Of a DNA stretch of 64,000 nt, positions 1 to 64,000 are shown piece after piece (within the stretch, counting starts at the first letter, position 1; every line of letters begins with the position of its first letter). Made by a program: the position numbers and the translations under genes. This stretch comes from Frigoribacterium faeni (GTDB lineage Bacteria > Actinomycetota > Actinomycetes > Actinomycetales > Microbacteriaceae), in assembly GCF_007988805.1 (NCBI RefSeq), contig NZ_BJUV01000019.1, positions 1 to 64,000 on the forward strand, written 5' to 3'. The notes below the pieces were generated by a model. It was not told where the DNA came from and ran no database searches. It saw only the letters and a program-made list of their open reading frames with translations.

Positions 1-2237
1 GTCGAGTCCGTGGCTGTACCGGCGGTGTCCGTGCCGGCTCCGACCTCGCGGACGACGACCGTGACGGTCTCGCCCTCGAAGTCGATTCCGCCCACGGTCT
101 CGGTGGGGACGAGGTCGTACGAGCCGATGCCGACGCCGGGGAAGGTCACGGTCCACGTGCCTCCCGGGTCCGAGGCGACGACCGGGTCCGACTCGTCGCC
201 GTCGAGGCTCACCACGACGGTGGCACCGGGCTCGACCGTGCCGGTCACGACCACGTCACGGATGGAGGTGCTCGATCCGACGGTCAGCACGTCGCCGTCG
301 TCCGGGTCCGTGATCGCGACGGCCGCTGCGGCGCGCACATCGATCAGGACGCTGACCGGCGCCGACGGGGCCCCGTCGTCGATGGTCTGCGTCGCCGACA
401 CGGTCTGGTCCAGGCCGGCGACGACTCCGGGGACTCCGACGGACCAGGTTCCCTCAGCCGACGCGGTCGTCTGAGCCGTCGCGTCGCCGATGGCGACGTC
501 GATCACGGCGCCAGGGGCGGACAGACCGCCCACGGTGACCGTGGTGGTGCCGTTCGGCCCGAACACGACGAATCCGTCGTTCGGGGCGGGCGTGTTGATC
601 GTCAGGGCGTCGAGCGCCTGCGCGTTCACGGTCGAGCCGGCCAGATCCACCACGAGCGCGTCGGCACCCGGCAGCACGGCCAGTCGCAGAGCACGCACCG
701 TCGAGGCACCCGAGTCCGTCCCGTTCGGGTCGCGGAAGCCGGGTCCGGTCTGCGAGTTGACCGTGACCGAGACGAGGTCGTTCACCACGTCGAGCAGCGG
801 GCTCAGCACGTCGGCGACCGCACCGGTCGCCGCGGACAGCGTGTCGCCGACGCCTTCGAGAGCGGCGCCGCCGAGGATCGGCCCGAGGGTCGGCTGCGTG
901 AGCCCGGGCAGCGCCGTCTCGACCGCGTCGGACACACCGGTCGTCAGCGTGCCCAGGGTCCCCCTGAGCGGCGCGAGCAGCACCTCGACGGCCCCGTTCG
1001 AGTTCGGCAGGGGCGTGACGCTCGTCGTGGCCACCGGCCGGGTGGGGTCGGTTCCGACGAGGGCACCGAGCGTCGTGTCGACGTCGATGGAGAGCCTTGC
1101 AAGCGGGGCGGTGACCGTCCCGAGCGTCAGCACGTTCACGTTGACGGTGGGCGTCGTCGTGATGAGGACCCGCGCCTCCGTCGTGTTGACCGCCTGCGTC
1201 ACGGCGGTGCGGAGCGCGTCGGGCAGGGTCGTGTCGAAGATCGACGACAGGGCCGTCTGCAGCTCGGCGTTCACCGCGTCGCCGGTCAGCAGCTCGGTGT
1301 TGGCCGGCAGCCCGTCCAGCGACTGCAGCGCAGCCACGTCGACGGTCACGTCGCCGGTCGACAGGTCGACGGTGACGGGACCGCTCGTGAGCGGTGCGGC
1401 GAGGATCGGGTCGGTCACCGCCGGAAGGTCGACGTTCGCCGTCACCACGGCCTGGGTGTCGGCGAGGGTGAGCGTGTTGCCCAGGGCGGACAGCGCACCG
1501 CGGATCGGCGTCAGGACGCCCGCCTCGATCGTGCCCGGCAGGGCCGTCGTGGTGCCGTTCACCGCGGTGTCCAGGTCGCCGATGGTCTCGTTCAGGTCGC
1601 CCGTCAGCGCCGATACCGCGGGGCTGTGCAGCTGCAGTCGCGCACCGTCGACCTGATAGTCGCTCGCGACGTCGTAGCCGTCGTCCGTGCGGGTCGCCGT
1701 CGCGCTCGACGACAGGGCGCCGAGCTCGAGCGAGAGCTGGTCGGCGAGACCCGCGACCTGGGCGTCCGAGAGGAAGCCCGACAGGTCGAGAGACGCCTGC
1801 TGCGCCGGTGACCCGTCGCCCGCCTGCACGGCGCCGTCGGCCGTGATGAGGCCCGAGGCCGCGGTGCTCCCCGTCGCGGAGGTCGCGCCGTACTGCGAGG
1901 CGGCCCCGAGCTGGAGGATGCCGTTCTGGCCGAGCAGCTGGACGCCGCCGCCGATCTGGATGCCGAGCGACTGCAGCACCGTCAGGTCGAGCGGGTTCGC
2001 CTGCGGGTCGCCCGCCGTGCCTCCCGCATACGACGAGTAGGCGCCCTGCAGCTCGGCGATCGTGTCCACGTCGACGATGCCGCTGCCGCTGAGGAAGAGC
2101 CCCTCCGCCTCGGTGACGTCCGGTGGTGCGGCCTGGGCGGGGACCACGGTCGCGGTGGCGACGAGCGCCCCCACGGCCACGGCGGACCCCCAGAGTCCGA
2201 GCGTCCCCAACGGGCCGCGTTGCTTGAGTTGTCGCAC
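1..2237 (-). CDS. Choice-of-anchor G type exported protein, 3' end outside the window
   Basis: The frame is open from a GTG at 2237 to the left edge, 745 codons, so the C-terminus is missing. GAAAGAGG lies just upstream of the GTG. Residues 1 to about 40 form a signal peptide: basic start (RQLKQR), a hydrophobic stretch and an Ala-rich cleavage region (VVPAQAAPP). The next 400 residues have repeated segments such as LSGSGIVDVDTIAELQGAYS and LGAASQYGATSATGSTAASG, which I recognise as the choice-of-anchor G pattern known from Microbacteriaceae. The last visible part (about residues 550-745) is made of bacterial Ig-like beta modules (GTWTVTFPGVGIGSYDL). It is probably a surface or secreted protein; the anchor type cannot be told because that end is missing. 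Function unknown. The open frame on the opposite strand is a shadow. Confidence 0.8.
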   Translation of the reverse strand, partial: MRQLKQRGPLGTLGLWGSAVAVGALVATATVVPAQAAPPDVTEAEGLFLSGSGIVDVDTIAELQGAYSSYAGGTAGDPQANPLDLTVLQSLGIQIGGGVQLLGQNGILQLGAASQYGATSATGSTAASGLITADGAVQAGDGSPAQQASLDLSGFLSDAQVAGLADQLSLELGALSSSATATRTDDGYDVASDYQVDGARLQLHSPAVSALTGDLNETIGDLDTAVNGTTTALPGTIEAGVLTPIRGALSALGNTLTLADTQAVVTANVDLPAVTDPILAAPLTSGPVTVDLSTGDVTVDVAALQSLDGLPANTELLTGDAVNAELQTALSSIFDTTLPDALRTAVTQAVNTTEARVLITTTPTVNVNVLTLGTVTAPLARLSIDVDTTLGALVGTDPTRPVATTSVTPLPNSNGAVEVLLAPLRGTLGTLTTGVSDAVETALPGLTQPTLGPILGGAALEGVGDTLSAATGAVADVLSPLLDVVNDLVSVTVNSQTGPGFRDPNGTDSGASTVRALRLAVLPGADALVVDLAGSTVNAQALDALTINTPAPNDGFVVFGPNGTTTVTVGGLSAPGAVIDVAIGDATAQTTASAEGTWSVGVPGVVAGLDQTVSATQTIDDGAPSAPVSVLIDVRAAAAVAITDPDDGDVLTVGSSTSIRDVVVTGTVEPGATVVVSLDGDESDPVVASDPGGTWTVTFPGVGIGSYDLVPTETVGGIDFEGETVTVVVREVGAGTDTAGTATDS

Positions 2238-2344
2238 GGGTGCCTCTTTCTGGCAGACCGGAGCCTGCCGCCTGATCCGACTCCCCCGGTGGTTGGCCGG
2301 GAGGGTGCTGCGCGCCTCGAAGGTCGATCGCGACGCTGCGTTCT

Positions 2345-2392
2345 GTGGTGCCGTGGTGCCGTGGTGCCGTGGTGCCGTGGTGCCGTGGTGCC
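2345..2392. repeat. Octamer tandem repeat, six copies of GTGGTGCC
   Basis: Six perfect head-to-tail copies of the 8-mer GTGGTGCC. The array lies 108 bp upstream of the GTG of the exported-protein gene and just past the end of the HTTM gene, so it sits in that gene's leader or promoter region. A sister array with unit GTGGTGCG occurs at 46551-46582. Confidence 0.95.
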
Positions 2393-2404
2393 GTCCGCTC
2401 CCCG

Positions 2405-3496
2405 TCAGGAGACGACGGGCGACGTCCGATCGCGAGCCGTCGCCTCGGGCAGCTCGCCGATCCCTCCCCTCGATCTCGAGAACCGGGCCCGGGCGACGTC
2501 CGCTCGCGCGGCCACGAAGGCTGCCACGCGCTGGAAGGTGATCGTCCGGATGAAGATCATGTCGGCCGCGAGCATCGCGAGCGAGAACAGCGGGAGTCCC
2601 ATGAAGAGGCCGATGCCGACGTGCATGCCGGTCACCCCGAGCAGGGCGAGCACGCGCGTCCAGCGCTGCAGCAGCATGAACGGGAAGAACAGCTGCACCG
2701 CGACCGCGAACCAGGTGGCGAGGGCGACCAGCACGCCGCTCGCGGTGAGCAGGCTGCTGAGCGCGGGCCACGGGGCGAACCGTTCGACGTGCAACGGGTA
2801 GTAGATCGCCGTGCCGTCACGCCAGAGCGGCCCCTGCACCTTCGAGAGCCCGGCCACGACGTAGACGACGAACAGCTGTCCGGCGACGGCCACGAGGGCG
2901 GTGTTGTGCGCCAGCACCCGCAGCCAGCCCCACTCGGCGCGGATCCGGCCGAGCACCGCGGAGCCGGAGCCGAGAGGCAGCCCGCCCCGCGCCTGGCGAC
3001 GCTCCCGACGTCTCGCGTCGAGCGACCAGACCCGCGACAGGTCGAGGAAGCAGAAGTAGAAGAGGAAGAGCCGGACGGCGTTGTCGGTCTGATCGACGGC
3101 CATCAGGTTGGAGGTCGTCAGGCTCGTGTAGAGCCACAGGGTGACGATCGTCGCGACGCGGGCGTGCCAGCCGAGGAGCAGCGCGAGAGCGGCGAGCCCG
3201 AGCAGCAGGTATCCGGTCCAGAACAGGGGGCCGCCGACCCGGGCGGCGTCGAAGGCGACGAAGGGGAAGCCCCAGGTCGACGAGCGGTTGACCGACTCGG
3301 CCCATCCGGAGGCCCCGCCCCAGGTGTAGGCCGCGCTGCTGGCGTTCGCCAGGACGAAGAGCAGGATGCCCAGTCCGCTGACCATCCGCGCCGCCGCCGC
3401 CCCGTAGAGGGCCTTGGCCCCGTCGAGGAACCACCATTCGAGACGACCCAGCAGGCGAGCCGAGGAGGCGCGGCCCCGGTCGACGAGGGCGCTCAC
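2405..3496 (-). CDS. HTTM-domain integral membrane protein (vitamin K carboxylase-like fold)
   Basis: 363 residues from a GTG at 3496 that overlaps the stop of the upstream DUF5819 gene by 4 bp (GTGA). It has several hydrophobic segments: GLGILLFVLANASSAAYTW near the start, then YLLLGLAALALLLGW, NTALVAVAGQLFVVYVVAG and FAVAVQLFFPFMLL. It also carries the HTTM-type signature around VAGLSKVQGPLWRDGTAIYY, where the lysine and tryptophan follow a membrane segment. HTTM proteins are related to gamma-carboxylases, but most bacterial members have no assigned reaction. The tight pairing with the DUF5819 gene suggests they act together at the membrane. No regulatory site seen inside. Confidence 0.85.
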   Translation of the reverse strand: MSALVDRGRASSARLLGRLEWWFLDGAKALYGAAAARMVSGLGILLFVLANASSAAYTWGGASGWAESVNRSSTWGFPFVAFDAARVGGPLFWTGYLLLGLAALALLLGWHARVATIVTLWLYTSLTTSNLMAVDQTDNAVRLFLFYFCFLDLSRVWSLDARRRERRQARGGLPLGSGSAVLGRIRAEWGWLRVLAHNTALVAVAGQLFVVYVVAGLSKVQGPLWRDGTAIYYPLHVERFAPWPALSSLLTASGVLVALATWFAVAVQLFFPFMLLQRWTRVLALLGVTGMHVGIGLFMGLPLFSLAMLAADMIFIRTITFQRVAAFVAARADVARARFSRSRGGIGELPEATARDRTSPVVS

Positions 3497-4377
3497 GACC
3501 GGCCCCCGCGCCCGTAGAGGACGTCGATCGCGCCCTGGTCCATCGTCGACGCCGGCAGCGGCGAGCGCCATCCGCTCGTGACGAATCGGAACTCGGGGTC
3601 GGCGACGGGATCGGCACGCTGCTCGAAGGGCGTCACCGGAGTGATGCGGACGCGGACCTGGACGTCGTCGACCTCGCCCCACTGGGCGACGGCGACGCTC
3701 GAGGCGATGCGGTTGAGGGCGTCCTCGTAGTCGACGTACGCCGCGACCGTCGGCTCCGAGGCCGTGGACGAGGCCTGCACGTCGTCGTTGAGGGCCTGGC
3801 GCCAGTCGCCGCCGATCTGCGATCGTCCGACGGCGGCGCCCGCCCCGTCGCCGAGGGCGTCGTAGGACTGGAACCACCCCCGGGCCAGCGAGAAGTTGGT
3901 CAGGTAGGCGCGCGACGGGATCAGGTGGTGGGTGACGCCGTTGGCGATGTCGCGGTCGGTGACGGTGAACCACTCGGTCGCGTCGGTCGAGCCGGCCCGG
4001 TGCGCCCGCACGTCGAGCGAGATGTCGCTCGAGACGGGCTCCGGGGCGAACACCGACCAGCTCTGCTGGAAGAACGGGAGCATGTAGCCGCGCAGCGTCT
4101 GCTCTCCGACGGCGGTGCGGACCGGGTTGCCGGCCGACGACCAGAGGAGCGTGGCGCCCAGGTGGCCGGCGAGCACGAGCACGGCCAGTGCGAGGGCCAC
4201 GCGCGACGCGGTGCGGCGCGGGCCCCGGACCGGGGCCGTCGACGCGACGGACGGATCGACCGACGCGGCGTGGGTCGCCCGCGTCGACCGGTTCGGCTGC
4301 GCGGGGGCGGCGGGTTCCGGTGCGGTGTCGTCGACGGGGTGGGTCGACGAGGGAGTCCTGATCCTGTGCGACGTCAC
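3493..4377 (-). CDS. DUF5819 family membrane-anchored protein
   Basis: 294 residues from a GTG at 4377, chosen because an AGAGGA Shine-Dalgarno lies 9 bp upstream. A longer reading up to 4590 would run through the SRP RNA. After a Pro/Thr-rich cytoplasmic tail there is one membrane helix (VALALAVLVLAGHLGATLLW). The DUF5819 core follows: GYMLPFFQQSWSVFAPEPVSS, a family hallmark. The remainder would be extracytoplasmic and contains DWRQALNDDVQASS. It is translationally coupled to the HTTM gene. The function of the family is unknown; pairing with HTTM proteins is the only context clue. Confidence 0.8.
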   Translation of the reverse strand: MTSHRIRTPSSTHPVDDTAPEPAAPAQPNRSTRATHAASVDPSVASTAPVRGPRRTASRVALALAVLVLAGHLGATLLWSSAGNPVRTAVGEQTLRGYMLPFFQQSWSVFAPEPVSSDISLDVRAHRAGSTDATEWFTVTDRDIANGVTHHLIPSRAYLTNFSLARGWFQSYDALGDGAGAAVGRSQIGGDWRQALNDDVQASSTASEPTVAAYVDYEDALNRIASSVAVAQWGEVDDVQVRVRITPVTPFEQRADPVADPEFRFVTSGWRSPLPASTMDQGAIDVLYGRGGRS

Positions 4378-4576
4378 GGTCGCGGTCCTCTCGGGTCGTT
4401 CGATCTCGTCTCGCCGTGGTGAGGGGCGGGACAGCCGGGCCGTGGTGAGGGGCCTGGCGACGTCGTGGTTGGCGACGTGCCGTCGACGTGGTTGGCGTCG
4501 GCGGTGTCGCAATACTATGCACAGACGAGGGAATCTCGCACCCCGCGAACGGGGGATGGACGCCGGAAAAGAGAAA

Positions 4577-4664
4577 GACCCCTCACGCACCCGCCAGAGC
4601 CCGGTTACCCTTGCTGCATTTCTGCCCTGGGGGAGTTGGCCTGGATGGCGCCACGTGAGGAGCC
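4577..4664 (-). ncRNA. ffs: Signal recognition particle RNA, small bacterial type (4.5S-like)
   Basis: On the minus strand the conserved domain IV core is present: CCAGG, then GCA, a GAAA tetraloop, TGC, then AGCAAGGG, as expected for the Ffh-binding symmetric loop. The 5' end (GGCTCCTCACG, from 4664) pairs along 11 positions with the 3' end (CGTGAGGGGTC, to 4577). A TTTCTCTTTT run follows, as for an intrinsic terminator. The RNA binds Ffh and targets membrane proteins to the Sec machinery. The tetraloop is GAAA rather than the more usual GGAA. Ends are inferred from pairing and could be off by a few bases. Confidence 0.9.
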
Positions 4665-4670
4665 TCGAGA

Positions 4671-4676
4671 AGTTTA
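4671..4676 (-). promoter_or_regulatory. -10 box of the SRP RNA gene
   Basis: TAAACT reading on the minus strand, placed 7 bases before the inferred 5' end at 4664. No clear -35 element at the right distance, as is common for actinobacterial promoters. Confidence 0.5.
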
Positions 4677-4721
4677 GCGGCTTCTGAGTGACTCGCGCGA
4701 CCCGGGGTGTTGCCTGGGGGC

Positions 4722-5402
4722 ATGAGAATCGTCATCGCCGGAGGACACGGCAAGATCGCCCTGCTCCTCGAACGCCGACTCGCCGACGCCGGGCACGACC
4801 CCGTCGGCATCGTCCGCAACCCCGACCACACCGCCGACCTCGAGACGGCGGGGGCGCGCGCCCTCGTGCTCGACCTCGAGAAGACCGACGTCGACACCCT
4901 CGCCGGTCACCTCGACGGGGCCGACGCGGTCGTCTTCGCCGCCGGCGGCGGAGGCGGCAGCGGTGCGGAACGCAAGCTCACGATCGACCGTGACGGCGCG
5001 ATCCTGCTCGCCGACGCGGCCGAGAAGGCCGGGGTGGCCCGCTACGTGATGGTGTCGGCCATCGGCACCGACGACTTCGACCCGGCCCGCGCCGAGCTCC
5101 CCGCCGCGAACGACGACGACCTGTACCAGGTGTACATGCGCGCCAAGAGCGAGGCGGACGCCGACCTCCGCCGCCGCGACGGCCTCGACTGGACCATCGT
5201 GCGCCCCGGCGGACTGACCGACGACGCCGGGACGGGCCAGATCACGGTCGGCACGACCGTCGAGCGCGGCACGATCCCCCGGGCCGACGTCGCCGAGATC
5301 ATCGCCACCGCGCTGAGCGAGGGCACGGCCGTCAAGACCCAGTTCGAAGCCGTCTCCGGCGACGTCTCCGTCTCGGACGCGCTCGCGACCATCAAGTACT
5401 GA
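4722..5402 (+). CDS. NAD(P)-binding SDR/NmrA-like oxidoreductase
   Basis: 226 residues. The N-terminal MRIVIAGGHGKIALLLERRL is a Rossmann fold with a GxxGxxG-type loop, as in atypical short-chain dehydrogenases of the NmrA/YhfK group. It continues with VSAIGTDDFDP, a YMRAKSEAD segment carrying the expected Tyr/Lys, and the IVRPGGLTDD strand typical of this family. The ATG at 4722 is preferred because the glycine loop must be near the N-terminus; an in-frame GTG at 4707 adds only five residues. The substrate is unknown. It is a single gene divergent from the SRP RNA and convergent with ackA. Confidence 0.85.
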   Translation: MRIVIAGGHGKIALLLERRLADAGHDPVGIVRNPDHTADLETAGARALVLDLEKTDVDTLAGHLDGADAVVFAAGGGGGSGAERKLTIDRDGAILLADAAEKAGVARYVMVSAIGTDDFDPARAELPAANDDDLYQVYMRAKSEADADLRRRDGLDWTIVRPGGLTDDAGTGQITVGTTVERGTIPRADVAEIIATALSEGTAVKTQFEAVSGDVSVSDALATIKY

Positions 5403-5432
5403 CCCGCGCCTCCTCGATCCCGGGGAGACGAC

Positions 5433-5471
5433 CGAGGGCCCGGAGGCGCGACCTGCGCCTCCGGGCCCTCG
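5433..5471. terminator. Bidirectional hairpin terminator between the oxidoreductase gene and ackA
   Basis: Perfect 17-bp stem with a 5-base loop (GACCT). The stem contains the GGAGGCGC core that recurs across the window. It lies between convergent genes and there is no strong T-run. Confidence 0.8.
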
Positions 5472-5498
5472 TGCGTCGCCGGGACGAACGGACCGGGA

Positions 5499-6692
5499 TC
5501 AGCTGAGGGCCGCGGCCTGACGCGCGATCTCGAGCTCCTCGTTCGTCGGCACGACCAGCACCGACACGGGGGCGCCGTCGGGCGAGATGAGCCGCGCGTC
5601 GCGCGAGGCGAGCTCGTTGCGATCGTCGTCGACCTGGATGCCGAAGAACCCGAGCCCGGCCAGGGTGCGCCGCCGGAGCAGCGCGTTGTTCTCGCCGACG
5701 CCGGCCGTGAACACGACGGCGTCGAGGCCGCCGAGCTGGGCGACGTACGCGCCGATGTAGTGACGCAGCCGGTGCCGGTAGACGGCGAGCGCCGCCTCGG
5801 CCACGGCGTCGCCCCGGGACGCGCTGTCCTGCACGTCGCGCATGTCGCCGCTGCCGGTCAGACCCAGCAGACCGGACCTCTTGTTGAGCAGGGTGTCGAG
5901 TTCGGCCACGTCGAGGCCGGCCTCACGGTGCAGGTGGAAGACGGCCGCCGGGTCGATGTCGCCCGAGCGCGTGCCCATGACGAGACCCTCGAGGGGCGTC
6001 ATGCCCATGCTCGTGTCGATCGAGCGTCCACCGTCGATCGCCGCCGCCGAGGCCCCGTTGCCGAGATGCAGCACGATCATCTTCAGCTCGGCGAGCGGCC
6101 TGCCGAGGAACTCGGCCGTCTTCTCGCTGACGTACTTGTGCGACGTGCCGTGGAATCCGAATCGACGGACGTGGTGCCGGCGGGCGAGCTCGGCGTCGAT
6201 GGCGTAGGTGTAGGCCGCCGGCGCCAGCGTCTGGTGGAAGGCGGTGTCGAAGACCGCGACGTGCGGCACGTCGGCGAACGCCTTCTTCGCCGCCCGGATG
6301 CCCTGCAGGTTCGCGGGGTTGTGGAGGGGCGCGAGGGTGGACAGCCGATCGATGGCCTTCTCGACGTCGGCGGTCACGACCGTCGCCCGGTCGAACTCCT
6401 CCCCGCCGTGGACGACCCGATGGCCGACCGCGATCGGCGGGTACTCGTCGAAGGAGGGGCCGTGCGACTCGAAGGCGCTGAGCATCGCGGCGAACCCGGC
6501 GGCGTGGTCGGCGATCGGCTGCGAGTCGTTGCGGGTCTCGTCGCCGGTCACCTCGTTGCGGTGCCGCGTCGACCCGACGTCCTCGCCGATGCGTTCGACG
6601 AGACCGCTCGCGAGGGTCCGCTCGCCATCGAGCTCGATCAGCTGGTACTTGAACGACGACGAACCGGAGTTGACGACGAGGACTGCGCTCAC
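5499..6692 (-). CDS. ackA: Acetate kinase
   Basis: 397 residues, the normal family length, from a GTG that overlaps the pta stop by 4 bp. It catalyses acetyl phosphate + ADP to acetate + ATP. The N-terminal VLVVNSGSSSFKYQ is the acetokinase signature 1, and RFGFHGTSHKYV signature 2. LHLGNGAS binds nucleotide, and FTAGVGENN lies near the C-terminus. With pta it forms the overflow and acetate-activation pathway. The hairpin at 5433-5471 ends the unit. Confidence 0.97.
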   Translation of the reverse strand: MSAVLVVNSGSSSFKYQLIELDGERTLASGLVERIGEDVGSTRHRNEVTGDETRNDSQPIADHAAGFAAMLSAFESHGPSFDEYPPIAVGHRVVHGGEEFDRATVVTADVEKAIDRLSTLAPLHNPANLQGIRAAKKAFADVPHVAVFDTAFHQTLAPAAYTYAIDAELARRHHVRRFGFHGTSHKYVSEKTAEFLGRPLAELKMIVLHLGNGASAAAIDGGRSIDTSMGMTPLEGLVMGTRSGDIDPAAVFHLHREAGLDVAELDTLLNKRSGLLGLTGSGDMRDVQDSASRGDAVAEAALAVYRHRLRHYIGAYVAQLGGLDAVVFTAGVGENNALLRRRTLAGLGFFGIQVDDDRNELASRDARLISPDGAPVSVLVVPTNEELEIARQAAALS

Positions 6693-8836
6693 GAGGGGAT
6701 CCCTTCGGGGGTGGTGACGGTGGTCGGGGCGCTGTCGGTCCCGGCCTGGATGGCGGTGATCGCGACGGTGTTGACGATGTCGCCGACGAGCGCGCCGCGC
6801 GACAGGTCGTTGATCGGCTTGCGGAGCCCCTGCAGGATCGGGCCGATCGCCACGGCGCCGGCACTGCGCTGGACGGCCTTGTACGTGTTGTTGCCGGTGT
6901 TCAGGTCGGGGAAGATGAACACCGTCGCACGGCCGGCCACCTCGGAGTCGGGCATCTTGGCCGCGGCCACGGTCGGGTCGGCTGCGGCGTCGTACTGGAT
7001 GGGCCCTTCGACCAGCAGGTCGGGTCGACGCTCGCGGACGAGCGCGGTGGCGGCGCGCACCTTCTCGACGTCGGCGCCCGAGCCGCTGTCGCCGGTGCTG
7101 TAGCTCAGCATCGCGACCCGAGGCTCGATGCCGAACTGCTCGGCCGTCTGGGCCGACGAGATGGCGATGTCGGCGAGCTGCTCGGCGGTGGGATCGGGGA
7201 TGACCGCGCAGTCGCCGTAGACGAGCACCCGGTCGGCGAGCGCCATGAGGAACACGCTCGAGACGACGCCGACGTCCGGCAGCGTCTTGATCACCTCGAA
7301 GGCGGGGCGGATGGTGTGGGCGGTGGTGTGCTTGGCGCCGGAGACCATGCCGTCGGCGAGTCCGAGCTTGACCATCATCGTGCCGAAGTACGACACGTCG
7401 GTGACGGTGTCCATGGCCATCGAGGCGGAGATGCCCTTGTGCGCCCGGAGCTTGGCGTACTCGGCCGCGAACTGGACCTGCAGGCTGGGGTCGAACGGAT
7501 CGAGGATGCGCGCCTCGGCCAGATCGAGTCCGAGCTCGGCCCCGCGTGCGCGGATCGCCGGCTCGTCGCCGAGCAGGGTGATGCGCGCGACGCCGCGCTG
7601 CAGCAGGGTCGACGCCGCCCGCAGGATGCGGTCGTCGTCGCCCTCCGGCATGACGATGTGCTTCTGCACGCCCCGTGCCCGCTCGAGCAGCTGGTACTCG
7701 AACATGAGGGGCGTCACCACACCCGAGGGGCTGACCTGGAGGAGGCGCAGCAGCTGCTCGCCGTCGACGTGCGTCTCGAAGAGGGACAGGGCGAGGTCGT
7801 GCTTCCGCGACGAGTCGGCGGCGAGACGGCCCCGTGTCTGGGTGATCGCGAGGGCGGTGTCGTAGGTGCCCAGGTCGTTGTGGGCGATGGGCAGGGGGCT
7901 GTCGAGACCGGCGATCAGCCGCTCGACCTGCGGGGCCAGCTCGAAGCCGCCGTTGAGGACGATGCCGGCGAGCGAGGGGAAGGTCTCGGACGCGTGCGCG
8001 AGGACGGTGGCGACCAGGACGTCGGACCGATCGCCCGGCACCACGACGATCGCGCCCTCGGTGAGCCGCGGCAGGACGTTCTCCATCGACATGGCGGCGA
8101 CCACCACGCCGACGGCTTCGCGATCGAGCAGGGCCTCGTCGCCGCTGAGCAGCGTGGCGCCCGTCGCGGAGAGCACGGCTCGGACGGTCGGGGCGACCAG
8201 GAGGCGGTCCTCCGGCAGGGCCCAGACCGGGACGGCCCCCCAGGGCGAGGAGGCGAGGGCGCCGCCGATGCCCGAGACGACCTCGTCGAGGCGCTCGGGC
8301 TCGACCCGGTTGGCGACGACCCCGAGCAGGCTCGCGTGCTCGCTGCGGAGCTCCGCCGTCGTGACCTCGGCCACCTGGCGCATCTCGGCCCCGCTGCGTG
8401 CGGAACCGCCGTCGGAGCTCCGACCGCCGAGCACCAGCAGCACGGGGGCTCCGAGGTTGGCGGCCACGCGGGCGTTGAACGAGAGCTCGGTGGGGCTGCC
8501 GACGTCGGTGTAGTCGGAGCCGATGACGACGACGGCGTCGCACTGCCGTTCGACGGCCGCGAACCGGCTGACGATCGTCGCGAGAGCCGCGTCGGGGTCG
8601 GCGTGGACGTCGTCGTAGGTGACGCCGACGCACTGGTCGTAGCCGAGGTCGACGCCGTCGTGCGCGAGCAGCAGCTCGAGCACGTAGTCGCGCTCGTCCG
8701 TCGAGCGGGCGACGGGGCGGAACACCCCGACGCGCCCGAGCTCGTGGCTCAGGGTGTCGAGCACCCCGAGGGCGATCGTGGATTTGCCGGTGTGGCCTTC
8801 TGCGGACGTGATGTAGATGCGGGTCGACACGGCCAC
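6689..8836 (-). CDS. pta: Phosphate acetyltransferase, long form with N-terminal regulatory domains
   Basis: 715 residues. It interconverts acetyl-CoA and acetyl phosphate. The N-terminal part has a P-loop-like motif (TSAEGHTGKST, residues about 10-20) of the AAA-like domain and is followed by a DRTGG-type middle region. The C-terminal 330 residues are the catalytic PTA/PTB domain: HIVMPEGDDDRILRAA, DGMVSGAKHTTAHT, FPDLNTGNNTYKAVQR. Start at GTG 8836 or GTG 8830; they differ by two codons. It is first in the pta-ackA operon and overlaps ackA by 4 bp. 62 bp separate it from the divergent acetyltransferase. Confidence 0.96.
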   Translation of the reverse strand: MAVSTRIYITSAEGHTGKSTIALGVLDTLSHELGRVGVFRPVARSTDERDYVLELLLAHDGVDLGYDQCVGVTYDDVHADPDAALATIVSRFAAVERQCDAVVVIGSDYTDVGSPTELSFNARVAANLGAPVLLVLGGRSSDGGSARSGAEMRQVAEVTTAELRSEHASLLGVVANRVEPERLDEVVSGIGGALASSPWGAVPVWALPEDRLLVAPTVRAVLSATGATLLSGDEALLDREAVGVVVAAMSMENVLPRLTEGAIVVVPGDRSDVLVATVLAHASETFPSLAGIVLNGGFELAPQVERLIAGLDSPLPIAHNDLGTYDTALAITQTRGRLAADSSRKHDLALSLFETHVDGEQLLRLLQVSPSGVVTPLMFEYQLLERARGVQKHIVMPEGDDDRILRAASTLLQRGVARITLLGDEPAIRARGAELGLDLAEARILDPFDPSLQVQFAAEYAKLRAHKGISASMAMDTVTDVSYFGTMMVKLGLADGMVSGAKHTTAHTIRPAFEVIKTLPDVGVVSSVFLMALADRVLVYGDCAVIPDPTAEQLADIAISSAQTAEQFGIEPRVAMLSYSTGDSGSGADVEKVRAATALVRERRPDLLVEGPIQYDAAADPTVAAAKMPDSEVAGRATVFIFPDLNTGNNTYKAVQRSAGAVAIGPILQGLRKPINDLSRGALVGDIVNTVAITAIQAGTDSAPTTVTTPEGIPS

Positions 8837-8898
8837 AACACTAGGGCGGTCGCCTCGGAGGCGGCGGTGAGCGGGACGGCTCCCCTAGGATCTTCGCC

Positions 8899-9390
8899 AT
8901 GCAGATCCGACCAGCCATCGAATCCGACCTGCCCGGCGTGCTCGAGATCCATGCCGACGCCGTCGCGCACTCGACCGCCATCTGGACCGACGAGCCCCCG
9001 ACGCTCGACGGTCGGCGCGACTGGCTGGCGACCCATTCGGTCGCCGGCCGATCCGCCCTCGTCGCCGTGGAGGACGACCTGGTGGTCGGCTACGCGAGCT
9101 ACGGCCCGTTCCACGCGAAGGAGGGCTACCGCCACACCTGCGAGAACAGCGTCTACGTGCGCCCGGGGCACCAGGGGAAGGGCATCGGGCGATCGCTGCT
9201 GCAGGCGTTGATCGCCGGGGCGAGCGCCGACGGCCTGCACGTGATGGTGGCCCTGATCGAGGCCGGCAACGAGGCGTCGGTGCGCCTGCACTCCTCGCTC
9301 GGCTTCGACGACGCCGGCGTCCTGCGCGAGGTCGGCACGAAGTTCGGCCGGTGGCTCGACCTCCGCTACATGACCCGCGCGCTGAGCTGA
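8899..9390 (+). CDS. GNAT acetyltransferase, phosphinothricin/methionine sulfoximine (YncA-like) family
   Basis: 163 residues. The GNAT acetyl-CoA loop is visible as VYVRPGHQGKGIGRSLLQAL (residues about 92-111), followed by the motif B region NEASVRLHSSLGFDDAGVL. The N-terminus IRPAIESDLPGVLEIHADAV and the segment TAIWTDEPPTLDGRRDWL match the phosphinothricin N-acetyltransferase branch, which acetylates small amino acid analogues. The true substrate is not known. Single gene, divergent from pta and convergent with the VOC gene 3 bp away. Confidence 0.85.
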   Translation: MQIRPAIESDLPGVLEIHADAVAHSTAIWTDEPPTLDGRRDWLATHSVAGRSALVAVEDDLVVGYASYGPFHAKEGYRHTCENSVYVRPGHQGKGIGRSLLQALIAGASADGLHVMVALIEAGNEASVRLHSSLGFDDAGVLREVGTKFGRWLDLRYMTRALS

Positions 9391-9393
9391 CCG

Positions 9394-9846
9394 CTACCGC
9401 TCGTCGGCCGGCGCCCGCGCCGCGAGCTCGAGGTTGATGTCGTCCGGGTCCTGCACCGACAGGATGACGAGGCCGAAGGCCGGGATCGGCGTCACGTCGC
9501 CGTGCTCGATGCCGGCCTCGGACAGGCGCCGGGCCGCCTCGTGCAGCTCGTCGACCGTGTCGACGACGAAGCTGAGGTGGTCGAGGCCGACCCGGTCGGG
9601 ATCGAAGCGGTCCCCTCTCGGTGCCACGGGTCGCAGGCCCATCGTCTGACCGCCGAAGGTGAACGAGCAGCCGCCGTAGGTGCGCTGCGGGTCGTCGTGG
9701 ATCGTCGGGTCGTCGATCTGATCGCTGAAGTCGCTGCCCGGCGGCATGCCGAACAGCTGCTGGTAGAAGGCCTTGCTGCGCCGGATGTCGGTGACGGTGA
9801 GCCGGACGTGCGAGATGCCACGCGGCTGGAAGATGGGGTCGCTCAT
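9394..9846 (-). CDS. VOC family protein (glyoxalase/dioxygenase superfamily)
   Basis: 150 residues. Two beta-alpha-beta-beta-beta modules: GISHVRLTVTDIRRSKAFYQQLF at the N-terminus and VGLDHLSFVVDTVDELHEAARRL in the second half. It ends with ILSVQDPDDINLELAA, where the Glu is a usual metal ligand. The likely ligands are the His in HVRLTV, the His in LDHLSF and that Glu. The ATG at 9846 starts the fold directly. Members include glyoxalase I, resistance proteins and dioxygenases, so the reaction is open. Confidence 0.85.
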   Translation of the reverse strand: MSDPIFQPRGISHVRLTVTDIRRSKAFYQQLFGMPPGSDFSDQIDDPTIHDDPQRTYGGCSFTFGGQTMGLRPVAPRGDRFDPDRVGLDHLSFVVDTVDELHEAARRLSEAGIEHGDVTPIPAFGLVILSVQDPDDINLELAARAPADER

Positions 9847-9866
9847 CGCGCCATCACACTCCCCCA

Positions 9867-9885
9867 CCCCGGGAGCACCCCGGGG
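9867..9885. terminator. Short GC hairpin after the DUF805 gene
   Basis: CCCCGGG and CCCGGGG arms around a 5-base loop, between the end of the DUF805 gene and the VOC start. No T-run, so termination is only likely. Confidence 0.4.
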
Positions 9886-9900
9886 CCGGGGGACGCCGCC

Positions 9901-10491
9901 TCAGTCGCGGGGCGTGTCGAAGCGGGCGCCCTCGGGCTTCGAGTCGAGCAGCGTCATGACGAACACGGCGATCGAGCCGAACGGCACGAGGTACAGGAAC
10001 TGGAAGTACCCGCTGAGGCCCACGTCGTGCAGCCGGCGAGCCGTCAGCGAGAACGAGCCGACGAGCACCACCAGCCACAGCAGGAGGTTGAGGACGACGA
10101 GAGGGACGAAGATCGCCAGGGGCGGGTCGGAGACGGCCTGACCCGTGGCGTCCACCGTGCTGCCGATCGAGGCGACGAGGCCCGTCACGATGACGAGGCC
10201 GAACGTGACGACGCCCTGGGCGAGCGCGAACCACCAGTACTCGCTGCGGCTGGCCCGACCCGAGTAGTCGAAGAACTTGCGGAAGAACCGCGACACCGCC
10301 GCTGACAGCGGCGCGCCGTAGTAGGGGGCCCGGAGCGGTGGGGTCCCGTCCGTGCCGAACGGCTGCTGAGCCTGCCCGGGGGCCTGCTGTCCGTAGGGCT
10401 GCGGCGGCTGACCGTACGGCTGCTGCTGTCCGTACGGCTGCGGCGGCTCGCCGTACGGCTGCGGCGGCTGGTTCGGCTGCTGGTCGGTCAT
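9901..10491 (-). CDS. DUF805 membrane protein with Pro-Tyr-Gly-rich N-terminus
   Basis: 196 residues. The first 45 residues are a low-complexity cytoplasmic tail with repeated QPYGQ units. The DUF805 domain follows: FFRKFFDYSGRASRSEYWWF, then membrane helices VVTFGLVIVTGLVASIG, LAIFVPLVVLNLLLWLVVLVG, the conserved ARRLHDVGLSG loop, and a last helix FQFLYLVPFGSIAVFVMTLL. DUF805 proteins are small inner-membrane proteins of unknown function. Unlinked to its neighbours except for reading in the same direction as the VOC gene. Confidence 0.9.
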   Translation of the reverse strand: MTDQQPNQPPQPYGEPPQPYGQQQPYGQPPQPYGQQAPGQAQQPFGTDGTPPLRAPYYGAPLSAAVSRFFRKFFDYSGRASRSEYWWFALAQGVVTFGLVIVTGLVASIGSTVDATGQAVSDPPLAIFVPLVVLNLLLWLVVLVGSFSLTARRLHDVGLSGYFQFLYLVPFGSIAVFVMTLLDSKPEGARFDTPRD

Positions 10492-10594
10492 GGTGTTCCC
10501 CCCGGATCGGTGACGACTGTCCGCCCACCGTAGCGCGCCTCGAGCCGGTCGGCGGCGACGGGCCGCCGCCGATCCCGAGGCCTCCTACGACGAG

Positions 10595-10627
10595 AGCCCC
10601 CGCCATCGAGGTGTCGATGCGGGGGCT
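10595..10627. terminator. Terminator after tRNA-Ser
   Basis: A long stem with arms AGCCCCCG/CGGGGGCT and CATCGA/TCGATG, one bulged C and a GGTG loop, just past the 3' end of the tRNA gene. Confidence 0.75.
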
Positions 10628-10641
10628 TCTCGGTCGTGCGG

Positions 10642-10726
10642 CGGAGGATAGGGGATTCGAACCCCTGAGGGCTTGCACCCAACACGCTTTCCAAGCGTGC
10701 GCCATAGGCCACTAGGCGAATCCTCC
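10642..10726 (-). tRNA. tRNA-Ser (anticodon GGA)
   Basis: 85 nt class II tRNA. The acceptor stem GGAGGAT pairs with ATCCTCC and the discriminator is G, as expected for serine. The anticodon stem ACGCT/AGCGT holds the loop TTGGAAA. There is a long variable arm and a T-loop GGTTCGAATCC. The CCA end is not encoded. Confidence 0.97.
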
Positions 10727-10819
10727 AGGCGGCGCACCGGTTACCGGCGCGCGAACCTCGTCCACTCTAGCGGATGCGCACCCCGGTGAGTGACGGCCCC
10801 GCGACGTACGATCGTGGGC

Positions 10820-11191
10820 ATGGACTCCCCCGCCTCGTGCCGCGTCGACGCCTGGCTCTGGGCGGTGCGCATCGTCAAGACGCGTTCGGCGGCGACCGCC
10901 GCCTGCCGGGCCGGGCACGTCAGGGTCGGCGGCGAGCGCGTCAAGGCCGCCCAGTCGATCCGTCCGGGCGACGAGGTGCGCGTGCGGCTCGGCGGTGTCG
11001 AGCGGATCCTCGTGGTGCGGCAGTGCCTGGTCAGACGGGTGGGCGCCCCGGTGGCCGCTCTCGCGATGGACGATCTGACCCCGCCTCCCCCGCCCCGCGA
11101 GGAGGTCGCCACGGTGCCCGTGCGCGACCGGGGCGCCGGTCGCCCGACCAAACGGGAGCGTCGCGAGCTCGAGAGGCTCCGCGACCGCTGA
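10820..11191 (+). CDS. S4-domain RNA-binding protein, Hsp15/HslR family
   Basis: 123 residues. The S4 domain runs from residue about 7 (CRVDAWLWAVRIVKTRSAAT) through the loop GHVRVGGERVKAAQSIRPGDEVRVR. The basic tail (RGAGRPTKRERRELERL) is typical of actinobacterial Hsp15-like proteins. Family members bind stalled large ribosomal subunits carrying nascent chains and help recycle them. The ATG at 10820 begins directly before the S4 fold. The stop is followed two bases later by the recurrent CGCGCCTCC motif. Confidence 0.85.
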   Translation: MDSPASCRVDAWLWAVRIVKTRSAATAACRAGHVRVGGERVKAAQSIRPGDEVRVRLGGVERILVVRQCLVRRVGAPVAALAMDDLTPPPPPREEVATVPVRDRGAGRPTKRERRELERLRDR

Positions 11192-11331
11192 TCCGCGCCT
11201 CCTCGGGGGACACCGATCGGTCGGTGCGCAGCCGCCGCACGCCCTAAGATCGAGGGTCACGGCGACTTCCATCGGGGGCGGTGGGCCCGTCGCCGCGGGC
11301 GAGGGCGGCGACGCCGGCCGAGGGGGCTGAG

Positions 11332-11952
11332 ATGGTGGCAGGGGTCGCGCGAGAGGACTTCGAGACGCTCGTCCTGCCCCGACGCTCGCTCGCCCTCAGC
11401 GCGACGCTCACCTGCGTCGCCATCCTGCTGCCGGTGGGCGTGGCGCTGTTCTGGCTCTGCTGGCCCTCGGGGCGCTGGCCCGCCATCGTCGCCCTCGCCG
11501 GTGCGGCCCTCGCGCTCGGCCTGGTGGCGTACCGGCGCTACCGCATCTCGTTCGCCGGGGTGACGGCCGACGACTTCGTCAAACGCGGCTGGCTGCCGGG
11601 GTTCGTCCGGGTGCGACGCGACCGCATCGCCGAGGTCGTCATGGTGAGCACCTACCGCCCGCACTCGACCGACGTCGTCCTCCAGCTGGTCGCCTTCGAC
11701 GCGGTCGGCGTCAAGCTGTTCCGGATGCGAGGCCATTACTGGCCCGACGAGGCGATGACCGCCGTCGGAGACGCCCTCGGGGCGGCGCCCGCCGCGCCCA
11801 AGCCGATGGCGCTCGGAGACTTCTACCGTCGCTATCCGCATGCCCGGTACTGGTACGAGGGCCGTCCCCACCTCACGGCGCCCGCCCTGATCGGACTGTT
11901 CGCGCTGGCCACGGGCGGCCTCGTGCTCGTCTATCGCGCGCTGGGCGGCTGA
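11332..11952 (+). CDS. Membrane protein with a PH-like domain, function unknown
   Basis: 206 residues from ATG 11332, which has GAGGGGG upstream. An in-frame GTG at 11281 would add 17 residues. Two adjacent helices (LSATLTCVAILLPVGVALFWL and WPAIVALAGAALALGLVAY) are followed by a soluble beta-rich region (VTADDFVKRGWLPGFVRVRRDRIAEVVMV) resembling the PH-like fold of small actinobacterial membrane proteins. There is one last helix at the C-terminus (LIGLFALATGGLVLVYRAL). The domain assignment is weak. Its end is 9 bp from the end of the convergent ATPase gene. Confidence 0.65.
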   Translation: MVAGVAREDFETLVLPRRSLALSATLTCVAILLPVGVALFWLCWPSGRWPAIVALAGAALALGLVAYRRYRISFAGVTADDFVKRGWLPGFVRVRRDRIAEVVMVSTYRPHSTDVVLQLVAFDAVGVKLFRMRGHYWPDEAMTAVGDALGAAPAAPKPMALGDFYRRYPHARYWYEGRPHLTAPALIGLFALATGGLVLVYRALGG

Positions 11953-11961
11953 CCCGTCGGA

Positions 11962-13884
11962 TCAGCGGCGACGGAGGGTGCCGAAGATGCCCTTGACGAC
12001 CTCGCGCACGATGGCCTTGCCCGCACGGGACCCGAGCACGTCGCCGATGACCCCTCCGGTCGACCCGACGGGAGCGCGTGAACCCGAGGAGGCACAGGTC
12101 GTCGACGACCGTCCCGCCCGCTTCGCCGCCGCGGCGCGCTCGGCTCGCTCGAACTCCTTCTGCTGACGTTCGTACTCGGCCTGGGCCGCCTTCCGCTCGC
12201 GTTCGGCGGCGGTGGCGGCCTTCGCGTCGGCCTTCTCGCGGGCCGCGGCCTCTTCGAGCTGCGCCTCGATCGTCGCCTGTCGAGCGGCGGCGTCGGTGCG
12301 CTCCCGCGCGTCGAGCGCCGCGGCCTCCAGCTTGCGGGCGAGGATCTCGCGCGCCGAGTCGCGGTCGATGGCCGTCCCGTAGGCGGCCAGGAGGGGCGAG
12401 GCGGCGACCGTCGCCTGCATCTCCTCGGCCGGGGTGGGCGACATCGAGCCCTGCGGCGCACGGAGGCGCGTCCAGGCGACCGGGCTGGGCGCCCCCTTCT
12501 CGTTCATGACCGTGACGACCGCCTCCCCGGTGGCGAGGGTGGTCAGCACCTGGGCGAGGTCGTAGTCGCTCGTCGGGTACGTCGAGACCGTCGCCCGCAG
12601 CGCCTTCGCGTCGTCGGGCGTGAAGGCGCGCAGCTGGTGCTGCACCCGGGAGCCGAGCTGGGCGAGCACCTCGCCGGGCACGTCCTTCGGGGTCTGCGTC
12701 ACGAACACGATGCCGACGCCCTTGGAGCGGATCAGCCGCACGGTCTGCGTGATCTGGGCGACGAACTCCTTCGAGGCGTCGGTGAAGAGCAGGTGCGCCT
12801 CGTCGAAGAAGAAGACGAGCTTGGGCTTCTCGAGGTCGCCCACCTCGGGCAGGTCGTTGTACAGGTCGGCCAGCAGCCACATCAGGAAGGTCGAGAAGAG
12901 CGCGGGCTGGTCGTGCACGCCGGGCAGCTCGAGCAGGCTGACGACGCCGCGGCCGTCGGCGGCCGTGCGGAGGAACTCGGCCGTGTCGATCTCTGGCTCG
13001 CCGAAGAACGCGTCGGCGCCGCGGTCGGCGAACGTGATCAGCTCGCGGAGGATCACCCCGACGGTCTGCTTGCTCAGGCCGCCGAGACCGTCGAGCTCGC
13101 CCTTGCCGCCGTCGCTGGTCAGATAGGTCAGCACGGCCCGGAGGTCGGTGAGGTCGAGCAGCGGCAGGCCGGCCTGCTCGGCGTAGTGGAAGACCAGACC
13201 GAGGCTCGACTCCTGCGTGTCGTTGAGGCCCAGCACCTTGCTGAGCAGCAGCGACCCGAAGCCGCTGACCGTGGCGCGGACCGGGATGCCCGTGCCGATG
13301 CCGCCGAGCGCGAAGTACTCCGTCGGCGCCGACTGCGGGACCCAGCTCTGTCCGACGCCCGCCGTGCGGGAGAGCAGCGCCTCGCTCGGCTCGCCCGGGC
13401 TCGCGATGCCGGACAGGTCGCCCTTCACGTCGGCGGCGAAGACCGGAACGCCCGCCGCCGAGAGCTGCTCGGCGAGCACCTGCAGCGTCTTGGTCTTGCC
13501 GGTGCCGGTGGCGCCGGCGACCAGGCCGTGCCGGTTGAGCATGGCGAGAGGGATGCGCACGGGCACGTCGGCCCGGGCCTCGCCGTTGACCAGGGCGCCC
13601 AGCTCGAGGGCCGGACCGTCGAAGCCGTAGCCGGTGCGGATGGCGTCGATCGCGGGCTCGCCGAGCGGGCCGGAGTCGGCCGACGGATCGGCGATGCCCG
13701 CGGAGCCGGCCGCCTCCGCGACGCTCGCCTCGGCGGACGCCTGCTCCGCGGCGGAGGCCGCGGCCGCATCGGCGGCGAGCTGCTCCGCCCGGGCGAGCGC
13801 CGCCTCCGCGTCCTGCCTCGCCTTGTCGGCAGCGGCGACCGCGGCGGCGGCCTCCGCCCTGGCCTGCTCGAGCGCGTCCGTCAT
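11962..13884 (-). CDS. HerA-like helicase/ATPase (DUF853 family)
   Basis: 640 residues. A long Ala/Glu-rich coiled coil at residues 1-70 is followed by the ATPase. Walker A is GATGTGKTKT, after RHGLVA, and Walker B is LVFFFDEAHLLF. The downstream TPKDVPGEVLAQLGSRVQHQLRAFTP region is characteristic of DUF853. A second coiled coil (about 520-590: AAREKADAKAATAAERERKAAQAEYERQQKEFERAERAAA, quoted here only in part as key segments) precedes a Gly-rich tail with a GGVIGDVLGSRAGKAI element. HerA relatives work as hexameric DNA translocases, but the cellular role of DUF853 proteins is not settled. Single-gene unit. Confidence 0.85.
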   Translation of the reverse strand: MTDALEQARAEAAAAVAAADKARQDAEAALARAEQLAADAAAASAAEQASAEASVAEAAGSAGIADPSADSGPLGEPAIDAIRTGYGFDGPALELGALVNGEARADVPVRIPLAMLNRHGLVAGATGTGKTKTLQVLAEQLSAAGVPVFAADVKGDLSGIASPGEPSEALLSRTAGVGQSWVPQSAPTEYFALGGIGTGIPVRATVSGFGSLLLSKVLGLNDTQESSLGLVFHYAEQAGLPLLDLTDLRAVLTYLTSDGGKGELDGLGGLSKQTVGVILRELITFADRGADAFFGEPEIDTAEFLRTAADGRGVVSLLELPGVHDQPALFSTFLMWLLADLYNDLPEVGDLEKPKLVFFFDEAHLLFTDASKEFVAQITQTVRLIRSKGVGIVFVTQTPKDVPGEVLAQLGSRVQHQLRAFTPDDAKALRATVSTYPTSDYDLAQVLTTLATGEAVVTVMNEKGAPSPVAWTRLRAPQGSMSPTPAEEMQATVAASPLLAAYGTAIDRDSAREILARKLEAAALDARERTDAAARQATIEAQLEEAAAREKADAKAATAAERERKAAQAEYERQQKEFERAERAAAAKRAGRSSTTCASSGSRAPVGSTGGVIGDVLGSRAGKAIVREVVKGIFGTLRRR

Positions 13885-13904
13885 GCCGTCAGCCTAGGCA
13901 CCGA

Positions 13905-14615
13905 TCAGCTCTCGCGGTGCTGCCAGATCCAGCCTCGTCCGCGCACGCGTTCCTGCTCGGCCAGCAGCCGGTGGGCGAACGGGGCCCAGAGCACCACCGC
14001 GACGCCGGCGCCGATCAGGAGGCCGCCGATGGTGTCGGTCAGCCAGTGCGCGCCGAGGTAGGTCCGGCTGAGCAGCATCGCGACCGTGTAGAGGACGCCC
14101 GCCGCCCACACCCAGACGCGACGCAGGATGACGCCCAGCACGACGGCCAGGGTCGCCGCGTTGGCGGTGTGCCCGGAGGGGAACGACCCGTAGTCGCTCA
14201 CGACCATGATGTCGGCCGGCCTGGCCCGCCCGAAAGCGTGCTTGACGACCTGCACGACGCCCGCGCTGAGCGCGCACGCGGTGATCCAGTAGAACGCGGC
14301 CCACCGTCGACGGCGGAGCAGCAGCACGGCCGCCACGCCGAGCGGCACGACGAACACCCCGACGACACCGGCGCCGATCACGTTGAACACCAACGACGGG
14401 GCGTCCCAGAACGGACTGCGATGCTCGACCAGCTCGCCCATGAACTCCTCGTCGACGCCGATCACCCCCGAGCGGGCCGTGATCACGACGCCGAGCAGCA
14501 GCACGACGCCGATCGCGCCGAGCGCGCTGAACACCCACCAGCGTCGTTGCACCCGCCGCGCCACGCGCTCCTCGGCGGGGGACGCGGGCTTCGGCGAGAG
14601 GGGGTCGGTGCGCAT
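13905..14615 (-). CDS. PAP2 superfamily phosphatase
   Basis: 236 residues with six likely membrane helices. The three PAP2 motifs are intact: KHAFGRARP (KxxxxxxRP), FPSGHT (PSGH) and SRTYLGAHWLTD (SRxxxxxHxxxD), giving the catalytic His/Asp/Arg set. Such enzymes dephosphorylate lipid phosphates, for example phosphatidic acid or undecaprenyl pyrophosphate, at the outer face of the membrane. The ATG at 14615 gives a short cytoplasmic tail before the first helix. The substrate cannot be told. Lies between the HerA-like and Bcr/CflA genes on the same strand. Confidence 0.9.
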   Translation of the reverse strand: MRTDPLSPKPASPAEERVARRVQRRWWVFSALGAIGVVLLLGVVITARSGVIGVDEEFMGELVEHRSPFWDAPSLVFNVIGAGVVGVFVVPLGVAAVLLLRRRRWAAFYWITACALSAGVVQVVKHAFGRARPADIMVVSDYGSFPSGHTANAATLAVVLGVILRRVWVWAAGVLYTVAMLLSRTYLGAHWLTDTIGGLLIGAGVAVVLWAPFAHRLLAEQERVRGRGWIWQHRES

Positions 14616-14716
14616 CCCCAGACCGTACCCGGCGGCGGACGGCCCGGCCCGCGCCTCCACGGGTCGACGGGTCCGCCGGGACGCGAGGCGGGACCGGCGG
14701 CCGAGGGAGGCGCGGG

Positions 14717-15946
14717 TCAGTTCCCCAGCGCCGGTACCGTCCGCGGCCGCACCAGCAGCCACAGGCTCGCGATCGCGACGCACGACGTGGCGATCATGAC
14801 GCTGCCCATCGGAACCGCCGACCCGATGCCGAGGAACCCCACGACGGGCGAGATCAGTCCGGCCAGGCCGAAGTTCAGCGCGCCGAGCAGCGACGCGGCC
14901 GTGCCGGCCTCCTTCCCGTGGTTGGCGAGCCCCAGCACCTGGACCTGCGGGAACGAGAACCCGCAGGCGGCGATGAAGAACCACAGCGGCACGAGGATTC
15001 CGACCAGCCCGGCCCCCGCCGAGTCGAGCACGACGATGGCCGTCGCCGAGAGGAGCAGCACGACGGTGGAGCAGGCGAGGATCCACTGCGGTCCGACCCG
15101 ACGCGCCAGCCGCGAGCTGATCTGCACCCCCGCGACGATGCCGAGCGAGTTGATCGCGAACAGGTAGCCGTACTGCTGGGGGTCGAGGCCGTAGACCTCC
15201 TGGAAGAGGAAGGACGACGCCGAGAGGTACGAGAACAGCCCGGAGAACGTCATCGCGCCGATCAGGGCGACGCCGACGAAGATCCGGTCGCTGAACAGCA
15301 CCTTGTAGCGCTGGCCCAGGGTCGAGTGCCCGGCCTCCTGGCGACGGGCGGGCGGCAGCGTCTCGACGATGAGGAAGATCGCCGCGATGATCACGAAGGC
15401 GCCGTAGGCGATCAGGAACACGAAGATGCCTCGCCAGCTGGTGAACTGGAGCAGCTGCGAGCCGATCACCGGCGCGACGATCGGCGCCAGGCCGTTGACC
15501 AGGGCCAGCCGCGAGAGCATCCTGACCAGCGGCAGCCCGCCGAAGAGGTCGCGCACGGTCGCCATCGCGACGACGCCGCCGGCCGCCGCGCCCATGCCCT
15601 GCAGCACGCGGAACAGCCCGAGCACCTCGATCGAGGGCGCCGTCGCCACGCCGATGCTCGCGGCGATGTGCACCGCCGTCGCGACGATCAGGGGCAGTCG
15701 TCGACCGACCTTGTCGCTCCATGGCCCGACGAGCAGCTGTCCGACCCCGAAGCCGATGGTCGTCGCCGTCAGCGTCAGCTGGATAACCCCGCTGTCGACC
15801 GCGAACTCGCTGCTCAGCTGGGGGAACGCGGGCAGGTAGAGGTCGATCGTGAACGGCCCGAGAGCGGTCAGGGCCCCGAGCACGATGACGTAGACCAGTC
15901 GCTGACGGCGGGTGAGCGAGTCACCTGGGTGGACGACGGTGGTCAC
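14717..15946 (-). CDS. Multidrug efflux MFS transporter, Bcr/CflA family
   Basis: 409 residues, 12 predicted helices. The start GALTALGPFTIDLYLPAFPQL is the hallmark of Bcr/CflA proteins and is followed by motif A (GPWSDKVGRRLPLI) and the second-half helix VLQGMGAAAGGVVAMATVRD. Such exporters extrude bicyclomycin, chloramphenicol or sulfonamide-type compounds by proton antiport. The GTG at 15946 has GGAG 5 bases upstream. It is divergent from a TetR regulator gene over a 306-bp gap with a candidate operator, which suggests local control. The stop codon is followed at 2 bases by CGCGCCTCC. Confidence 0.9.
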   Translation of the reverse strand: MTTVVHPGDSLTRRQRLVYVIVLGALTALGPFTIDLYLPAFPQLSSEFAVDSGVIQLTLTATTIGFGVGQLLVGPWSDKVGRRLPLIVATAVHIAASIGVATAPSIEVLGLFRVLQGMGAAAGGVVAMATVRDLFGGLPLVRMLSRLALVNGLAPIVAPVIGSQLLQFTSWRGIFVFLIAYGAFVIIAAIFLIVETLPPARRQEAGHSTLGQRYKVLFSDRIFVGVALIGAMTFSGLFSYLSASSFLFQEVYGLDPQQYGYLFAINSLGIVAGVQISSRLARRVGPQWILACSTVVLLLSATAIVVLDSAGAGLVGILVPLWFFIAACGFSFPQVQVLGLANHGKEAGTAASLLGALNFGLAGLISPVVGFLGIGSAVPMGSVMIATSCVAIASLWLLVRPRTVPALGN

Positions 15947-16021
15947 GGAGCTCCGATGCGAGGTGGGGACCGAGGAGGCACGGGGCGGCCGGAGCACCGT
16001 GCGGGGCTCCGACACGGCACG

Positions 16022-16039
16022 GGTCGAATCGGTTCGATC
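16022..16039. promoter_or_regulatory. Candidate operator between the efflux gene and the TetR gene
   Basis: Inverted repeat with perfect TCGAA/TTCGA arms around TCGG (16024-16037), extended on both sides to GGGTCGAA and TTCGATCC with one mismatch. It lies in the 306-bp divergent region (15947-16252), where no gene was found. Confidence 0.5.
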
Positions 16040-16252
16040 CACCGGCGCGACGACAGGGTCGGAAGGGAGGGGGAGGGTGACGATCGTGGCCTGCAGCGGG
16101 ACGCCGTCGCCAACGATTGTAGTGGGCGGACGGGAGCACGCGACAGCCCCCGCGACACCTGTCGCGCCGATGCGCGACGAGACGAGGGCACGGTCTAGGC
16201 TCAGGGAGGTCCCGCGTCGGCGGGCTCCGTTCCGCACCACAGGAGGCCGCCC

Positions 16253-16819
16253 ATGGTCGACGCCCGCATCGTCCAGACCACCCGATCGCTGCACTCCGCG
16301 ATCGTCGAGCTGGCCTCCCGGCAGCCGGTCTCGACCATCACGGTCGCCGACGTCACCCGGGCCGCCGGCATCAACCGTGCGACGTTCTACAGCCATGCGA
16401 CCTCGCCGGGGAGCCTCCTCACCGACGTCCTGACCCCCGAGCTCGACGCCATCCGCGACGAGGACGCCCGACTCCGGTCCGAGCCGGGCTCCGACCCCGA
16501 GGCCCTCACCCGGCTCGCGGTCGAGCGGGTCGTCGATCACGTCGTCCGCTACCGCGAGATGTACCGCCTCGCCCTGCCCGACCGCCTCGACGCGTCGATC
16601 CACCACGCGCTGGCGGCGCACTTCGAGGCGACCTCGCTGCAGCACGTCGACGACCTCCCCGAGGGCGCGGTGCCGAGCGGGGTGGCGCCCCACATCGCCG
16701 CGGGCTTCTTCGCGCACGCCCTGGTCGGCGCGATCGAGGCCTGGCTGCGAGGCAAGCGGACCAGCCGCAAGACGCTGCTCGACACGATCACCGCGATGAT
16801 CCCGTCGTGGTGGCGCTGA
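16253..16819 (+). CDS. TetR/AcrR family transcriptional regulator
   Basis: 188 residues. The helix-turn-helix occupies residues about 10-55: ISTITVADVTRAAGINRATFY style segment, seen here as STITVADVTRAAGINRATFY. The ligand domain is the TetR_C type with a C-terminal VGAIEAWLRGKRTSRKTL. An AGGAGG ribosome site lies 7 bases before the ATG. By position it is the likely regulator of the divergent Bcr/CflA exporter; the ligand is unknown. The MOSC gene converges on it 8 bp downstream. Confidence 0.88.
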   Translation: MVDARIVQTTRSLHSAIVELASRQPVSTITVADVTRAAGINRATFYSHATSPGSLLTDVLTPELDAIRDEDARLRSEPGSDPEALTRLAVERVVDHVVRYREMYRLALPDRLDASIHHALAAHFEATSLQHVDDLPEGAVPSGVAPHIAAGFFAHALVGAIEAWLRGKRTSRKTLLDTITAMIPSWWR

Positions 16820-16827
16820 CCGTCGGG

Positions 16828-17388
16828 TCAGACGCCGGCGACGGGCTCCGCTGAGTCCGCTGACCGCACGCGAAGCACGGCGGGCCCGAGGCTGAGCGCT
16901 CCGCTCGTCAGGGGCTCGCAGCGCACCCCTCCCCTCCCCCGGAGCGCGCGGAACGCGCCGGGCGCCAGCACGACGTCCATCCAGGCGCACGGGTTGGCCG
17001 CACGATGGGCCCGGAACACCACCGGGCCCTCCCCCGTGTCGAGGCTGAACGTCTCACCGCGCAGGGCGTCGACGTCGGTGCCGCGCAGCACGACGTTGCG
17101 GCGGGTGGCGGCAGCGTCGAGGGGTCCGGAGCCGAGGAGGCGCGCGACGGTCTCGAGGGACTCCGCCGCGAACACGGTCACCGACGCCTGCCGGTGCGCG
17201 GGCCGTCCGAAGTAGCGGTCGCCGACCACGCCGAGGCCGGCCCGGATCTCGACCCGGTCGTGCGTCTCGCGGCCGGACGACGGCTCGGGGCCGTCTGCCG
17301 GACGGCCGACGTACCGGGCCCGCGGCGACGCGAGCAGCAGCTCGACGGTGACGGGCGTCTCCGTGCCGACCCGTTCCTCCTCGTGCAT
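16828..17388 (-). CDS. MOSC domain-containing protein
   Basis: 186 residues from ATG 17388; the GTG/ATG candidates upstream add non-conserved sequence. MOSC features: RAGLGVVGDRYFGRPAHRQA near residue 60-80, TRRNVVLRGTDVDALRGETF, and HRAANPCAWMDVVLAPGAF with the conserved cysteine that handles sulfur. MOSC proteins are related to molybdenum cofactor sulfurases and YiiM-type reductases. This short stand-alone form has no assigned substrate. Convergent with the TetR gene. Confidence 0.85.
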   Translation of the reverse strand: MHEEERVGTETPVTVELLLASPRARYVGRPADGPEPSSGRETHDRVEIRAGLGVVGDRYFGRPAHRQASVTVFAAESLETVARLLGSGPLDAAATRRNVVLRGTDVDALRGETFSLDTGEGPVVFRAHRAANPCAWMDVVLAPGAFRALRGRGGVRCEPLTSGALSLGPAVLRVRSADSAEPVAGV

Positions 17389-17445
17389 CCGGTCACGGTA
17401 CCAAGCGAGGCGGCTCGACGGACGACGATCCGGCCCCACGGACGG

Positions 17446-17481
17446 CGAGAGCCGACCGCCCGGCTGGGCGATCGGCTCTCG
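17446..17481. terminator. Hairpin terminator of the sugar importer operon
   Basis: CGAGAGCCGA pairs with TCGGCTCTCG, and the inner CGCCC pairs with GGGCG. It starts 20 bases after the stop of the binding-protein gene. Confidence 0.75.
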
Positions 17482-17500
17482 TGTGGTGCGTGGTTCGGGA

Positions 17501-18598
17501 CTACTTGGTCAACGGGCCCAGCGTGGGGTCGTTGGCGTAGGCCTCGGCGGCGTTGTCCTTGGTCACGATCTGCGGGGGCAGCAGGTACGCGGGGACGACC
17601 TTCGAGCCGTTGTCGTACGACTCGTCGTCGTTCGTCTCGGGGGTGTCGCCCTCGGAGACCGAGGTCACCATGGCGACGGCCTGCTTGACGAGGTTGCGGG
17701 TGTCCTTGTTGATCGTCGAGTACTGCTCGCCGGCCATGATCGACTTGACCGACTCGACCTCGCTGTCCTGACCCGTGACGACGGGGATGTCCTTGCCGGC
17801 CTGCTTCACCGAGGTGATGATGGCGCGGGCGAGGGTGTCGTTGGGGCTCAGGACGCCGTCGAGCTCCTTGTCGGTGTACGTGCTGGTCAGCAGCGAGTCC
17901 ATACGACGCTGGGCGTTCTCGGCCTTCCAGCCGTCGGTCGCCGTCTGCTTGATGTCGGTCTGGCCCGAGCCCACGACGACGGTGCCGTCGTCGATGGCCG
18001 GCTGCAGCACGCTCATGGCGCCGTTGAAGAAGACGGCCGAGTTGGCGTCGTCCGACGAGCCGGAGAACAGCTCGATGTTGTAGGGGCCGTCGGCCTTCTT
18101 GGCCTTCATGCCGTCGAGGAGGGCCTGGCCCTGGAGCTCGCCGACCTTGAAGTTGTCGTAGGCGACGTAGTAGTCGACGTCCTCGGTGTTGAGGATGAGA
18201 CGGTCGTAGGCGATGACGATCGCGCCGGCGTCGTGCGCCGCCTTGACCTGCGTGCCGAGCTGGCCGCCGTCGGCCGCGCCGATGACGATCACCTTGGCGC
18301 CCTTGGTCACCATCGACTGGATCTGCTCCTGCTGGTTCGCGACGGTGCCGCTGGCCGCTGCGTACTGCACGTCGGGCTTGAAGCCCGCCGAGGTGAGGTC
18401 CTCGTTGAAGAGGTCGCCGGCCAGGACCCAGTTCTCACTGGTCTTGGCGGGGAGGGCGACCCCGACGATCGAGCCCTGGTCGAAACCGGCGGCCGCGTCG
18501 CCGGAACCGGCGTCGGTGCGAGCGGAGTTCGAGCAGCCGCTCAGGATCAGCGTCGTTGCTGCGGCGACCGCCATGGTCGCCAGCGCGATTTTGCGCAT
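17501..18598 (-). CDS. chvE: Multiple-monosaccharide ABC transporter substrate-binding lipoprotein (ChvE-like)
   Basis: 365 residues. Lipoprotein signal peptide with lipobox LSGC, so Cys21 would be lipidated. The periplasmic-binding-type-I fold follows: GSIVGVALPAKTSENWVLAG, IGAADGGQLGTQVKAAHDAG, VIAYDRLILNTEDVDYYV, and SPNDTLARAIITSVKQAG. This resembles ChvE/XylF proteins that bind galactose, glucose, arabinose or xylose. The ATG at 18598 is chosen because it opens the signal peptide. It is the last gene of the importer operon, 104 bp after the permease gene. Confidence 0.88.
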   Translation of the reverse strand: MRKIALATMAVAAATTLILSGCSNSARTDAGSGDAAAGFDQGSIVGVALPAKTSENWVLAGDLFNEDLTSAGFKPDVQYAAASGTVANQQEQIQSMVTKGAKVIVIGAADGGQLGTQVKAAHDAGAIVIAYDRLILNTEDVDYYVAYDNFKVGELQGQALLDGMKAKKADGPYNIELFSGSSDDANSAVFFNGAMSVLQPAIDDGTVVVGSGQTDIKQTATDGWKAENAQRRMDSLLTSTYTDKELDGVLSPNDTLARAIITSVKQAGKDIPVVTGQDSEVESVKSIMAGEQYSTINKDTRNLVKQAVAMVTSVSEGDTPETNDDESYDNGSKVVPAYLLPPQIVTKDNAAEAYANDPTLGPLTK

Positions 18599-18702
18599 GC
18601 TGTGTCTCTTTCTCGTGAGTGAGGTGGTGCGGGTGGGTCGTCGTGCGACGACCCGGAGGAGGCGCGGCCGGCCGTCGATGGACGGCCGCACGGGGTGCGG
18701 GT

Positions 18703-20079
18703 CTAGTTGGGCGTGGTGGATCCCGGACGCTGCACGTCCGAGATGTCGCCGTTCGGGGTGAGGACGGGAGCGGCCGAGTCGGATTCGCTGCCGACGCCGT
18801 TCTGGGTGCCGGGTGCGGTCTCGGCCGAGGCGGGAGCGGCGACGCCGTTCTTGTCACGGCGGAGACCACGGGTCAGGAAGCCCGTGATGGACGGGCGGCC
18901 CTGGCTCTTGTTGTAGACGTCGACGGCGACGGCGATCAGCAGCACGAGGCCCTTGATCATCTGCACCTTGTCCGAGCCGACGCCGAGCAGCTGCAGCCCG
19001 TTGTTCAGCACGGCGATGACGAAACCACCGACGATCGAACCGGTCACCGTCCCGATGCCGCCGGCGACGGCGGCGCCTCCGATGAAGACCGAGGCGATGG
19101 CGTCGAGCTCCCAGTTGAGGCCGTCCTGCGGGCCGGACGCGCCGGCACGGGCCACGTAGATCATGCCCGCGACGGCGGCCAGGATCGACATGTTCATCAT
19201 CACCAGGAAGTTCACGCGCTTGGCGTTGACGCCCGACAGCTCGGCGGCGTGCGAGTTGCCGCCGACCGCGTAGATGTGACGACCGAAGATCGTGTTCTGG
19301 GTGATGAAGCCGTAGACCAGCACGAGCACGCCGAGGATGATGCCCGAGATCGGGAACGACGTGCCGACGCGGCCTCCGCCGAAGAGCGTGGCGGCGTAGA
19401 TGATGATGGCGACCAGCACGGCGACCTTCACCAGGCTGACCCAGAGGGGCGCCATGTCGGAGCCGAGGGCGCGCTGCTTGCGGCGCAGGCGGAACTCGCG
19501 CCAGACGACGACGGCGGCCAGCAGCAGGCCGAGCAGCAGCGTGGCGTTGTTGTAGCCGGTGTTCGGGCCGAACTCGGGCAGGTACCCCGCGCCGATCACG
19601 GTGAAGCCCTCGGGGACGGGCAGCGTGACGGCGTTGCCGACGAACTGGTTCGCACCGCGGAAGAGGAGCATGCCGGCCAGCGTCACGATGAACGCGGGCA
19701 CGCCGACGTAGGCGACCCAGAAGCCCTGCCAGGCGCCGATCGCCGCACCGACCACGAGGCCGAAGAGGATGGCGACGGGCCAGGGGAAGTTCCAGGTGGT
19801 CATCGACGTCGCGACCATGATGCCGACGAAGGCGGCGACCGAACCGACCGAGAGGTCGATGTGGCCGGCGACGATCACCATCACCATGCCGATCGCGAGG
19901 ATCAGGATGTACGAGTACTGGCTGACCAGGGCGATCAGGTTCGGCGGGTCGAGGGTGAGCCCGCCGGTGAGCACCTGGAAGATCACGATGGCGACCACGA
20001 GTGTCGCGATCATCCCGAACTGTCGGGCGTTCGACTGGTTGCCGCCGAACACCTTCTTCAGGTCTTTGATGCCACTCAT
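18703..20079 (-). CDS. mmsB: Multiple-monosaccharide ABC transporter permease
   Basis: 458 residues. It has the branched-chain-type permease fold with about 10 helices: [29 protein letters not shown] is the sugar permease hallmark. [20 protein letters not shown] and [21 protein letters not shown] match MmsB/GguB proteins. The C-terminal 60 residues form a soluble tail rich in Ser, Ala and Pro that is not needed for the fold. It overlaps the ATPase gene by 4 bp (ATGA), so the two are coupled. It forms the membrane channel of the importer with the mmsA and chvE products. Confidence 0.92.
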
Positions 20080-21623
20080 GCGGCGTGCTCCTTCTTCTTG
20101 GACGTCATTGTTCTCATCAGCGTCTCGGCGTCGGCCTCCGACGCGTCGATCTCGTTGGTCACGGTGCCCTCGAAGATCGTGTAGATGCGATCCGAGAGGC
20201 CCAGCAGCTCAGGCAGCTCGGAGGAGATGACGATGACGCCCTTACCCTGAGCCGCCAGCTGGTTGATGATGTTGTAGATCTCGAACTTGGCGCCCACGTC
20301 GATGCCGCGGGTCGGTTCGTCGAGGATCAGGATGTCGGGGTCGGTGAACATCCACTTGGCCAGCACGACCTTCTGCTGGTTCCCGCCCGACAGCTTGGCC
20401 ACGCCCTCGTCGACCGTGGGCGTCTTGACGCGGAGGCTCTTGCGGTACTCCTCGGCGATCGTGTGCTCCTGGTCGCGGTCGACGACCGTGCCGCGCGAGA
20501 TCTTGGCGAGCTTCGCCGAGACGGTCGAGCGCTTGATGTCGTCGAGCAGGTTCAGGCCGAGCACCTTGCGGTCCTCGGAGACGTAGGCGAGGCCGTTGTC
20601 GATGGCGTCGCGGACGTTCTTGATCTCGACCTCGCGGCCGTCCTTCACGATCGTGCCGGAGACGAACTGACCGTACGAACGGCCGAAGACGCTCATCGCC
20701 AGCTCGGTGCGGCCCGCGCCCATCAGTCCGGCCAGACCGACGATCTCGCCGCGGCGGACGGTGATGTTCGAGCCCTTGCAGACGAAGCGCTCGGCGGTCT
20801 GCGGGTGGCGGACCCACCAGTCCTTGACCTCGAAGAAGACCTCGCCGATCTTCGGCGTGCGGTCGGGGAACCGGCTCGCGAGGTTGCGGCCGACCATGCC
20901 GCGGATGATGCGGTCCTCGTTGACGCCGTCGGCCTTGACGTCGAGCGTCTCGATCGTCTTGCCGTCGCGGATGATCGTGATGGAGTCGGCGATCGCCTCG
21001 ATCTCGTTCAGCTTGTGGCTGATCATGATGGACGCGATGCCCCGGCCCTTGAGACCGCGGATGAGGTCGAGCAGGTGCTGCGAGTCCGCCTCGTTGAGGG
21101 CCGCGGTGGGCTCGTCGAGGATGAGCAGCTTGACGTTCTTGTTCAGCGCCTTGGCGATCTCGACGAGCTGCTGCTTGCCGACGCCGAGGTTCTTGATGGC
21201 CGTGTCGGGGTCGTCCTTGAGGCCGACCCGCGCGAGCAGGTCGATCGCCCGGAGCTTGGCGGCCGACCAGTCGATCGCGCCGAAGCGGGTGGGCTCGTTG
21301 CCGAGGAAGATGTTCTCGGTGATCGAGAGCTCGGGGATCAGCGCGAGCTCCTGGTGGATGATCACGATGCCGGCGGACTCGCTCGACTTGATGTCGCGGA
21401 ACCGCATCTCGTCGCCCTGGTAGACGATGTCGCCCGCGTAGGTGCCGAACGGGTAGACCCCGGACAGGACCTTCATGAGGGTCGACTTGCCGGCGCCGTT
21501 CTCGCCGCAGATCGCGTGGACCTCGCCGGCCCTGACCTGCATGGACACGGCGTCGAGCGCCTTGACGCCGGGGAACTCCTTCGTGATGCTGCGCATCTCG
21601 AGGATGATCGGGGACTCAACCAC
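20076..21623 (-). CDS. mmsA: Multiple-monosaccharide ABC transporter, double ATP-binding subunit
   Basis: 515 residues, two ABC domains as usual for sugar importers of the CUT2 class. Domain 1 has Walker [12 protein letters not shown] and Walker [12 protein letters not shown] with signature [15 protein letters not shown]. Domain 2 has a degenerate Walker A ([12 protein letters not shown]), as is normal for this class, signature [15 protein letters not shown] and Walker [15 protein letters not shown]. The GTG at 21623 is preferred because [19 protein letters not shown] is the conserved start. First gene of the operon, with promoter and operator 174-230 bp upstream. Confidence 0.92.
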
Positions 21624-21796
21624 GCTCGGCACCCCCAGGGGTCCCGCTCGTCGTGATGTGTGCACCGGGCACGCTGACCTCCACGTTCGACTTCCTCGTC
21701 GGTCCGCCGCGCCGGAAGGGCGTGGTGGGCACTCTCTGATCGTCGTCGTGGTGGCGGCCCGTGCACTCGGCACCGGTGTCGATGCGAGCAAACGAA

Positions 21797-21853
21797 TGTG
21801 ACCGTTCACACCGCGACTGGAGCAAAGCTAATCCTGGGAATGCTCCGTGTCAA
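21797..21853 (-). promoter_or_regulatory. Promoter and LacI-type operator of the monosaccharide importer operon
   Basis: On the minus strand: -35 TTGACA (21848-21853), 17-bp spacer, -10 TAGCTT (21825-21830), then the operator with TGTGA/TCACA arms and four central bases (21797-21810), just past the expected start point. The + strand reads TGTGACCGTTCACA. An almost identical site lies in front of the lacI gene. The rest of the 320-bp gap 21624-21943 is an untranslated leader in which I see no other signal. Confidence 0.8.
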
Positions 21854-21943
21854 ATGCCGATGCCGATCTGTTATGAACGGCCCGTCGGCAGGCGACCGGA
21901 TCGAGGCCGGGGAGGCTCGTGACACCGACCGGGACGGCTCTCG

Positions 21944-22963
21944 TCACAGGAACCAGGGCCGGTCCGTCGACGCCCGCACGATGAGCTCCGGTGCGAGCAG
22001 GGTGCGGTCGACCACCTCGTTGCCCTCGAGCTCGGCGATGACGAGCTCGATGGCGCGACGGCCGATCAGCTCGAAGTCCTGCCGCACCGTCGTCAAGGGC
22101 GGCCAGAGGTGCGCGGCGGTGGGGGCGTCGTCGAAGCCGACCACGCTCACCTCGCGCGGCACGTCGACGTCGGCTTCGCGGAACGCGTGGAGCAGCCCCA
22201 CGGCCATCAGGTCGTTCGCGGCGAACACGGCCGTGAAGTCCCGTCGGCGGAGGAGCTCCCGACCCGCCAGATAGCCGAAGTCGGCCGTGAGGTCGCCGAG
22301 GATCGGCGGCTCGATCGAGAGCTCGGCCTCGCCCATCTCGAACAGGAAGCCCTGCATGCGCTCGTCGGCCTCGATCCAGTCCTGCGGGCCGGCGACGTGC
22401 ACGATGTGCCGGTGCCCGAGATCGATCAGGTGCCGGGTCGCCAGACGGGCCCCGGCGAACTGGTCGACCGAGAGGCTGTGGGCACGGGTCCGCTGCGTCG
22501 AGTCGAGCGCGACGATCGGCACGTCGAGGTCGAGCTCGTCGATGACGTCGAAGAACTTCCTCTGGGGCGCGATGACGATGATCGCCTCCACCGCTTGATT
22601 CGTCAGGAGGTCGAGGCTCGCCCGCACGTCGCCGTCCGCCCGCGTCGTGCTGGCGATGCTGAGCCGGTAGCCGGCGGCCCGGGCCTCCACCTCGATGGCG
22701 TTGACCATGGTCTGCGGACCGAAGTGCACGTTCTGGAGGGTCAGGACGCCGATCGCGCGCGAGCGGCTGGTGACCAGGGCGCGGGCGGCCTGGTTCGGAC
22801 GGTAGCCCACCTGCTCGATGACGTCGAGCACCCGCTGACGCGTCGCGGGTCGGATGCTCGGACTGTCGTTGAGCACGCGGGAGACGGTCTGGTACGAGAC
22901 CCCGGCGAGCGCGGCCACGTCGCGGATGTTCGGCGCGCGCACCTTGTCGATGTCAGGCTTCAC
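21944..22963 (-). CDS. LacI family transcriptional regulator of the monosaccharide importer
   Basis: 339 residues from a GTG at 22963, preceded by GGAG 7 bases upstream; a GTG at 23005 would overlap the operator. The N-terminal HTH is NIRDVAALAGVSYQTVSRVLN, followed by the hinge region RPNQAARALVTSRSRAIGV. The ligand domain matches periplasmic sugar-binding folds (FTAVFAANDLMAVGLLHAF, VSVVGFDDAPTAAHLWPPLT). It is immediately upstream of the importer genes on the same strand, and both share one operator sequence, so it most likely represses the importer and itself. The inducer sugar is unknown. Confidence 0.9.
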   Translation of the reverse strand: MKPDIDKVRAPNIRDVAALAGVSYQTVSRVLNDSPSIRPATRQRVLDVIEQVGYRPNQAARALVTSRSRAIGVLTLQNVHFGPQTMVNAIEVEARAAGYRLSIASTTRADGDVRASLDLLTNQAVEAIIVIAPQRKFFDVIDELDLDVPIVALDSTQRTRAHSLSVDQFAGARLATRHLIDLGHRHIVHVAGPQDWIEADERMQGFLFEMGEAELSIEPPILGDLTADFGYLAGRELLRRRDFTAVFAANDLMAVGLLHAFREADVDVPREVSVVGFDDAPTAAHLWPPLTTVRQDFELIGRRAIELVIAELEGNEVVDRTLLAPELIVRASTDRPWFL

Positions 22964-22992
22964 CGTCGCTCCGTCGCTCTGCTGCCGAGCGG

Positions 22993-23028
22993 TGTGACCG
23001 TACACATCGCTGTCTGCAGACCATTATG
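22993..23028 (-). promoter_or_regulatory. -10 box and LacI operator upstream of the lacI gene
   Basis: TGTGACCGTACACA (+ strand, 22993-23006) differs by one base from the importer operator. A CATAAT -10 box is at 23023-23028 on the minus strand, and between them is the palindrome GTCTGCAGAC (23012-23021). This arrangement suggests autoregulation. Confidence 0.7.
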
Positions 23029-23061
23029 CAGACTCGCGGGCACCCGGACGACCAGCGCGGG

Positions 23062-24441
23062 TCAGCGACCGCGGGGCACCGCGCGTCCGCTGAGCACCAG
23101 CGCGAGCGCCGCCACGGCCACCCCGATCGCGAAGCAGGCCACGAACGCGGCGGGGTTCGACGCTCCCCCGAGCACCCCGAAGGCGGCGCCGCTGAGCGCG
23201 AGGACCACCGCCGAACCGGCGGAGTCGGAGATCGTGAGGGCGGAGCTGTTGAACCCGCGGTCGGCCGCGGTCGACAGGGCCAGGGCGAGCACCGAGAAGC
23301 GCGGGTACATGAACCCCATGCCGAAGCCGGCGACGGTCCACGTGGCGATCAGCCCGACGGGCGCGAGGTGCAGCAGCGGCGTGAGCGTGGCCGCGACCAG
23401 CCCGGTCAGGACGAGAGCGATGCCGAGACGGATGCCCGCCCGCTGGCGGACCCGGTCGCCCAGTCGCCCCTGCAGCCAGCTCGCGAACGCCCACCCCAGG
23501 GCGCCGAGCGTCAGAGCGATGCCCGAGGTGGACGAGCTGAAGTCGTATTCTGCGGCGAGCATGTACGGGATGTAGACCTCGCTCGCCAGGAACGCGGCGC
23601 CCACCAGGCCCCGCAGCAGGACGAGCGTGGGCAGGCCCCGGGCGGCCCGCAGGGTGCCCGTCGGCAGCAATGGCCGCAGAGCGATCGCGAGCACAGCGAC
23701 CGCGCCGACGATGACCGCCGCCGAGACGCCGGCCGGGAACTCGCCGACGAGGTTGAGCAGCAGCACGCCGACGGCGGCGCCGACCGCCCACAGGATGCGC
23801 GCCACGCTCCAGCGCACCGGCCGCTCGCCGTCGCCGACGACGGGCGGCGGGACCCGTTCGAGGCTGGGCAGGATCATGACGAACGCGGGGACCGCCAGGC
23901 CGACCGCGCCGAGGAACACCCAGTGCCACCCGACCGTGTCGGCCACGACCCCGGCGATCAGGGGGCCGACGAGCGCGGGGACGACCCACGCCGCGGCGAA
24001 GCCCGCGAAGATCGACGGATGCAGGGCGGGCGGGTACAGACGCGCGACCATCACGTAGAGACCGACGATCACCGCCCCGGAGCCCAGCCCCTGCACGAGA
24101 CGACCGAGCAGCAGCACGACCATGTCGGGAGAGGTCCCCACCACGACGAGCCCGACGGCGAACAGCAGCATCGACGCGATCACGACGACCCTCGGGCCGC
24201 TCCGATCGGCCCAGTTGCCCGCCACGACCATGCCGACGAGGCCGGAGGCGAGGGGGGCCGCGAAGCTGAGCGAGTACAGCGACTCGCCGTCGAGCTCGGC
24301 GCTGATGATCGGCATGATCGTCGTGACGGCCAGCGACTCGAAGGCCGCGATGGCGATGAGCGCGCACATGCCGAGGGTGGCCAGCCGATACCGCCGGCTG
24401 AGCACCCCCTCGGGTCGGGTGCTCGGCGCGCCGTGGGACAT
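23062..24441 (-). CDS. MFS transporter (drug exporter-like)
   Basis: 459 residues with 14 or so hydrophobic segments. The start ALIAIAAFESLAVTTIMPII and motif A GNWADRSGPRVVVI fit the DHA-type proton antiporters. VLLLGRLVQGLGSGAVIVGLYVM is the motif-C-like helix 4/5 region. The C-terminal half includes YPRFSVLALALSTAADRGFNSSALTISDSAG, a segment seen in actinobacterial MFS proteins of unknown substrate. ATG 24441 starts a short basic tail. Neighbours give no pathway clue: it lies between the lacI and transsulfuration genes and has its own spacing on both sides. Confidence 0.85.
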   Translation of the reverse strand: MSHGAPSTRPEGVLSRRYRLATLGMCALIAIAAFESLAVTTIMPIISAELDGESLYSLSFAAPLASGLVGMVVAGNWADRSGPRVVVIASMLLFAVGLVVVGTSPDMVVLLLGRLVQGLGSGAVIVGLYVMVARLYPPALHPSIFAGFAAAWVVPALVGPLIAGVVADTVGWHWVFLGAVGLAVPAFVMILPSLERVPPPVVGDGERPVRWSVARILWAVGAAVGVLLLNLVGEFPAGVSAAVIVGAVAVLAIALRPLLPTGTLRAARGLPTLVLLRGLVGAAFLASEVYIPYMLAAEYDFSSSTSGIALTLGALGWAFASWLQGRLGDRVRQRAGIRLGIALVLTGLVAATLTPLLHLAPVGLIATWTVAGFGMGFMYPRFSVLALALSTAADRGFNSSALTISDSAGSAVVLALSGAAFGVLGGASNPAAFVACFAIGVAVAALALVLSGRAVPRGR

Positions 24442-24473
24442 CCACCCACCCTAGGCCGCGCCGGGCCCTCCGA

Positions 24474-25628
24474 TCAGGCCGTGACGCGGTCCAGCGCCTG
24501 GAGCACGTCGGCGAGCAGGTCGTCGACGTCCTCGATGCCGACCGAGAGGCGGACGACCGTCTCGGGCACCTCGAGCTCGGTGCCGCGCACCGACGCGTGG
24601 GTCATCTCGGTCGGGTAGCCGATGAGCGACTCGACGCCGCCCAGCGACTCCGCCAGCTGGAAGAGCTCGGTGGACTCTGCGAACCGGCGCGCCGCCGCGG
24701 GGCCCGCCGCCAACGACACCGAGATCATGCCGCCGAACGCCTTCATCTGCCGGGCGGCGATCTCGTGACCCGGGTGCGACGCCAGCCCCGGGTAGTAGAC
24801 CCGCTCGATGGCGGCGTGCCCCTCGAGGGCGTCGGCGATGGTCGCCGCGTTCGACGAGTGGCGGTCGACGCGCACGCCGAGGGTCTTGATGCCGCGGACG
24901 GTCAGCCACGACTCCATCGGCGCCGAGACGCCTCCGGCCCCGAACTGCAGGAACCCGACCTTGTCGGCCAGCTCGTCGTCCCGGACGACGACGGCCCCGC
25001 CGACGACGTCCGAATGTCCGCCGATGTACTTGGTGGTCGAGTGCACGACCACGTCCGCACCGAGCGCCAACGGCTGCTGCAGATACGGCGACGCGAAGGT
25101 GTTGTCGACGACGACGAGGGCGCCGGCGGCGTGTCCGATCTCGGCGAGAGCGGTGACGTCGCTGATCTTCATGAGCGGGTTGCTCGGCGTCTCGACCCAG
25201 AGCACCGCGGTCTCGCCGGGGCGCACGGCGGCGCGGACGGCGTCGAGGTCGGTCATCTCGACCGTCTCGAGCACGACGCCCCACGGCACGTGCAGGCGGT
25301 TCACCAGGCGGTGCGTGCCGCCGTACACGTCGTTGCCCATGACGATTCGCGACCCCGGCCTCAGCACCGAGCGGAGGAGGGCGTCCTCCGCGGCGAGTCC
25401 GGAGGCGAAGCTGAAGGCGTGGCTTCCGCCCTCGAGGTCGGCGAGGAGGGTCTGCAGGGAGTCGCGCGTCGGGTTCGCCGACCGGGCGTACTCGTACCCG
25501 CCGCGGAAGCCGCCGATGCCGTCCTGCACGAACGTCGACGACTGGTAGATCGGCGGGACGACCGCACCCGTGGTGGGGTCGAAGGCCTGGCCGCTGTGGA
25601 TGGCGCGGGTGGAGAAGCCGTGGGTCAT
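24474..25628 (-). CDS. metB: Cystathionine gamma-synthase/lyase type PLP enzyme
   Basis: 384 residues, the family length. Cys/Met metabolism PLP enzyme: STRAIHSGQAFDPTTGAVVPPIYQSSTF at the start, YEYARSANPTRDSLQ, the cofactor lysine in VVHSTTKYIGGHSDVVGG, and VESLIGYPTEMTHA near the end. It uses O-acyl homoserine and cysteine to make cystathionine, or runs as a gamma-lyase. The adjacent CBS gene on the same strand (47 bp upstream) favours the reverse transsulfuration direction, homocysteine to cysteine. Synthase and lyase cannot be told apart by eye, so the symbol is tentative. Confidence 0.9.
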   Translation of the reverse strand: MTHGFSTRAIHSGQAFDPTTGAVVPPIYQSSTFVQDGIGGFRGGYEYARSANPTRDSLQTLLADLEGGSHAFSFASGLAAEDALLRSVLRPGSRIVMGNDVYGGTHRLVNRLHVPWGVVLETVEMTDLDAVRAAVRPGETAVLWVETPSNPLMKISDVTALAEIGHAAGALVVVDNTFASPYLQQPLALGADVVVHSTTKYIGGHSDVVGGAVVVRDDELADKVGFLQFGAGGVSAPMESWLTVRGIKTLGVRVDRHSSNAATIADALEGHAAIERVYYPGLASHPGHEIAARQMKAFGGMISVSLAAGPAAARRFAESTELFQLAESLGGVESLIGYPTEMTHASVRGTELEVPETVVRLSVGIEDVDDLLADVLQALDRVTA

Positions 25629-25675
25629 GCGAGGTGTCCTTTCGAGGGGGACGACGGAACGGAGAAGGGGACGGC

Positions 25676-27040
25676 TCAGGCCGAGACGAAGGCCAGCACG
25701 TCGTGACGGGTCACGACGCCCGCGGGCTTGCCGTCGTCGGTCACGAGGAGGGCGTCGGTCGTCTGCAGCGCCGTGCGCGCCGCCGTGACCGACTCGTTGA
25801 TGCCGATCAGCGGCAGCGGGGCGCCGACGAACGACGACAGGGCGTCGCCCATGGTGGCGCCGCCGGTGAACAGCGCCTCGAGCAGGGACTTCTCCTCGAT
25901 GGCCCCGACGACCTCGCCGATGACGACGGGGGGCTCGGCCGACAGGACGGGCATCTGCGAGACGCCGTAGGTCTGCATGATGCCGATGACGTCGTGCACC
26001 GTGTCCGAGGGGTGGGCGTGCACGAGGTCGGGCAGCGAGCCGGTCTTCGACGCGAGGAGGTCGCGGACCGTGCGCTCGTCGGTGCTGTCCGCGAACCCGT
26101 ACGACCGCATCCAGGCGTCGTTGAAGATCTTGCCCAGGTAGCCTCGCCCGCTGTCGGGCAGCAGGACGACGACGACGTCGTCGGGGCCGAGCTCGCGGGC
26201 CACGTCGAGCGCCGCCGCCACGGCCAGTCCGGACGAGCCGCCCACCAGGAGGCCCTCCTCGCGGGCGAGCCGACGGGTCAGCTCGAACGAGCGGGCGTCG
26301 GAGGCGGCGATGATGCGGTCGACGACGCTCGGGTCGTAGGCGCTCGGCCAGAAGTCCTCGCCCACCCCTTCGAGCAGGTAGGGCCGACCGGTGCCCCCGC
26401 TGTAGACGCTGCCCTCGGGATCGGCGCCGATGATCTGCACCGCGCCTCCCGAGACCTCTTTCAGGTACCGGCCGGTGCCGCTGATCGTGCCGCCGGTGCC
26501 CACGCCGGCGACGAAGTGCGTGACGCGACCGTCGGTGTCGCGCCAGATCTCGGGACCGGTGGTCTCGTAGTGGCTGAGCGGCCCGTTCGGGTTGGCGTAC
26601 TGGTTCGGCTTGAAGGCGCCGGGGATCTCGGTGACCAGCCGGTCGGAGACGCTGTAGTACGACTCGGGGCTCGTCGGCTCCACGGCCGTCGGGGTCACCA
26701 CGATCTCGGCGCCGTAGGCCTTCAGCACGTTCCGCTTGTCCTCGCCGACCTTGTCGGGCAGCACGAAGACGCAGCGGTAGCCGCGCTGCTGCGCGACGAG
26801 CGCGAGCCCGACGCCTGTGTTGCCGCTGGTCGGCTCGACGATCGTGCCGCCGGGCTTCAGGAGACCCTCGCGCTCGGCCGCGTCGATGATGCGGGTGGCG
26901 ATGCGGTCCTTCGACGAGCCGCCGGGGTTCAGGTACTCGACCTTGACGAGGACCGTGGCGGCGATGCCCTCGGTGACCTTGTTCAGTTTGACCAGCGGGG
27001 TGTCGCCCACCAGGTCCAGGACGGTCTCGGCGTACTTCAC
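25676..27040 (-). CDS. cbs: Cystathionine beta-synthase with C-terminal CBS domains
   Basis: 454 residues from a GTG at 27040 with GGAG 8 bases upstream. PLP fold type II: GDTPLVKLNKVTEG, the cofactor lysine in NPGGSSKDRIATRI, phosphate loop VEPTSGNTGVGLAL, and GVGTGGTISGTGRYL. Two CBS domains follow at about 335-454 (DTVHDVIGIMQTYGVSQMPVLS and ESVTAARTALQTTDALLVTDDG). It condenses serine (or O-acetylserine) with homocysteine to cystathionine. The long form with CBS domains and the neighbouring metB-type gene separate it from a plain cysteine synthase. Confidence 0.93.
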   Translation of the reverse strand: MKYAETVLDLVGDTPLVKLNKVTEGIAATVLVKVEYLNPGGSSKDRIATRIIDAAEREGLLKPGGTIVEPTSGNTGVGLALVAQQRGYRCVFVLPDKVGEDKRNVLKAYGAEIVVTPTAVEPTSPESYYSVSDRLVTEIPGAFKPNQYANPNGPLSHYETTGPEIWRDTDGRVTHFVAGVGTGGTISGTGRYLKEVSGGAVQIIGADPEGSVYSGGTGRPYLLEGVGEDFWPSAYDPSVVDRIIAASDARSFELTRRLAREEGLLVGGSSGLAVAAALDVARELGPDDVVVVLLPDSGRGYLGKIFNDAWMRSYGFADSTDERTVRDLLASKTGSLPDLVHAHPSDTVHDVIGIMQTYGVSQMPVLSAEPPVVIGEVVGAIEEKSLLEALFTGGATMGDALSSFVGAPLPLIGINESVTAARTALQTTDALLVTDDGKPAGVVTRHDVLAFVSA

Positions 27041-27273
27041 GGGTGCTCCGGGTTCTCCGCTGCCGTCGTGGGGTGCGGATCGGGGTGGCGGGCGGGCGTC
27101 GCGACGGTGGCGGCCCGGCGTCGAGTCTAACGACGCGCCCTGGCGTGTTACGGGGGACGACGGGACGGACGCGCTGCACGGCGTGCAAAGAAGGAAGGAG
27201 TTCCCAGCGAACCGTGAGAGACAATGGTGACGCATCCCCGATCTCGATCGATCCCCGGACGACAGGACCCCAC

Positions 27274-27942
27274 GTGGCCAACGGCACCAACGACAAGCCC
27301 TCCGTCAAGCAGCAGCGCGACGCCCGACGACAGGAGAAGGTCGCGGCTCTCAAGAAGCAGCAGGAGCGGGCCAGGCGCAACCGCCTCATCGGCATCGTGA
27401 CCGCCTCGGTCGCCGGCGCCGCCGTCGTGGCGCTCGTCGTCGCCTACGTGGTCACCAGCGGACAGCCCCGACAGGACCCCCAGGCGATCGAGATCGACGG
27501 CGTCCAGACCTACTCCGACCTCACGGCGAACCACGTCGCCGGCGCCGTCGACTACGCCATGACTCCCCCGGCCGGCGGCGACCACAACCAGATCTGGCTC
27601 AACTGCGGGGTCTACACCGAGCCCGTCCCGAACGAGAACGCCGTGCACGACCTCGAGCACGGGGCGATCTGGTTCACGTACGACCCCGCCCAGGTGAGCG
27701 ACGCCGAGATCGAGGCCCTGCAGGACTTCGCGCCCGACACGTACGCCGTCGTCTCGCCCTTCGAGGGCCTCGACTCGCCGATGTACGTCTCGGCCTGGGG
27801 CGCGCAGCTGCCGTTCGCGAACGTCACCGACGACGAGGCCTCCGTCTCGGACTTCGTCACCAAGTACTGGAAGTCCGGCGACGCCCCCGAGCCCGGCGCG
27901 CCCTGCACCGGCGGCGTGGACGGCGAGGGCAAGATCGCGTGA
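27274..27942 (+). CDS. DUF3105 family membrane-anchored protein
   Basis: 222 residues from a GTG at 27274, with AGGAC upstream. A basic cytoplasmic part (QQRDARRQEKVAALKKQQERARR) precedes one helix (IGIVTASVAGAAVVALVVAYVV). The DUF3105 domain outside the membrane has IWLNCGVYTEPVPNENAVHDLEHG, the core signature, with a conserved cysteine and histidines that could bind metal. Function unknown. The stop overlaps the GTG of the DUF305 gene by 4 bp. The pair is common in actinobacteria, which suggests a joint extracytoplasmic role. Confidence 0.88.
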   Translation: MANGTNDKPSVKQQRDARRQEKVAALKKQQERARRNRLIGIVTASVAGAAVVALVVAYVVTSGQPRQDPQAIEIDGVQTYSDLTANHVAGAVDYAMTPPAGGDHNQIWLNCGVYTEPVPNENAVHDLEHGAIWFTYDPAQVSDAEIEALQDFAPDTYAVVSPFEGLDSPMYVSAWGAQLPFANVTDDEASVSDFVTKYWKSGDAPEPGAPCTGGVDGEGKIA

Positions 27943-28676
27943 CCGACACGGGGCGTGACGAGGCGACCGACGCGGCGGTGCCGACCCGCGCCTCCCGGGG
28001 GCGTCGACTCCGGCTCGTCGTCGCCGGCGTGCTGACGGTGGCGCTGGTGCTGCTCGTGGGCATCGCCGTCGGCCGGCTGAGCTCGCCGAACCCCGTCACG
28101 CCCGGCACCGAGAGCGTCGAGGCGGGCTTCTCGCGCGACATGCAGGTGCATCACGAGCAGGCCGTGCAGATGGCGATGATCGTGCGCGAACGCACCGACG
28201 ACCCCGCCGTCCGCTCGCTGGCGTACGACATCGCCCTGACGCAGTCCCAGCAGGCGGGCCAGATGTTCGCCTGGCTCGAGCTCTGGAGCCTGCCGCAGGC
28301 GCCGTCCGAACCGACCATGACCTGGATGTCCCGCCCCACGCTCGACGGCGCCTACGGCGACCACGAGCACGAGGCGACCACCGCAGGAGGCACGGGAGGC
28401 ACCGCCACGCCGGTCGCCACCCACGAGCCCGGCGGTCGCATGCCGGGGCTCGCGACCGACGATCAGCTGGCCGCGCTGCAGGCGGCGAGCGGCGTCGAGG
28501 CCGAGCGGCTGTTCCTCACGCTGATGATCGCCCACCACCGCGGCGGCGTCGAGATGGCCGACGCGATCCTCGCCCGCAGCGACGTGCGGCAGGTGCGGGT
28601 CTTCGCGACCGGCATGGTGCAGAGCCAGGAGAGCGAGATCACCGCGATGCAGGAGATGCTGGCCGAACGCGAGTGA
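27939..28676 (+). CDS. DUF305 family extracytoplasmic protein
   Basis: 245 residues. One N-terminal helix (LRLVVAGVLTVALVLLVGIAVG) anchors it. The DUF305 domain is ferritin-like and has two histidine motifs: MQVHHEQAVQMAMIV at about residue 67 and LMIAHHRGGVEMADAI at about 190. A His/Gly-rich stretch (DHEHEATTAGGTGG) lies between them. DUF305 proteins are often associated with copper or other metals, but the reaction is unknown. Translationally coupled to the DUF3105 gene. Confidence 0.88.
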   Translation: MTDTGRDEATDAAVPTRASRGRRLRLVVAGVLTVALVLLVGIAVGRLSSPNPVTPGTESVEAGFSRDMQVHHEQAVQMAMIVRERTDDPAVRSLAYDIALTQSQQAGQMFAWLELWSLPQAPSEPTMTWMSRPTLDGAYGDHEHEATTAGGTGGTATPVATHEPGGRMPGLATDDQLAALQAASGVEAERLFLTLMIAHHRGGVEMADAILARSDVRQVRVFATGMVQSQESEITAMQEMLAERE

Positions 28677-28739
28677 CGCGCCCTCCGACTCCCTGACGGC
28701 GCCCGCGACGACACGGCGTCCGCAGCGACCCGCTCCCCC

Positions 28740-30620
28740 TCACCGCGCCGCCGAGGCCTGCTGCCCGTAGAGCCCCGCGTAGACCCCGCCCCGTGCGACG
28801 AGCTCGTCGTGGCTGCCCCGCTCGACGATGCGCCCCGCGTCGACGACGAAGATCACGTCGGCGTGCCGCACGGTCGAGAGCCGGTGGGCGATGGCGATGG
28901 TGGTGCGCCCACGGGCGGCGGTGTCGAGGGCGTCCTGCACGACGCGCTCGGACACGGTGTCGAGCGCGCTGGTCGCCTCGTCGAGCACGAGCACCGCGGG
29001 GTCCTTGAGGAGCACGCGGGCGATCGCGATGCGCTGCTTCTCGCCGCCGGACAGCCGGTAGCCCCGCTCGCCCACGACTGTGTCGTAGCCGTCGGGGAAC
29101 GATGAGATGGTCTCGTGGATGTTGGCCTGGCGGGCCGCCGCGACGAGCTGCTCGTCGGTCGCGTCGGGGCGCGCGTAGCGGAGGTTCTCGCCGATGGTCG
29201 CGTGGAAGAGGTACGTCTCCTGGCTGACGATGCCGATGTGCTCGATCAGCGACTCGTGCTGCAGGTCGCGGACGTCCGTCCCGGCGAACCGCACCGCGCC
29301 TCCCGACGCCTCGTAGAACCGCGGGATCAGGTACGACACCGTCGTCTTGCCGGCGCCGCTCGGACCCACGAACGCGGCGAACCGGCCCGGCTCGATGTCG
29401 AACGAGACCCCGTCGAGGGTCCGCTGTCCCGGCTCCGCGTCGGGGTACGAGAACGAGACGTCGTCGAACTCGACGCGGCCGAGCGCGGACTCGTCGACGC
29501 GTCGCGCCGAGCCGTCGTCGCTGATCGCCGGGTGCAGGTCGAGGTACTCGAAGATGCGGGCGAACAGCGCGCCGGAGGTCTGCAGGTCGAGGGCCACCCG
29601 CAGGAGCCCCATCAGCGGGAACGTCAGCCGCGCCTGAACCGTGGTGAAGGCCACGATGGTGCCCGCCGTGACCGGGACGTCGCGGAGGATGAGCCAGGCC
29701 GCGACCAGGTAGATGACGGCGGGGATGACCGACAGGAAGATCTGCACGACGGCGAAGAACCACTGGCCGCTCATCTGCTGGCGCACCTGCAGACCGATCT
29801 GCGTGCGGTTCTCGGCCGAGTAGCGCTCGACCTCGGCGCGCTGCTGGTTGAAGCTCTTGGCGAGCAGGATCCCGCTGACGCTCAACGCCTCCTGCGTGAT
29901 GGCGGTCATGTCGCTCAGCGACTCCTGCGTCCTGGTGGCGATGCGCGCCCGCACCTGGCCGACCCGCCGCTGGGCGACGACGAGCAGCGGCAGCAGGATC
30001 ACCGTGACGACGGTCATCTGCCAGCTCAGCACGAGCATCGAGACGAAGGCGGCGATGACCGTGACGGTGTTCCCGAGCACGCTCGAGATCGTGTTGCTTA
30101 AGACGTTGGCGACGCCCCCGACGTCGTTCTGCAGCCGGGACTGGATCACGCCGGTCTTCGTGCGCGTGAAGAAGGCGAGCTCCATCCGCTGGAGGTGCCC
30201 GAACAGCCGGATCCGCAGCGAGCCCATCACCGTGTTTCCGACCGTCGCGGTGAGGTACGTCTGCCAGACGCCGATGCCGGCCGACAGCACCCAGAGCCCG
30301 ATCATGGCTCCGACGAGCTCGAGCAGCACGGGCACGTCGGGGCCGCCGCTCGGGAACAGCCCCCGGTCGAAGGCCTGCTTGGTCAGCAGCGGCGGCAGCA
30401 CGCTGATCGCGGCGCCCACGAAGACGAGGATCACCGTGACGACGAGCGCCCGACGGTGCGGCGCGAAGAGCCCCCGGATGCGGCGGAACAGGTCGGGGAT
30501 CCGCGGCGCGTCGGCGTTCGCGGCCTTCTGTGCGCGGGCGTCGCCGCTCGAGACCCGACCGGGGCGCGTGCCGCCGCCGCGCATCCCGCCGCCCGAGGCG
30601 ACGGAGTCCATCCTGCTCAT
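28740..30620 (-). CDS. ABC transporter, fused permease and ATP-binding protein (lipid/drug exporter type)
   Basis: 626 residues. Soluble lead of about 45 residues, six membrane helices at 55-345 (VVTVILVFVGAAISVLPPLL; FVSMLVLSWQMTVVTVILLPLL), then the ATPase: Walker A VGPSGAGKTTVSYLI, Q-loop region GIVSQETYLFHATIGENLRY, signature YRLSGGEKQRIAIARVL, Walker B AVLVLDEATSALD, switch His in IAIAHRLSTVRHAD. It resembles MsbA/LmrA-like homodimeric exporters. No partner half-transporter gene is adjacent, so a homodimer is likely. Substrate unknown. The divergent gene 142 bp away encodes a LuxR-type regulator. Confidence 0.92.
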   Translation of the reverse strand: MSRMDSVASGGGMRGGGTRPGRVSSGDARAQKAANADAPRIPDLFRRIRGLFAPHRRALVVTVILVFVGAAISVLPPLLTKQAFDRGLFPSGGPDVPVLLELVGAMIGLWVLSAGIGVWQTYLTATVGNTVMGSLRIRLFGHLQRMELAFFTRTKTGVIQSRLQNDVGGVANVLSNTISSVLGNTVTVIAAFVSMLVLSWQMTVVTVILLPLLVVAQRRVGQVRARIATRTQESLSDMTAITQEALSVSGILLAKSFNQQRAEVERYSAENRTQIGLQVRQQMSGQWFFAVVQIFLSVIPAVIYLVAAWLILRDVPVTAGTIVAFTTVQARLTFPLMGLLRVALDLQTSGALFARIFEYLDLHPAISDDGSARRVDESALGRVEFDDVSFSYPDAEPGQRTLDGVSFDIEPGRFAAFVGPSGAGKTTVSYLIPRFYEASGGAVRFAGTDVRDLQHESLIEHIGIVSQETYLFHATIGENLRYARPDATDEQLVAAARQANIHETISSFPDGYDTVVGERGYRLSGGEKQRIAIARVLLKDPAVLVLDEATSALDTVSERVVQDALDTAARGRTTIAIAHRLSTVRHADVIFVVDAGRIVERGSHDELVARGGVYAGLYGQQASAAR

Positions 30621-30762
30621 CCGCTCACGGTACGCCCCCGCGGGCGACGTCATGCGCGCGGGACACCCGCTCGACCGGGGTACAGGAACGTCCCCCCAAT
30701 CCGGGGTTTTCGGCGGAGAACCCTGTTCAAGAAGAAGTCTCAGCTTAGGATGAGGGCGACGG

Positions 30763-32433
30763 ATGGTTGACCCCCATCCCGACGCCGCATTCCTCACACC
30801 CGACGAGGAACTACCCGATGCGGCAGAGGTAGGACCCGTGAACACGCCTGACGAAACGGCCGTCGACTCCCCGAGCGCCGAGATCCAGCCCGCCGACCAC
30901 CGGGCCGCACTCGACGCCATCGAACGCGCCTGGACCACGATCGCGCCGCTGCAGGGGGCCCGACTGCGCGAGGCCATCCGCTCCACCCCCGAGGAGGAGT
31001 GGCGCGGCCGCCCGCGCATCCTGCTCGCCCTCGCCGCCAGCCACCGCTCGATCGGCTCGCGCTCGCGCAGCGCCGCCCTGCCCTGGTTCCGCGGCGTCGC
31101 GAAGGCCATCGACGCCGATCCGGCGATGCCCCTCGACGTCCGAGCCGGCTACCACGTGCATCTCGCGGCCTCGCTCCGCACCCTCGGCAACTTCGTGGTC
31201 GCGCACGAGCACCTCGAGGTCGCCCGCACGATGATCGAGACCGACATCACGGAGTCGATCAGCGCCCGCATCTCGCTGAGCGCGGAGTTCTCGCTGGAGC
31301 TCGGGCTGATCCGGATCCACTACGGCGAGTACGACCAGGCGCAGTTCGCCCTCGGCCTCGCGAGCGGTCTCTCCGAGGAGCACCTGAGCGTCGCCCAACG
31401 CGTGGAGTGCGCGTCGGCGCTGGCCTACGTGGCCATGCTGCTCGGCGACTTCACGCTGGCCGACGAGCACCTCTCGGTCGCCGTGGAGCTGAGCGACGGC
31501 ACCGACCTCATGACCAGCTCGTTCGCCGCGCTCGCCCAGATCACCCGGCTGCAGCTCGCCCTCGAGCGCGACGAGGTGCTCGGCGGCGTCGCGCCGCTGA
31601 TCGACTCGGTCCGGCTGGCCACCCGCGGCAGCGACTGGGAGGCTCTCGGCTGGTTCGCCGAGGCGAACGCGTGCCTCGCCGATCGGCGGTACATCGAGGT
31701 GCTCGACCTGCTCGCGCGCATCACACGGCTGGTCGAGGGCTTCACCGGCCAGCCGACCCTGCCCGGAGCCGTCGCGTCGCTCCGCGCCGAGACGATGCGA
31801 TCGCTCGGTCAGCCTCAGGAGGCGCGTCGTCTGTCGGCACCGCTGGTCCCGACCCCGAGACACATCCAGTGCCCCGGACGGGTCCTGGCGCTCGTCCACC
31901 TCGCCGCGGGAGAGCCCGAGGCCGCCCTCGACGCGCTCGGACCCTGCCTCGCGCTCGGCGACCTGCACAGCGAACGGACCATGCCGCACGTGCACGCCAT
32001 CGTGGCGGCGGCCCACCTCGCGCTCGGCGACGCGGCGCGCGCGGACATCGCGTTCGACCGCGCCCTGCTCGCGGCCGGCCGCAACGGCTCGGTCTGGATG
32101 TTCGCGACGCTCGACCCCGACGTGCTGCGGCACCTGCTCGATCGGGCGGCCCAGCGCGACCAGCCCCCGGTGATCCGCGCGAGCCTGGAGCGCCTCCTCG
32201 GCTCGGCCGTCGACTCCGTCCACCAGCTGGCCGAGCCCCTGAGCGACCGCGAGCTCGTGATCGTCCGCCATCTCGCGACGGGTCAGACCCTCGGCCAGAT
32301 CGGCAGCCAGCTCTACATCTCGGTCAACACGGTGAAGAGCCATGTGCGGAGCATCTACCGCAAGCTCCAGGCGACGTCGCGGCGCGAGGCGATGGCCCGC
32401 GTCCGGCAGCTCGGCCTGCACATCGACGACTGA
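30763..32433 (+). CDS. LuxR-type regulator with a long helical repeat domain
   Basis: 556 residues from ATG 30763 with GAGGG upstream; a GTG at 30838 with the strong GAGGTAGGA site is an alternative. The first 470 residues are alpha-helical and TPR-like (FALGLASGLSEEHLSVAQRVECASALAYVAM and similar blocks). The C-terminus is a LuxR HTH: LSDRELVIVRHLATGQTLGQIGSQLYISVNTVKSHVRSIYRKL. I see no Walker A motif, so it is not a classic LAL-type ATPase regulator. Neighbours are a divergent ABC exporter and a downstream amino-acid permease, 31 bp away and possibly cotranscribed. The signal is unknown. Confidence 0.85.
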   Translation: MVDPHPDAAFLTPDEELPDAAEVGPVNTPDETAVDSPSAEIQPADHRAALDAIERAWTTIAPLQGARLREAIRSTPEEEWRGRPRILLALAASHRSIGSRSRSAALPWFRGVAKAIDADPAMPLDVRAGYHVHLAASLRTLGNFVVAHEHLEVARTMIETDITESISARISLSAEFSLELGLIRIHYGEYDQAQFALGLASGLSEEHLSVAQRVECASALAYVAMLLGDFTLADEHLSVAVELSDGTDLMTSSFAALAQITRLQLALERDEVLGGVAPLIDSVRLATRGSDWEALGWFAEANACLADRRYIEVLDLLARITRLVEGFTGQPTLPGAVASLRAETMRSLGQPQEARRLSAPLVPTPRHIQCPGRVLALVHLAAGEPEAALDALGPCLALGDLHSERTMPHVHAIVAAAHLALGDAARADIAFDRALLAAGRNGSVWMFATLDPDVLRHLLDRAAQRDQPPVIRASLERLLGSAVDSVHQLAEPLSDRELVIVRHLATGQTLGQIGSQLYISVNTVKSHVRSIYRKLQATSRREAMARVRQLGLHIDD

Positions 32434-32464
32434 CCCGGCCGTCGTGGGCTGGTAGCCTCTCGCG

Positions 32465-33910
32465 GTGTCACAGAACCGGTCCTCCCCCTCCTCCCGCTCG
32501 CCCCTCGGTGCCCAGCTGCGCCGGCGGAAGCCCCTCGAGACGTACGTGGCCGAGAGCGAGGCCTCGGCCGACGACGGGCCGCGGATGCGCCGATCGCTCG
32601 GCGTCTGGCACCTGACCGCGATCAGCATCGGCGCCACGCTGGGCACCGGGATCCTCGTCGTGCTCGGCACGGCCGTCCCCCTCGCCGGGCCCGCCGTCTG
32701 GATCGCCTTCGTGCTCGCCGGCGTCGCCGCCCTGCTCTCGGCCCTGTCGTACGCCGAGATGGCCGGCAGCGTGCCCGTGTCGGGCTCGAGCTACAGCTAC
32801 GCCTACGCGACCCTCGGCGAGGGCATCGCCTGGGTCTGCGGGTGGTGCCTCGTGCTCGAGTACGCGGTGTCGGTGGCGGCCGTCGCCGTGGGCGCGGGCC
32901 AGTACGTCAACGAGGCGCTGTCGGTGTTCGGCCTCGCCCTGCCCGACGCCGTCGCCGCTCCGCCCGGGGCCGGCGGGGTGCTCAACCTGCCTGCGGCGGC
33001 GCTCGTCATCGTCGCCATGCTGATCCTCGTGCCGGGAGCCCGAGAGAGCGCCTGGGTGAACACGCTGCTCGTCGTCGTCAAGGTGGCCCTGCTCGTGTTC
33101 TTCGTCGTCGTGGCGTTCACCGCCTTCAGCGCGGGCAACTTCGAACCGCTCGCCCCGATGGGCGCCGCCGGGGTCTCGGCCGCCGCCTCGCGGCTCTTCT
33201 TCTCGTACATCGGGTTCGACGCCGCGTCGACGGCCGGCGAGGAGGCGCGCGACGCCAGACGGGACCTGCCCCGCGCGATCATCGCCTCGATCGTCATCAT
33301 CACCGTGCTGTACATCCTCGTCGCCGTCGCCGCCATCGGCGCGCGCCCGTGGCGGACGTTCACCGACGGCGAGGCGTCGCTCGTCGGCATCGTCGCCGAG
33401 ATCACCGGACAGCCCTGGGTGGCGTTCGTGTTCGCGGTGGCCGCGGTGCTCGCGATCGCGAGCGTCGTGCTGACCGTGCTCTACGGTCAGACCCGGATCT
33501 TCGTATCGATGGCGCGCGACGGACTCGTGCCGCGCATCCTCGGCCGCATCTCGCCCCGCACCCGGACGCCCGTGGCCGGAACGCTGATCGTGGGCGTCGC
33601 CGTCGCGATCGCCGCGGCGCTCATCCCCCTGGGAGCCCTCGCCGACGCGACCAGCATCGGCACCCTCTTCGCCTTCGCCCTGGTCAACGTCTCGGTCATC
33701 TGGCTGCGCCGCAACCGGCCGGAGCTCGACCGCACGTTCCGCGTGCCGCTCTACCCCGTCGTGCCGATCCTCGGCTGCGCCTTCTGCGTGCTCCTGATGG
33801 TGACGCTCGGCTGGATCACCTGGCTGGCGTTCGCCGTGTGGATGCTCGTGGGCACGGGCGTGTACCTCGGCTACGGGCGCCGGCACTCGGTGCTCGACCG
33901 CGCCTCCTGA
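32465..33910 (+). CDS. APC family amino acid permease
   Basis: 481 residues, GTG start. 12 helices with the APC signature near the first: HLTAISIGATLGTGILVVLG, where the GxG loop binds substrate. ALSYAEMAGSVPVSGSSYSYAYATLGEG, FFSYIGFDAASTAGEEARDARRDLPRAI and LYGQTRIFVSMARDGLVPR fit the cationic amino acid transporter subgroup. It probably takes up a basic or small amino acid by proton symport; the substrate is unknown. The reading frame ends in Arg-Ala-Ser, and these last codons are themselves the CGCGCCTCC motif. Confidence 0.92.
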   Translation: MSQNRSSPSSRSPLGAQLRRRKPLETYVAESEASADDGPRMRRSLGVWHLTAISIGATLGTGILVVLGTAVPLAGPAVWIAFVLAGVAALLSALSYAEMAGSVPVSGSSYSYAYATLGEGIAWVCGWCLVLEYAVSVAAVAVGAGQYVNEALSVFGLALPDAVAAPPGAGGVLNLPAAALVIVAMLILVPGARESAWVNTLLVVVKVALLVFFVVVAFTAFSAGNFEPLAPMGAAGVSAAASRLFFSYIGFDAASTAGEEARDARRDLPRAIIASIVIITVLYILVAVAAIGARPWRTFTDGEASLVGIVAEITGQPWVAFVFAVAAVLAIASVVLTVLYGQTRIFVSMARDGLVPRILGRISPRTRTPVAGTLIVGVAVAIAAALIPLGALADATSIGTLFAFALVNVSVIWLRRNRPELDRTFRVPLYPVVPILGCAFCVLLMVTLGWITWLAFAVWMLVGTGVYLGYGRRHSVLDRAS

Positions 33911-33981
33911 GCCCACGCCGCTCCGAGCCCGGCCGCCCCACGCCGCGCTGCCCCGACCACTGCATCGGCTGCGGAGACGGC

Positions 33982-34013
33982 GGAAGGCGCCACCCCGAGG
34001 GGCGGCGCCTTCC
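33982..34013. terminator. Bidirectional terminator between the permease gene and rplL
   Basis: Perfect 10-bp stem GGAAGGCGCC/GGCGCCTTCC with a 12-base loop, between convergent genes. Confidence 0.85.
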
Positions 34014-34034
34014 GTGTGAAGCGGTGAAGCGGAC

Positions 34035-34415
34035 TTACTTGAGGGTGACGGTGGCGCCGGCAGCCTCGAGCTGAGCCTTGGCCTTCTCGGCGGCCTCCTT
34101 GTTGGCGCCCTCGAGGACGGTGCTGGGGGCACCGTCGACGACGGCCTTGGCCTCGCCGAGGCCGAGGCTGGTGAGCGCGCGGACCTCCTTGATGACCTGG
34201 ATCTTCTTGTCGCCGGCAGCCTCGAGGACGACGTCGAAGGAGTCCTTCTCCTCGACCTCTTCAGCGGCGGCGGCGGGGGCGGCACCGGCAGCGGCCACGG
34301 GGGCGGCGGCGGTGACCTCGAAGACCTCTTCGAACTTCTTCACGAAGTCGCTGAGCTCGATGAGCGTGAGCTCCTTGAAAGCCTCGATCAGTTCGTCCTG
34401 CGTGAGCTTCGCCAT
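34035..34415 (-). CDS. rplL: Ribosomal protein bL12 (L7/L12)
   Basis: 126 residues. N-terminal dimer domain ([21 protein letters not shown]), Ala-rich flexible hinge ([20 protein letters not shown]), C-terminal factor-binding domain ([29 protein letters not shown]). It forms the ribosomal stalk that recruits translational GTPases. It lies 49 bp after rplJ and belongs to that unit; the 33982-34013 hairpin ends it. Confidence 0.98.
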
Positions 34416-34464
34416 GGTGTTCTCCTTCTGGTTTTTCTAAAGTTGGGGTTGGTGCGACAGCTGT

Positions 34465-34980
34465 TTAGCTGTCTGCTTCCTGCTTGGCACGCAGCGCCTC
34501 GACCGTGCGAACGGCCTGCGACAGCGGTGCCTGGAACAGGTAAGCAGCGCCGAACAGCGAAGCCTTGAAGGCGCCGGCCAGTTTGCCCAGCAGCACCTCC
34601 CGCGACTCGAGATCGGCGAGCTTCTTGACCTCGTCTGCCGAGAGAGGGTTACCGTCGAAGTAACCGTTCTTCACGATCAGAGCGGGGTGTGCCTTGGCGA
34701 AGTCACGCAGGCCCTTGGCGACGGCGACAGGGTCACCGTGCACGAAGGCGATCGCAGAAGGTCCGACGAGTTCGTCGTCGAACGAGCTGATTCCGGCGTT
34801 GTTCGCCGCGATCTTGCTGAGCGTGTTCTTCACCACGGCGTACGTCGCGTCTGCACTGATGGACTTGCGGAGCTCTTTCAGCTCGGCAACAGTGAGACCG
34901 CGGTACTCGGTGAGCAGAACGGCGGTCGAGTCACGGAAGTTCTCCGTGAGCTCGGCGACCGATGCTTCCTTGTTCGCCAT
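34465..34980 (-). CDS. rplJ: Ribosomal protein uL10
   Basis: 171 residues, ATG 34980. [33 protein letters not shown] at the start and [15 protein letters not shown] are classic uL10. The C-terminal helix that anchors the L12 dimers is present. It binds 23S rRNA at the stalk base and also feeds back on its own mRNA in many bacteria. Transcribed with rplL behind a 0.22-kb leader with an attenuator. Confidence 0.98.
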
Positions 34981-35204
34981 GGCTCTCCTAAAACGTGGGT
35001 GTGCCGGCAGCCCCTGGGATCCCGATCTGCTCCGACGGATCGCGGACGATCCGCTCAGGGCAAAGAAAAAGCTCCGGCGCAAGGGCACGGAGCTGGATCT
35101 CTTCGAGAAGAGGAACGACTTCACACACCTGCGCTGGTCGCTCTCTCTCGAGAACCTTCGGTGATCGTCTGCGAGCAGGCGACCACAACCGGCGGTCTTG
35201 GGCT
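34981..35204 (-). promoter_or_regulatory. rplJ leader with transcription attenuator (L10-leader type)
   Basis: 224-nt untranslated leader from the predicted start near 35204. On the minus strand it contains several hairpin-capable stretches and an intrinsic terminator at 35062-35094: AGCTCCG and CGGAGCT arms followed by TTTTTCTTT. A T-run this long is rare in the window. The terminator sits about 85 bases before the rplJ start, so most transcripts could end early unless the leader folds otherwise. The known mechanism for such leaders is binding of uL10(L12) to the RNA; that is inferred here. Confidence 0.75.
35062..35094 (-). terminator. Intrinsic terminator inside the rplJ leader
   Basis: Stem AGCTCCG/CGGAGCT (35088-35094 and 35070-35076) with an 11-base loop, followed on the transcript by TTTTTCTTT. 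Confidence 0.85.
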
Positions 35205-35210
35205 TCGATC

Positions 35211-35240
35211 ACAATAGACCGAGGAGGCGCGTCCGCGCAA
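35211..35240 (-). promoter_or_regulatory. Predicted promoter of rplJ-rplL
   Basis: -35 TTGCGC (35235-35240), 18-bp spacer, -10 TATTGT (35211-35216). The -35 box falls in the loop of the terminator hairpin of the upstream kinase gene. Confidence 0.55.
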
Positions 35241-35255
35241 GTCGCGCCTCCTCGG
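35219..35255 (-). terminator. Terminator of the two-component operon
   Basis: Perfect 13-bp stem (35219-35231 with 35243-35255) and an 11-base loop, 17 bases after the kinase stop. Both arms contain the recurrent GGAGGCGCG/CGCGCCTCC word. Confidence 0.75.
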
Positions 35256-35271
35256 CTTCTCGGGATTCCGG

Positions 35272-36867
35272 TCAGACGTGCGCCGCACCGGCCGGCGGGG
35301 CGCCCACCGGCACGGGTGCGCCGAGCGGGAGCCGCACGGTGAACGTGGCGCCTCGGTCGGAGCTGTCGACGCCCACGGTGCCCCCGTGCGCGTGCACGAC
35401 GGCGTCGACGATGGCGAGCCCGAGCCCGGTCGACCCGGCCTTGCGCGAGCGGGAGCTGTCGGCGCGAGCGAACCGCTCGAACAGGACGGGCAGCACCGAG
35501 GGCTCGATGCCCGGGCCGTCGTCGGCCACCCGCACCACGGCCTCACCGGACTCGACGCCGAGCGTGACGTGCACGTGACTGCCCTCCGGCGTGTGGGTGC
35601 GCGCGTTGGTCAGCAGGTTCGCGATGATCTGGTGCAGACGCATGCCGTCGCCCGAGACGACGACCGGCTCGTCGGGCACGACGACGTCGACGTCGTGCGA
35701 AGGGCCCGCGACATGGGCGTCGTTGACCGCGTCGAGCACGATGCGCGTGAGATCGACGTCGGCGAGCACGAGATCGCGCCCCTCGTCGAGACGGGCGAGC
35801 AGCAGGAGGTCCTCGACCAGCGACGTCATGCGCACGGCCTCGGACTCGATGCGCCCCATCGAGTAGACGACGTCCTCGGGCAGGTCGGCGTTCATCCGGC
35901 GCGTGAGCTCGGCGTACCCGCGGACCGAGGCGAGCGGCGTGCGCAGCTCGTGCGAGGCGTCCGCGACGAACTGCCGCACCTTGTTCTCGGACTGCTGCCG
36001 TGCCTCCAGCGCCCCGGCGACGTGCCCGAGCATGCGGTTGAGCGAGGCGCCCACCCGCCCCACCTCGGTGCGGGTGTCGGTGTCCTGCTCGTCGACGCGC
36101 TCGGCGAGCGCGACCTCTCCGCGGTCGAGCGGCAGCTCAGCGACCCGGAGGGCCGTGTCGGACATGCGCTCGAGCGGGCGGAGGGCCGACCGCACGACCG
36201 CGAAGGCGATCGCGATCGCGATGGCGAGACCGATCACGGTGACCGCGACGATGGTGACGACCATCACCGTGATCGTGCGATCGACGCTGCTGGTCGGCAG
36301 ACCCACGACGAGGTAGGCCGGCGTCGAGGTGACGCCCGACGCCGTCGTCTCCTGGTAGCTGACGGCCAGCGACTCGACGCGATAGGTGCCGAGTGCGGAC
36401 CCGAGCGAGACGGTCTCCGGCTGAGCCGTGCCCGTCACCGACTGCACGGTCGTCGTCAGATCGTCGGTCAGGGCCGGGGTGACGATCTGACCTGTGTCGG
36501 CCACACGGTAGGCCACCATCACCTGACCGTCGACGACGACGGCCGTGAACGTGCCGGGCGACTGCCGGGGGCCGGTGAGGTCGTCGCCGTCCGGGGACAG
36601 GTTCGGCCGGGCGTTCGAGCTCTGGGAGTTCACGAGCGGCGTCGCGCGATCGCTGGCGCCCTTGAGCTCGTCGTCCAGCTGGCGCATGAGCGAGGTCCGC
36701 AGCACGAGCACGCTGATCGCGCCGATCACGATGGTGAGCAGCACCACGAGCGCGACGATGCTGAGGATCAGGCGCTGGCGCAGGGTGAACGGACCCGCCA
36801 CGCCGGGCAGGCGGCGTCCGAGGCGCCGGAGACGATCCCGGGTGCGCCCCGGGAGCGCGTCGCTCAC
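35272..36867 (-). CDS. Two-component sensor histidine kinase, HAMP-type
   Basis: 531 residues. Two helices (ILSIVALVVLLTIVIGAISVLVL at 33-55 and ITVMVVTIVAVTVIGLAIAIAIAF near 205-230) flank a 145-residue extracytoplasmic sensor. HAMP, then the H-box FVADASHELRTPLASVRGYAEL with the phosphorylated His, N-box IIANLLTNARTHTP, and G boxes VADDGPGIEP and GSTGLGLAIVDAVV. It phosphorylates the response regulator encoded upstream; the two overlap by 4 bp. Divergent from an ABC exporter operon, which it may control. The stimulus is unknown. Confidence 0.95.
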   Translation of the reverse strand: MSDALPGRTRDRLRRLGRRLPGVAGPFTLRQRLILSIVALVVLLTIVIGAISVLVLRTSLMRQLDDELKGASDRATPLVNSQSSNARPNLSPDGDDLTGPRQSPGTFTAVVVDGQVMVAYRVADTGQIVTPALTDDLTTTVQSVTGTAQPETVSLGSALGTYRVESLAVSYQETTASGVTSTPAYLVVGLPTSSVDRTITVMVVTIVAVTVIGLAIAIAIAFAVVRSALRPLERMSDTALRVAELPLDRGEVALAERVDEQDTDTRTEVGRVGASLNRMLGHVAGALEARQQSENKVRQFVADASHELRTPLASVRGYAELTRRMNADLPEDVVYSMGRIESEAVRMTSLVEDLLLLARLDEGRDLVLADVDLTRIVLDAVNDAHVAGPSHDVDVVVPDEPVVVSGDGMRLHQIIANLLTNARTHTPEGSHVHVTLGVESGEAVVRVADDGPGIEPSVLPVLFERFARADSSRSRKAGSTGLGLAIVDAVVHAHGGTVGVDSSDRGATFTVRLPLGAPVPVGAPPAGAAHV

Positions 36868-37610
36868 GACGTGGGCTTGATGACGTAGCCCACGCCGCGC
36901 ACGGTGTGGATCATGGGCTCCTCGCCGACGTCGATCTTCTTGCGCAGGTACGAGATGTAGATCTCGACGACGCTCGACTTGCCGCCGAAGTCGTAGCTCC
37001 AGACCCGGTCGAGGATCTGCGCCTTGCTCAGCACCCGGCGGGGGTTGCGCATGAGGAACCGCAGCAGCTCGAACTCGGTCGCCGTCAGCTCGATCTCGCG
37101 CCCGGACCGGTGGACCTCGTAGCTCTCCTCGTCGAGCACGAGGTCGCCGACCACGATGCGCGAGTCGCCGCTCTCGCTGATGGCCGACGCCGAGCGGCGG
37201 ATCAGCCCGCGCAGGCGCGCCACGACCTCCTCGAGCGAGAACGGCTTGGTGACGTAGTCGTCGCCGCCGGCCGTGAGGCCCGAGACGCGGTCCTCGACGG
37301 CGTCCTTCGCGGTGAGGAACAGGATGGGGGTGTCGTCGCCGCCCTGGCGCAGCCGACCGAGCACCTGGATGCCGTCGATGTCGGGCAGCATCCAGTCGAG
37401 CACGATCGCATCGGGCTTGAAGTCGCGGGCGAGGGTGAGGGCGGTCTGCCCGTCGGAGGCGGCCTTGACGTCCCAGCCCTCGTAGCGGAGGGCCATCGAG
37501 AGCAGGTCGGTGAGGCTGTTCTCGTCGTCGACGACGAGGACGCGGAGAGGCGATCCGTCGGCCCGGGTGAGTCTCGGGGCGGCTGCGGTGGCGGGGGTTG
37601 TCGTGGTCAC
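36864..37610 (-). CDS. Response regulator, OmpR/PhoB family
   Basis: 248 residues. Receiver domain 22-135 with VLVVDDENS, phospho-acceptor Asp72 in IVLDWMLPDIDG, Thr in LFLTAKD and Lys in YVTKPFSLEE. Winged-helix DNA-binding domain 150-248 with LTATEFELLRFLMRNPRRVLSKAQIL and IHTVRGVGYVIK. Members bind direct repeats 10-11 bp apart, and such repeats (CTCATA) lie in the divergent region upstream. First gene of the two-component operon. Confidence 0.95.
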   Translation of the reverse strand: MTTTTPATAAAPRLTRADGSPLRVLVVDDENSLTDLLSMALRYEGWDVKAASDGQTALTLARDFKPDAIVLDWMLPDIDGIQVLGRLRQGGDDTPILFLTAKDAVEDRVSGLTAGGDDYVTKPFSLEEVVARLRGLIRRSASAISESGDSRIVVGDLVLDEESYEVHRSGREIELTATEFELLRFLMRNPRRVLSKAQILDRVWSYDFGGKSSVVEIYISYLRKKIDVGEEPMIHTVRGVGYVIKPTS

Positions 37611-37632
37611 GACTCCAAGTATCGAGAGATTC

Positions 37633-37693
37633 CTATGAGTCGACTGTGCTGAACCGATGCGGGAGCCGTGCAGATCTCATATGCCGCTCATAG
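37633..37693. promoter_or_regulatory. CTCATA repeats, candidate response-regulator sites
   Basis: CTCATA at 37676-37681 and 37687-37692 in direct orientation exactly 11 bp apart, plus an inverted copy CTATGAG at 37633-37639, in the 182-bp gap between the response regulator and the ABC exporter genes. Confidence 0.5.
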
Positions 37694-37792
37694 CGACGCC
37701 ATAGAGCCCCGATAACGCTCCTCCCTACGGTCGGCGAGGCGGATCCCACCGCCCGCACCGACGCCCCCACAGCACGAGGAGATCACCACCCC

Positions 37793-39301
37793 ATGTTCCT
37801 GACCTACCTGTTCAGAGAGCTGAGCAACAGACGCAAGCAGACCGTGATCATCGCGATCGGCATGGCCCTCGCGATCGCGCTGGTCATCATCGTGAACGGA
37901 GCCGCGGCCGGCGTGCGGAACGCGCAGTCGTCGGTGCTCGACTCCGTCTACGGCGTCGGCACCGACGTGACGATCAGCCGGACCGCCGAGCCCGGCGCGG
38001 ACGGCGGAGGGCCCGGGCAGCAGTTCTCCTTCGGCTCCGACGACGGCACCACCGACGACGGCAGCACCGAGGTCGCCCAGAGCACGCTCTCCGCCGCCCG
38101 CGGCACGGCGACGTTCGACGCGAGCGACCTGACCACGGCGCAGGGGGTCGACGGCGTCGCCGCCGCGACCGCGACGCTCAGCCTGCAGAACTCGAGCTTC
38201 TCCGGGACGCTGCCGGACTTCAGCCAGGGCGCAGGAGGCACGGGCACCGCACCGGGGTCCGGCACCGACGCGGAGTCGGGCACCCAGGCGGCGCCACCCA
38301 CCGGCGGGGCCGACGGCGCGGGCGGCAGCTCGTTCGACGTCGACCAGTTCGCCGTGACCGGCATCGACGTGACCGCCGACGCCGTGGGACCGCTCACCAG
38401 CGTCACCCTCGCGGACGGCCGCACCTTCACCGCCGACGACGCCGGCACCGACGTCGTCGTGCTCGACCAGACCTACGCCACCGGCGCCGACCTCGCCGTG
38501 GGCGACACGCTGAGCGTGGGCGGCACCGACTTCCAGGTGATCGGCATCGTCGCCTCGACCTCGTCCGACGCGGCCACCGCCTCCGACACCTACATCCCCC
38601 TCGACACCGCCCAGACCCTCAGCGGCCTGACCGGCCAGATCAGCGACATCTACGTCACCGCGGCGAGCGCGAGCGACGTCGACGCCCTGAAGTCGGACCT
38701 CGAGACGGCGCTGCCCGACGCGACCGTCAGCACCCAGTCCGACCTCGCGTCGAGCGTATCGGGCTCGCTCACGACGGCGTCGAACCTGGTCTCCAACCTC
38801 GGCACCTGGCTGTCGATCACCGTCCTGGCGGCGGCGTTCCTGATCGCGATCCTCTTCACCGTGTCGGGGGTCAGCCGCCGCACGCGCGAGTTCGGCACGC
38901 TCAAGGCGATCGGCTGGAGCAACGCCCGCATCACCCGGCAGGTCGCGGGCGAGTCGCTCGTGCAGGGTCTGATCGGCGGCGTCGTCGGCGTCGCGGTCGG
39001 CCTCGTCGGCATCCTCGTGGTCAACCTGATCGCGCCGACGCTGTCGGCCGGCGCCGCCGCCGAGGCGGCCGGCCCGGGCGGGGGCATGCCCGGTGGCGCC
39101 GAGGGCGGCGCCCCGACCGGCGGCTTCGGTCAGCAGGTCGCGCAGACGACCAGCGACATCGCCCTGCACGTGCCGGTGACCCTCTCGATCATCCTGATCG
39201 CCGTCGGGCTCGCGATCGTCGGCGGCCTGCTCGCCGGCGCCGTGGGCGGCTGGCGCGCCTCGCGGCTGCGTCCGGCCGAGGCCCTGCGGAGCGTCGCATG
39301 A
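37793..39301 (+). CDS. ABC transporter permease, MacB/FtsX type
   Basis: 502 residues. Helix 1 near residues 15-35 (IIAIGMALAIALVIIVNGAAAG), a 330-residue extracytoplasmic part rich in Asp/Gly/Ser/Thr containing a MacB-like periplasmic core (FAVTGIDVTADAVGPLTSVTLADG; GTDFQVIGIVAST), then three helices in the FtsX domain (ITVLAAAFLIAILFTVSGV; GLIGGVVGVAVGLVGILVVNLI; ILIAVGLAIVGGLLAGAVGGW). The conserved FGTLKAIGWSNARI loop couples to the ATPase. Its stop overlaps the ATPase ATG by 4 bp. Likely exports or extracts a lipid, peptide or antibiotic; the neighbouring two-component system may regulate it. Confidence 0.92.
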   Translation: MFLTYLFRELSNRRKQTVIIAIGMALAIALVIIVNGAAAGVRNAQSSVLDSVYGVGTDVTISRTAEPGADGGGPGQQFSFGSDDGTTDDGSTEVAQSTLSAARGTATFDASDLTTAQGVDGVAAATATLSLQNSSFSGTLPDFSQGAGGTGTAPGSGTDAESGTQAAPPTGGADGAGGSSFDVDQFAVTGIDVTADAVGPLTSVTLADGRTFTADDAGTDVVVLDQTYATGADLAVGDTLSVGGTDFQVIGIVASTSSDAATASDTYIPLDTAQTLSGLTGQISDIYVTAASASDVDALKSDLETALPDATVSTQSDLASSVSGSLTTASNLVSNLGTWLSITVLAAAFLIAILFTVSGVSRRTREFGTLKAIGWSNARITRQVAGESLVQGLIGGVVGVAVGLVGILVVNLIAPTLSAGAAAEAAGPGGGMPGGAEGGAPTGGFGQQVAQTTSDIALHVPVTLSIILIAVGLAIVGGLLAGAVGGWRASRLRPAEALRSVA

Positions 39302-40035
39302 CCGCCGTCGAGACCCAGCCCGCCGACCCGACCCACCCGACCCGCGCCTCCGGAGGCTCACGACCCATGTACACCCTGACCGACGTCACCAAGACGTACA
39401 CGCAGAAGAAGCGCACCGTCACCGCCCTCTCGGGCGTCGACCTCGAGATCCCCGCGGGGCAGATGGTCGCGATCCAGGGGCCGACCGGCGGCGGCAAGTC
39501 GACGCTGCTGCAGATGCTCGGCGCCCTCGACCGCCCGACGAGCGGCACGGTCATGCTCGGCGACCAGGACCTCTCCAAGGCGGGCGACCACGCCCTGGCC
39601 GCGGCCCGCGGCAGCGAGATCGGCTTCGTGTTCCAGGGCTTCAACCTGATCCCGACCCTGACGGCCGCCGAGAACGTCGAGACGGCCTTCGCGGACGGAT
39701 CGGTCCCCCGCGACGAACGGCGTCGTCGCTCGGCGGCGGCGCTGGCCTCGGTCGGACTTGCCGAGCGGGCCGAGCACCTGCCGGCCGAGCTGTCGGGCGG
39801 TCAGCAGCAGCGCGTCGCGATCGCCCGCGCCCTGGTCAAGGAGCCCTCGGTGCTGCTCGCCGACGAGCCGACGGGCTCGCTCGACGAGGCGACCCGCGAC
39901 GAGATCATGGACCTGCTCGAAGGCGTCTGGCGGGATCGGGGGCTGACCCTCGTGATCGTGACGCACGACTCGGCCGTCGCCCGCCGCGCCCAGCGTCGCC
40001 TGCACCTCAAGGGCGGGCAGGTGCGCGACATCTGA
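39298..40035 (+). CDS. ABC transporter ATP-binding protein, LolD/MacB type
   Basis: 245 residues. The first 22 residues are a Pro/Thr-rich extension whose codons include CGCGCCTCC; an ATG at 39367 is a possible alternative start. Walker A is IQGPTGGGKSTLLQML, Q-loop VFQGFNLIPTLTAAENV, signature LSGGQQQRVAIARAL, Walker B VLLADEPTGSLD, switch VTHDSAVARRA. It drives the MacB-like permease encoded upstream. The Walker A has Thr-Gly-Gly-Gly rather than Ser-Gly-Ser-Gly, which is tolerated. Confidence 0.94.
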   Translation: MTAVETQPADPTHPTRASGGSRPMYTLTDVTKTYTQKKRTVTALSGVDLEIPAGQMVAIQGPTGGGKSTLLQMLGALDRPTSGTVMLGDQDLSKAGDHALAAARGSEIGFVFQGFNLIPTLTAAENVETAFADGSVPRDERRRRSAAALASVGLAERAEHLPAELSGGQQQRVAIARALVKEPSVLLADEPTGSLDEATRDEIMDLLEGVWRDRGLTLVIVTHDSAVARRAQRRLHLKGGQVRDI

Positions 40036-40066
40036 TCCGCGTCGGGCTCCCGGCCGGGACCCGCCG

Positions 40067-41026
40067 TCAGGCGAGCGGGTAGTCGGCGCAGGCGAACCGG
40101 GTCGAGTCGGGGGCCCAGCACGGCACGTTGATCGTGCCCTGACCGCCGAAGAGCGCCCGGACGTCGTGCGGCGTCGACCCCGGCACGGGCAGCCCGTCGT
40201 CGCCGAGCGGGAGGGTGCGCAGCACGACGTCACGGTTCTCGGGGTGGCCGAGCGTGCCGGGCTCGAACGACACGTAGAGCAGGGTGCGCCCGTCGGGCGA
40301 GACGTGCGGGAACCAGTTGACCCGCTCGTCGTCCGTGATCTGCACGGCGTCCGCACCGTCGAGGCGGGCGCGGAACAGCTGGGCGTGGCCGGCGACTCCC
40401 CCGGACGCGCGCTCCGAGTTGAACCAGAGCCACACGCCGTCGGGCGAGAACCCGGCGCCGTCGTCGGGGTGCTCGTCGTCGGTGACGGCTGCGGTGGCTC
40501 CGTCGGCCGTCGCGACCAGGGTGACGTTCGTGCGCCAGCCGGACCGCGCCTCCTCGGGATCGGCGACCGGGGCCGGCAGGGCGCCGACGATGACGCTGAG
40601 CGTGCTGCCGTCCGGCGAGACGCCGTGCAGGTAGTTCTTGTGGTTGCGACCCGCGGGGTGGTCGCGGGTGATGCGTCGGGCCGTGCGCCCGGCGTCGACC
40701 CCGCCCCACGGCACCTCGTACAGGTGCCCGTCGCGTGAGCTGACCACGACCGTCCGCTGATCGGGAGCGATGACGTGGTCGTTGTTGATCTCGGGGACGT
40801 CGCCCATCGGCACGGCCTCGAGAGCGGTCTCGTCGACGCCGCGCGCGTCGGAGGGCAGGCGCCACAGCAGGCCGTCGCCGTTGACGACCAGCCATCGGCC
40901 GTCGGGGCTCCAGTTCGGCGCCTCGACGAGCACGGTCCTGCTCTCGAAGACGATCTCGGTCGCCCCGGTCGCGGGGTCGACGATCAGCACGCGACAGCGC
41001 TGGCCGGGGAGAAGGGTGCGGGGCAT
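40067..41026 (-). CDS. TolB-like PD40 beta-propeller protein
   Basis: 319 residues without a signal peptide. Repeated PD40 blades: APNWSPDGRWLVVNGDG, HGVSPDGSTLSVIVG, GAGFSPDGVWLWFNSER, FPHVSPDGRTLLYVSF and VPCWAPDSTRFACADY. It resembles the cytoplasmic TolB-like or oligogalacturonate lyase-like propellers of sugar operons. It is last of the sugar cluster, 15 bp after the isomerase gene, so it is probably part of that catabolic pathway. I cannot assign a reaction; a lyase role is only a guess. Confidence 0.8.
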   Translation of the reverse strand: MPRTLLPGQRCRVLIVDPATGATEIVFESRTVLVEAPNWSPDGRWLVVNGDGLLWRLPSDARGVDETALEAVPMGDVPEINNDHVIAPDQRTVVVSSRDGHLYEVPWGGVDAGRTARRITRDHPAGRNHKNYLHGVSPDGSTLSVIVGALPAPVADPEEARSGWRTNVTLVATADGATAAVTDDEHPDDGAGFSPDGVWLWFNSERASGGVAGHAQLFRARLDGADAVQITDDERVNWFPHVSPDGRTLLYVSFEPGTLGHPENRDVVLRTLPLGDDGLPVPGSTPHDVRALFGGQGTINVPCWAPDSTRFACADYPLA

Positions 41027-41041
41027 GGGATCAGTACCGCG

Positions 41042-42055
41042 TCACTGGTTCGAGAAGGCGGAGTCGAAGGAGGCGCTCGGTCGCCGCCAGAGCAGCGAGC
41101 GGATGTGGGCCAGCGCCTCGGGTGCGCCGTGCAGGCGGTCCATGCCGGCGTCCTCCCACTCGATCGAGATGGGGCCGTCGTAGCCGATCGAGTCGAGGGC
41201 GCGGAACGCGTCCTCCCAGTTCATGTCGCCGTGCCCGGTCGAGACGAAGTCCCACCCGCGCCGCGGGTCGCCCCAGGGCAGGTGCGAGCCGAGCACGCCC
41301 GAGCGGCCGGTCGGCGGCTTGATCCGGGTGTCCTTGCAGTCGACGTGGTAGATCCGGTCGGCGAAGTCGGTGATGAACGACACCGTGTCGACCCCCTGCC
41401 AGAGCAGGTGCGACGGGTCCCAGTTGAAGCCGAACGCCGAGCGGTGCTCGATCGCCTCGAGGGCGCGCACGCTCGTCCAGTGGTCGTAGGCGATCTCGCT
41501 CGGGTGCACCTCGTGGGCGAAGCGCACGCCCTCGGCGTCGAACACGTCGAGGATCGGGTTCCAGCGGTCGGCGAAGTCCTGGTACCCGGCGTCGATCACG
41601 CTCGCCGGGACCGGGGGGAACATCGCGACGTAGGGCCAGATCTTCGAGCCGGTGAAGCCGACGACGGTGTCGACGCCCATCTTGCGGGCGACGCGGGCCG
41701 CCCTCTTCATGTCCTCCGCCGCGCGCCGACGCACCCCCTCGGGGTCGCCGTCGCCCCAGGTGGAGGGCCGGACGATCGCCTGATGGCGGAAGTCGATCGG
41801 GTCGTCGCAGACCGCCTGCCCGGTCAGGTGGTTCGAGATCGCCCAGACCTTCAGGCCGTGCCGGTCGAGCACCTCGAGACGCGACCGCAGGTAGGCGTCG
41901 TCCTGGTCGGCGCGCTCGAGGTCGAGGTGGTCGCCCGACGCCGCGATCTCGAGCCCGTCGTAGCCCCAGCCCGCGGCGAGCGCGGCGACCTCCTCGAACG
42001 GCAGGTCGGCCCACTGGCCGGTGAAGAGGGTGACGGGACGGGAGCTCTCGGTCAT
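41042..42055 (-). CDS. Sugar phosphate isomerase/epimerase (AP endonuclease 2-like TIM barrel)
   Basis: 337 residues. TIM-barrel segments FEEVAALAAGWGYDGLEIAASGDHLDL, VVGFTGSKIWPYVAMFPP, VRFAHEVHPSEIAYDHWTS (metal Glu/His), FGFNWDPSHLLWQGVD (metal Asp/His) and YDGPISIEWEDAGMDR (metal Glu). These fit a divalent-metal enzyme of the IolE/IolI/xylose isomerase superfamily. It lies in the sugar operon 47 bp after a Gfo/Idh/MocA dehydrogenase gene. The sugar is unknown; a keto-sugar step is an inference from the pairing. Confidence 0.9.
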   Translation of the reverse strand: MTESSRPVTLFTGQWADLPFEEVAALAAGWGYDGLEIAASGDHLDLERADQDDAYLRSRLEVLDRHGLKVWAISNHLTGQAVCDDPIDFRHQAIVRPSTWGDGDPEGVRRRAAEDMKRAARVARKMGVDTVVGFTGSKIWPYVAMFPPVPASVIDAGYQDFADRWNPILDVFDAEGVRFAHEVHPSEIAYDHWTSVRALEAIEHRSAFGFNWDPSHLLWQGVDTVSFITDFADRIYHVDCKDTRIKPPTGRSGVLGSHLPWGDPRRGWDFVSTGHGDMNWEDAFRALDSIGYDGPISIEWEDAGMDRLHGAPEALAHIRSLLWRRPSASFDSAFSNQ

Positions 42056-42102
42056 GGGGGTCCTTCTCGGTGCGCGGTGTCGGTGGGGTGCGTGCGGGTC
42101 GT

Positions 42103-43245
42103 TCAGGGCAGGTCGACCCAGGCTCGGGACTCGGCCGACGCCAGCACGGCCTCGGTGACCTGCGCGGCGCGGAGGCCGTCGGCGAAGGTCGGGAGACCCT
42201 CGGGCGCCGGACCCCGGACGGCGGCGTGGGCGTCGCGGACGAACCCCGCGAACGCGTCGACGTAGCCCATCGGGTGACCGGCGGGCACGGTGGAGAGGCG
42301 GGCCGCGTCGGGTGACAGCACCGCCGCGTCGCGCGCGACGAGCCGGCTGCCCGTGCGCCGGCCGACCCAGAGCGTCTCGGGCTCCTCCTGCGAGAACTCG
42401 AGGCTCTCGGCGGTGCCCGAGACGTCGAGGAGGAGGCGGTTCTTCCGCCCCGGGGCGACCTGCGACACGAAGAGGGTGCCGATCGCGCCTCGGCTCGTCT
42501 CGAACAGGACCGCGGCCTCGTCCTCCGTGTCGACGGCCGTCCCCCCGCGACTGTCGTGCACCCGGCTCGTGGTCGAGGTCAGCCGCGCCAGACGGTCGCC
42601 GACGACGAACTCGAGCAGGTCGACCAGGTGGCTGCCGATGTCGGCGAACGCCCGCGACGGGCCGCCCGCGGCGGCGTCGACCCGCCAGTCGACGTCGTCG
42701 CTGCCCAGCAGCCAGTCCTGCAGGTAGGTGCCCCGGATGCTGAGCACGCGTCCGACCCCGCCGCGGGCGATCCGGTGGCGCGCCTCGCGCACCAGGGGGT
42801 GGTAGCGGTAGACGAACGGCACCGCCCCGACGAGGCCCCGCTCGCGTGCGGCGTCGACGAGGGCGCGGGCGTCCGCCGCCGAGGTGGCCAACGGCTTCTC
42901 GCAGACGACGTGCTTGCCGGCGTCGAGGGCCGCGAGTGCCACGGGCGCGTGCGTCGCGTTCGGCGAGCAGACGTGCACCACGTCGACACGGGGGTCGCGC
43001 ACGAGATCGTCGACGCTGTCGTGGGCGGTGTCGATCCCCAGCAGGGTCGCGGCCTCCGCCGCGCGGGAGGCGCTGGACGACGCGAGCGCCACCACACGGG
43101 CGCCGGCCGACCGAGCGGCGGCCGCGTGCACACGGGCCATGAAGCCCCCGCCCACGATGCCGATGCGCAACGGCTCGACCGGCACCGCGCCTCCCGCGGT
43201 CGCTTCGGCCACCCCGACCGCCGCGACCTCCCCCAGGTCGGTCAC
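42103..43245 (-). CDS. Gfo/Idh/MocA family sugar oxidoreductase
   Basis: 380 residues from a GTG overlapping the permease stop by 4 bp. NAD(P)-binding GIVGGGFMARVHAAAA, the conserved EKPLAT motif near residue 115 with its lysine, and the C-terminal beta-sheet domain (AFADIGSHLVDLLEFVVG, where the His is a likely catalytic residue). It should oxidise or reduce a sugar or cyclitol. It is one of two such enzymes in the cluster, the other at 46654-47802. Leading residues 1-25 (VAVGVAEATAGG) are a non-conserved extension. Confidence 0.92.
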   Translation of the reverse strand: MTDLGEVAAVGVAEATAGGAVPVEPLRIGIVGGGFMARVHAAAARSAGARVVALASSSASRAAEAATLLGIDTAHDSVDDLVRDPRVDVVHVCSPNATHAPVALAALDAGKHVVCEKPLATSAADARALVDAARERGLVGAVPFVYRYHPLVREARHRIARGGVGRVLSIRGTYLQDWLLGSDDVDWRVDAAAGGPSRAFADIGSHLVDLLEFVVGDRLARLTSTTSRVHDSRGGTAVDTEDEAAVLFETSRGAIGTLFVSQVAPGRKNRLLLDVSGTAESLEFSQEEPETLWVGRRTGSRLVARDAAVLSPDAARLSTVPAGHPMGYVDAFAGFVRDAHAAVRGPAPEGLPTFADGLRAAQVTEAVLASAESRAWVDLP

Positions 43246-44081
43246 TTCACGGCCCCGGACGACAGCCCGGTGATCAAGTGTTTCTGCACGAGCATGAAGC
43301 CTATGAGCACCGGGAGCGAGACGACGACCGAGGCCGCCATCAGCTGGTTCCAGTAGACGTCCTGCTGCGAGGCGTAGGCCCGGAGACCGATCGACAGGGT
43401 GCGGGTGTCCTTGCTGGTCAGCACGGAGGCGAAGAGGACCTCGCCCCAGGCCGTGATGAACGCGTAGACGGCGACGGCGATGATGCCCGGCTTGGCGACC
43501 GGGATGACGACGCGGAACAGCGCGCCGAGGCGGCCGGTGCCGTCGATCATCGAGGCCTCCTCGAGCTCCTTGGGGATCGACGCGAAGTAGCCCGTCAGCA
43601 TCCAGATGGAGAACGGCAGCGAGAACGTCATGTAGGTGATGATGAGCCCGAGGTAGCTGCCGGTCAGCTGCACCCCGACCGTGCGCTGGATCTGCACGAA
43701 GATGAGGAACAGCGGCAGCAGGAACAGGATGCCGGGGAACATCTGCGTCGAGAGCACGACCAGGCTGAAGCTCCGCTGCCCGCGGAACCGCATCCGGGCG
43801 AGGGCGTAGGCGGCCAGCACGGCCATCGCCACCGAGAGGATCGTGGCCGACACCGTCACGATGAGGCTGTTCTTGAAGTACGTGGCCAGCGGGACGGTCT
43901 GCCAGATCTGCAGGTACGGCTCGAGGGTCACGCGGGAGGGGATCCAGGTGAAGAGCCCCTGCACGTCGGCCAGCGGCTTGATCGACGTCGTGAGCACCAC
44001 GTAGAGCGGCACGATCACGACGATCGACAGGAACGCCAGTCCGAAGAACCGGAAGATCTTGAAGCCGCGCGTCTCAATCAT
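43242..44081 (-). CDS. Carbohydrate ABC transporter permease (MalG/LacG type)
   Basis: 279 residues, six helices. LAFLSIVVIVPLYVVLTTSIKP at the start is typical, and the EAA loop ELEEASMIDGTGRLGALFRVVIPVAKPGI couples to an ATPase. It pairs with the permease encoded just upstream, overlapping by 8 bp. The operon has no ATPase gene, so a shared MsiK-like ATPase made elsewhere is likely. Confidence 0.93.
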   Translation of the reverse strand: MIETRGFKIFRFFGLAFLSIVVIVPLYVVLTTSIKPLADVQGLFTWIPSRVTLEPYLQIWQTVPLATYFKNSLIVTVSATILSVAMAVLAAYALARMRFRGQRSFSLVVLSTQMFPGILFLLPLFLIFVQIQRTVGVQLTGSYLGLIITYMTFSLPFSIWMLTGYFASIPKELEEASMIDGTGRLGALFRVVIPVAKPGIIAVAVYAFITAWGEVLFASVLTSKDTRTLSIGLRAYASQQDVYWNQLMAASVVVSLPVLIGFMLVQKHLITGLSSGAVK

Positions 44082-45072
44082 TGTCGTTCTGTCCCTTCGG
44101 GAGCACCATGCGGATGTAGAACGCCGACGCGATCAGCAGCACGACCAGGAGCATGACGCTCATCGCACCGCCCAGGCCGAAGTTCCAGTTGTTGAAGGAC
44201 TGCTGGTAGATGAGCGGCGAGATCAGCGTCGCCTGCTCGGGCGACGCGGGCCCGAAGAGGACGTAGGGCACGTTGAACTGGTTGAAGATCCAGAGGCTCA
44301 TGATCAGCAGCAGGACGGCGTTGGCCGGCTTCACCATGGGGAGCGTGATCTGGGTGAACTGCTTCCAGAGGCTCGCGCCGTCGAGGCTCGCCGCCTCGTA
44401 GACGTCGCCCGGGATGTTCTGCAGCGCGGCCAGCAGCATGAGGAACGCGAAGGGCCAGAACTGCCAGGCCGTGACGATGACGATGGCCCAGAACGAGTTG
44501 CCGCCCAGCAGCCAGAACGGGCGGTCCTGAAGGATGCCCAGGTCGTCGACCAGGAACCGGTTGATGGCCCCGTCGCGCTGGTTGAACATGAACGCCCACG
44601 CGATGGTGCCGACGTACGAGGGCAGCGCGTAGGGCACGAGGAACAGCGTGCGCAGCACGCCACGGCCCTTGAACGAGCTGGTGAGGAGGACCGCGCCGAG
44701 CATGCCCATGCTCCAGGCGATGGCGACGACGATCACCGTGAACAGGAGGGTGCGGCCCAGGGCCCCGTAGAGCTGACCCGCGATGGGCGAGCTCGGATCG
44801 AGAGCGGTGACGAAGTTCTGCAGACCGACGAAGGGGGCGTTGACCCAGTTCGCGATGCTGAGCTGGTTCAGGGTGATGAAGGCGATCCAGACGCCCAGCA
44901 CCATCGGGATGATGTGGACGAGCAGCTCGGCCAGAGCGGCCGGGGTCACCAGGATGTAGGCGAGCGGCGAGCGGTGCTTCCTGCGCTTCGCGGGCTCGAG
45001 GGGAGCCTGCTGGTGCGGGTCGGGCGGGGTGTCCTTCTCGGAGGTGGCGGGGGGCAGCACGTTGACGGTCAT
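44074..45072 (-). CDS. Carbohydrate ABC transporter permease (MalF/LacF type)
   Basis: 332 residues, six helices after a basic N-terminus. LAYILVTPAALAELLVHIIPMVLGVW is helix 1; the EAA loop is VYEAASLDGASLWKQFTQITLPMVKPA. It forms the heterodimeric channel with the permease encoded downstream. 76 bp separate it from the binding-protein gene, and that gap contains a strong hairpin that would favour more binding protein than permease. Confidence 0.93.
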   Translation of the reverse strand: MTVNVLPPATSEKDTPPDPHQQAPLEPAKRRKHRSPLAYILVTPAALAELLVHIIPMVLGVWIAFITLNQLSIANWVNAPFVGLQNFVTALDPSSPIAGQLYGALGRTLLFTVIVVAIAWSMGMLGAVLLTSSFKGRGVLRTLFLVPYALPSYVGTIAWAFMFNQRDGAINRFLVDDLGILQDRPFWLLGGNSFWAIVIVTAWQFWPFAFLMLLAALQNIPGDVYEAASLDGASLWKQFTQITLPMVKPANAVLLLIMSLWIFNQFNVPYVLFGPASPEQATLISPLIYQQSFNNWNFGLGGAMSVMLLVVLLIASAFYIRMVLPKGQNDND

Positions 45073-45096
45073 GAGGGTCCTCTCGGGGCCTCGGCC

Positions 45097-45127
45097 GGGG
45101 CGGCCGGTCGCGTGGACCGGCCGCCCC
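45097..45127. terminator. Hairpin between binding-protein and permease genes
   Basis: Perfect 13-bp stem (45097-45109 with 45115-45127), loop GCGTG. No T-run, so it may be a partial terminator or an mRNA stabiliser. Confidence 0.7.
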
Positions 45128-45148
45128 GACCTGCGGCGGTGGGTCGGG

Positions 45149-46474
45149 TTACTGACCCGTGCTCATCTGGCTGTTCGCGTCCTCGAGCGCCGACTTCACG
45201 TCGGCCTCGCTGACGGAGCCGCCCTGGGCTGCGGTGGCGAGGAGTCCCTTGATGGCCGTGCCGACCAGGGTCTCCATCTGTCCCTCCGAGGGGAAGAGGG
45301 GCATCGGCTGAGCGTGGTCGGCGAGCGTGACCTGCTTCAGCTTGATCGTGTCCGACTGGAACGCCGGGTCGTCGTAGGCGCTGGTGACGACGGGCAGCGA
45401 GCTGAACGCCTGGTTGAGGTAGACCTGCTCGTCGTCGCTCGTGAGGTGCTTGACGAAGTCGATCGCCGCATCCTTGTTGTCCGAGTTGTCGAACACGCTG
45501 ATGTTGATGCCGGCGACGTGGCTCTGCGTGCCGAGGAGGTCCGTCGCGTCGGCGGTCTCCATCGGCACCGGCGCCGCGGCGTAGTCGGTGAAGTCACGCG
45601 CGGCGAGGTTGGCGTCGGGCGCCTGGTCGAAGAACATCGCGGCCTGGCCGTCGGCGAAGGTCGCCGCCATGTCCGAGCCGTTGACGCTCTCGGCGTCGGA
45701 GGGCGAGACCACCTTGTCGACCGCCATCAGGTCGACCCACTCCTTGACGCCGGCGACGACGCCGTCGTTCGCGAAGTCGGGCTCGCCGCTGTCGTCGTAG
45801 AGCGCTCCGCCGTTCTGCAGCCCGCGGACGAACGCCTGGTGCGAGTTGTTCGAGATGCTCGACCCGGCCATGGTGACGCCCCACTGGTCGATGGTGCCGT
45901 CGCCGTCGGTGTCGATCGTCAGCTTCTTGGCGTCCTCGACGAACTCGTCCCAGGTGGCCGGCGGGTCGGTGATGCCGGCGGCCTCGAACATGGCCGTGTT
46001 GTAGTACAGCGAGTAGGCGAGCCCGTAGAGCGGGACCGACGTGGGCGCCTGTCCCTCGGCGCCGCCGGTGGCGAAGCTCGACTGGACGAAGCGGTCCTGT
46101 CCGCCGACGGCGTCGAGCGCGTCGCCCTCCCAGGGGACGAAGGCCCCGCTGGACTGCAGCGACACGGCCCAGGTGTTGCCGATGTTGAGCACGTCGGGGC
46201 CCTCGCCGCTCGAGACGGCGGTGAGGATCCGGTTGTAGAGATCGGACCACGGGATGACCTCGAGGTCGACCTTCACCCCGGTCTCCTCCGTGTAGCGGTC
46301 GATGGACTCCTGCAGGATCTCTGCGTCCTTCTCGACCGTGGGGGCCTGGTTGCTGGCCCAGTACGTGATCGTGTCGCTGTCGCCATCGCTGCCGGATGCC
46401 GAGCAGGCGGTCATCGACCCTGCGGCGACGACTCCGACGGCGAGTGCCGCGATCCAACGGAACTTCGTTCTCAT
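45149..46474 (-). CDS. Extracellular sugar-binding lipoprotein of the CUT1 ABC importer
   Basis: 441 residues. Signal peptide [18 protein letters not shown] with Cys24 in a lipobox. It continues with [43 protein letters not shown] and [29 protein letters not shown], the typical family-1 solute-binding layout. It captures an oligosaccharide or sugar and presents it to the two permeases. ATG 46474. An octamer tandem array lies 77 bp upstream. Confidence 0.93.
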
Positions 46475-46550
46475 GACTTCTCCTGGTGTCTCATCTTCGA
46501 GATTTCTCTTCTTCGAGCGGGGAGCGAGCTGGTGGTGCTGTGTGCGGTGC

Positions 46551-46582
46551 GGTGGTGCGGTGGTGCGGTGGTGCGGTGGTGC
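46551..46582. repeat. Octamer tandem repeat, four copies of GGTGGTGC
   Basis: Four perfect copies, preceded by a partial copy at 46544-46550 and an isolated one at 46531-46538. It lies 77 bp upstream of the sugar-binding lipoprotein gene, in the 179-bp gap after the upstream dehydrogenase gene. As a rotation the unit is GTGGTGCG, one base different from the array at 2345-2392. Confidence 0.95.
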
Positions 46583-46653
46583 TTATCGGGGGTAGGGGAG
46601 GGTGTCGCGTCCGGGTGCCGACCTCGCCGTCGAGGACGGCACCCGTGACGGTG

Positions 46654-47802
46654 TCAGCCGAGGGTCGGGACGGACGGGTCCCAGTCCTCGGGCAGTTCGG
46701 GCGTGGGCTCCAGGGTCGAGTCGACGACGACGCCCTCGTGGCGGTCGGCGGACTCGGCGAGCGAGACCATGACGTCGAGCACGTGGAAGGCGAGTTCGCC
46801 GGGGACGCGCTCCCGACGGCCGCCGCGGATGGCCTGAGCCAGCTCGGCGACCCCCGTGCCGCGGGTGAACGTGGACCCGCTCGCGGCGACCACCGTGGGC
46901 TCGTCGGCGCCCGTGTGCACCACGGTGTCGCCCTCGAACTCGTTCGGGTCGGGGAACACCGCCGTGCCCGTCGTGCCGGCGATCTCGACGAAGCCGGCGC
47001 GGGCCAGCTTGGAGTCGAAGCTGAACACGGCCTGCGCGCTCGCCCCGCTCTCGAACTCGAGGAGGGCGCTGATGTGCGTGGGCACCTCGACGGGGAACTC
47101 GGTGCCCGCCTTCGGACCCGAGCCGATCACCCGGGTCTCGCGGGCCTTCGACGCCGTGGCCGTGACCTTGGCGACCGGCCCGAAGACCTGGACGAGCGTG
47201 GTCAGGTAGTACGGGCCGACGTCGAACATCGGGCCGGCGCCGTGGGCGAAGAGGAACTCCGGGCTCGGGTGCCACGACTCCGGGCCGGGCACCTGGAAGA
47301 GCGCCAGCCCGGTCAGGGGCGTGCCGATGTCGCCGCGACGCACGACCCGCAGGCCGGTCTGGAGGCCCGCGCCGAGGAACGTGTCGGGGGCCACGGCCAC
47401 GCGCACGCCCGCCTCCTTGGCGGCGGCGAGCAGTCGGGCCCCGCTCTCGCGGTCGAGGGCGTAGGGCTTCTCGCCCCAGACGTTCTTCCCGGCGGCGACG
47501 GCCTTGAGGGCGACCTCGACGTGCGCCGCGGGGATCGTGAGGTTGACCACGATCTCGACGTCGTCGACCGCGAGCAGCTCGTCGACCGAGCCGCTGGCCG
47601 GCACGCCCCACTTCTCGGCCTGCGCGGCAGCGCGCGCCTCGTCGATGTCGGCGATGAACAGCACTCGCAGGTCGGGGAACCGCGTGAGGTTACCGAGGTA
47701 CTGGTCGCTGATGACGCCGGCGCCGATGAGGCCCACGCCGACCGGGCCGGTCTTCGCCGCGCCGAGGGAAGAGGTCGAGGAGGCGGTGGTCGTGTCGGTC
47801 AC
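46654..47802 (-). CDS. Gfo/Idh/MocA family sugar oxidoreductase (second copy)
   Basis: 382 residues from a GTG at 47802 overlapping the preceding stop by 4 bp. VGLIGAGVISDQYLGNLTRF binds NAD(P), the GEKPYAL motif holds the conserved lysine, and GPMFDVGPYYLTTLVQVFG is the catalytic region, with Asp-x-Gly in place of the Gly-x-His seen in the first copy. A Ser/Thr/Ala leader of about 18 residues precedes the fold. It follows an isomerase gene in the same unit, mirroring the dehydrogenase-isomerase pairing further down. Confidence 0.92.
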   Translation of the reverse strand: MTDTTTASSTSSLGAAKTGPVGVGLIGAGVISDQYLGNLTRFPDLRVLFIADIDEARAAAQAEKWGVPASGSVDELLAVDDVEIVVNLTIPAAHVEVALKAVAAGKNVWGEKPYALDRESGARLLAAAKEAGVRVAVAPDTFLGAGLQTGLRVVRRGDIGTPLTGLALFQVPGPESWHPSPEFLFAHGAGPMFDVGPYYLTTLVQVFGPVAKVTATASKARETRVIGSGPKAGTEFPVEVPTHISALLEFESGASAQAVFSFDSKLARAGFVEIAGTTGTAVFPDPNEFEGDTVVHTGADEPTVVAASGSTFTRGTGVAELAQAIRGGRRERVPGELAFHVLDVMVSLAESADRHEGVVVDSTLEPTPELPEDWDPSVPTLG

Positions 47803-48536
47803 GCGCGCACCCCCTCGAGGAACGCGAAGCTCTGCTCGAGCGCCGTGAAGACGTCTCCGACGTGGTCGTCGAGTTCGACGACGGCGAGCGCCTGCGGTGC
47901 GGCGCGCAGGATGTCGCGGACGGGCATGTCGCCCCGGCCCACGGCCACCTGCTCGGTGTCGTCCTTCGTCTTGGGGCCGTCCTTGACGTGCAGGAACTGC
48001 ACGCGATCTCCCAGGCGGGCGAGGAGCTCGGCGGCGTCGACGCCGCCGACCTCCACCCAGTAGGTGTCGACCTCGAGCACCACGTCGGCGGGCAGCGCCG
48101 CCGCGAAGACCTCGAGCGCCGGGGTGCCGTCGATGAGGTTCTCGAGCTCGAAGGCGTGGTTGTGGTAGCCGACCGTGAGCCCGTGGGCCTTGGCCGCCTC
48201 GGCGACCCGGCCCAGCTCGGCCGCGACGGCCTCGACGTCCTCGCGGGTGATCCAGCGGGTCTCGTCGATGTGCGGGTCGATGACGGTGCCGACCCCGAGT
48301 CGCACGGCGGCCTCGAAGATCGGCTCGAGGTCCTGCCCCACGAGCTTGGCGTGCGCGCTCGGAGCGACGAGGCCGGCCGCGGGGAGCGCCTCGGCGTACT
48401 CGTCGACCCGCTCGACGAAGCCCCAGGGCTCGACCTGGGTGTAGCCGATGTCGGCGAGTCGTTGGAGGGTGCCGGGCAGATCGGCCGCGATGGCCCCTCT
48501 GACCGTGTAGAGCTGGACCGAGATCGGTGTGGTCAC
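47799..48536 (-). CDS. Sugar phosphate isomerase/epimerase (TIM barrel, second copy)
   Basis: 245 residues from a GTG at 48536, with AGGAG 8 bases upstream. ISVQLYTVRGAIAADLPGTLQRLADIGYTQVEPWGF is the usual start; YHNHAFELENLIDG, LEVDTYWVEVGGVD (metal Asp) and FLHVKDGPKTK are barrel strands. First gene of the sugar cluster and divergent from the ROK regulator gene. The substrate is unknown. Confidence 0.9.
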   Translation of the reverse strand: MTTPISVQLYTVRGAIAADLPGTLQRLADIGYTQVEPWGFVERVDEYAEALPAAGLVAPSAHAKLVGQDLEPIFEAAVRLGVGTVIDPHIDETRWITREDVEAVAAELGRVAEAAKAHGLTVGYHNHAFELENLIDGTPALEVFAAALPADVVLEVDTYWVEVGGVDAAELLARLGDRVQFLHVKDGPKTKDDTEQVAVGRGDMPVRDILRAAPQALAVVELDDHVGDVFTALEQSFAFLEGVRA

Positions 48537-48632
48537 CTGGTGGACTCCTCTTCGAGTGGTGGTGGCAGCGGCGAACCACCCCCGTTCGGGAGTCGATCGC
48601 CGGTGATCGGAACTCACCATAGGACCGCTTCT

Positions 48633-48656
48633 GTCGACGCGCAAGCAAAAGTCGAC
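48633..48656. promoter_or_regulatory. Paired GTCGAC sites in the divergent ROK/sugar region
   Basis: GTCGAC at 48633-48638 and 48651-48656, 18 bp centre to centre, separated by the A-rich GCGCAAGCAAAA. Candidate operator of the ROK regulator. GTCGAC is common in GC-rich DNA, so this rests mainly on position. Confidence 0.35.
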
Positions 48657-48710
48657 ACGAATCGACGACCTTGTCTCGATCGTCACCTGAGCCTGTGCTT
48701 TACTGCTCCC

Positions 48711-49901
48711 ATGTCCGACACGACCCGGTCGTCCGCCCTCGGCAGCACCGGGGCCAGCGAGCTCTTCCAGCTGCTGCGCGACGGTCGCCCGCGGACCAGG
48801 GCCGAGCTGGCGACGATGACCGGCCTCGCCCGGTCGACGATCGGCCTGCGCCTCGACGCCCTCACCGAGCTGGGCCTCGTCGGCCCGTTCGCCGACGCCG
48901 TCTCGACGGGAGGTCGACCGCCCTCGCGGGTCGCGCTGATCCCCTCCGCCCGTGTCGTGCTGGGTGCGGACTTCGGCGCCGGCCACCTCAACCTCGCGCT
49001 CACCGACCTGATGGGCGACGAGCTCGTCAGCCGGCGCACCGAGATCGACATCGCCGACGGCCCCGAGGCCGGTCTCACCGCGATGGTGGCCACCGCCGAC
49101 GCCCTGCTCTCGCATTACGGACGCAGTCGCGCCGACCTGATCGGCGTCGGCATCGGCCTGCCGGGCCCCGTGCAGTTCAGCACCGGCCGCCCGGTCAACC
49201 CGCCGATCATGCCCGGCTGGGACGGCTTCGACGTGCCCGGCTGGGTGAGACGCCACCTCGACGTGCCCGTCCTGGTCGACAACGACGTGAACATCATGGC
49301 CCTCGGCGAGCGGAGCCACTCCTTCCCGAACACCGACCACTTCCTCTTCGTCAAGGTCGCGACCGGCATCGGGTCGGGCATCATCTCGGGCGGCCGCCTG
49401 CAGCGCGGCGCCCAGGGCATCGCGGGCGACATCGGCCACGTGCAGATCCCCCGCGGCGCGGGGATCGCGTGCCACTGCGGCAACGTCGGCTGCCTCGAGG
49501 CCGTCGCCTCGGGGCCCGCCATCGCCCGCGCCCTGCGGGCGTCCGGCCACGACGTCGCCGGCGGCCGCGAGGTCATCGAGCTCGTGCGCCGCGGCGACAT
49601 CGACGCCATCCAGGCCGTGAGACAGGCGGGCCGCGACCTCGGCGAGGTGCTCACCGCCTGCGTGAACGTCATCAACCCCTCGGTCATCGCCATCGGGGGC
49701 TCGATGGCCCAGGCCGGCGAGCACCTGATCGCGGGCGTCCGCGAGATCGTCTACACCCGGTCGATGCCGCTCGCCACCGAGCATCTCAGCATCGTCCAGT
49801 CGCGCTCGGGCGACCGGGCCGCGATGATCGGGGCCAGCATGCTCGCGATCCACCACGCCCTCTCCCCCGCCGCGATCGACGAGCTCGCGGCCGCGGTCTG
49901 A
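48711..49901 (+). CDS. ROK family transcriptional regulator
   Basis: 396 residues. N-terminal winged helix (SELFQLLRDGRPRTRAELATMTGLARSTIGLRLDAL), then the ROK kinase-like fold: VLGADFGAGHLNLALTDL, GVGIGLPGPVQFSTG, VLVDNDVNIMALGE. The ROK zinc motif is complete in GHVQIPRGAGIACHCGNVGCLE. Such proteins are usually sugar-responsive repressors (NagC/XylR type). Divergent from the sugar cluster over 174 bp, so it is the obvious regulator of that cluster; the ligand is unknown. Confidence 0.93.
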   Translation: MSDTTRSSALGSTGASELFQLLRDGRPRTRAELATMTGLARSTIGLRLDALTELGLVGPFADAVSTGGRPPSRVALIPSARVVLGADFGAGHLNLALTDLMGDELVSRRTEIDIADGPEAGLTAMVATADALLSHYGRSRADLIGVGIGLPGPVQFSTGRPVNPPIMPGWDGFDVPGWVRRHLDVPVLVDNDVNIMALGERSHSFPNTDHFLFVKVATGIGSGIISGGRLQRGAQGIAGDIGHVQIPRGAGIACHCGNVGCLEAVASGPAIARALRASGHDVAGGREVIELVRRGDIDAIQAVRQAGRDLGEVLTACVNVINPSVIAIGGSMAQAGEHLIAGVREIVYTRSMPLATEHLSIVQSRSGDRAAMIGASMLAIHHALSPAAIDELAAAV

Positions 49902-49968
49902 CCCGCAGGCGGCGACACGGCACCGCGGACGGGTCGACCACGCGCTCCGCACGAGGGACAATGGAGGC

Positions 49969-50682
49969 ATGACCGTCGTCCAGCCCATGCTCTCGCTGTG
50001 GGACGACGACGAGACCGTCACCGCGCCTCCTCGACCCGTGCCTCGGGCCGCCCACGAAGACCGGGTGCTCGCCGACTCGTCCGACCGCATCGCCTGGCTG
50101 CGGGCCCGCAGCCAGGGCATCACGGCCACCGACGTGGCCCGTCTGTCGAGCCCGCGGGCGGTACAGGCGGTCGTCCTCGACAAGCTCTACGGCAACGGGT
50201 TCGGCGGCAACGCGTACACCGATCACGGGCGCGCCCGCGAGCCGGAGATCGCCCGCTGGGTGCTCGACGAGCACGGCATCGCCCCCAGCTCGCGTCTCTT
50301 CCACGCCGCTCAGCAGCGCCGTCACCTCGCCACCCCCGACGGCGTCGTGGTCCGCGACGACGGCCGCGTCGAGCTCTGCGAGATCAAGACGACGAAGAAG
50401 GCCTGGTCGAGCATCCCCCGCACCTACCTGCGCCAGGTCTTCTGGCAGCAGTACGTGCTCGGCGCCGAGCGCACCCTCGTCGTGTGGGAGCAGCACCTCG
50501 ACTTCGTGCCCGTCGACGACGTCCCCCTGTGCCGATGGGTCGATCGCGACGACGACGAGATCCACCGACTCGTCGACCTCGCCGATCGCGTGCTCGACAC
50601 CCTCGCCCGGCAGGCTCCCGTCGACCCCTTCGCACCCGGACGGCGGGCCTACGTGCCGCCGCCCTACGACCCGCTGCACTGA
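49969..50682 (+). CDS. YqaJ-like viral recombinase/exonuclease domain protein
   Basis: 237 residues. PD-(D/E)XK nuclease features of the lambda-exonuclease/YqaJ group: ITATDVARLSSPRAVQAVVLDKL, the DHGRAREPEIARWV helix, ATPDGVVVRDDGRVELCEIKTTKKAW with catalytic Asp, Glu and Lys, and LRQVFWQQYVLGAERTLVV. Phage homologues resect DNA ends with a single-strand annealing partner. No such partner or other phage gene is adjacent here, and codon use is like the neighbours. Likely a resident chromosomal nuclease; its role is open. Confidence 0.87.
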   Translation: MTVVQPMLSLWDDDETVTAPPRPVPRAAHEDRVLADSSDRIAWLRARSQGITATDVARLSSPRAVQAVVLDKLYGNGFGGNAYTDHGRAREPEIARWVLDEHGIAPSSRLFHAAQQRRHLATPDGVVVRDDGRVELCEIKTTKKAWSSIPRTYLRQVFWQQYVLGAERTLVVWEQHLDFVPVDDVPLCRWVDRDDDEIHRLVDLADRVLDTLARQAPVDPFAPGRRAYVPPPYDPLH

Positions 50683-50868
50683 CTCCGCCGCGGGCCACGG
50701 GGGTCGTCCGCCCCCTCCCGACCTCGACGCGGAGCCCGCTCCGGGCCGCCGGCGCGATAGTTTGCGCGCCAGTGACACCGACGAAACACGACCGACTCAC
50801 GTCCGCTCTTTACTGGTGGCGACCACGCGCCTGCTCTGCACCGCGCACCACCAGTCCAGGGGAGAGCG

Positions 50869-51834
50869 ATGACGCCGACGACGATGCACGCCATGGTGAT
50901 CGAGGAGGTCGGCGGACCCGACCGTCTCGTCGCCAGGGACGTCCCCCGGCCGCAGCGCGTCGGCAGCGAGGTGCTGGTCAAGGTCACGGCAGCGGGCGTC
51001 AACCGGTGCGACGTGGAGGCGCGCGAGGGCAGGGCGGACGGCGCCGCCCTCGCCACGTTCCCAGCCGTGCTCGGACACGACTTCAGCGGCGTCGTGGTCG
51101 AGACGCCGTACGCGGCGCATCCGCTCCGTCCGGGCGACGCCGTCTACGGCATGGGGACGTTCCCGCGGGGCGGCGGCAGCTACGCCGAGTACATCAGCGT
51201 GCCGTCGATGTCGGTGGCGCGGAAGCCCGCGTCGCTGTCGCACGTCGAGGCGGCCGGCGTTCCGCTCGCCGCGCTCACGGCATGGGGCATGGTGGTCGAG
51301 GTGGCCAAGGCGCACGAGGGTCAGCGCATGCTGATCCAGGCCGGCGCCGGCGGGGTGGGGCACTTCGCCGTCCAGTTCGCCTCCTACTTCGGCGCGCACG
51401 TCGTCGCGACCGGGTCGCAGCGGAACTCCGGCTGGCTGCGGGAGCTCGGTGCCGCCGAGGTCGTCGACTACTCGTCGGCCGAGTTCGATCGGACGACGCG
51501 CGACGTCGACGTCGTGCTCAACCTCCTCGACGACGACGAGGTGGCGACCCGCTCGCTGGCCGTCCTGCGGCCCGGCGGGCTGATGGTGCAGGCACCGTCC
51601 TCGAACCGGGAGGCGCTGGTCGGCCGGGCGGCGGACGCAGGACTGCGGGCGACCGGCTTCGCCGTGACTCCTGACGCGGCGACGCTCGCCGTCATCGGCC
51701 GCCTGCTCGACTCAGGCGACGTCCACGTGTACGTCGACGACGTCTACGACCTCGCCGACGCGGCTGACGCCCAGCGACGGCTGGAGCAGGGCCACACCCG
51801 GGGCAAGCTCGTCCTCCGGGTCGCCGACGAATGA
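50869..51834 (+). CDS. NADP-dependent quinone oxidoreductase-like protein (MDR family)
   Basis: 321 residues. GroES-like N-terminal domain (MHAMVIEEVGGPDRLVARDVPRP; VLGHDFSGVVVETPY) and a Rossmann domain with nucleotide loop IQAGAGGVGHFAVQFA. No zinc-ligand cysteines are seen, so it fits the zinc-free quinone oxidoreductase branch (Qor/zeta-crystallin). It would use NADPH to reduce quinones or enones. It ends 10 bp before the convergent GNAT gene. Confidence 0.9.
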   Translation: MTPTTMHAMVIEEVGGPDRLVARDVPRPQRVGSEVLVKVTAAGVNRCDVEAREGRADGAALATFPAVLGHDFSGVVVETPYAAHPLRPGDAVYGMGTFPRGGGSYAEYISVPSMSVARKPASLSHVEAAGVPLAALTAWGMVVEVAKAHEGQRMLIQAGAGGVGHFAVQFASYFGAHVVATGSQRNSGWLRELGAAEVVDYSSAEFDRTTRDVDVVLNLLDDDEVATRSLAVLRPGGLMVQAPSSNREALVGRAADAGLRATGFAVTPDAATLAVIGRLLDSGDVHVYVDDVYDLADAADAQRRLEQGHTRGKLVLRVADE

Positions 51835-51844
51835 GCCCGCACCG

Positions 51845-52381
51845 CTAGAGGGCGCACTCGTAGACGAGGTCGTCGTGGGTGCGACCGCCGACGACGAATC
51901 GACGCGTCCCCACCTGCTCGAAACCGTGCTTCGCGTAGAAGGCCTGGGCCCGGCCGTTCTCGGCGTTCACGCCGAGCCAGACCGACTCGGCCCCGCCCGT
52001 GCTCACGACCTCGAGGGTGGCCGTCATGAGACGCCCGCCGACGCCGCTGCCGTGCACGTCGGGCATGAGATAGAACTTGCTCAGCTCCGCCGTCGGACGG
52101 GCCTCGACGGCGCGCGCGACGTCACCGTCGGTCGGCTCGCCCTCGACCAGCATGGAGTAGCCGACGAGGTCGAGGGAGTCCTCGTCGACGGCCACGAGCA
52201 CCGTGCGGCGGGCGTCGGCGATGTACTCGGAGAGACGATCCTGGCTCAGGTTCTCGACCACGAACCGCGCGATCTCGACGAGGGTCGTCCCGGGAGGGCA
52301 GGCGAGCGGGAAGGTCACGGCGGCCACGTGGGCGAGCGCGCGGGCGTCGGAGGGGACGGCGAGGCGGATGGAGACGGTCAC
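51845..52381 (-). CDS. GNAT family N-acetyltransferase
   Basis: 178 residues from a GTG at 52381. The frame stays open further upstream to 52642, but that part is repeat-derived and has no GNAT homology, so it is left out. The acetyl-CoA site is FYLMPDVHGSGVGGRLMTATL (residues about 120-140), followed by GVNAENGRAQAFYAKHGFEQVGTR. The N-terminal half (VSIRLAVPSDARALAHVAAVTFPLACP) resembles the actinobacterial GNAT proteins with unknown acceptor. It ends the coding region before the repeat cluster. Confidence 0.85.
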   Translation of the reverse strand: MTVSIRLAVPSDARALAHVAAVTFPLACPPGTTLVEIARFVVENLSQDRLSEYIADARRTVLVAVDEDSLDLVGYSMLVEGEPTDGDVARAVEARPTAELSKFYLMPDVHGSGVGGRLMTATLEVVSTGGAESVWLGVNAENGRAQAFYAKHGFEQVGTRRFVVGGRTHDDLVYECAL

Positions 52382-52483
52382 CCGCCCATCGTGCCGCACC
52401 CGGCCGCACTCGGCTCGCGCAGCCGCTCGGCAGCCCTGCTCTCCTGCCGCCGGATCGTGGCCGCCCTCGCCCCTCCCGCACGC

Positions 52484-52565
52484 CGGCGACTCCACACCCC
52501 TGCCGCACACACCCCACGACACCCCGGCGACCAACGGCCGCGGGCGCACGAGTGCGGAGTTACCG
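52484..52565. repeat. 82-bp L unit 1
   Basis: First copy, with a left end of CGGCGACTCC. It diverges from the others around 52524-52534. Confidence 0.85.
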
Positions 52566-52603
52566 AACCGGCGCGCACAGGTGCGGAGTCGGCAACCGGG
52601 CGT

Positions 52604-52685
52604 CGGCAACTCCACACCCCTGCCGCACACACCCCACGACACGCCTGCGACGAACGGCCGCGGACGCAGGAGTGCGGAGTTACCG
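52604..52685. repeat. 82-bp L unit 2
   Basis: Canonical copy, exactly 120 bp after unit 1. It differs from unit 3 at only three positions by eye. Confidence 0.9.
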
Positions 52686-52750
52686 ACCGGGCGCGCACAG
52701 GTGCTGAATTACCGGCCGGGGGCACGGGTGCGGAGTCGGCGACCGGGCGT

Positions 52751-52832
52751 CGGCAACTCCACACCCCTGCCGCACACACCCCACGACACGCCTGCGACGA
52801 ACGGCCGCGGGCGCGGGAGTGCGGAGTTGCCG
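52751..52832. repeat. 82-bp L unit 3
   Basis: Canonical copy, with the best inverted ends: CGGCAACTCCACAC and GTGCGGAGTTGCCG (13 of 14 pair). Confidence 0.9.
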
Positions 52833-52899
52833 ACCGGGCGCGCACAGGTGCGGAGTTAGCGACCGCGCGCACGGGTGCGGAGTTGGGGCGACCAGGCGT

Positions 52900-52981
52900 C
52901 GGCAACTCCGCACGCCTGCCGCACGCACCCCGCGAAACGCCTGCGACGGACGGCTGCGGGCGCAAGAGTGCGGAGTTACCG
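52900..52981. repeat. 82-bp L unit 4
   Basis: Diverged copy (left end CGGCAACTCCGCAC, several internal changes), still exactly 82 bp. Confidence 0.85.
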
Positions 52982-53082
52982 ACCGGGGGCGCAGAGGAGG
53001 GGTGCGGAGTTACCGACCAGGCGCGCACGGGGGCGGTACTACCGACCGGGCGCGCACGGGTGCGGTACTACCAAGCGGGCGT

Positions 53083-53164
53083 CGGCAACTCCACACTCCT
53101 GCCGCAGACACCCCGCGACACGCGTGCGACGAACGGCCGCGGGCGCAGGGCGCAGGAGTTGCCG
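53083..53164. repeat. 82-bp L unit 5, right end altered
   Basis: Last copy. The right end reads GCGCAGGAGTTGCCG, so the GTGCGG part of the inverted end has decayed. Confidence 0.85.
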
Positions 53165-53289
53165 ACAGCGTGGAGGGCCGACGAGTCCGTAGACGGCACC
53201 CGGCACACAGGGCACGGCAGACGGCGTCCCGGCTCGGGTGGGACCGCACCCGTGTGGGGTGGACGGGGCCCCACGGCGGGGACGACGAA

Positions 53290-53317
53290 GGCCGCCCCGC
53301 TGGAGAGCGGGACGGCC
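53290..53317. terminator. Terminator of the rplK-rplA unit
   Basis: GGCCGCCCCGCT and AGCGGGACGGCC arms around GGAG, 33 bases after the rplA stop. One mismatch and no clear T-run. Confidence 0.7.
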
Positions 53318-53349
53318 TGTCGTGACGATCGTGTGATCGAGACCGGAGC

Positions 53350-54039
53350 CTAGAAGACGTTGATGTCGAGGGGGATGCCGGGACCGAAGGTGGTCGAGAG
53401 CGTGCCCTTGGTGATGTAACGGCCCTTCGAGGAGGACGGCTTGAGGCGGACGACCTCGTCGAGCGCGGCGTCGAGGTTGGTGTTCAGCTGCTCTTCCGAG
53501 AAGCCGGCCTTGCCGATGACGAAGTGCACGTTGCTGTGCTTGTCGACACGGAACTCGATCTTTCCGCCCTTGATGTCGTTGACGGCCTGCGCGACGTTGG
53601 GGGTCACGGTGCCGGTCTTCGGGTTGGGCATGAGGCCACGGGGGCCGAGGACCTTACCCAGACGACCGACCTTGCCCATGAGCTCGGGGGTCGAGACGGC
53701 GGAGTCGAACGACGTGTAGCCGCCGGCGACCTTCTCGATGAGCTCGTCGCCACCGACCTCGTCGGCGCCGGCCGCGATGGCGGCCTCGGCCGCGGCACCC
53801 GTCGCGAAGACGATGACGCGAGCGGTCTTGCCGGTGCCGTGGGGCAGGATGACCGTGCCACGGACCATCTGGTCGGCCTTGCGGGGGTCGACGCCGAGCT
53901 TCAGCGCGACCTCGACGGTCGAGTCGAACTTCTTGGAGCCGGTCTCACGGGCGACGGCGACGGCCTCGCTGGTGCTGTAGAACTTGCCTGCCTCGATCTT
54001 CTCGGCAGCGGCGCGGTACGCCTTGGACTTCTGAGCCAT
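53350..54039 (-). CDS. rplA: Ribosomal protein uL1
   Basis: 229 residues. [68 protein letters not shown] and [11 protein letters not shown] are diagnostic. It binds 23S rRNA at the L1 stalk and is often an autoregulator of its own mRNA. It follows rplK after 118 bp. rplJ-rplL is not next to it but 18.4 kb away. Confidence 0.98.
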
Positions 54040-54157
54040 GTGGAAATCTCCTGATTTCGAGAGTGCGGTAACGAGCCTGGCCGGCTCTCCCACGGATGTC
54101 TGTTCGGTGCTGCGACGGCCGTGCGGCCGACGCGGCGGGTGCCGTGACGGCGGGTGA

Positions 54158-54589
54158 CTACGCGTCGACCGTGATGCCCATGGAGCGGGCGGTGCCGGCG
54201 ATGATCTTCGCCGCGGCGTCGATGTCGTTGGCGTTGAGGTCGGCCTGCTTGGTGGTGGCGATCTCGCGGACCTGGTCCATGGTGAGCTTGCCGACCTTGT
54301 CGGTGTGCGGGGTCGACGAGCCCTTGGCGACGCCGGCGGCCTTCTTGATGAGCTCCGCGGCGGGCGGGGTCTTGAGGACGAACGTGAACGAACGGTCTTC
54401 GTAGACGGTGATCTCGACGGGGACGACGTTGCCGCGCTGCGACTCGGTCGCGGCGTTGTAGGCCTTGCAGAACTCCATGATGTTCACGCCGTGCTGACCC
54501 AGGGCCGGGCCGATGGGCGGGGCGGGGTTCGCGGCGCCGGCGTTGATCTGAAGCTTGATCAGACCCGTGACCTTCTTTTTCGGTGCCAT
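54158..54589 (-). CDS. rplK: Ribosomal protein uL11
   Basis: 143 residues. [42 protein letters not shown] is the conserved N-terminal domain, the [14 protein letters not shown] linker follows, and the C-terminal RNA-binding domain ends in [10 protein letters not shown]. It sits at the GTPase centre with the thiopeptide-binding rRNA. Transcribed with nusG and rplA. Confidence 0.98.
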
Positions 54590-54614
54590 TCTTCTTTTCC
54601 TTCTTGTGGGTGTC

Positions 54615-54640
54615 GAGCCGGTCGCGGTCGCGATCGGCTC
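54615..54640. terminator. Hairpin between nusG and rplK
   Basis: GAGCCG/CGGCTC outer and TCGCG/CGCGA inner pairs with one mismatch. Possibly a partial terminator or processing site. A lone TATAGA box at 54671-54676 has no -35 partner. Confidence 0.4.
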
Positions 54641-54686
54641 TCCCGGTGGTCCGCGGACGGACTCCGGTGATCTATAAGTATGTGGG

Positions 54687-55784
54687 CTAGAGCTTGGTGA
54701 CCTGATCGAAGCTGAGCTCGACCGGGGTCTCGCGCTCGAACAGCGAGACGAGCACCGTGAGCTTGCCGCTCTCGGGCTTGATCTCGTTGATCGTACCGGG
54801 AAGACCCGCGAACGAGCCCTCCTTGATCGTGATCGTCTCGCCGATCTCGAAGTCCACCTCGGCGGGGATGACGCGCTGGGCCTGCTTTCCGCCCTTCGCA
54901 CCGCCCTTGGCGGGAGCCGGCGTGGTGTCGACCTGGACGAGGCTCTTCAGCATGTTGAAGGCCTCCTCGAAGCGCAGGGGCGTGGGGTTGTGCGCGTTGC
55001 CCACGAAGCCGGTGACACCGGGGGTGTGGCGGACGACCGACCAGCTGTCTTCGTTGAGGTCGATGCGGACGAGCACGTAGCCGGGGATCCGCACGCGGGT
55101 GACCAGCTTGCGCTGCCCGTTCTTGATCTCGACGACGTCCTCCATCGGGACCTCGACCTGGTAGATGTAGTCCTCCATGGTCATCGAGACCATGCGGTTC
55201 TCGATGTTCTGCTTGACGCGACGCTCGAAGCCCGCGTAGCTGTGGATGACGTACCACTTGCCGGGCTTGCCGCGCAGTTCGTAGCGGAAGGCCTCGTAGG
55301 GGTCGACCTCGACCGGCTCGGCGTCGTCGTCGGTCGCGACGTCGTCGCTGTCGAGGACGTCGTCGCCGAAGGCGGCCTGCGCGTCGGCGTCCTGGACGGA
55401 CTGCTCGGCCTCGGCGATGACGGCGTCCGCCCCGAGAGCGTCGCCCTCGGCGGCGAGGGCCTCGCCCTCGCTGTCGGCCTCGTCGTCGGTCGCCTCGACG
55501 GCGGCCTCCGCCTCGGCGGCGTCATCGATGTCGAGAGCGTCGTCGACGATGGCGTCGGCCTCAGGGTCGCGGGCCTCGGCCAGCGAGTCGAGCAGACCGT
55601 CGAGGTCGCCGGTGTCGTCGGAGCCGGACTCGCCCTCGTCGACGACGTGCACGGCCTCGCTCTCGGCGGACTCGACGGCGTCCTCGTCGGCGGCAAGCGT
55701 GCCGCCCTCCTGGGCCTCTTCGACCTCGGAGGACTGCTCAGCAGCGGTGGCGAGATCGATGTCGTCGCGCTCGTTGTCAGGCAA
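54687..55784 (-). CDS. nusG: Transcription elongation factor NusG with a long acidic N-terminal extension
   Basis: 365 residues, about twice the usual 180. Residues 1-170 are strongly acidic and low in complexity ([40 protein letters not shown]). The NGN domain follows: [49 protein letters not shown] short [10 protein letters not shown] linker leads to the KOW domain at about 305-365 ([20 protein letters not shown]). It binds RNA polymerase and couples or pauses transcription. Acidic extensions occur in actinobacterial NusG; this one is long. Confidence 0.96.
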
Positions 55785-55869
55785 AGGGTTCTACTTCCGT
55801 TCGTGGGGGTTGGATCGGCCGACCATCGGGAGGCGGCGAATCTCGTGTGGCGTCGGGACGACGCCGGAC

Positions 55870-56151
55870 TCAGCTGCCGGTGGGGCCGTTGCCGAAGACG
55901 TAGCCGACCACGATGCCGAACACCGTGTCGAGGCCGCTCACCAGAGCCATCATGATGACGACGAAGACGAGGACGACGCCCGTGTAGCTGAACAGCTCTT
56001 TGCGCGTCGGGGTGACGACCTTCTTGAGCTCGTTGATCACCTGGCGGATGAACAGCGCGATCCGGGCGAAGGGACCACGACGTGTCGCGCTGTCCTTCTT
56101 CGCCTTGTCGACGACGTCCTCACTGGGAACGTCAACGTCTTTTCTCGCCAC
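55870..56151 (-). CDS. secE: Preprotein translocase subunit SecE
   Basis: 93 residues from a GTG at 56151 with GGAAGG 8 bases upstream. The basic cytoplasmic part with IRQVINELKKVVTPTRKEL is the SecE signature and precedes one helix (FSYTGVVLVFVVIMMALVSGLDTVF). It is part of the SecYEG channel. Located between tRNA-Trp and nusG, as in most actinobacteria. Confidence 0.95.
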   Translation of the reverse strand: MARKDVDVPSEDVVDKAKKDSATRRGPFARIALFIRQVINELKKVVTPTRKELFSYTGVVLVFVVIMMALVSGLDTVFGIVVGYVFGNGPTGS

Positions 56152-56250
56152 TGTGGGTACCTTCCGAGCTCGGCCCGAGGGCCTGTGTCCGTGATCCGGG
56201 CCGCCGCGCTGAGTCTCTGGTGGACCAGTCGCGACGCCCCGGCCGGGCTG

Positions 56251-56323
56251 CAGGGCGGACAGGACTCGAACCTGCAACCTGCGGTTTTGGAGACCGCTGC
56301 TCTACCAATTGAGCCACCGCCCT
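56251..56323 (-). tRNA. tRNA-Trp (anticodon CCA)
   Basis: 73 nt. Acceptor AGGGCGG/CCGCCCT, discriminator G, anticodon stem GCGGT/ACCGC with loop CTCCAAA, T-arm CAGGTTCGAGTCCTG. Placed just upstream of secE and probably co-transcribed with secE-nusG. Confidence 0.97.
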
Positions 56324-56417
56324 TCGGCGTCGACACCAAGCTCGACCCCGTTCGCGAAGAGCGGGACACGACACCGTGAGGCGCGCAAAAGCTTGGCAAT
56401 CGTCGACCGCCTGGACC

Positions 56418-56447
56418 AGTGTAGGCGACGCCGCGGGGGCGTGTAAA
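56418..56447 (-). promoter_or_regulatory. Predicted promoter of tRNA-Trp, secE, nusG
   Basis: -35 TTTACA (56442-56447), 18-bp spacer, -10 TACACT (56418-56423), about 95 bases before the tRNA. Confidence 0.75.
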
Positions 56448-56558
56448 GCCGGGCCGACACCGGCGGGTCGGCGGCGGCGGCGTCCCCCGCACGGCCGACC
56501 GCGACGACGTCGCGGTCGTCTCCTGTCACGGGAACCGTGCCGCGGCTAGGCTGACGCC

Positions 56559-57761
56559 GTGACCACGCCAGCCCGCCGTCTCTCGTCCCGCATCTCGTCC
56601 ATCGCCGAGTCCGCTACCCTCAAGGTCGACGCGAAAGCGAAGTCCCTGGTGGCCGCCGGCCGCCCGATCATCAGCTACGGCCCGGGCGAGCCGAACTTCG
56701 CCACCCCCGAGCACATCGTCGAGGCCGCGGTGGTCGCGGCCCGCGATCCGCGCAACCACCGCTACTCGGCGGCGGCCGGTCTGCCCGAGCTGCGCGAGGC
56801 CATCGTGGAGAAGACCCTCCGCGACAGCGGCACGAGCGTCACCACCTCGCAGGTGATCGTGACCAACGGCGGCAAGCAGGCGGTCTACCAGGCGTTCCAG
56901 GCCCTGCTCGACGACGGCGACGAGGTCCTGCTGCCCGCTCCGTACTGGACCACCTACCCCGAGGCCATCTCGCTGGCCGGCGGCGTCACGGTCGAGGTGT
57001 TCGCCGGGGCCGACCAGGGCTACAGGGTCACCGTCGACCAGCTCGAGTCCGCCCGGACCGACGAGACCAAGGTGCTGCTCTTCTGCTCGCCCTCGAACCC
57101 CACGGGCGCGGTCTACTCTCCCGCCGAGGTCGAGGCGATCGGCCGCTGGGCCCTCGAGCACGGGGTCTGGGTCGTCACGGACGAGATCTACCAGAACCTC
57201 ACCTACGACGGCGTGGTCGCGACGTCGATCACCCAGGCCGTCCCCGAGCTCGCCGACCAGACCATCCTCGTGAACGGCGTCGCGAAGACCTACGCCATGA
57301 CCGGATGGCGCGTCGGCTGGATGATCGGCCCGGCCGACGTCATCTCCGGCGCGGCGAACCTCCAGTCGCACCTGACCTCGAACGTCTCGAACGTGTCGCA
57401 GCGCGCCGCCCTGGCCGCGCTGACCGGCCCCCAGGACGACGTCGAGGCCATGCGGGTCGCATTCGACGCCCGTCGCACGACCATCGTCCGAGAGCTGAAC
57501 GCGATCGACGGCGTCGTCACTCCGACCCCCGAGGGCGCCTTCTACGTCTACCCCGACGTGCGCGGGCTGCTGAACCGCGAGTGGGGCGGCGTCACCCCGA
57601 CCACCTCTCTGGAGCTCGCCGACCTCATCCTCGAGCAGGCCGACGTCGCCACGGTGCCGGGTGAGGCCTTCGGCCCGAGCGGCTACCTCCGCCTGTCGTA
57701 CGCCCTCGGCGACGACGAGCTCCTCGAGGGCGTCCGTCGCCTGCAGCGTCTCTTCGCCTGA
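56559..57761 (+). CDS. Class I/II pyridoxal phosphate aminotransferase (AspC-like)
   Basis: 400 residues, GTG start. PLP type I fold: [46 protein letters not shown], the cofactor lysine in [20 protein letters not shown], and the substrate arginine in [13 protein letters not shown]. It resembles aspartate/aromatic aminotransferases of subgroup I-gamma. The amino donor cannot be resolved by eye. It is divergent from the tRNA-Trp operon with a 235-bp gap. Confidence 0.92.
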
Positions 57762-57780
57762 CGATCCGGCCGAACTCCCC

Positions 57781-57816
57781 CGAGCCCGGGTCCACCGATC
57801 GGTGGACCCGGGCTCG
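57781..57816. terminator. Perfect 36-bp palindrome terminator after the aminotransferase gene
   Basis: The whole 36 bases are self-complementary, giving a long stem with at most a tiny loop, 19 bases after the stop codon. Confidence 0.8.
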
Positions 57817-57863
57817 ACCGGTCGGGCCTGGTGCGGGCGGCCTCGGCGACGCAGGCTGGTGCC

Positions 57864-58784
57864 ATGACATCAGAGCCCGTCGTGCGAGTGCACGACCTCA
57901 CCAAGTCCTACGGCGCGGCCACGGCCCTGCACGGCCTCTCGTTCGAGGTCGCCGCCGGCGAGACGCTGGGCCTCCTCGGGCCGAACGGAGCCGGCAAGTC
58001 GACCACGATCGAGATCCTCGAGGGCTACCGCGACCGTTCGGGCGGCGAGGTCTCGGTGCTCGGCGTCGACCCGCAGCACGGCGGCCTCGACTGGAAGGCC
58101 CGCCTCGGCATCGTCCTGCAGACCTCGGGCGAGCAGGGGACGGCCACCGTCCGTGAGCAGATCGCGCACTTCGCGGGGTTCTATCCCCGTCCGCGCGACG
58201 TCGACGAGGTGATCGCCGCCGTCGGTCTCGAGTCGAAGGCGGGTGCACGGATCCGCTCGCTGTCCGGCGGTCAGCGACGTCGGGTCGACGTCGCGTTGGG
58301 CGTGGTCGGCAACCCCGAGCTGCTGTTCCTCGACGAGCCGACCACCGGGTTCGACCCCGAGGCGCGCCGGCGGTTCTGGCAGCTGATCCGCTCGCTGTCG
58401 GAGGACGGCACGAGCATCGTCCTGACCACGCACTACCTCGACGAGGCCGCGCACCTGAGCGACCGGGTCGCCGTGGTGGCCCAGGGCCGACTCGTCGCCC
58501 AGGGCCCGCCCGACGAGCTCGGTGACGAGGAGGCGCGGACGCCTCGGGTCGTGTGGACCGACTCGGAGGGCCCGCACGAGGTCCGCACGACGGAACCGGG
58601 CGCGCTCGTCGCCCGCCTGCACGCCGAGGGAGGCGAGCCCCGCTCGCTCGAGGTCATCCGCCCGTCGCTCGAGGACGTCTACCTCGACCTCGTCGCGGCA
58701 GCCGCACGGGCCACGGACGCCGAGCGGGACGCGACCGGCGGCGACGACCGGCACCGCGCCTCCTCGGCGGGGGTGCTCTCGTGA
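57864..58784 (+). CDS. ABC-2 type transporter ATP-binding protein
   Basis: 306 residues. Walker A LLGPNGAGKSTTIEIL, Q-loop GIVLQTSGEQGTATVREQI, signature RSLSGGQRRRVDVALGV, Walker B LLFLDEPTTGFDPEA, switch LTTHYLDEAAHLSD. A C-terminal DrrA-like extension of about 80 residues follows. It overlaps the permease gene by 4 bp (GTGA). Related systems export antibiotics or polysaccharides. Gene order ATPase-permease-kinase-regulator suggests a self-controlled exporter. Confidence 0.94.
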   Translation: MTSEPVVRVHDLTKSYGAATALHGLSFEVAAGETLGLLGPNGAGKSTTIEILEGYRDRSGGEVSVLGVDPQHGGLDWKARLGIVLQTSGEQGTATVREQIAHFAGFYPRPRDVDEVIAAVGLESKAGARIRSLSGGQRRRVDVALGVVGNPELLFLDEPTTGFDPEARRRFWQLIRSLSEDGTSIVLTTHYLDEAAHLSDRVAVVAQGRLVAQGPPDELGDEEARTPRVVWTDSEGPHEVRTTEPGALVARLHAEGGEPRSLEVIRPSLEDVYLDLVAAAARATDAERDATGGDDRHRASSAGVLS

Positions 58785-59590
58785 GGGCGCTGGCGCTCGG
58801 CGTCAGCCGCACCCGGTACGAGGTGCGCGGGTACTTCCGCGCCGGCGACACCGTGTTCTTCACGTTCCTGTTCCCCGTCGTGATGCTGGCCATCTTCTCC
58901 ACCGCGTTCAGTGCGTCGGGGTCGTTCGGCACCCGTCCCGACGGCACGGAGGTCGGAGCGGCCGCCTTCTACCTGCCCGGCATGATCGCGGCCGGCATCC
59001 TCCTCTCGGGCGTGCAGAACCTCGCCGTCGACATCGCGCTCGAGCGGGGCGACGGCACCCTCAAACGGCTCGCCGGCACTCCCCTCCCGGTGACGTCGTA
59101 CTTCATCGGCAAGCTCGGCCAGGTGCTGGTCACCAGCCTGCTGCAGGTGGCCCTGCTCGTCCTGGTGGCCCGCGTCGCCTTCGGCGTGCCCCTGCCGACC
59201 GACGCCGGCTCCTGGCTCACCTTCGCCTGGGTCTACCTCCTCGGCATCGCCACCTCGGCCCTGGTCGGCATCGCCCTGTCGCGGGTGCCCCGCAGCGGCA
59301 AGAGCGCGACGGCCGTGATCGTTCCGATCACCCTCGTGCTGCAGTTCGTCTCGGGCGTCTACCTGCCCTTCACCCAGCTGCCCGACTGGCTGCAGTCCTT
59401 CGCGTCGGTGTTCCCTCTCAAGTGGCTGGCGCAGGGAATGCGCAGCGTGTTCCTGCCCGAGACCTTCGCCGCGGCCGAGGCGGGCGGCTCGTGGGACCTC
59501 CCCGGGGTCGCGCTGTGGCTCGTGGTGTGGCTCGTCGCGGGTGCCGTCGCCTCGGTGCTGACGTTCCGCTGGATCCGCAAGGACGCGTGA
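58781..59590 (+). CDS. ABC-2 type transporter permease
   Basis: 269 residues from a GTG. Six helices, beginning FFTFLFPVVMLAIFSTAFSASG and including AAFYLPGMIAAGILLSGVQNLAVDIALERGDGTLKRL, the ABC-2 signature with its basic loop. The C-terminal half has PITLVLQFVSGVYLPFTQLPDWL before the last helix. It forms the export channel with the ATPase encoded just upstream. Confidence 0.92.
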   Translation: MRALALGVSRTRYEVRGYFRAGDTVFFTFLFPVVMLAIFSTAFSASGSFGTRPDGTEVGAAAFYLPGMIAAGILLSGVQNLAVDIALERGDGTLKRLAGTPLPVTSYFIGKLGQVLVTSLLQVALLVLVARVAFGVPLPTDAGSWLTFAWVYLLGIATSALVGIALSRVPRSGKSATAVIVPITLVLQFVSGVYLPFTQLPDWLQSFASVFPLKWLAQGMRSVFLPETFAAAEAGGSWDLPGVALWLVVWLVAGAVASVLTFRWIRKDA

Positions 59591-59636
59591 CCGTGACGAC
59601 CCGGCGGGACCGCGGCGGCGCGCTAACGTGACGCAG

Positions 59637-60854
59637 ATGGACGACGAGCGAGCACGGGCCGGGGCCGAGCGGGAGAGCCGCTCCCGCACCGCGATCTCGA
59701 TGCGCTGGTGGGACGCCGGCCTCGCCGTGACGCTGATCGTGATGGTCGTCCTCGCGGTCACGTCGTCGAGCGCCCGGATGCCCGCCTCGCTCGTCGCGGT
59801 CGGCCTGATCCTCGCCGCGTGGTTCGGCCTGGCCCGCCCGGTGATCCGTCGCGACGACGGTCTGCTCTCGACCTCGTCGGTGGCCGCGGTGGCCGCCCTC
59901 GTCGTGGTCGGCGGGGTCGCCGTCGGTGCGACGCCGGAGCTCGCGGTCGTGCAGGCGTTCCTGATGCCCGCGCTGTGGACGATCCTGCCGACGACCCGAT
60001 CCGCCATCGTCGCCAACGTCGCCCTCTGCCTGGCCATCTCGCTCGGTTTCGTCGTCGGTCTCGGCTGGTCGGCCGAGGCCGTGACGACGGCGGTCACGAG
60101 CGAGGCGCTCTCGCTCGTCTTCAGCATCGCCCTCGGACTCTGGATCACGGGCATCGCCCGGATCGGCGCCGAGCGCGGTCGTCTGCTCGACGACCTGCGC
60201 GACGCCCAGGCCGAGCTCGCGGCGCGGAACCGCGACATCGGCACGAGCGCCGAGCGCGAGCGGCTGGCCCGCGAGATCCACGACACCATCGCGCAGAGCC
60301 TCACCGGCGTCGTCATGCTGACCCAGCAGACGCGCAGCACCCTGGCGGCCGGCGACGTCCAGGGCGCCCTCGACCGCCTCGACGTCATCGAGTCGGCCGG
60401 GCGGGAGGCGCTGACCGACGCCCGCACGCTCGTCGCGGCCACCGCCTCCTCGGGTCTCTCCGGACACGACGCGGCGGCCGCCCTCCGCCGGCTGGGCGAG
60501 CGCTTCGAGCGCGAGAGCGGCATCGTCGTGACCGTGGCGGCCGACGAGGTCGAGCTGCCCCGCGACCTGCAGGTGGTGCTGATCCGATGCGCCCAGGAGG
60601 CGCTGGCCAACGTCCGCAAGCACAGCGCGTCCGTCTCGGCGCACGTCGCGCTGTCGGCCCACGGGGACTCGGCGCTGCTGACCGTCGCCGACGCCGGGAC
60701 GGGGTTCGATCCGACGGTCCCCTCGACGGGCTTCGGCCTCGACGGCCTCCGCGAGCGTCTCGCCCTCTCCGGCGGCCGCCTCGACGTCTCGTCGGACGGC
60801 TCGGGCACGCTCGTCGCCGCCCGGCTGCCCCTGTCTCCGGCGGTGGCCGCATGA
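59637..60854 (+). CDS. Sensor histidine kinase, NarL-partner (HisKA_3) family
   Basis: 405 residues. Five or six helices (AGLAVTLIVMVVLAVTSSSA through IALGLWITGIARIGAER), then the HisKA_3 dimer region with the phosphorylated His in LAREIHDTIAQSLTGVVMLTQQ, and an ATPase with QEALANVRKHSASVSAHV and ADAGTGFDP, GFGLDGLRERLAL. ATG 59637 is preferred; a GTG at 59628 is in frame. TAACGT at 59624-59629 is a possible -10 box that would place the RNA start at the ATG itself, a leaderless gene. Its partner regulator gene overlaps by 4 bp. Confidence 0.92.
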   Translation: MDDERARAGAERESRSRTAISMRWWDAGLAVTLIVMVVLAVTSSSARMPASLVAVGLILAAWFGLARPVIRRDDGLLSTSSVAAVAALVVVGGVAVGATPELAVVQAFLMPALWTILPTTRSAIVANVALCLAISLGFVVGLGWSAEAVTTAVTSEALSLVFSIALGLWITGIARIGAERGRLLDDLRDAQAELAARNRDIGTSAERERLAREIHDTIAQSLTGVVMLTQQTRSTLAAGDVQGALDRLDVIESAGREALTDARTLVAATASSGLSGHDAAAALRRLGERFERESGIVVTVAADEVELPRDLQVVLIRCAQEALANVRKHSASVSAHVALSAHGDSALLTVADAGTGFDPTVPSTGFGLDGLRERLALSGGRLDVSSDGSGTLVAARLPLSPAVAA

Positions 60855-61534
60855 CCGCGGACGGATCGCCCGTGCGGACCGCGCCCCACCGCACACTCGT
60901 GGCCGACGACCACCCGATCGTGCGTCAGGGCATCGCCGCGCTCCTCGCCACGACCGGGGACTTCGTCGTGGTCGGGCAGGCGCGCGACGGTCTCGAGGCC
61001 GTCGAGCTGGCCGCCTCGCTCGAACCCGACCTGATCGTGATGGACCTGCGCATGCCGGGACTCGACGGGGTCGCCGCGACCGAGGCCGTGCTCGCCCGCC
61101 GACCCGCCACCCGGATCGTCGTCCTGACCACGTACGAATCCGACGACAGCATCCTGGGAGCGATCGCCGCCGGAGCGAGCGGCTACCTGCTGAAGGCCTC
61201 GCCCGAGGACGAGCTCCTCGCCGGGCTCCGAGCCGTGGTGGCCGGTCAGGTCGCGCTCGCGCCGTCCATGGCCGTGCGCCTGGTGGGTCGGGCGCAGGCC
61301 GAGGCCGGACCGGCCCGGCCGTCGAGTCCGCTGAGTCCGCGCGAGACCGAGGTGCTGGCGCTCGTGGCCGAAGGCTGCTCGAACCCCGAGATCGGCCGCC
61401 GGCTGTTCGTCGGCGAGGCGACGGTCAAGACGCACCTGCTCCACGTGTTCGAGAAGCTCGGCGTGAACGACCGGACCCGTGCCGTCACCCTCGCGCTCGA
61501 GCGCGGGTACCTGCCGTCCGGTCGACGGGGTTAG
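60851..61534 (+). CDS. Response regulator, NarL/FixJ family
   Basis: 227 residues. Receiver with LVADDHPIVRQGI, phospho-acceptor Asp in LIVMDLRMPGLDG and Lys in GYLLKASPEDELL. LuxR HTH at about 155-215: LSPRETEVLALVAEGCSNPEIGRRLFVGEATVKTHLLHVFEKL. It should be phosphorylated by the kinase encoded just upstream and control the transporter genes. Its stop overlaps the stop of the convergent murB gene by 4 bp (TTAG), so no terminator separates them. Confidence 0.95.
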   Translation: MTADGSPVRTAPHRTLVADDHPIVRQGIAALLATTGDFVVVGQARDGLEAVELAASLEPDLIVMDLRMPGLDGVAATEAVLARRPATRIVVLTTYESDDSILGAIAAGASGYLLKASPEDELLAGLRAVVAGQVALAPSMAVRLVGRAQAEAGPARPSSPLSPRETEVLALVAEGCSNPEIGRRLFVGEATVKTHLLHVFEKLGVNDRTRAVTLALERGYLPSGRRG

Positions 61535-62622
61535 AGCGCGAGACCGAGCAGGACCGGCTCGGGCTGCAGCACGACTCCGAACTCGGCGGCGACGCGCTGC
61601 TGCACGTAGCGCGCCAGCTCGGCCACGTCGTCGCCGGTCGCCGACCCGCGATTGGTGATGGCGAGGGTGTGCTTGGACGAGATCGCGGCGCCCGATCCCG
61701 GGAGGCGGAACCCCTTGCCGATGCCGGCGTGCTCGATCAGCCACGCCGCGCTCAGCTTGACCGAACCGGCCCGCGGGGGCGGCGGCGGCGCGGGTTCGTC
61801 GCCCAGGGGCACCACCCGGGCCTCGGCCTCGGGCTCGAGCGGCCAGCGCGGGGCGTCGGCGGGGAGCTCGGCCGCCGCGGAACGCGAGACGATCGGGTTG
61901 GTGAAGAACGAGCCGCTGGACGCGGTGTCGCGGTCGTCGGGGTCGAGCACCATGCCCTTGGCCGCGCGGAGGGCGAGGACGCTCGATCGCACGTCGGCGA
62001 CCGAGACCCTGGCGCCGAGGTCGACCCCGAGGGCCCGTGCGAGCTGCGGGTACGCGACCTGCTCGCTCATGCGGTCGAGGTCGGAGAGGGCGAACTCGAC
62101 CGCCGTGACGACGCCGCGGCGCCCCTTCTTGAAGACGCTCGTGCGGTAGCCCAGCGCGAGGTTGGCGGCGGGGATGCGGACGAAGTCGCCCGTGTCGTCG
62201 TCGAGGAAGTCGACCGCGACGAGGGTCGACGAGACCTCCTGGCCGTAGGCGCCGATGTTCTGGATCGGCGAGGCGCCCGTCGAGCCGGGGATGCCGCTGA
62301 GGGCCTCGAGCCCCGACCAGCCCTGCTCGACGGTGTACGCCACGAGGGCGTCCCACGGCTCGCCGGCCGCGACGCGGAGATGGACGAGCCCGTCGTCGGA
62401 CGCGATGCGCTCGACCCCTCGCGTCGCCACCCGGATGACGGTGCCGTCGAAGGGCTCGTCGGAGGCGACGGTGTTCGACCCCCCGCCGAGGACGAACCAG
62501 GGCTCTCCCGTCGTCCAGGCCTCGCGCACGGCGGAGAGGAGCTCATCGGTGGTCGTGGCCTCGACGTAGCGGGCGGGTTCGCCGCCCACCTGCATGGTGG
62601 TGAGGCCCGCGAGAGTGGTCAC
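61531..62622 (-). CDS. murB: UDP-N-acetylenolpyruvoylglucosamine reductase
   Basis: 363 residues from a GTG at 62622 that overlaps the hadB-like stop by 4 bp. FAD-binding: LTTMQVGGEPARYVEA and FVLGGGSNTVASDEPF; GIPGSTGASPIQNIGAYGQE; the catalytic Ser region ASSGSFFTNPI; and a C-terminal Glu in GVVLQPEPVLLGL. It reduces the enolpyruvyl group to make UDP-MurNAc in peptidoglycan synthesis, using NADPH. A proline-rich insert (PAPPPPPRAGSV) separates two domain parts. Confidence 0.95.
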   Translation of the reverse strand: MTTLAGLTTMQVGGEPARYVEATTTDELLSAVREAWTTGEPWFVLGGGSNTVASDEPFDGTVIRVATRGVERIASDDGLVHLRVAAGEPWDALVAYTVEQGWSGLEALSGIPGSTGASPIQNIGAYGQEVSSTLVAVDFLDDDTGDFVRIPAANLALGYRTSVFKKGRRGVVTAVEFALSDLDRMSEQVAYPQLARALGVDLGARVSVADVRSSVLALRAAKGMVLDPDDRDTASSGSFFTNPIVSRSAAAELPADAPRWPLEPEAEARVVPLGDEPAPPPPPRAGSVKLSAAWLIEHAGIGKGFRLPGSGAAISSKHTLAITNRGSATGDDVAELARYVQQRVAAEFGVVLQPEPVLLGLAL

Positions 62623-63050
62623 GCCAGCGTCACCACGACCTGGGCCTTGCCCAGGACCGTCTGCCCGCCGAACAGGACGGTCAGGTCGACACGCGCCGTC
62701 GACGCCGCCTCGTCCAGGCGCGCGATGGTCGCGGTGATCGAGATCTCGGCGCCGTCGACCGGGTGGACGACCACCGGGCGGGTGAACCGCACCTGGTAGT
62801 CGGAGATCCAGCCGAGCACGCCGGCGTCGTCGCCCGCTCCGTCGAGCCACTCGACCACGGGCTGCACCGCGGTGCCCATCGTCAGCATGCCGTGGGCGAG
62901 GACCCCGGGGAGACCGACGGACTCCGCCACGTCGTCGCGGTAGTGGATCGGGTTGAAGTCGCCCGAGGCGCCGGCGTACCGCACGAGGGAGTCGCGGGTG
63001 AGCGGGTAGGTCTTCTCGGCCACGACCTGGCCCACGGCGAGCGCGGTCAT
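62619..63050 (-). CDS. hadB: MaoC-like (R)-hydratase, HadB type
   Basis: 143 residues. Single hot-dog fold with the catalytic Asp/His in YAGASGDFNPIHYRDDVAESVGLPGVLAHGML, the hydratase 2 motif. In mycobacteria HadAB dehydrates hydroxyacyl-ACP in FAS-II. This window gives no sign of mycolic acid genes, so a role in a general fatty-acid or acyl-CoA pathway is inferred. It overlaps murB and hadA by 4 bp each. Confidence 0.88.
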   Translation of the reverse strand: MTALAVGQVVAEKTYPLTRDSLVRYAGASGDFNPIHYRDDVAESVGLPGVLAHGMLTMGTAVQPVVEWLDGAGDDAGVLGWISDYQVRFTRPVVVHPVDGAEISITATIARLDEAASTARVDLTVLFGGQTVLGKAQVVVTLA

Positions 63051-63508
63051 GCGGCGCCCCCGACCTCGTCGGCCCGGACGACGAGCGTCGACACGGCCGT
63101 CACGACGTGTCGGCCGTCCGCGTCGAGCATCTCGGAGGACGCCGTGACCATGCTGTTGCCGCCGAGCGTCTTGACGCCGGTGACGGTGAGCGTGGCCGTC
63201 AGCTCGTCGCCGGCCTCGATCGGCCGGGACAGCGTGAAGCGCTGCTCGCCGTGGACGACGCGCGAGAAGTCGATGCCCGCGTCGGGCTCGGCCAGCAGCT
63301 GCGCGAGCGTGGCCTCCTGGACGACGACCGCGAAGGTCGGCGGCGCGACGACGTCGCGGTGACCCGCCGCACGGGCGGCCTCGACGTCGAGCGAGAGCGG
63401 GCTGGTCGAGCCCGTCGCCCGCGCGAACTCGCGCACTTTCTCTCGGCCCACCAGGTACGGCGGCGCCGGCGGGAAGACCCGCCCTTGCAAATCGGGGTTC
63501 ACAGACAC
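63047..63508 (-). CDS. hadA: FAS1-like dehydratase domain protein, HadA type
   Basis: 153 residues from a GTG at 63508. Hot-dog fold without the catalytic Asp/His of HadB: VNPDLQGRVFPPAPPYLVGREKVREFARATG, HRDVVAPPTFAVVV, VVHGEQRFTLSRPIEAGDELTATLTVTGV. It matches the UPF0336/HadA partner that stabilises the substrate chain of HadB. First gene of hadA-hadB-murB, all coupled by 4-bp overlaps. Confidence 0.88.
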   Translation of the reverse strand: MSVNPDLQGRVFPPAPPYLVGREKVREFARATGSTSPLSLDVEAARAAGHRDVVAPPTFAVVVQEATLAQLLAEPDAGIDFSRVVHGEQRFTLSRPIEAGDELTATLTVTGVKTLGGNSMVTASSEMLDADGRHVVTAVSTLVVRADEVGGAA

Positions 63509-63576
63509 GGCGTCGAGTCTAGCGAGCGGGGTACGACGCTGTGCCGGGTGTCGGTGGCACGGCGTACGGTCACGGC

Positions 63577-63894
63577 ATGAGCGACTCGAACATCGATCCC
63601 GACATCACCCCCGTCGACCCGGCCGCCGCCGAAGGCGCCACCGACACGTCCGAGGCGTCCCCCTCGGCCCCGAGCGGCGAGACCCTGGGCGGCGAACGCC
63701 CCGACGCCTCCAACACCGCCTCGAAGGACCCGGAGGAATGGGTCACCGGCGACGAGCCGATCACCGGCCCGCAGAAGAGCTACCTCGACACCCTCGCGCG
63801 CGAGGCCGGAGAGGAGCTGCCCGCCGACATGACCAAGGCCGAGGCGAGCGAGCACATCGACCGCCTGCAGCAGAAGACCGGCCGCGGCGCCTGA
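63577..63894 (+). CDS. DUF3072 family small acidic protein
   Basis: 105 residues. Disordered Asp/Ser/Thr-rich first half (DPDITPVDPAAAEGATD) and a conserved C-terminal half with EWVTGDEPITGPQKSYLDTL and AREAGEELPADMTKAEASEHIDRLQQKTGR, the DUF3072 core. Function unknown. Divergent from hadA by 68 bp. Confidence 0.85.
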   Translation: MSDSNIDPDITPVDPAAAEGATDTSEASPSAPSGETLGGERPDASNTASKDPEEWVTGDEPITGPQKSYLDTLAREAGEELPADMTKAEASEHIDRLQQKTGRGA

Positions 63895-63934
63895 CCCGCC
63901 CGCTCGGACCCTTCCCTCGACGACCCCTCGGCCG

Positions 63935-63940
63935 TACACT
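63935..63940 (+). promoter_or_regulatory. -10 box for the gene at the right edge
   Basis: TACACT, 31 bases before a GTG that may open a gene. No -35 seen. Confidence 0.4.
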
Positions 63941-63970
63941 TCAGGCACGTCTGGGATGGTAACTCGACGT

Positions 63971-64000
63971 GGGCGTCCGTCACCCGGTCTGGAGCTGGTT
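63971..64000 (+). CDS. Possible gene start cut by the window edge
   Basis: A GTG at 63971 opens a frame VGVRHPVWSW with a GGGATGG stretch about 14 bases upstream. Only 10 codons are visible, so no product can be named and the start itself is uncertain. Confidence 0.3.

Follow-up and report, generated by a model that had tools for sequence, protein, structure and literature searches.

An array of inverted pairs beside rplA

The window, that is, the whole 64,000-nucleotide stretch of Frigoribacterium faeni DNA analysed here, carries on its minus strand the ribosomal protein L1 gene rplA (53350-54039, TIGR01169) and a GNAT-type acetyltransferase gene (51845-52399; GNAT models match, all under their cut-offs). 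Between 52399 and 53350 no gene was called by our own caller, a simple composition-based one used throughout this study. A repeat array occupies this region, and a terminator-like hairpin on the minus strand (53290-53317), recognised by eye and seen in relatives too, lies between rplA and the array. The array is well beyond chance (TRF score 716; self-match E value 1.2e-54). A sequence-only reading had described five L units of exactly 82 bp, and these are borne out at 52484-52565, 52604-52685, 52751-52832, 52900-52981 and 53083-53164, with the gaps of 38, 65, 67 and 101 bp that it gave. The L ends are inverted and the right-end motif is present in the shorter S units, so that its proposal of two inverted S-like ends flanking a private middle was upheld, as was growth of the array by local duplication. 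Its picture of inner copies alike and outer copies decayed holds roughly: the second and third L units are 96% identical, the first and second 93%, and the remaining pairs 82-91%. The constant 9-bp remnant that it saw in every gap fails, as the 67-bp gap consists of 29, 27 and 11 bp.

The true repeated unit is 86 bp (GTCGG...CCGAC), namely L with 2 bp added at each end, and forms an inverted pair of half-sites. Five such elements, none assigned to a strand, are located at 52482-52567 (two decayed half-sites with 2 mismatches each), 52602-52687 (0 and 1 mismatches), 52749-52834 (two exact half-sites), 52898-52983 (0 and 1 mismatches) and 53081-53166 (two exact half-sites). The S units are additional right half-sites spaced 27-34 bp apart, found on the plus strand of the spacers: one decayed copy in 52568-52601, two each in 52688-52748 and 52835-52897, and three, two of them decayed, in 52984-53080. 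Their spacings of 27, 29 and 34 bp are not whole helix turns, and the proposed counting rule for S units did not show up as a rule of the family: at other loci, stray half-sites are separated by 24, 34 and 41 bp. Open frames traverse the array; an encoded repeat protein is nevertheless unlikely because no gene was called, one repeat period (149 bp) disrupts the reading frame, and the same place is empty in relatives.

A genus-wide element family with quantised length

The rplA array is one cluster of a Frigoribacterium-wide element family, whose units consist of two inverted half-sites (GTCGGCAACTCCTG, followed by a weaker TGC block) flanking a variable middle. Far from being the sole locus, the exact pair was found in 14 of 16 genomes of the genus and the 12-mer in all 16, each of which has 7 to 36 copies, whereas the pattern with its letter order reversed gave 0 to 3. 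Among 84,980 species genomes, all 32 stretches matching GTCGGCAACTCC-N40-70-GGAGTTGCCGAC belonged to Frigoribacterium. Within Microbacteriaceae, the exact half-site pattern occurred in 9 of 398 genomes, every one Frigoribacterium. A relaxed 9-mer pattern was present in 10 of 10 Frigoribacterium genomes drawn and, with a single match each, in 3 of 388 other genomes; its backwards-read control matched 4 of those 388, and on this comparison the idea that other Microbacteriaceae genera share the identical half-site was rejected. The array was unmatched in plasmids or phages and the half-site pair in viral contigs, and searches aimed at the element in open-access papers found no literature on it.

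Across 61 stretches, 214 of 232 exact 12-mers had a facing partner in phase (≤3 mismatches). Outer lengths fell into classes of 75-76, 84-88 and 95-98 bp, with none at 60-74 or 77-83 bp and one at 93 bp, while anchors placed at random in these loci gave chance partners at approximately 0.4 per length per 232 anchors. The class means, calculated by hand, are 75.2, 86.0 and 96.8 bp, which gives steps of approximately 10.8 bp. Among the remaining 18 12-mers, 14 lacked a partner at 40-140 bp, and half of those (7/14) represent a short palindrome in the spc operon. As some loci had been found by a pattern permitting 64-94 bp, 12-mers without an exact partner were also read, in 40 short stretches around 12-mers with no listed exact partner (one already seen paired). 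A phased partner was found for 36 of 43 such 12-mers at ≤4 mismatches (32 at ≤2), and four of the seven without one sit inside called genes.

Several features of individual loci were recorded alongside. In five genomes (G006 C2:895826, G012 C2:531905, G004 C2:55253, G011 C2:195064 and G001 C7:427750), the spc palindrome sits between rplE and rpsH (gene names by eye); it is 28-29 bp long and built of the same 12-mer. One lineage has CGACACGCC in common in its element middles. Pairs of 98 bp overlap called genes at L265, L273 and L277.

A/T content of the middles follows helical phase

The A/T content of the middle tracks helical phase and reverses between even and odd turn counts. With 6 and 8 turns there is a central peak, the A/T fraction at the centre against that 4-6 bp off being 0.29 versus 0.11 for 6 turns (n = 22), 0.51 versus 0.07 for elements of 95-97 bp (n = 10) and 0.45 versus 0.03 for those of 98 bp (n = 5). 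With 7 turns, the centre is a minimum flanked by peaks 4-6 bp off (0.10 versus 0.32, n = 72), and this pattern persists without the GACACG-core elements (n = 54). In 1000 shuffles of the middles, an equally extreme pattern arose 4 times for 6 turns and never for 7 or 8; the test for 9 turns had n = 2. Counting from the element end, there is a weak peak at 28 bp and there are clear ones at 38-40 and 48-50 bp. Such phased A/T would be the signature expected of bent or looped B-DNA clamped at both half-sites.

The spacings are comparable to those of LacI short loops, in which two operators are 6-8 turns apart. LacI loops of 65-86 bp work in vivo (PMC5081198), and bacterial loops show an in vivo helical repeat of approximately 11 bp (PMC8501960). 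Those loops, however, belong to an operon or an engineered construct and not to a dispersed element family.

A nuclease-like candidate partner gene

Elements of 98 bp overlap the 3' end of genes encoding a protein of approximately 320 residues. At its N-terminus, the PADLOC AbiEi model matched three of three proteins (best E value 7.1e-5) and Pfam AbiEi_4 matched two of six (E values 0.0046 and 0.029, below the cut-off). At the C-terminus, the Vsr/MTES_1575-like family PF18741 matched five of the six, all below the gathering score, with E values from 1.7e-6 to 0.048 (1.7e-6 in G019 and 2.7e-4 in G036, both from other genera; 3.4e-4, 0.0016 and 0.048 in Frigoribacterium); the remaining protein of the six scanned, from L110, had no such domain matches. 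A Vsr-family REase is treated in PMC3710099. E185, D213, E223, D225, H230 and K240 do not vary among 19 Frigoribacterium copies and the two homologs from other genera, and this set of E, D, E-x-D, H and K, conserved in all 21 proteins, comprises the residues expected of a Vsr/MTES_1575-like PD-(D/E)XK nuclease. Sequence searches of NCBIfam and PDB gave no result for the protein, and it was absent from the plasmids, phages and viral contigs searched. Structure predictions were poor (mean pLDDT 44.6 and 56.1), and neither model gave a significant fold match; the top Foldseek match in the first list was AbiEi 6y8q, which from such a poor model was not significant (E value 0.37).

A profile search of the examined loci recovered 22 full-length copies, covering all 16 genomes; every one of the 16 has the gene directly behind glyS, and six have a second copy elsewhere. 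No homolog lies within the window according to the same kind of search. An element candidate precedes each of the 22 copies at a distance of no more than 600 bp, in one case only when 5 mismatches are allowed, although most loci were chosen for containing elements and element-free gene copies may be missed. The near end of the element is 111 to 181 bp before the gene start in 21 copies and 332 bp in G006. Under control criteria of ≤3 mismatches at about -270 to -100, 19 of the 22 nuclease-like genes (counted by hand) had an element, compared with 23 of the 691 genes called at these loci, a set from which the nuclease-like genes were not removed. Of 19 full-length copies, at least 9 have their 3' end overlapped by a 98-bp element. 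The partner of the elements is probably a protein predicted to join an AbiEi-like winged helix to a Vsr/MTES_1575-like nuclease domain.

Paralogs and other genera

A paralog group, 43-44% identical, includes two full copies and a third that is cut off. Upstream of these three genes are 75-bp elements, two of them decayed, and in 75-bp elements of this type the inner block GGAGAACGGC or GGAGTTCGGC replaces the usual one. By eye, variant 75-bp elements (L186, L169 and L166) were also seen among uppS-like, aminotransferase-like and PhoH-like genes, adjoining the paralog.

Other genera were sampled through twenty 20-kb stretches downstream of leuA, unselected for elements or for the gene, and two nuclease-like homologs were found there (in G036 and G019). 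The G036 homolog follows glyS, with a 97-bp pair before it and a 108-bp pair behind it, built from the half-site GTCGGAAATTCAGGAG. In 300 contiguous kb of this genome there are nine pairs of 97, 98, 108 or 120 bp and no pair of any other length from 41 to 159 bp, while one strong half-site is unpaired. Both the quantisation and the flanking of the gene thus recur with a different half-site. In G019, which represents a third genus, the sole pair upstream of the homolog is terminator-like, 57-59 bp long and followed by T's, and no other pair with its motif was seen in the 140 kb examined. In L298 of this genome, glyS is followed at 12543-12599 by a 57-bp terminator-like pair and T-run just ahead of the nuclease homolog.

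Proposed paired-site model

We propose, with a probability of roughly 70%, that the phased elements are bound by the nuclease-like protein, bend or loop the DNA, serve in autoregulation and have been dispersed. The proposal builds on the quantised spacing, the phased A/T, the gene association at the examined loci, the matching of subfamilies and the recurrence in a second genus, and also on the likeness of the half-sites and their uncompensated 12-mers described below. Each unit would be a paired double-stranded binding site, with inverted half-sites of approximately 25 bp on the same DNA face, 6, 7 or 8 turns apart, or 8, 9 or 10 in another genus. Two protein subunits would hold both half-sites, bending or looping the intervening DNA, and the likeliest binder would be the winged-helix and nuclease-domain protein of the same genome. 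Elements just upstream of its gene may act as an autoregulatory operator, analogous to AbiEi, and could be regarded as wide-set versions of AbiEi-type operators. Further copies may have been dispersed, possibly with the aid of the nuclease, to intergenic places mostly behind gene 3' ends, with local growth by duplication; the window array would be one derived cluster of such copies.

Alternatively, the phased sites might serve another host protein, of the nucleoid or roadblock type, with the nuclease-like gene as merely one target. Most elements do adjoin other genes (just 34 of 158 are near the 19 nuclease-like genes analysed), and an element follows leuA in all 15 readable Frigoribacterium genomes (≤4 mismatches in all; one partly masked genome is left out of this comparison). 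We nevertheless consider this reading unlikely. No genes other than the nuclease-like ones were noticed to have elements at several loci that are not orthologous; element variants track gene variants, and the flanking recurs in a second genus. Some element places carry their own terminator-like hairpin ahead of the element, as judged by eye.

Genomic placement and turnover

Elements grouped into 83 clusters, of which 48 lay between co-directional genes, 24 between convergent and 2 between divergent genes, with 6 overlapping called genes and 3 at locus edges; the caller overlooks many nuclease-like genes. Placement is thus mostly behind gene 3' ends, as for REPs. Genes such as glyS, leuA and a DsbA-like gene were named by eye, and scans against family models were run on two overlapping sets of 10 neighbouring proteins. 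None of the other 15 Frigoribacterium genomes has a phased pair at the rplA place, and the next gene after rplA is 53 to 356 bp away in relatives compared with 951 bp in the window genome (own caller). The empty place together with the short intergenic distance points to the window array as a derived, lineage-specific gain.

At the leuA place, 12-mers were 0.93 identical between species, a value favoured by the choice of the best copy by motif, compared with 0.40 for the middles and 0.80 for leuA third codon positions. The middles at these orthologous places are thus near random. Element length is 75 bp in two species and 85-87 bp in the rest, and two have extra copies of 96-98 bp. The Frigoribacterium half-site pair was found at this place in 0 of 14 other genera.

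If the elements were pure mobile-DNA relics of the MITE type, the half-sites would be transposon ends, phased for synapsis only and without a host role. The gain at rplA, where 15 of 15 relatives are empty, would suit this reading, as would a 68% match over 248 bp between the window array and G000 C4:23985-24232, a place in the window's own genome. Conservation at leuA argues against it, the half-sites having been kept while the middles diverged beyond third codon positions. Neither does target duplication favour it: none is clear at the edges of the window array, and none is consistent at lengths 2-12 in 109 elements, of which length 5 reaches 2 SD. No autonomous element with such ends came to light incidentally. 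Altogether, we regard relics of this kind as quite improbable. MITEs are likewise short and dispersed with terminal inverted repeats, but the middles here are largely unlike between loci and the length is quantised.

With respect to chromosomal position, leuA is the middle of the conserved element core and lies approximately 300-344 kb from a dif-like site in nine of ten genomes (by hand) and 658 kb from it in G015. These counts cover the 10 genomes with leuA and a dif-like site on one contig, the latter identified by the dif pattern. A terminus-centred role was rejected on these distances.

Probable double-stranded half-sites

The half-site consensus is GTCGGCAACTCCTGC. In 109 non-redundant phased elements, the left and the mirrored right half matrices are alike, with GTCGGCAACTCCTG, weaker positions, and TGC at positions 20-22. 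Deviations in the 12-mer are not compensated across the element, where pairing is no more frequent than in shuffled data, and this suggests that the units are double-stranded half-sites and not hairpins. Nor was re-pairing seen within half-sites (20 deviants at position 6, 0 restored). At positions 13, 20, 21 and 24, the halves agree above within-genome shuffles (z 2.3-3.3), and position 19 is below; we attribute the pattern to subtypes, although pairing would also fit the excess agreement.

A structured RNA or a REP-like single-stranded hairpin, as the earlier reading had considered, could draw on this agreement of a few inner positions, on the inverted ends and REP-like placement, and on the weak fold that the half-site consensus adopts by itself. 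Given the uncompensated deviations, the helix-turn steps for which RNA offers no evident reason, and the lack of any Rfam match in 51800-54200, we judge it very improbable. Integron attC ends have the forms RYYYAAC and GTTRRRY and are maintained by folding; an attC site was rejected, as the left end here is CGGCAAC and the 12-mer deviations are uncompensated. Ordinary tandem duplication accounts for local copy number and S counts, but as a chance origin of the spacing it is barely conceivable, since it gives no reason why inverted pairs of quantised length recur at many loci, and again in a second genus, around middles that are unrelated.

Relation to known systems

REPs are processed in single-stranded form by a Y1 transposase, whereas here double-stranded half-sites in helical phase appear together with a PD-(D/E)XK-like protein. 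The likeness to REP/BIME elements with RAYT (TnpA-REP) lies in dispersed intergenic repeats by gene 3' ends and in a dedicated gene (PMC2817692). PMC3733652 describes REPs as palindromes of 20-40 bp with a GTAG or CGTC tag. Both tags are absent from our consensus, and membership in REP/BIME, which the first reading had entertained, does not hold, as the half-sites are not maintained by pairing and lack the tag.

In the operators of AbiEi and Rv2827c (type IV toxin-antitoxin), too, inverted repeats come in pairs ahead of the gene for the protein itself, a winged-helix protein of the kind predicted here. According to PMC7319586, AbiEi recognises two inverted repeats of 23 bp in its own promoter, binding them cooperatively and bending the DNA. 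The AbiEi and Rv2827c repeats are 3 or 13 bp apart within the promoter, whereas the half-sites here are 6-10 turns apart and the elements chromosome-wide, and the protein carries a predicted nuclease-like domain.

On balance, we lean slightly towards a new class of dispersed protein-DNA system in Microbacteriaceae, in which a winged-helix PD-(D/E)XK protein would be matched with a whole-turn paired operator that doubles as a mobile or selected chromosomal site. Such a system would be a double-stranded, looped-DNA counterpart of RAYT/REP based on a nuclease, with operator and protein co-diverging between paralogs and genera into several separate pairs. If true, the elements would amount to a natural archive of in vivo DNA looping, one that samples 6, 7, 8, 9 and 10 turns and avoids intermediate lengths, and their A/T pattern would reveal the direction of the DNA bend. 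The named candidate partner gene makes the purpose of these dispersed intergenic repeats directly testable.

Elsewhere in the window, two perfect 8-bp tandem repeats were observed, GTGGTGCC in 6.2 copies at 2345-2394 and GGTGCGGT in 4.6 copies at 46546-46582.
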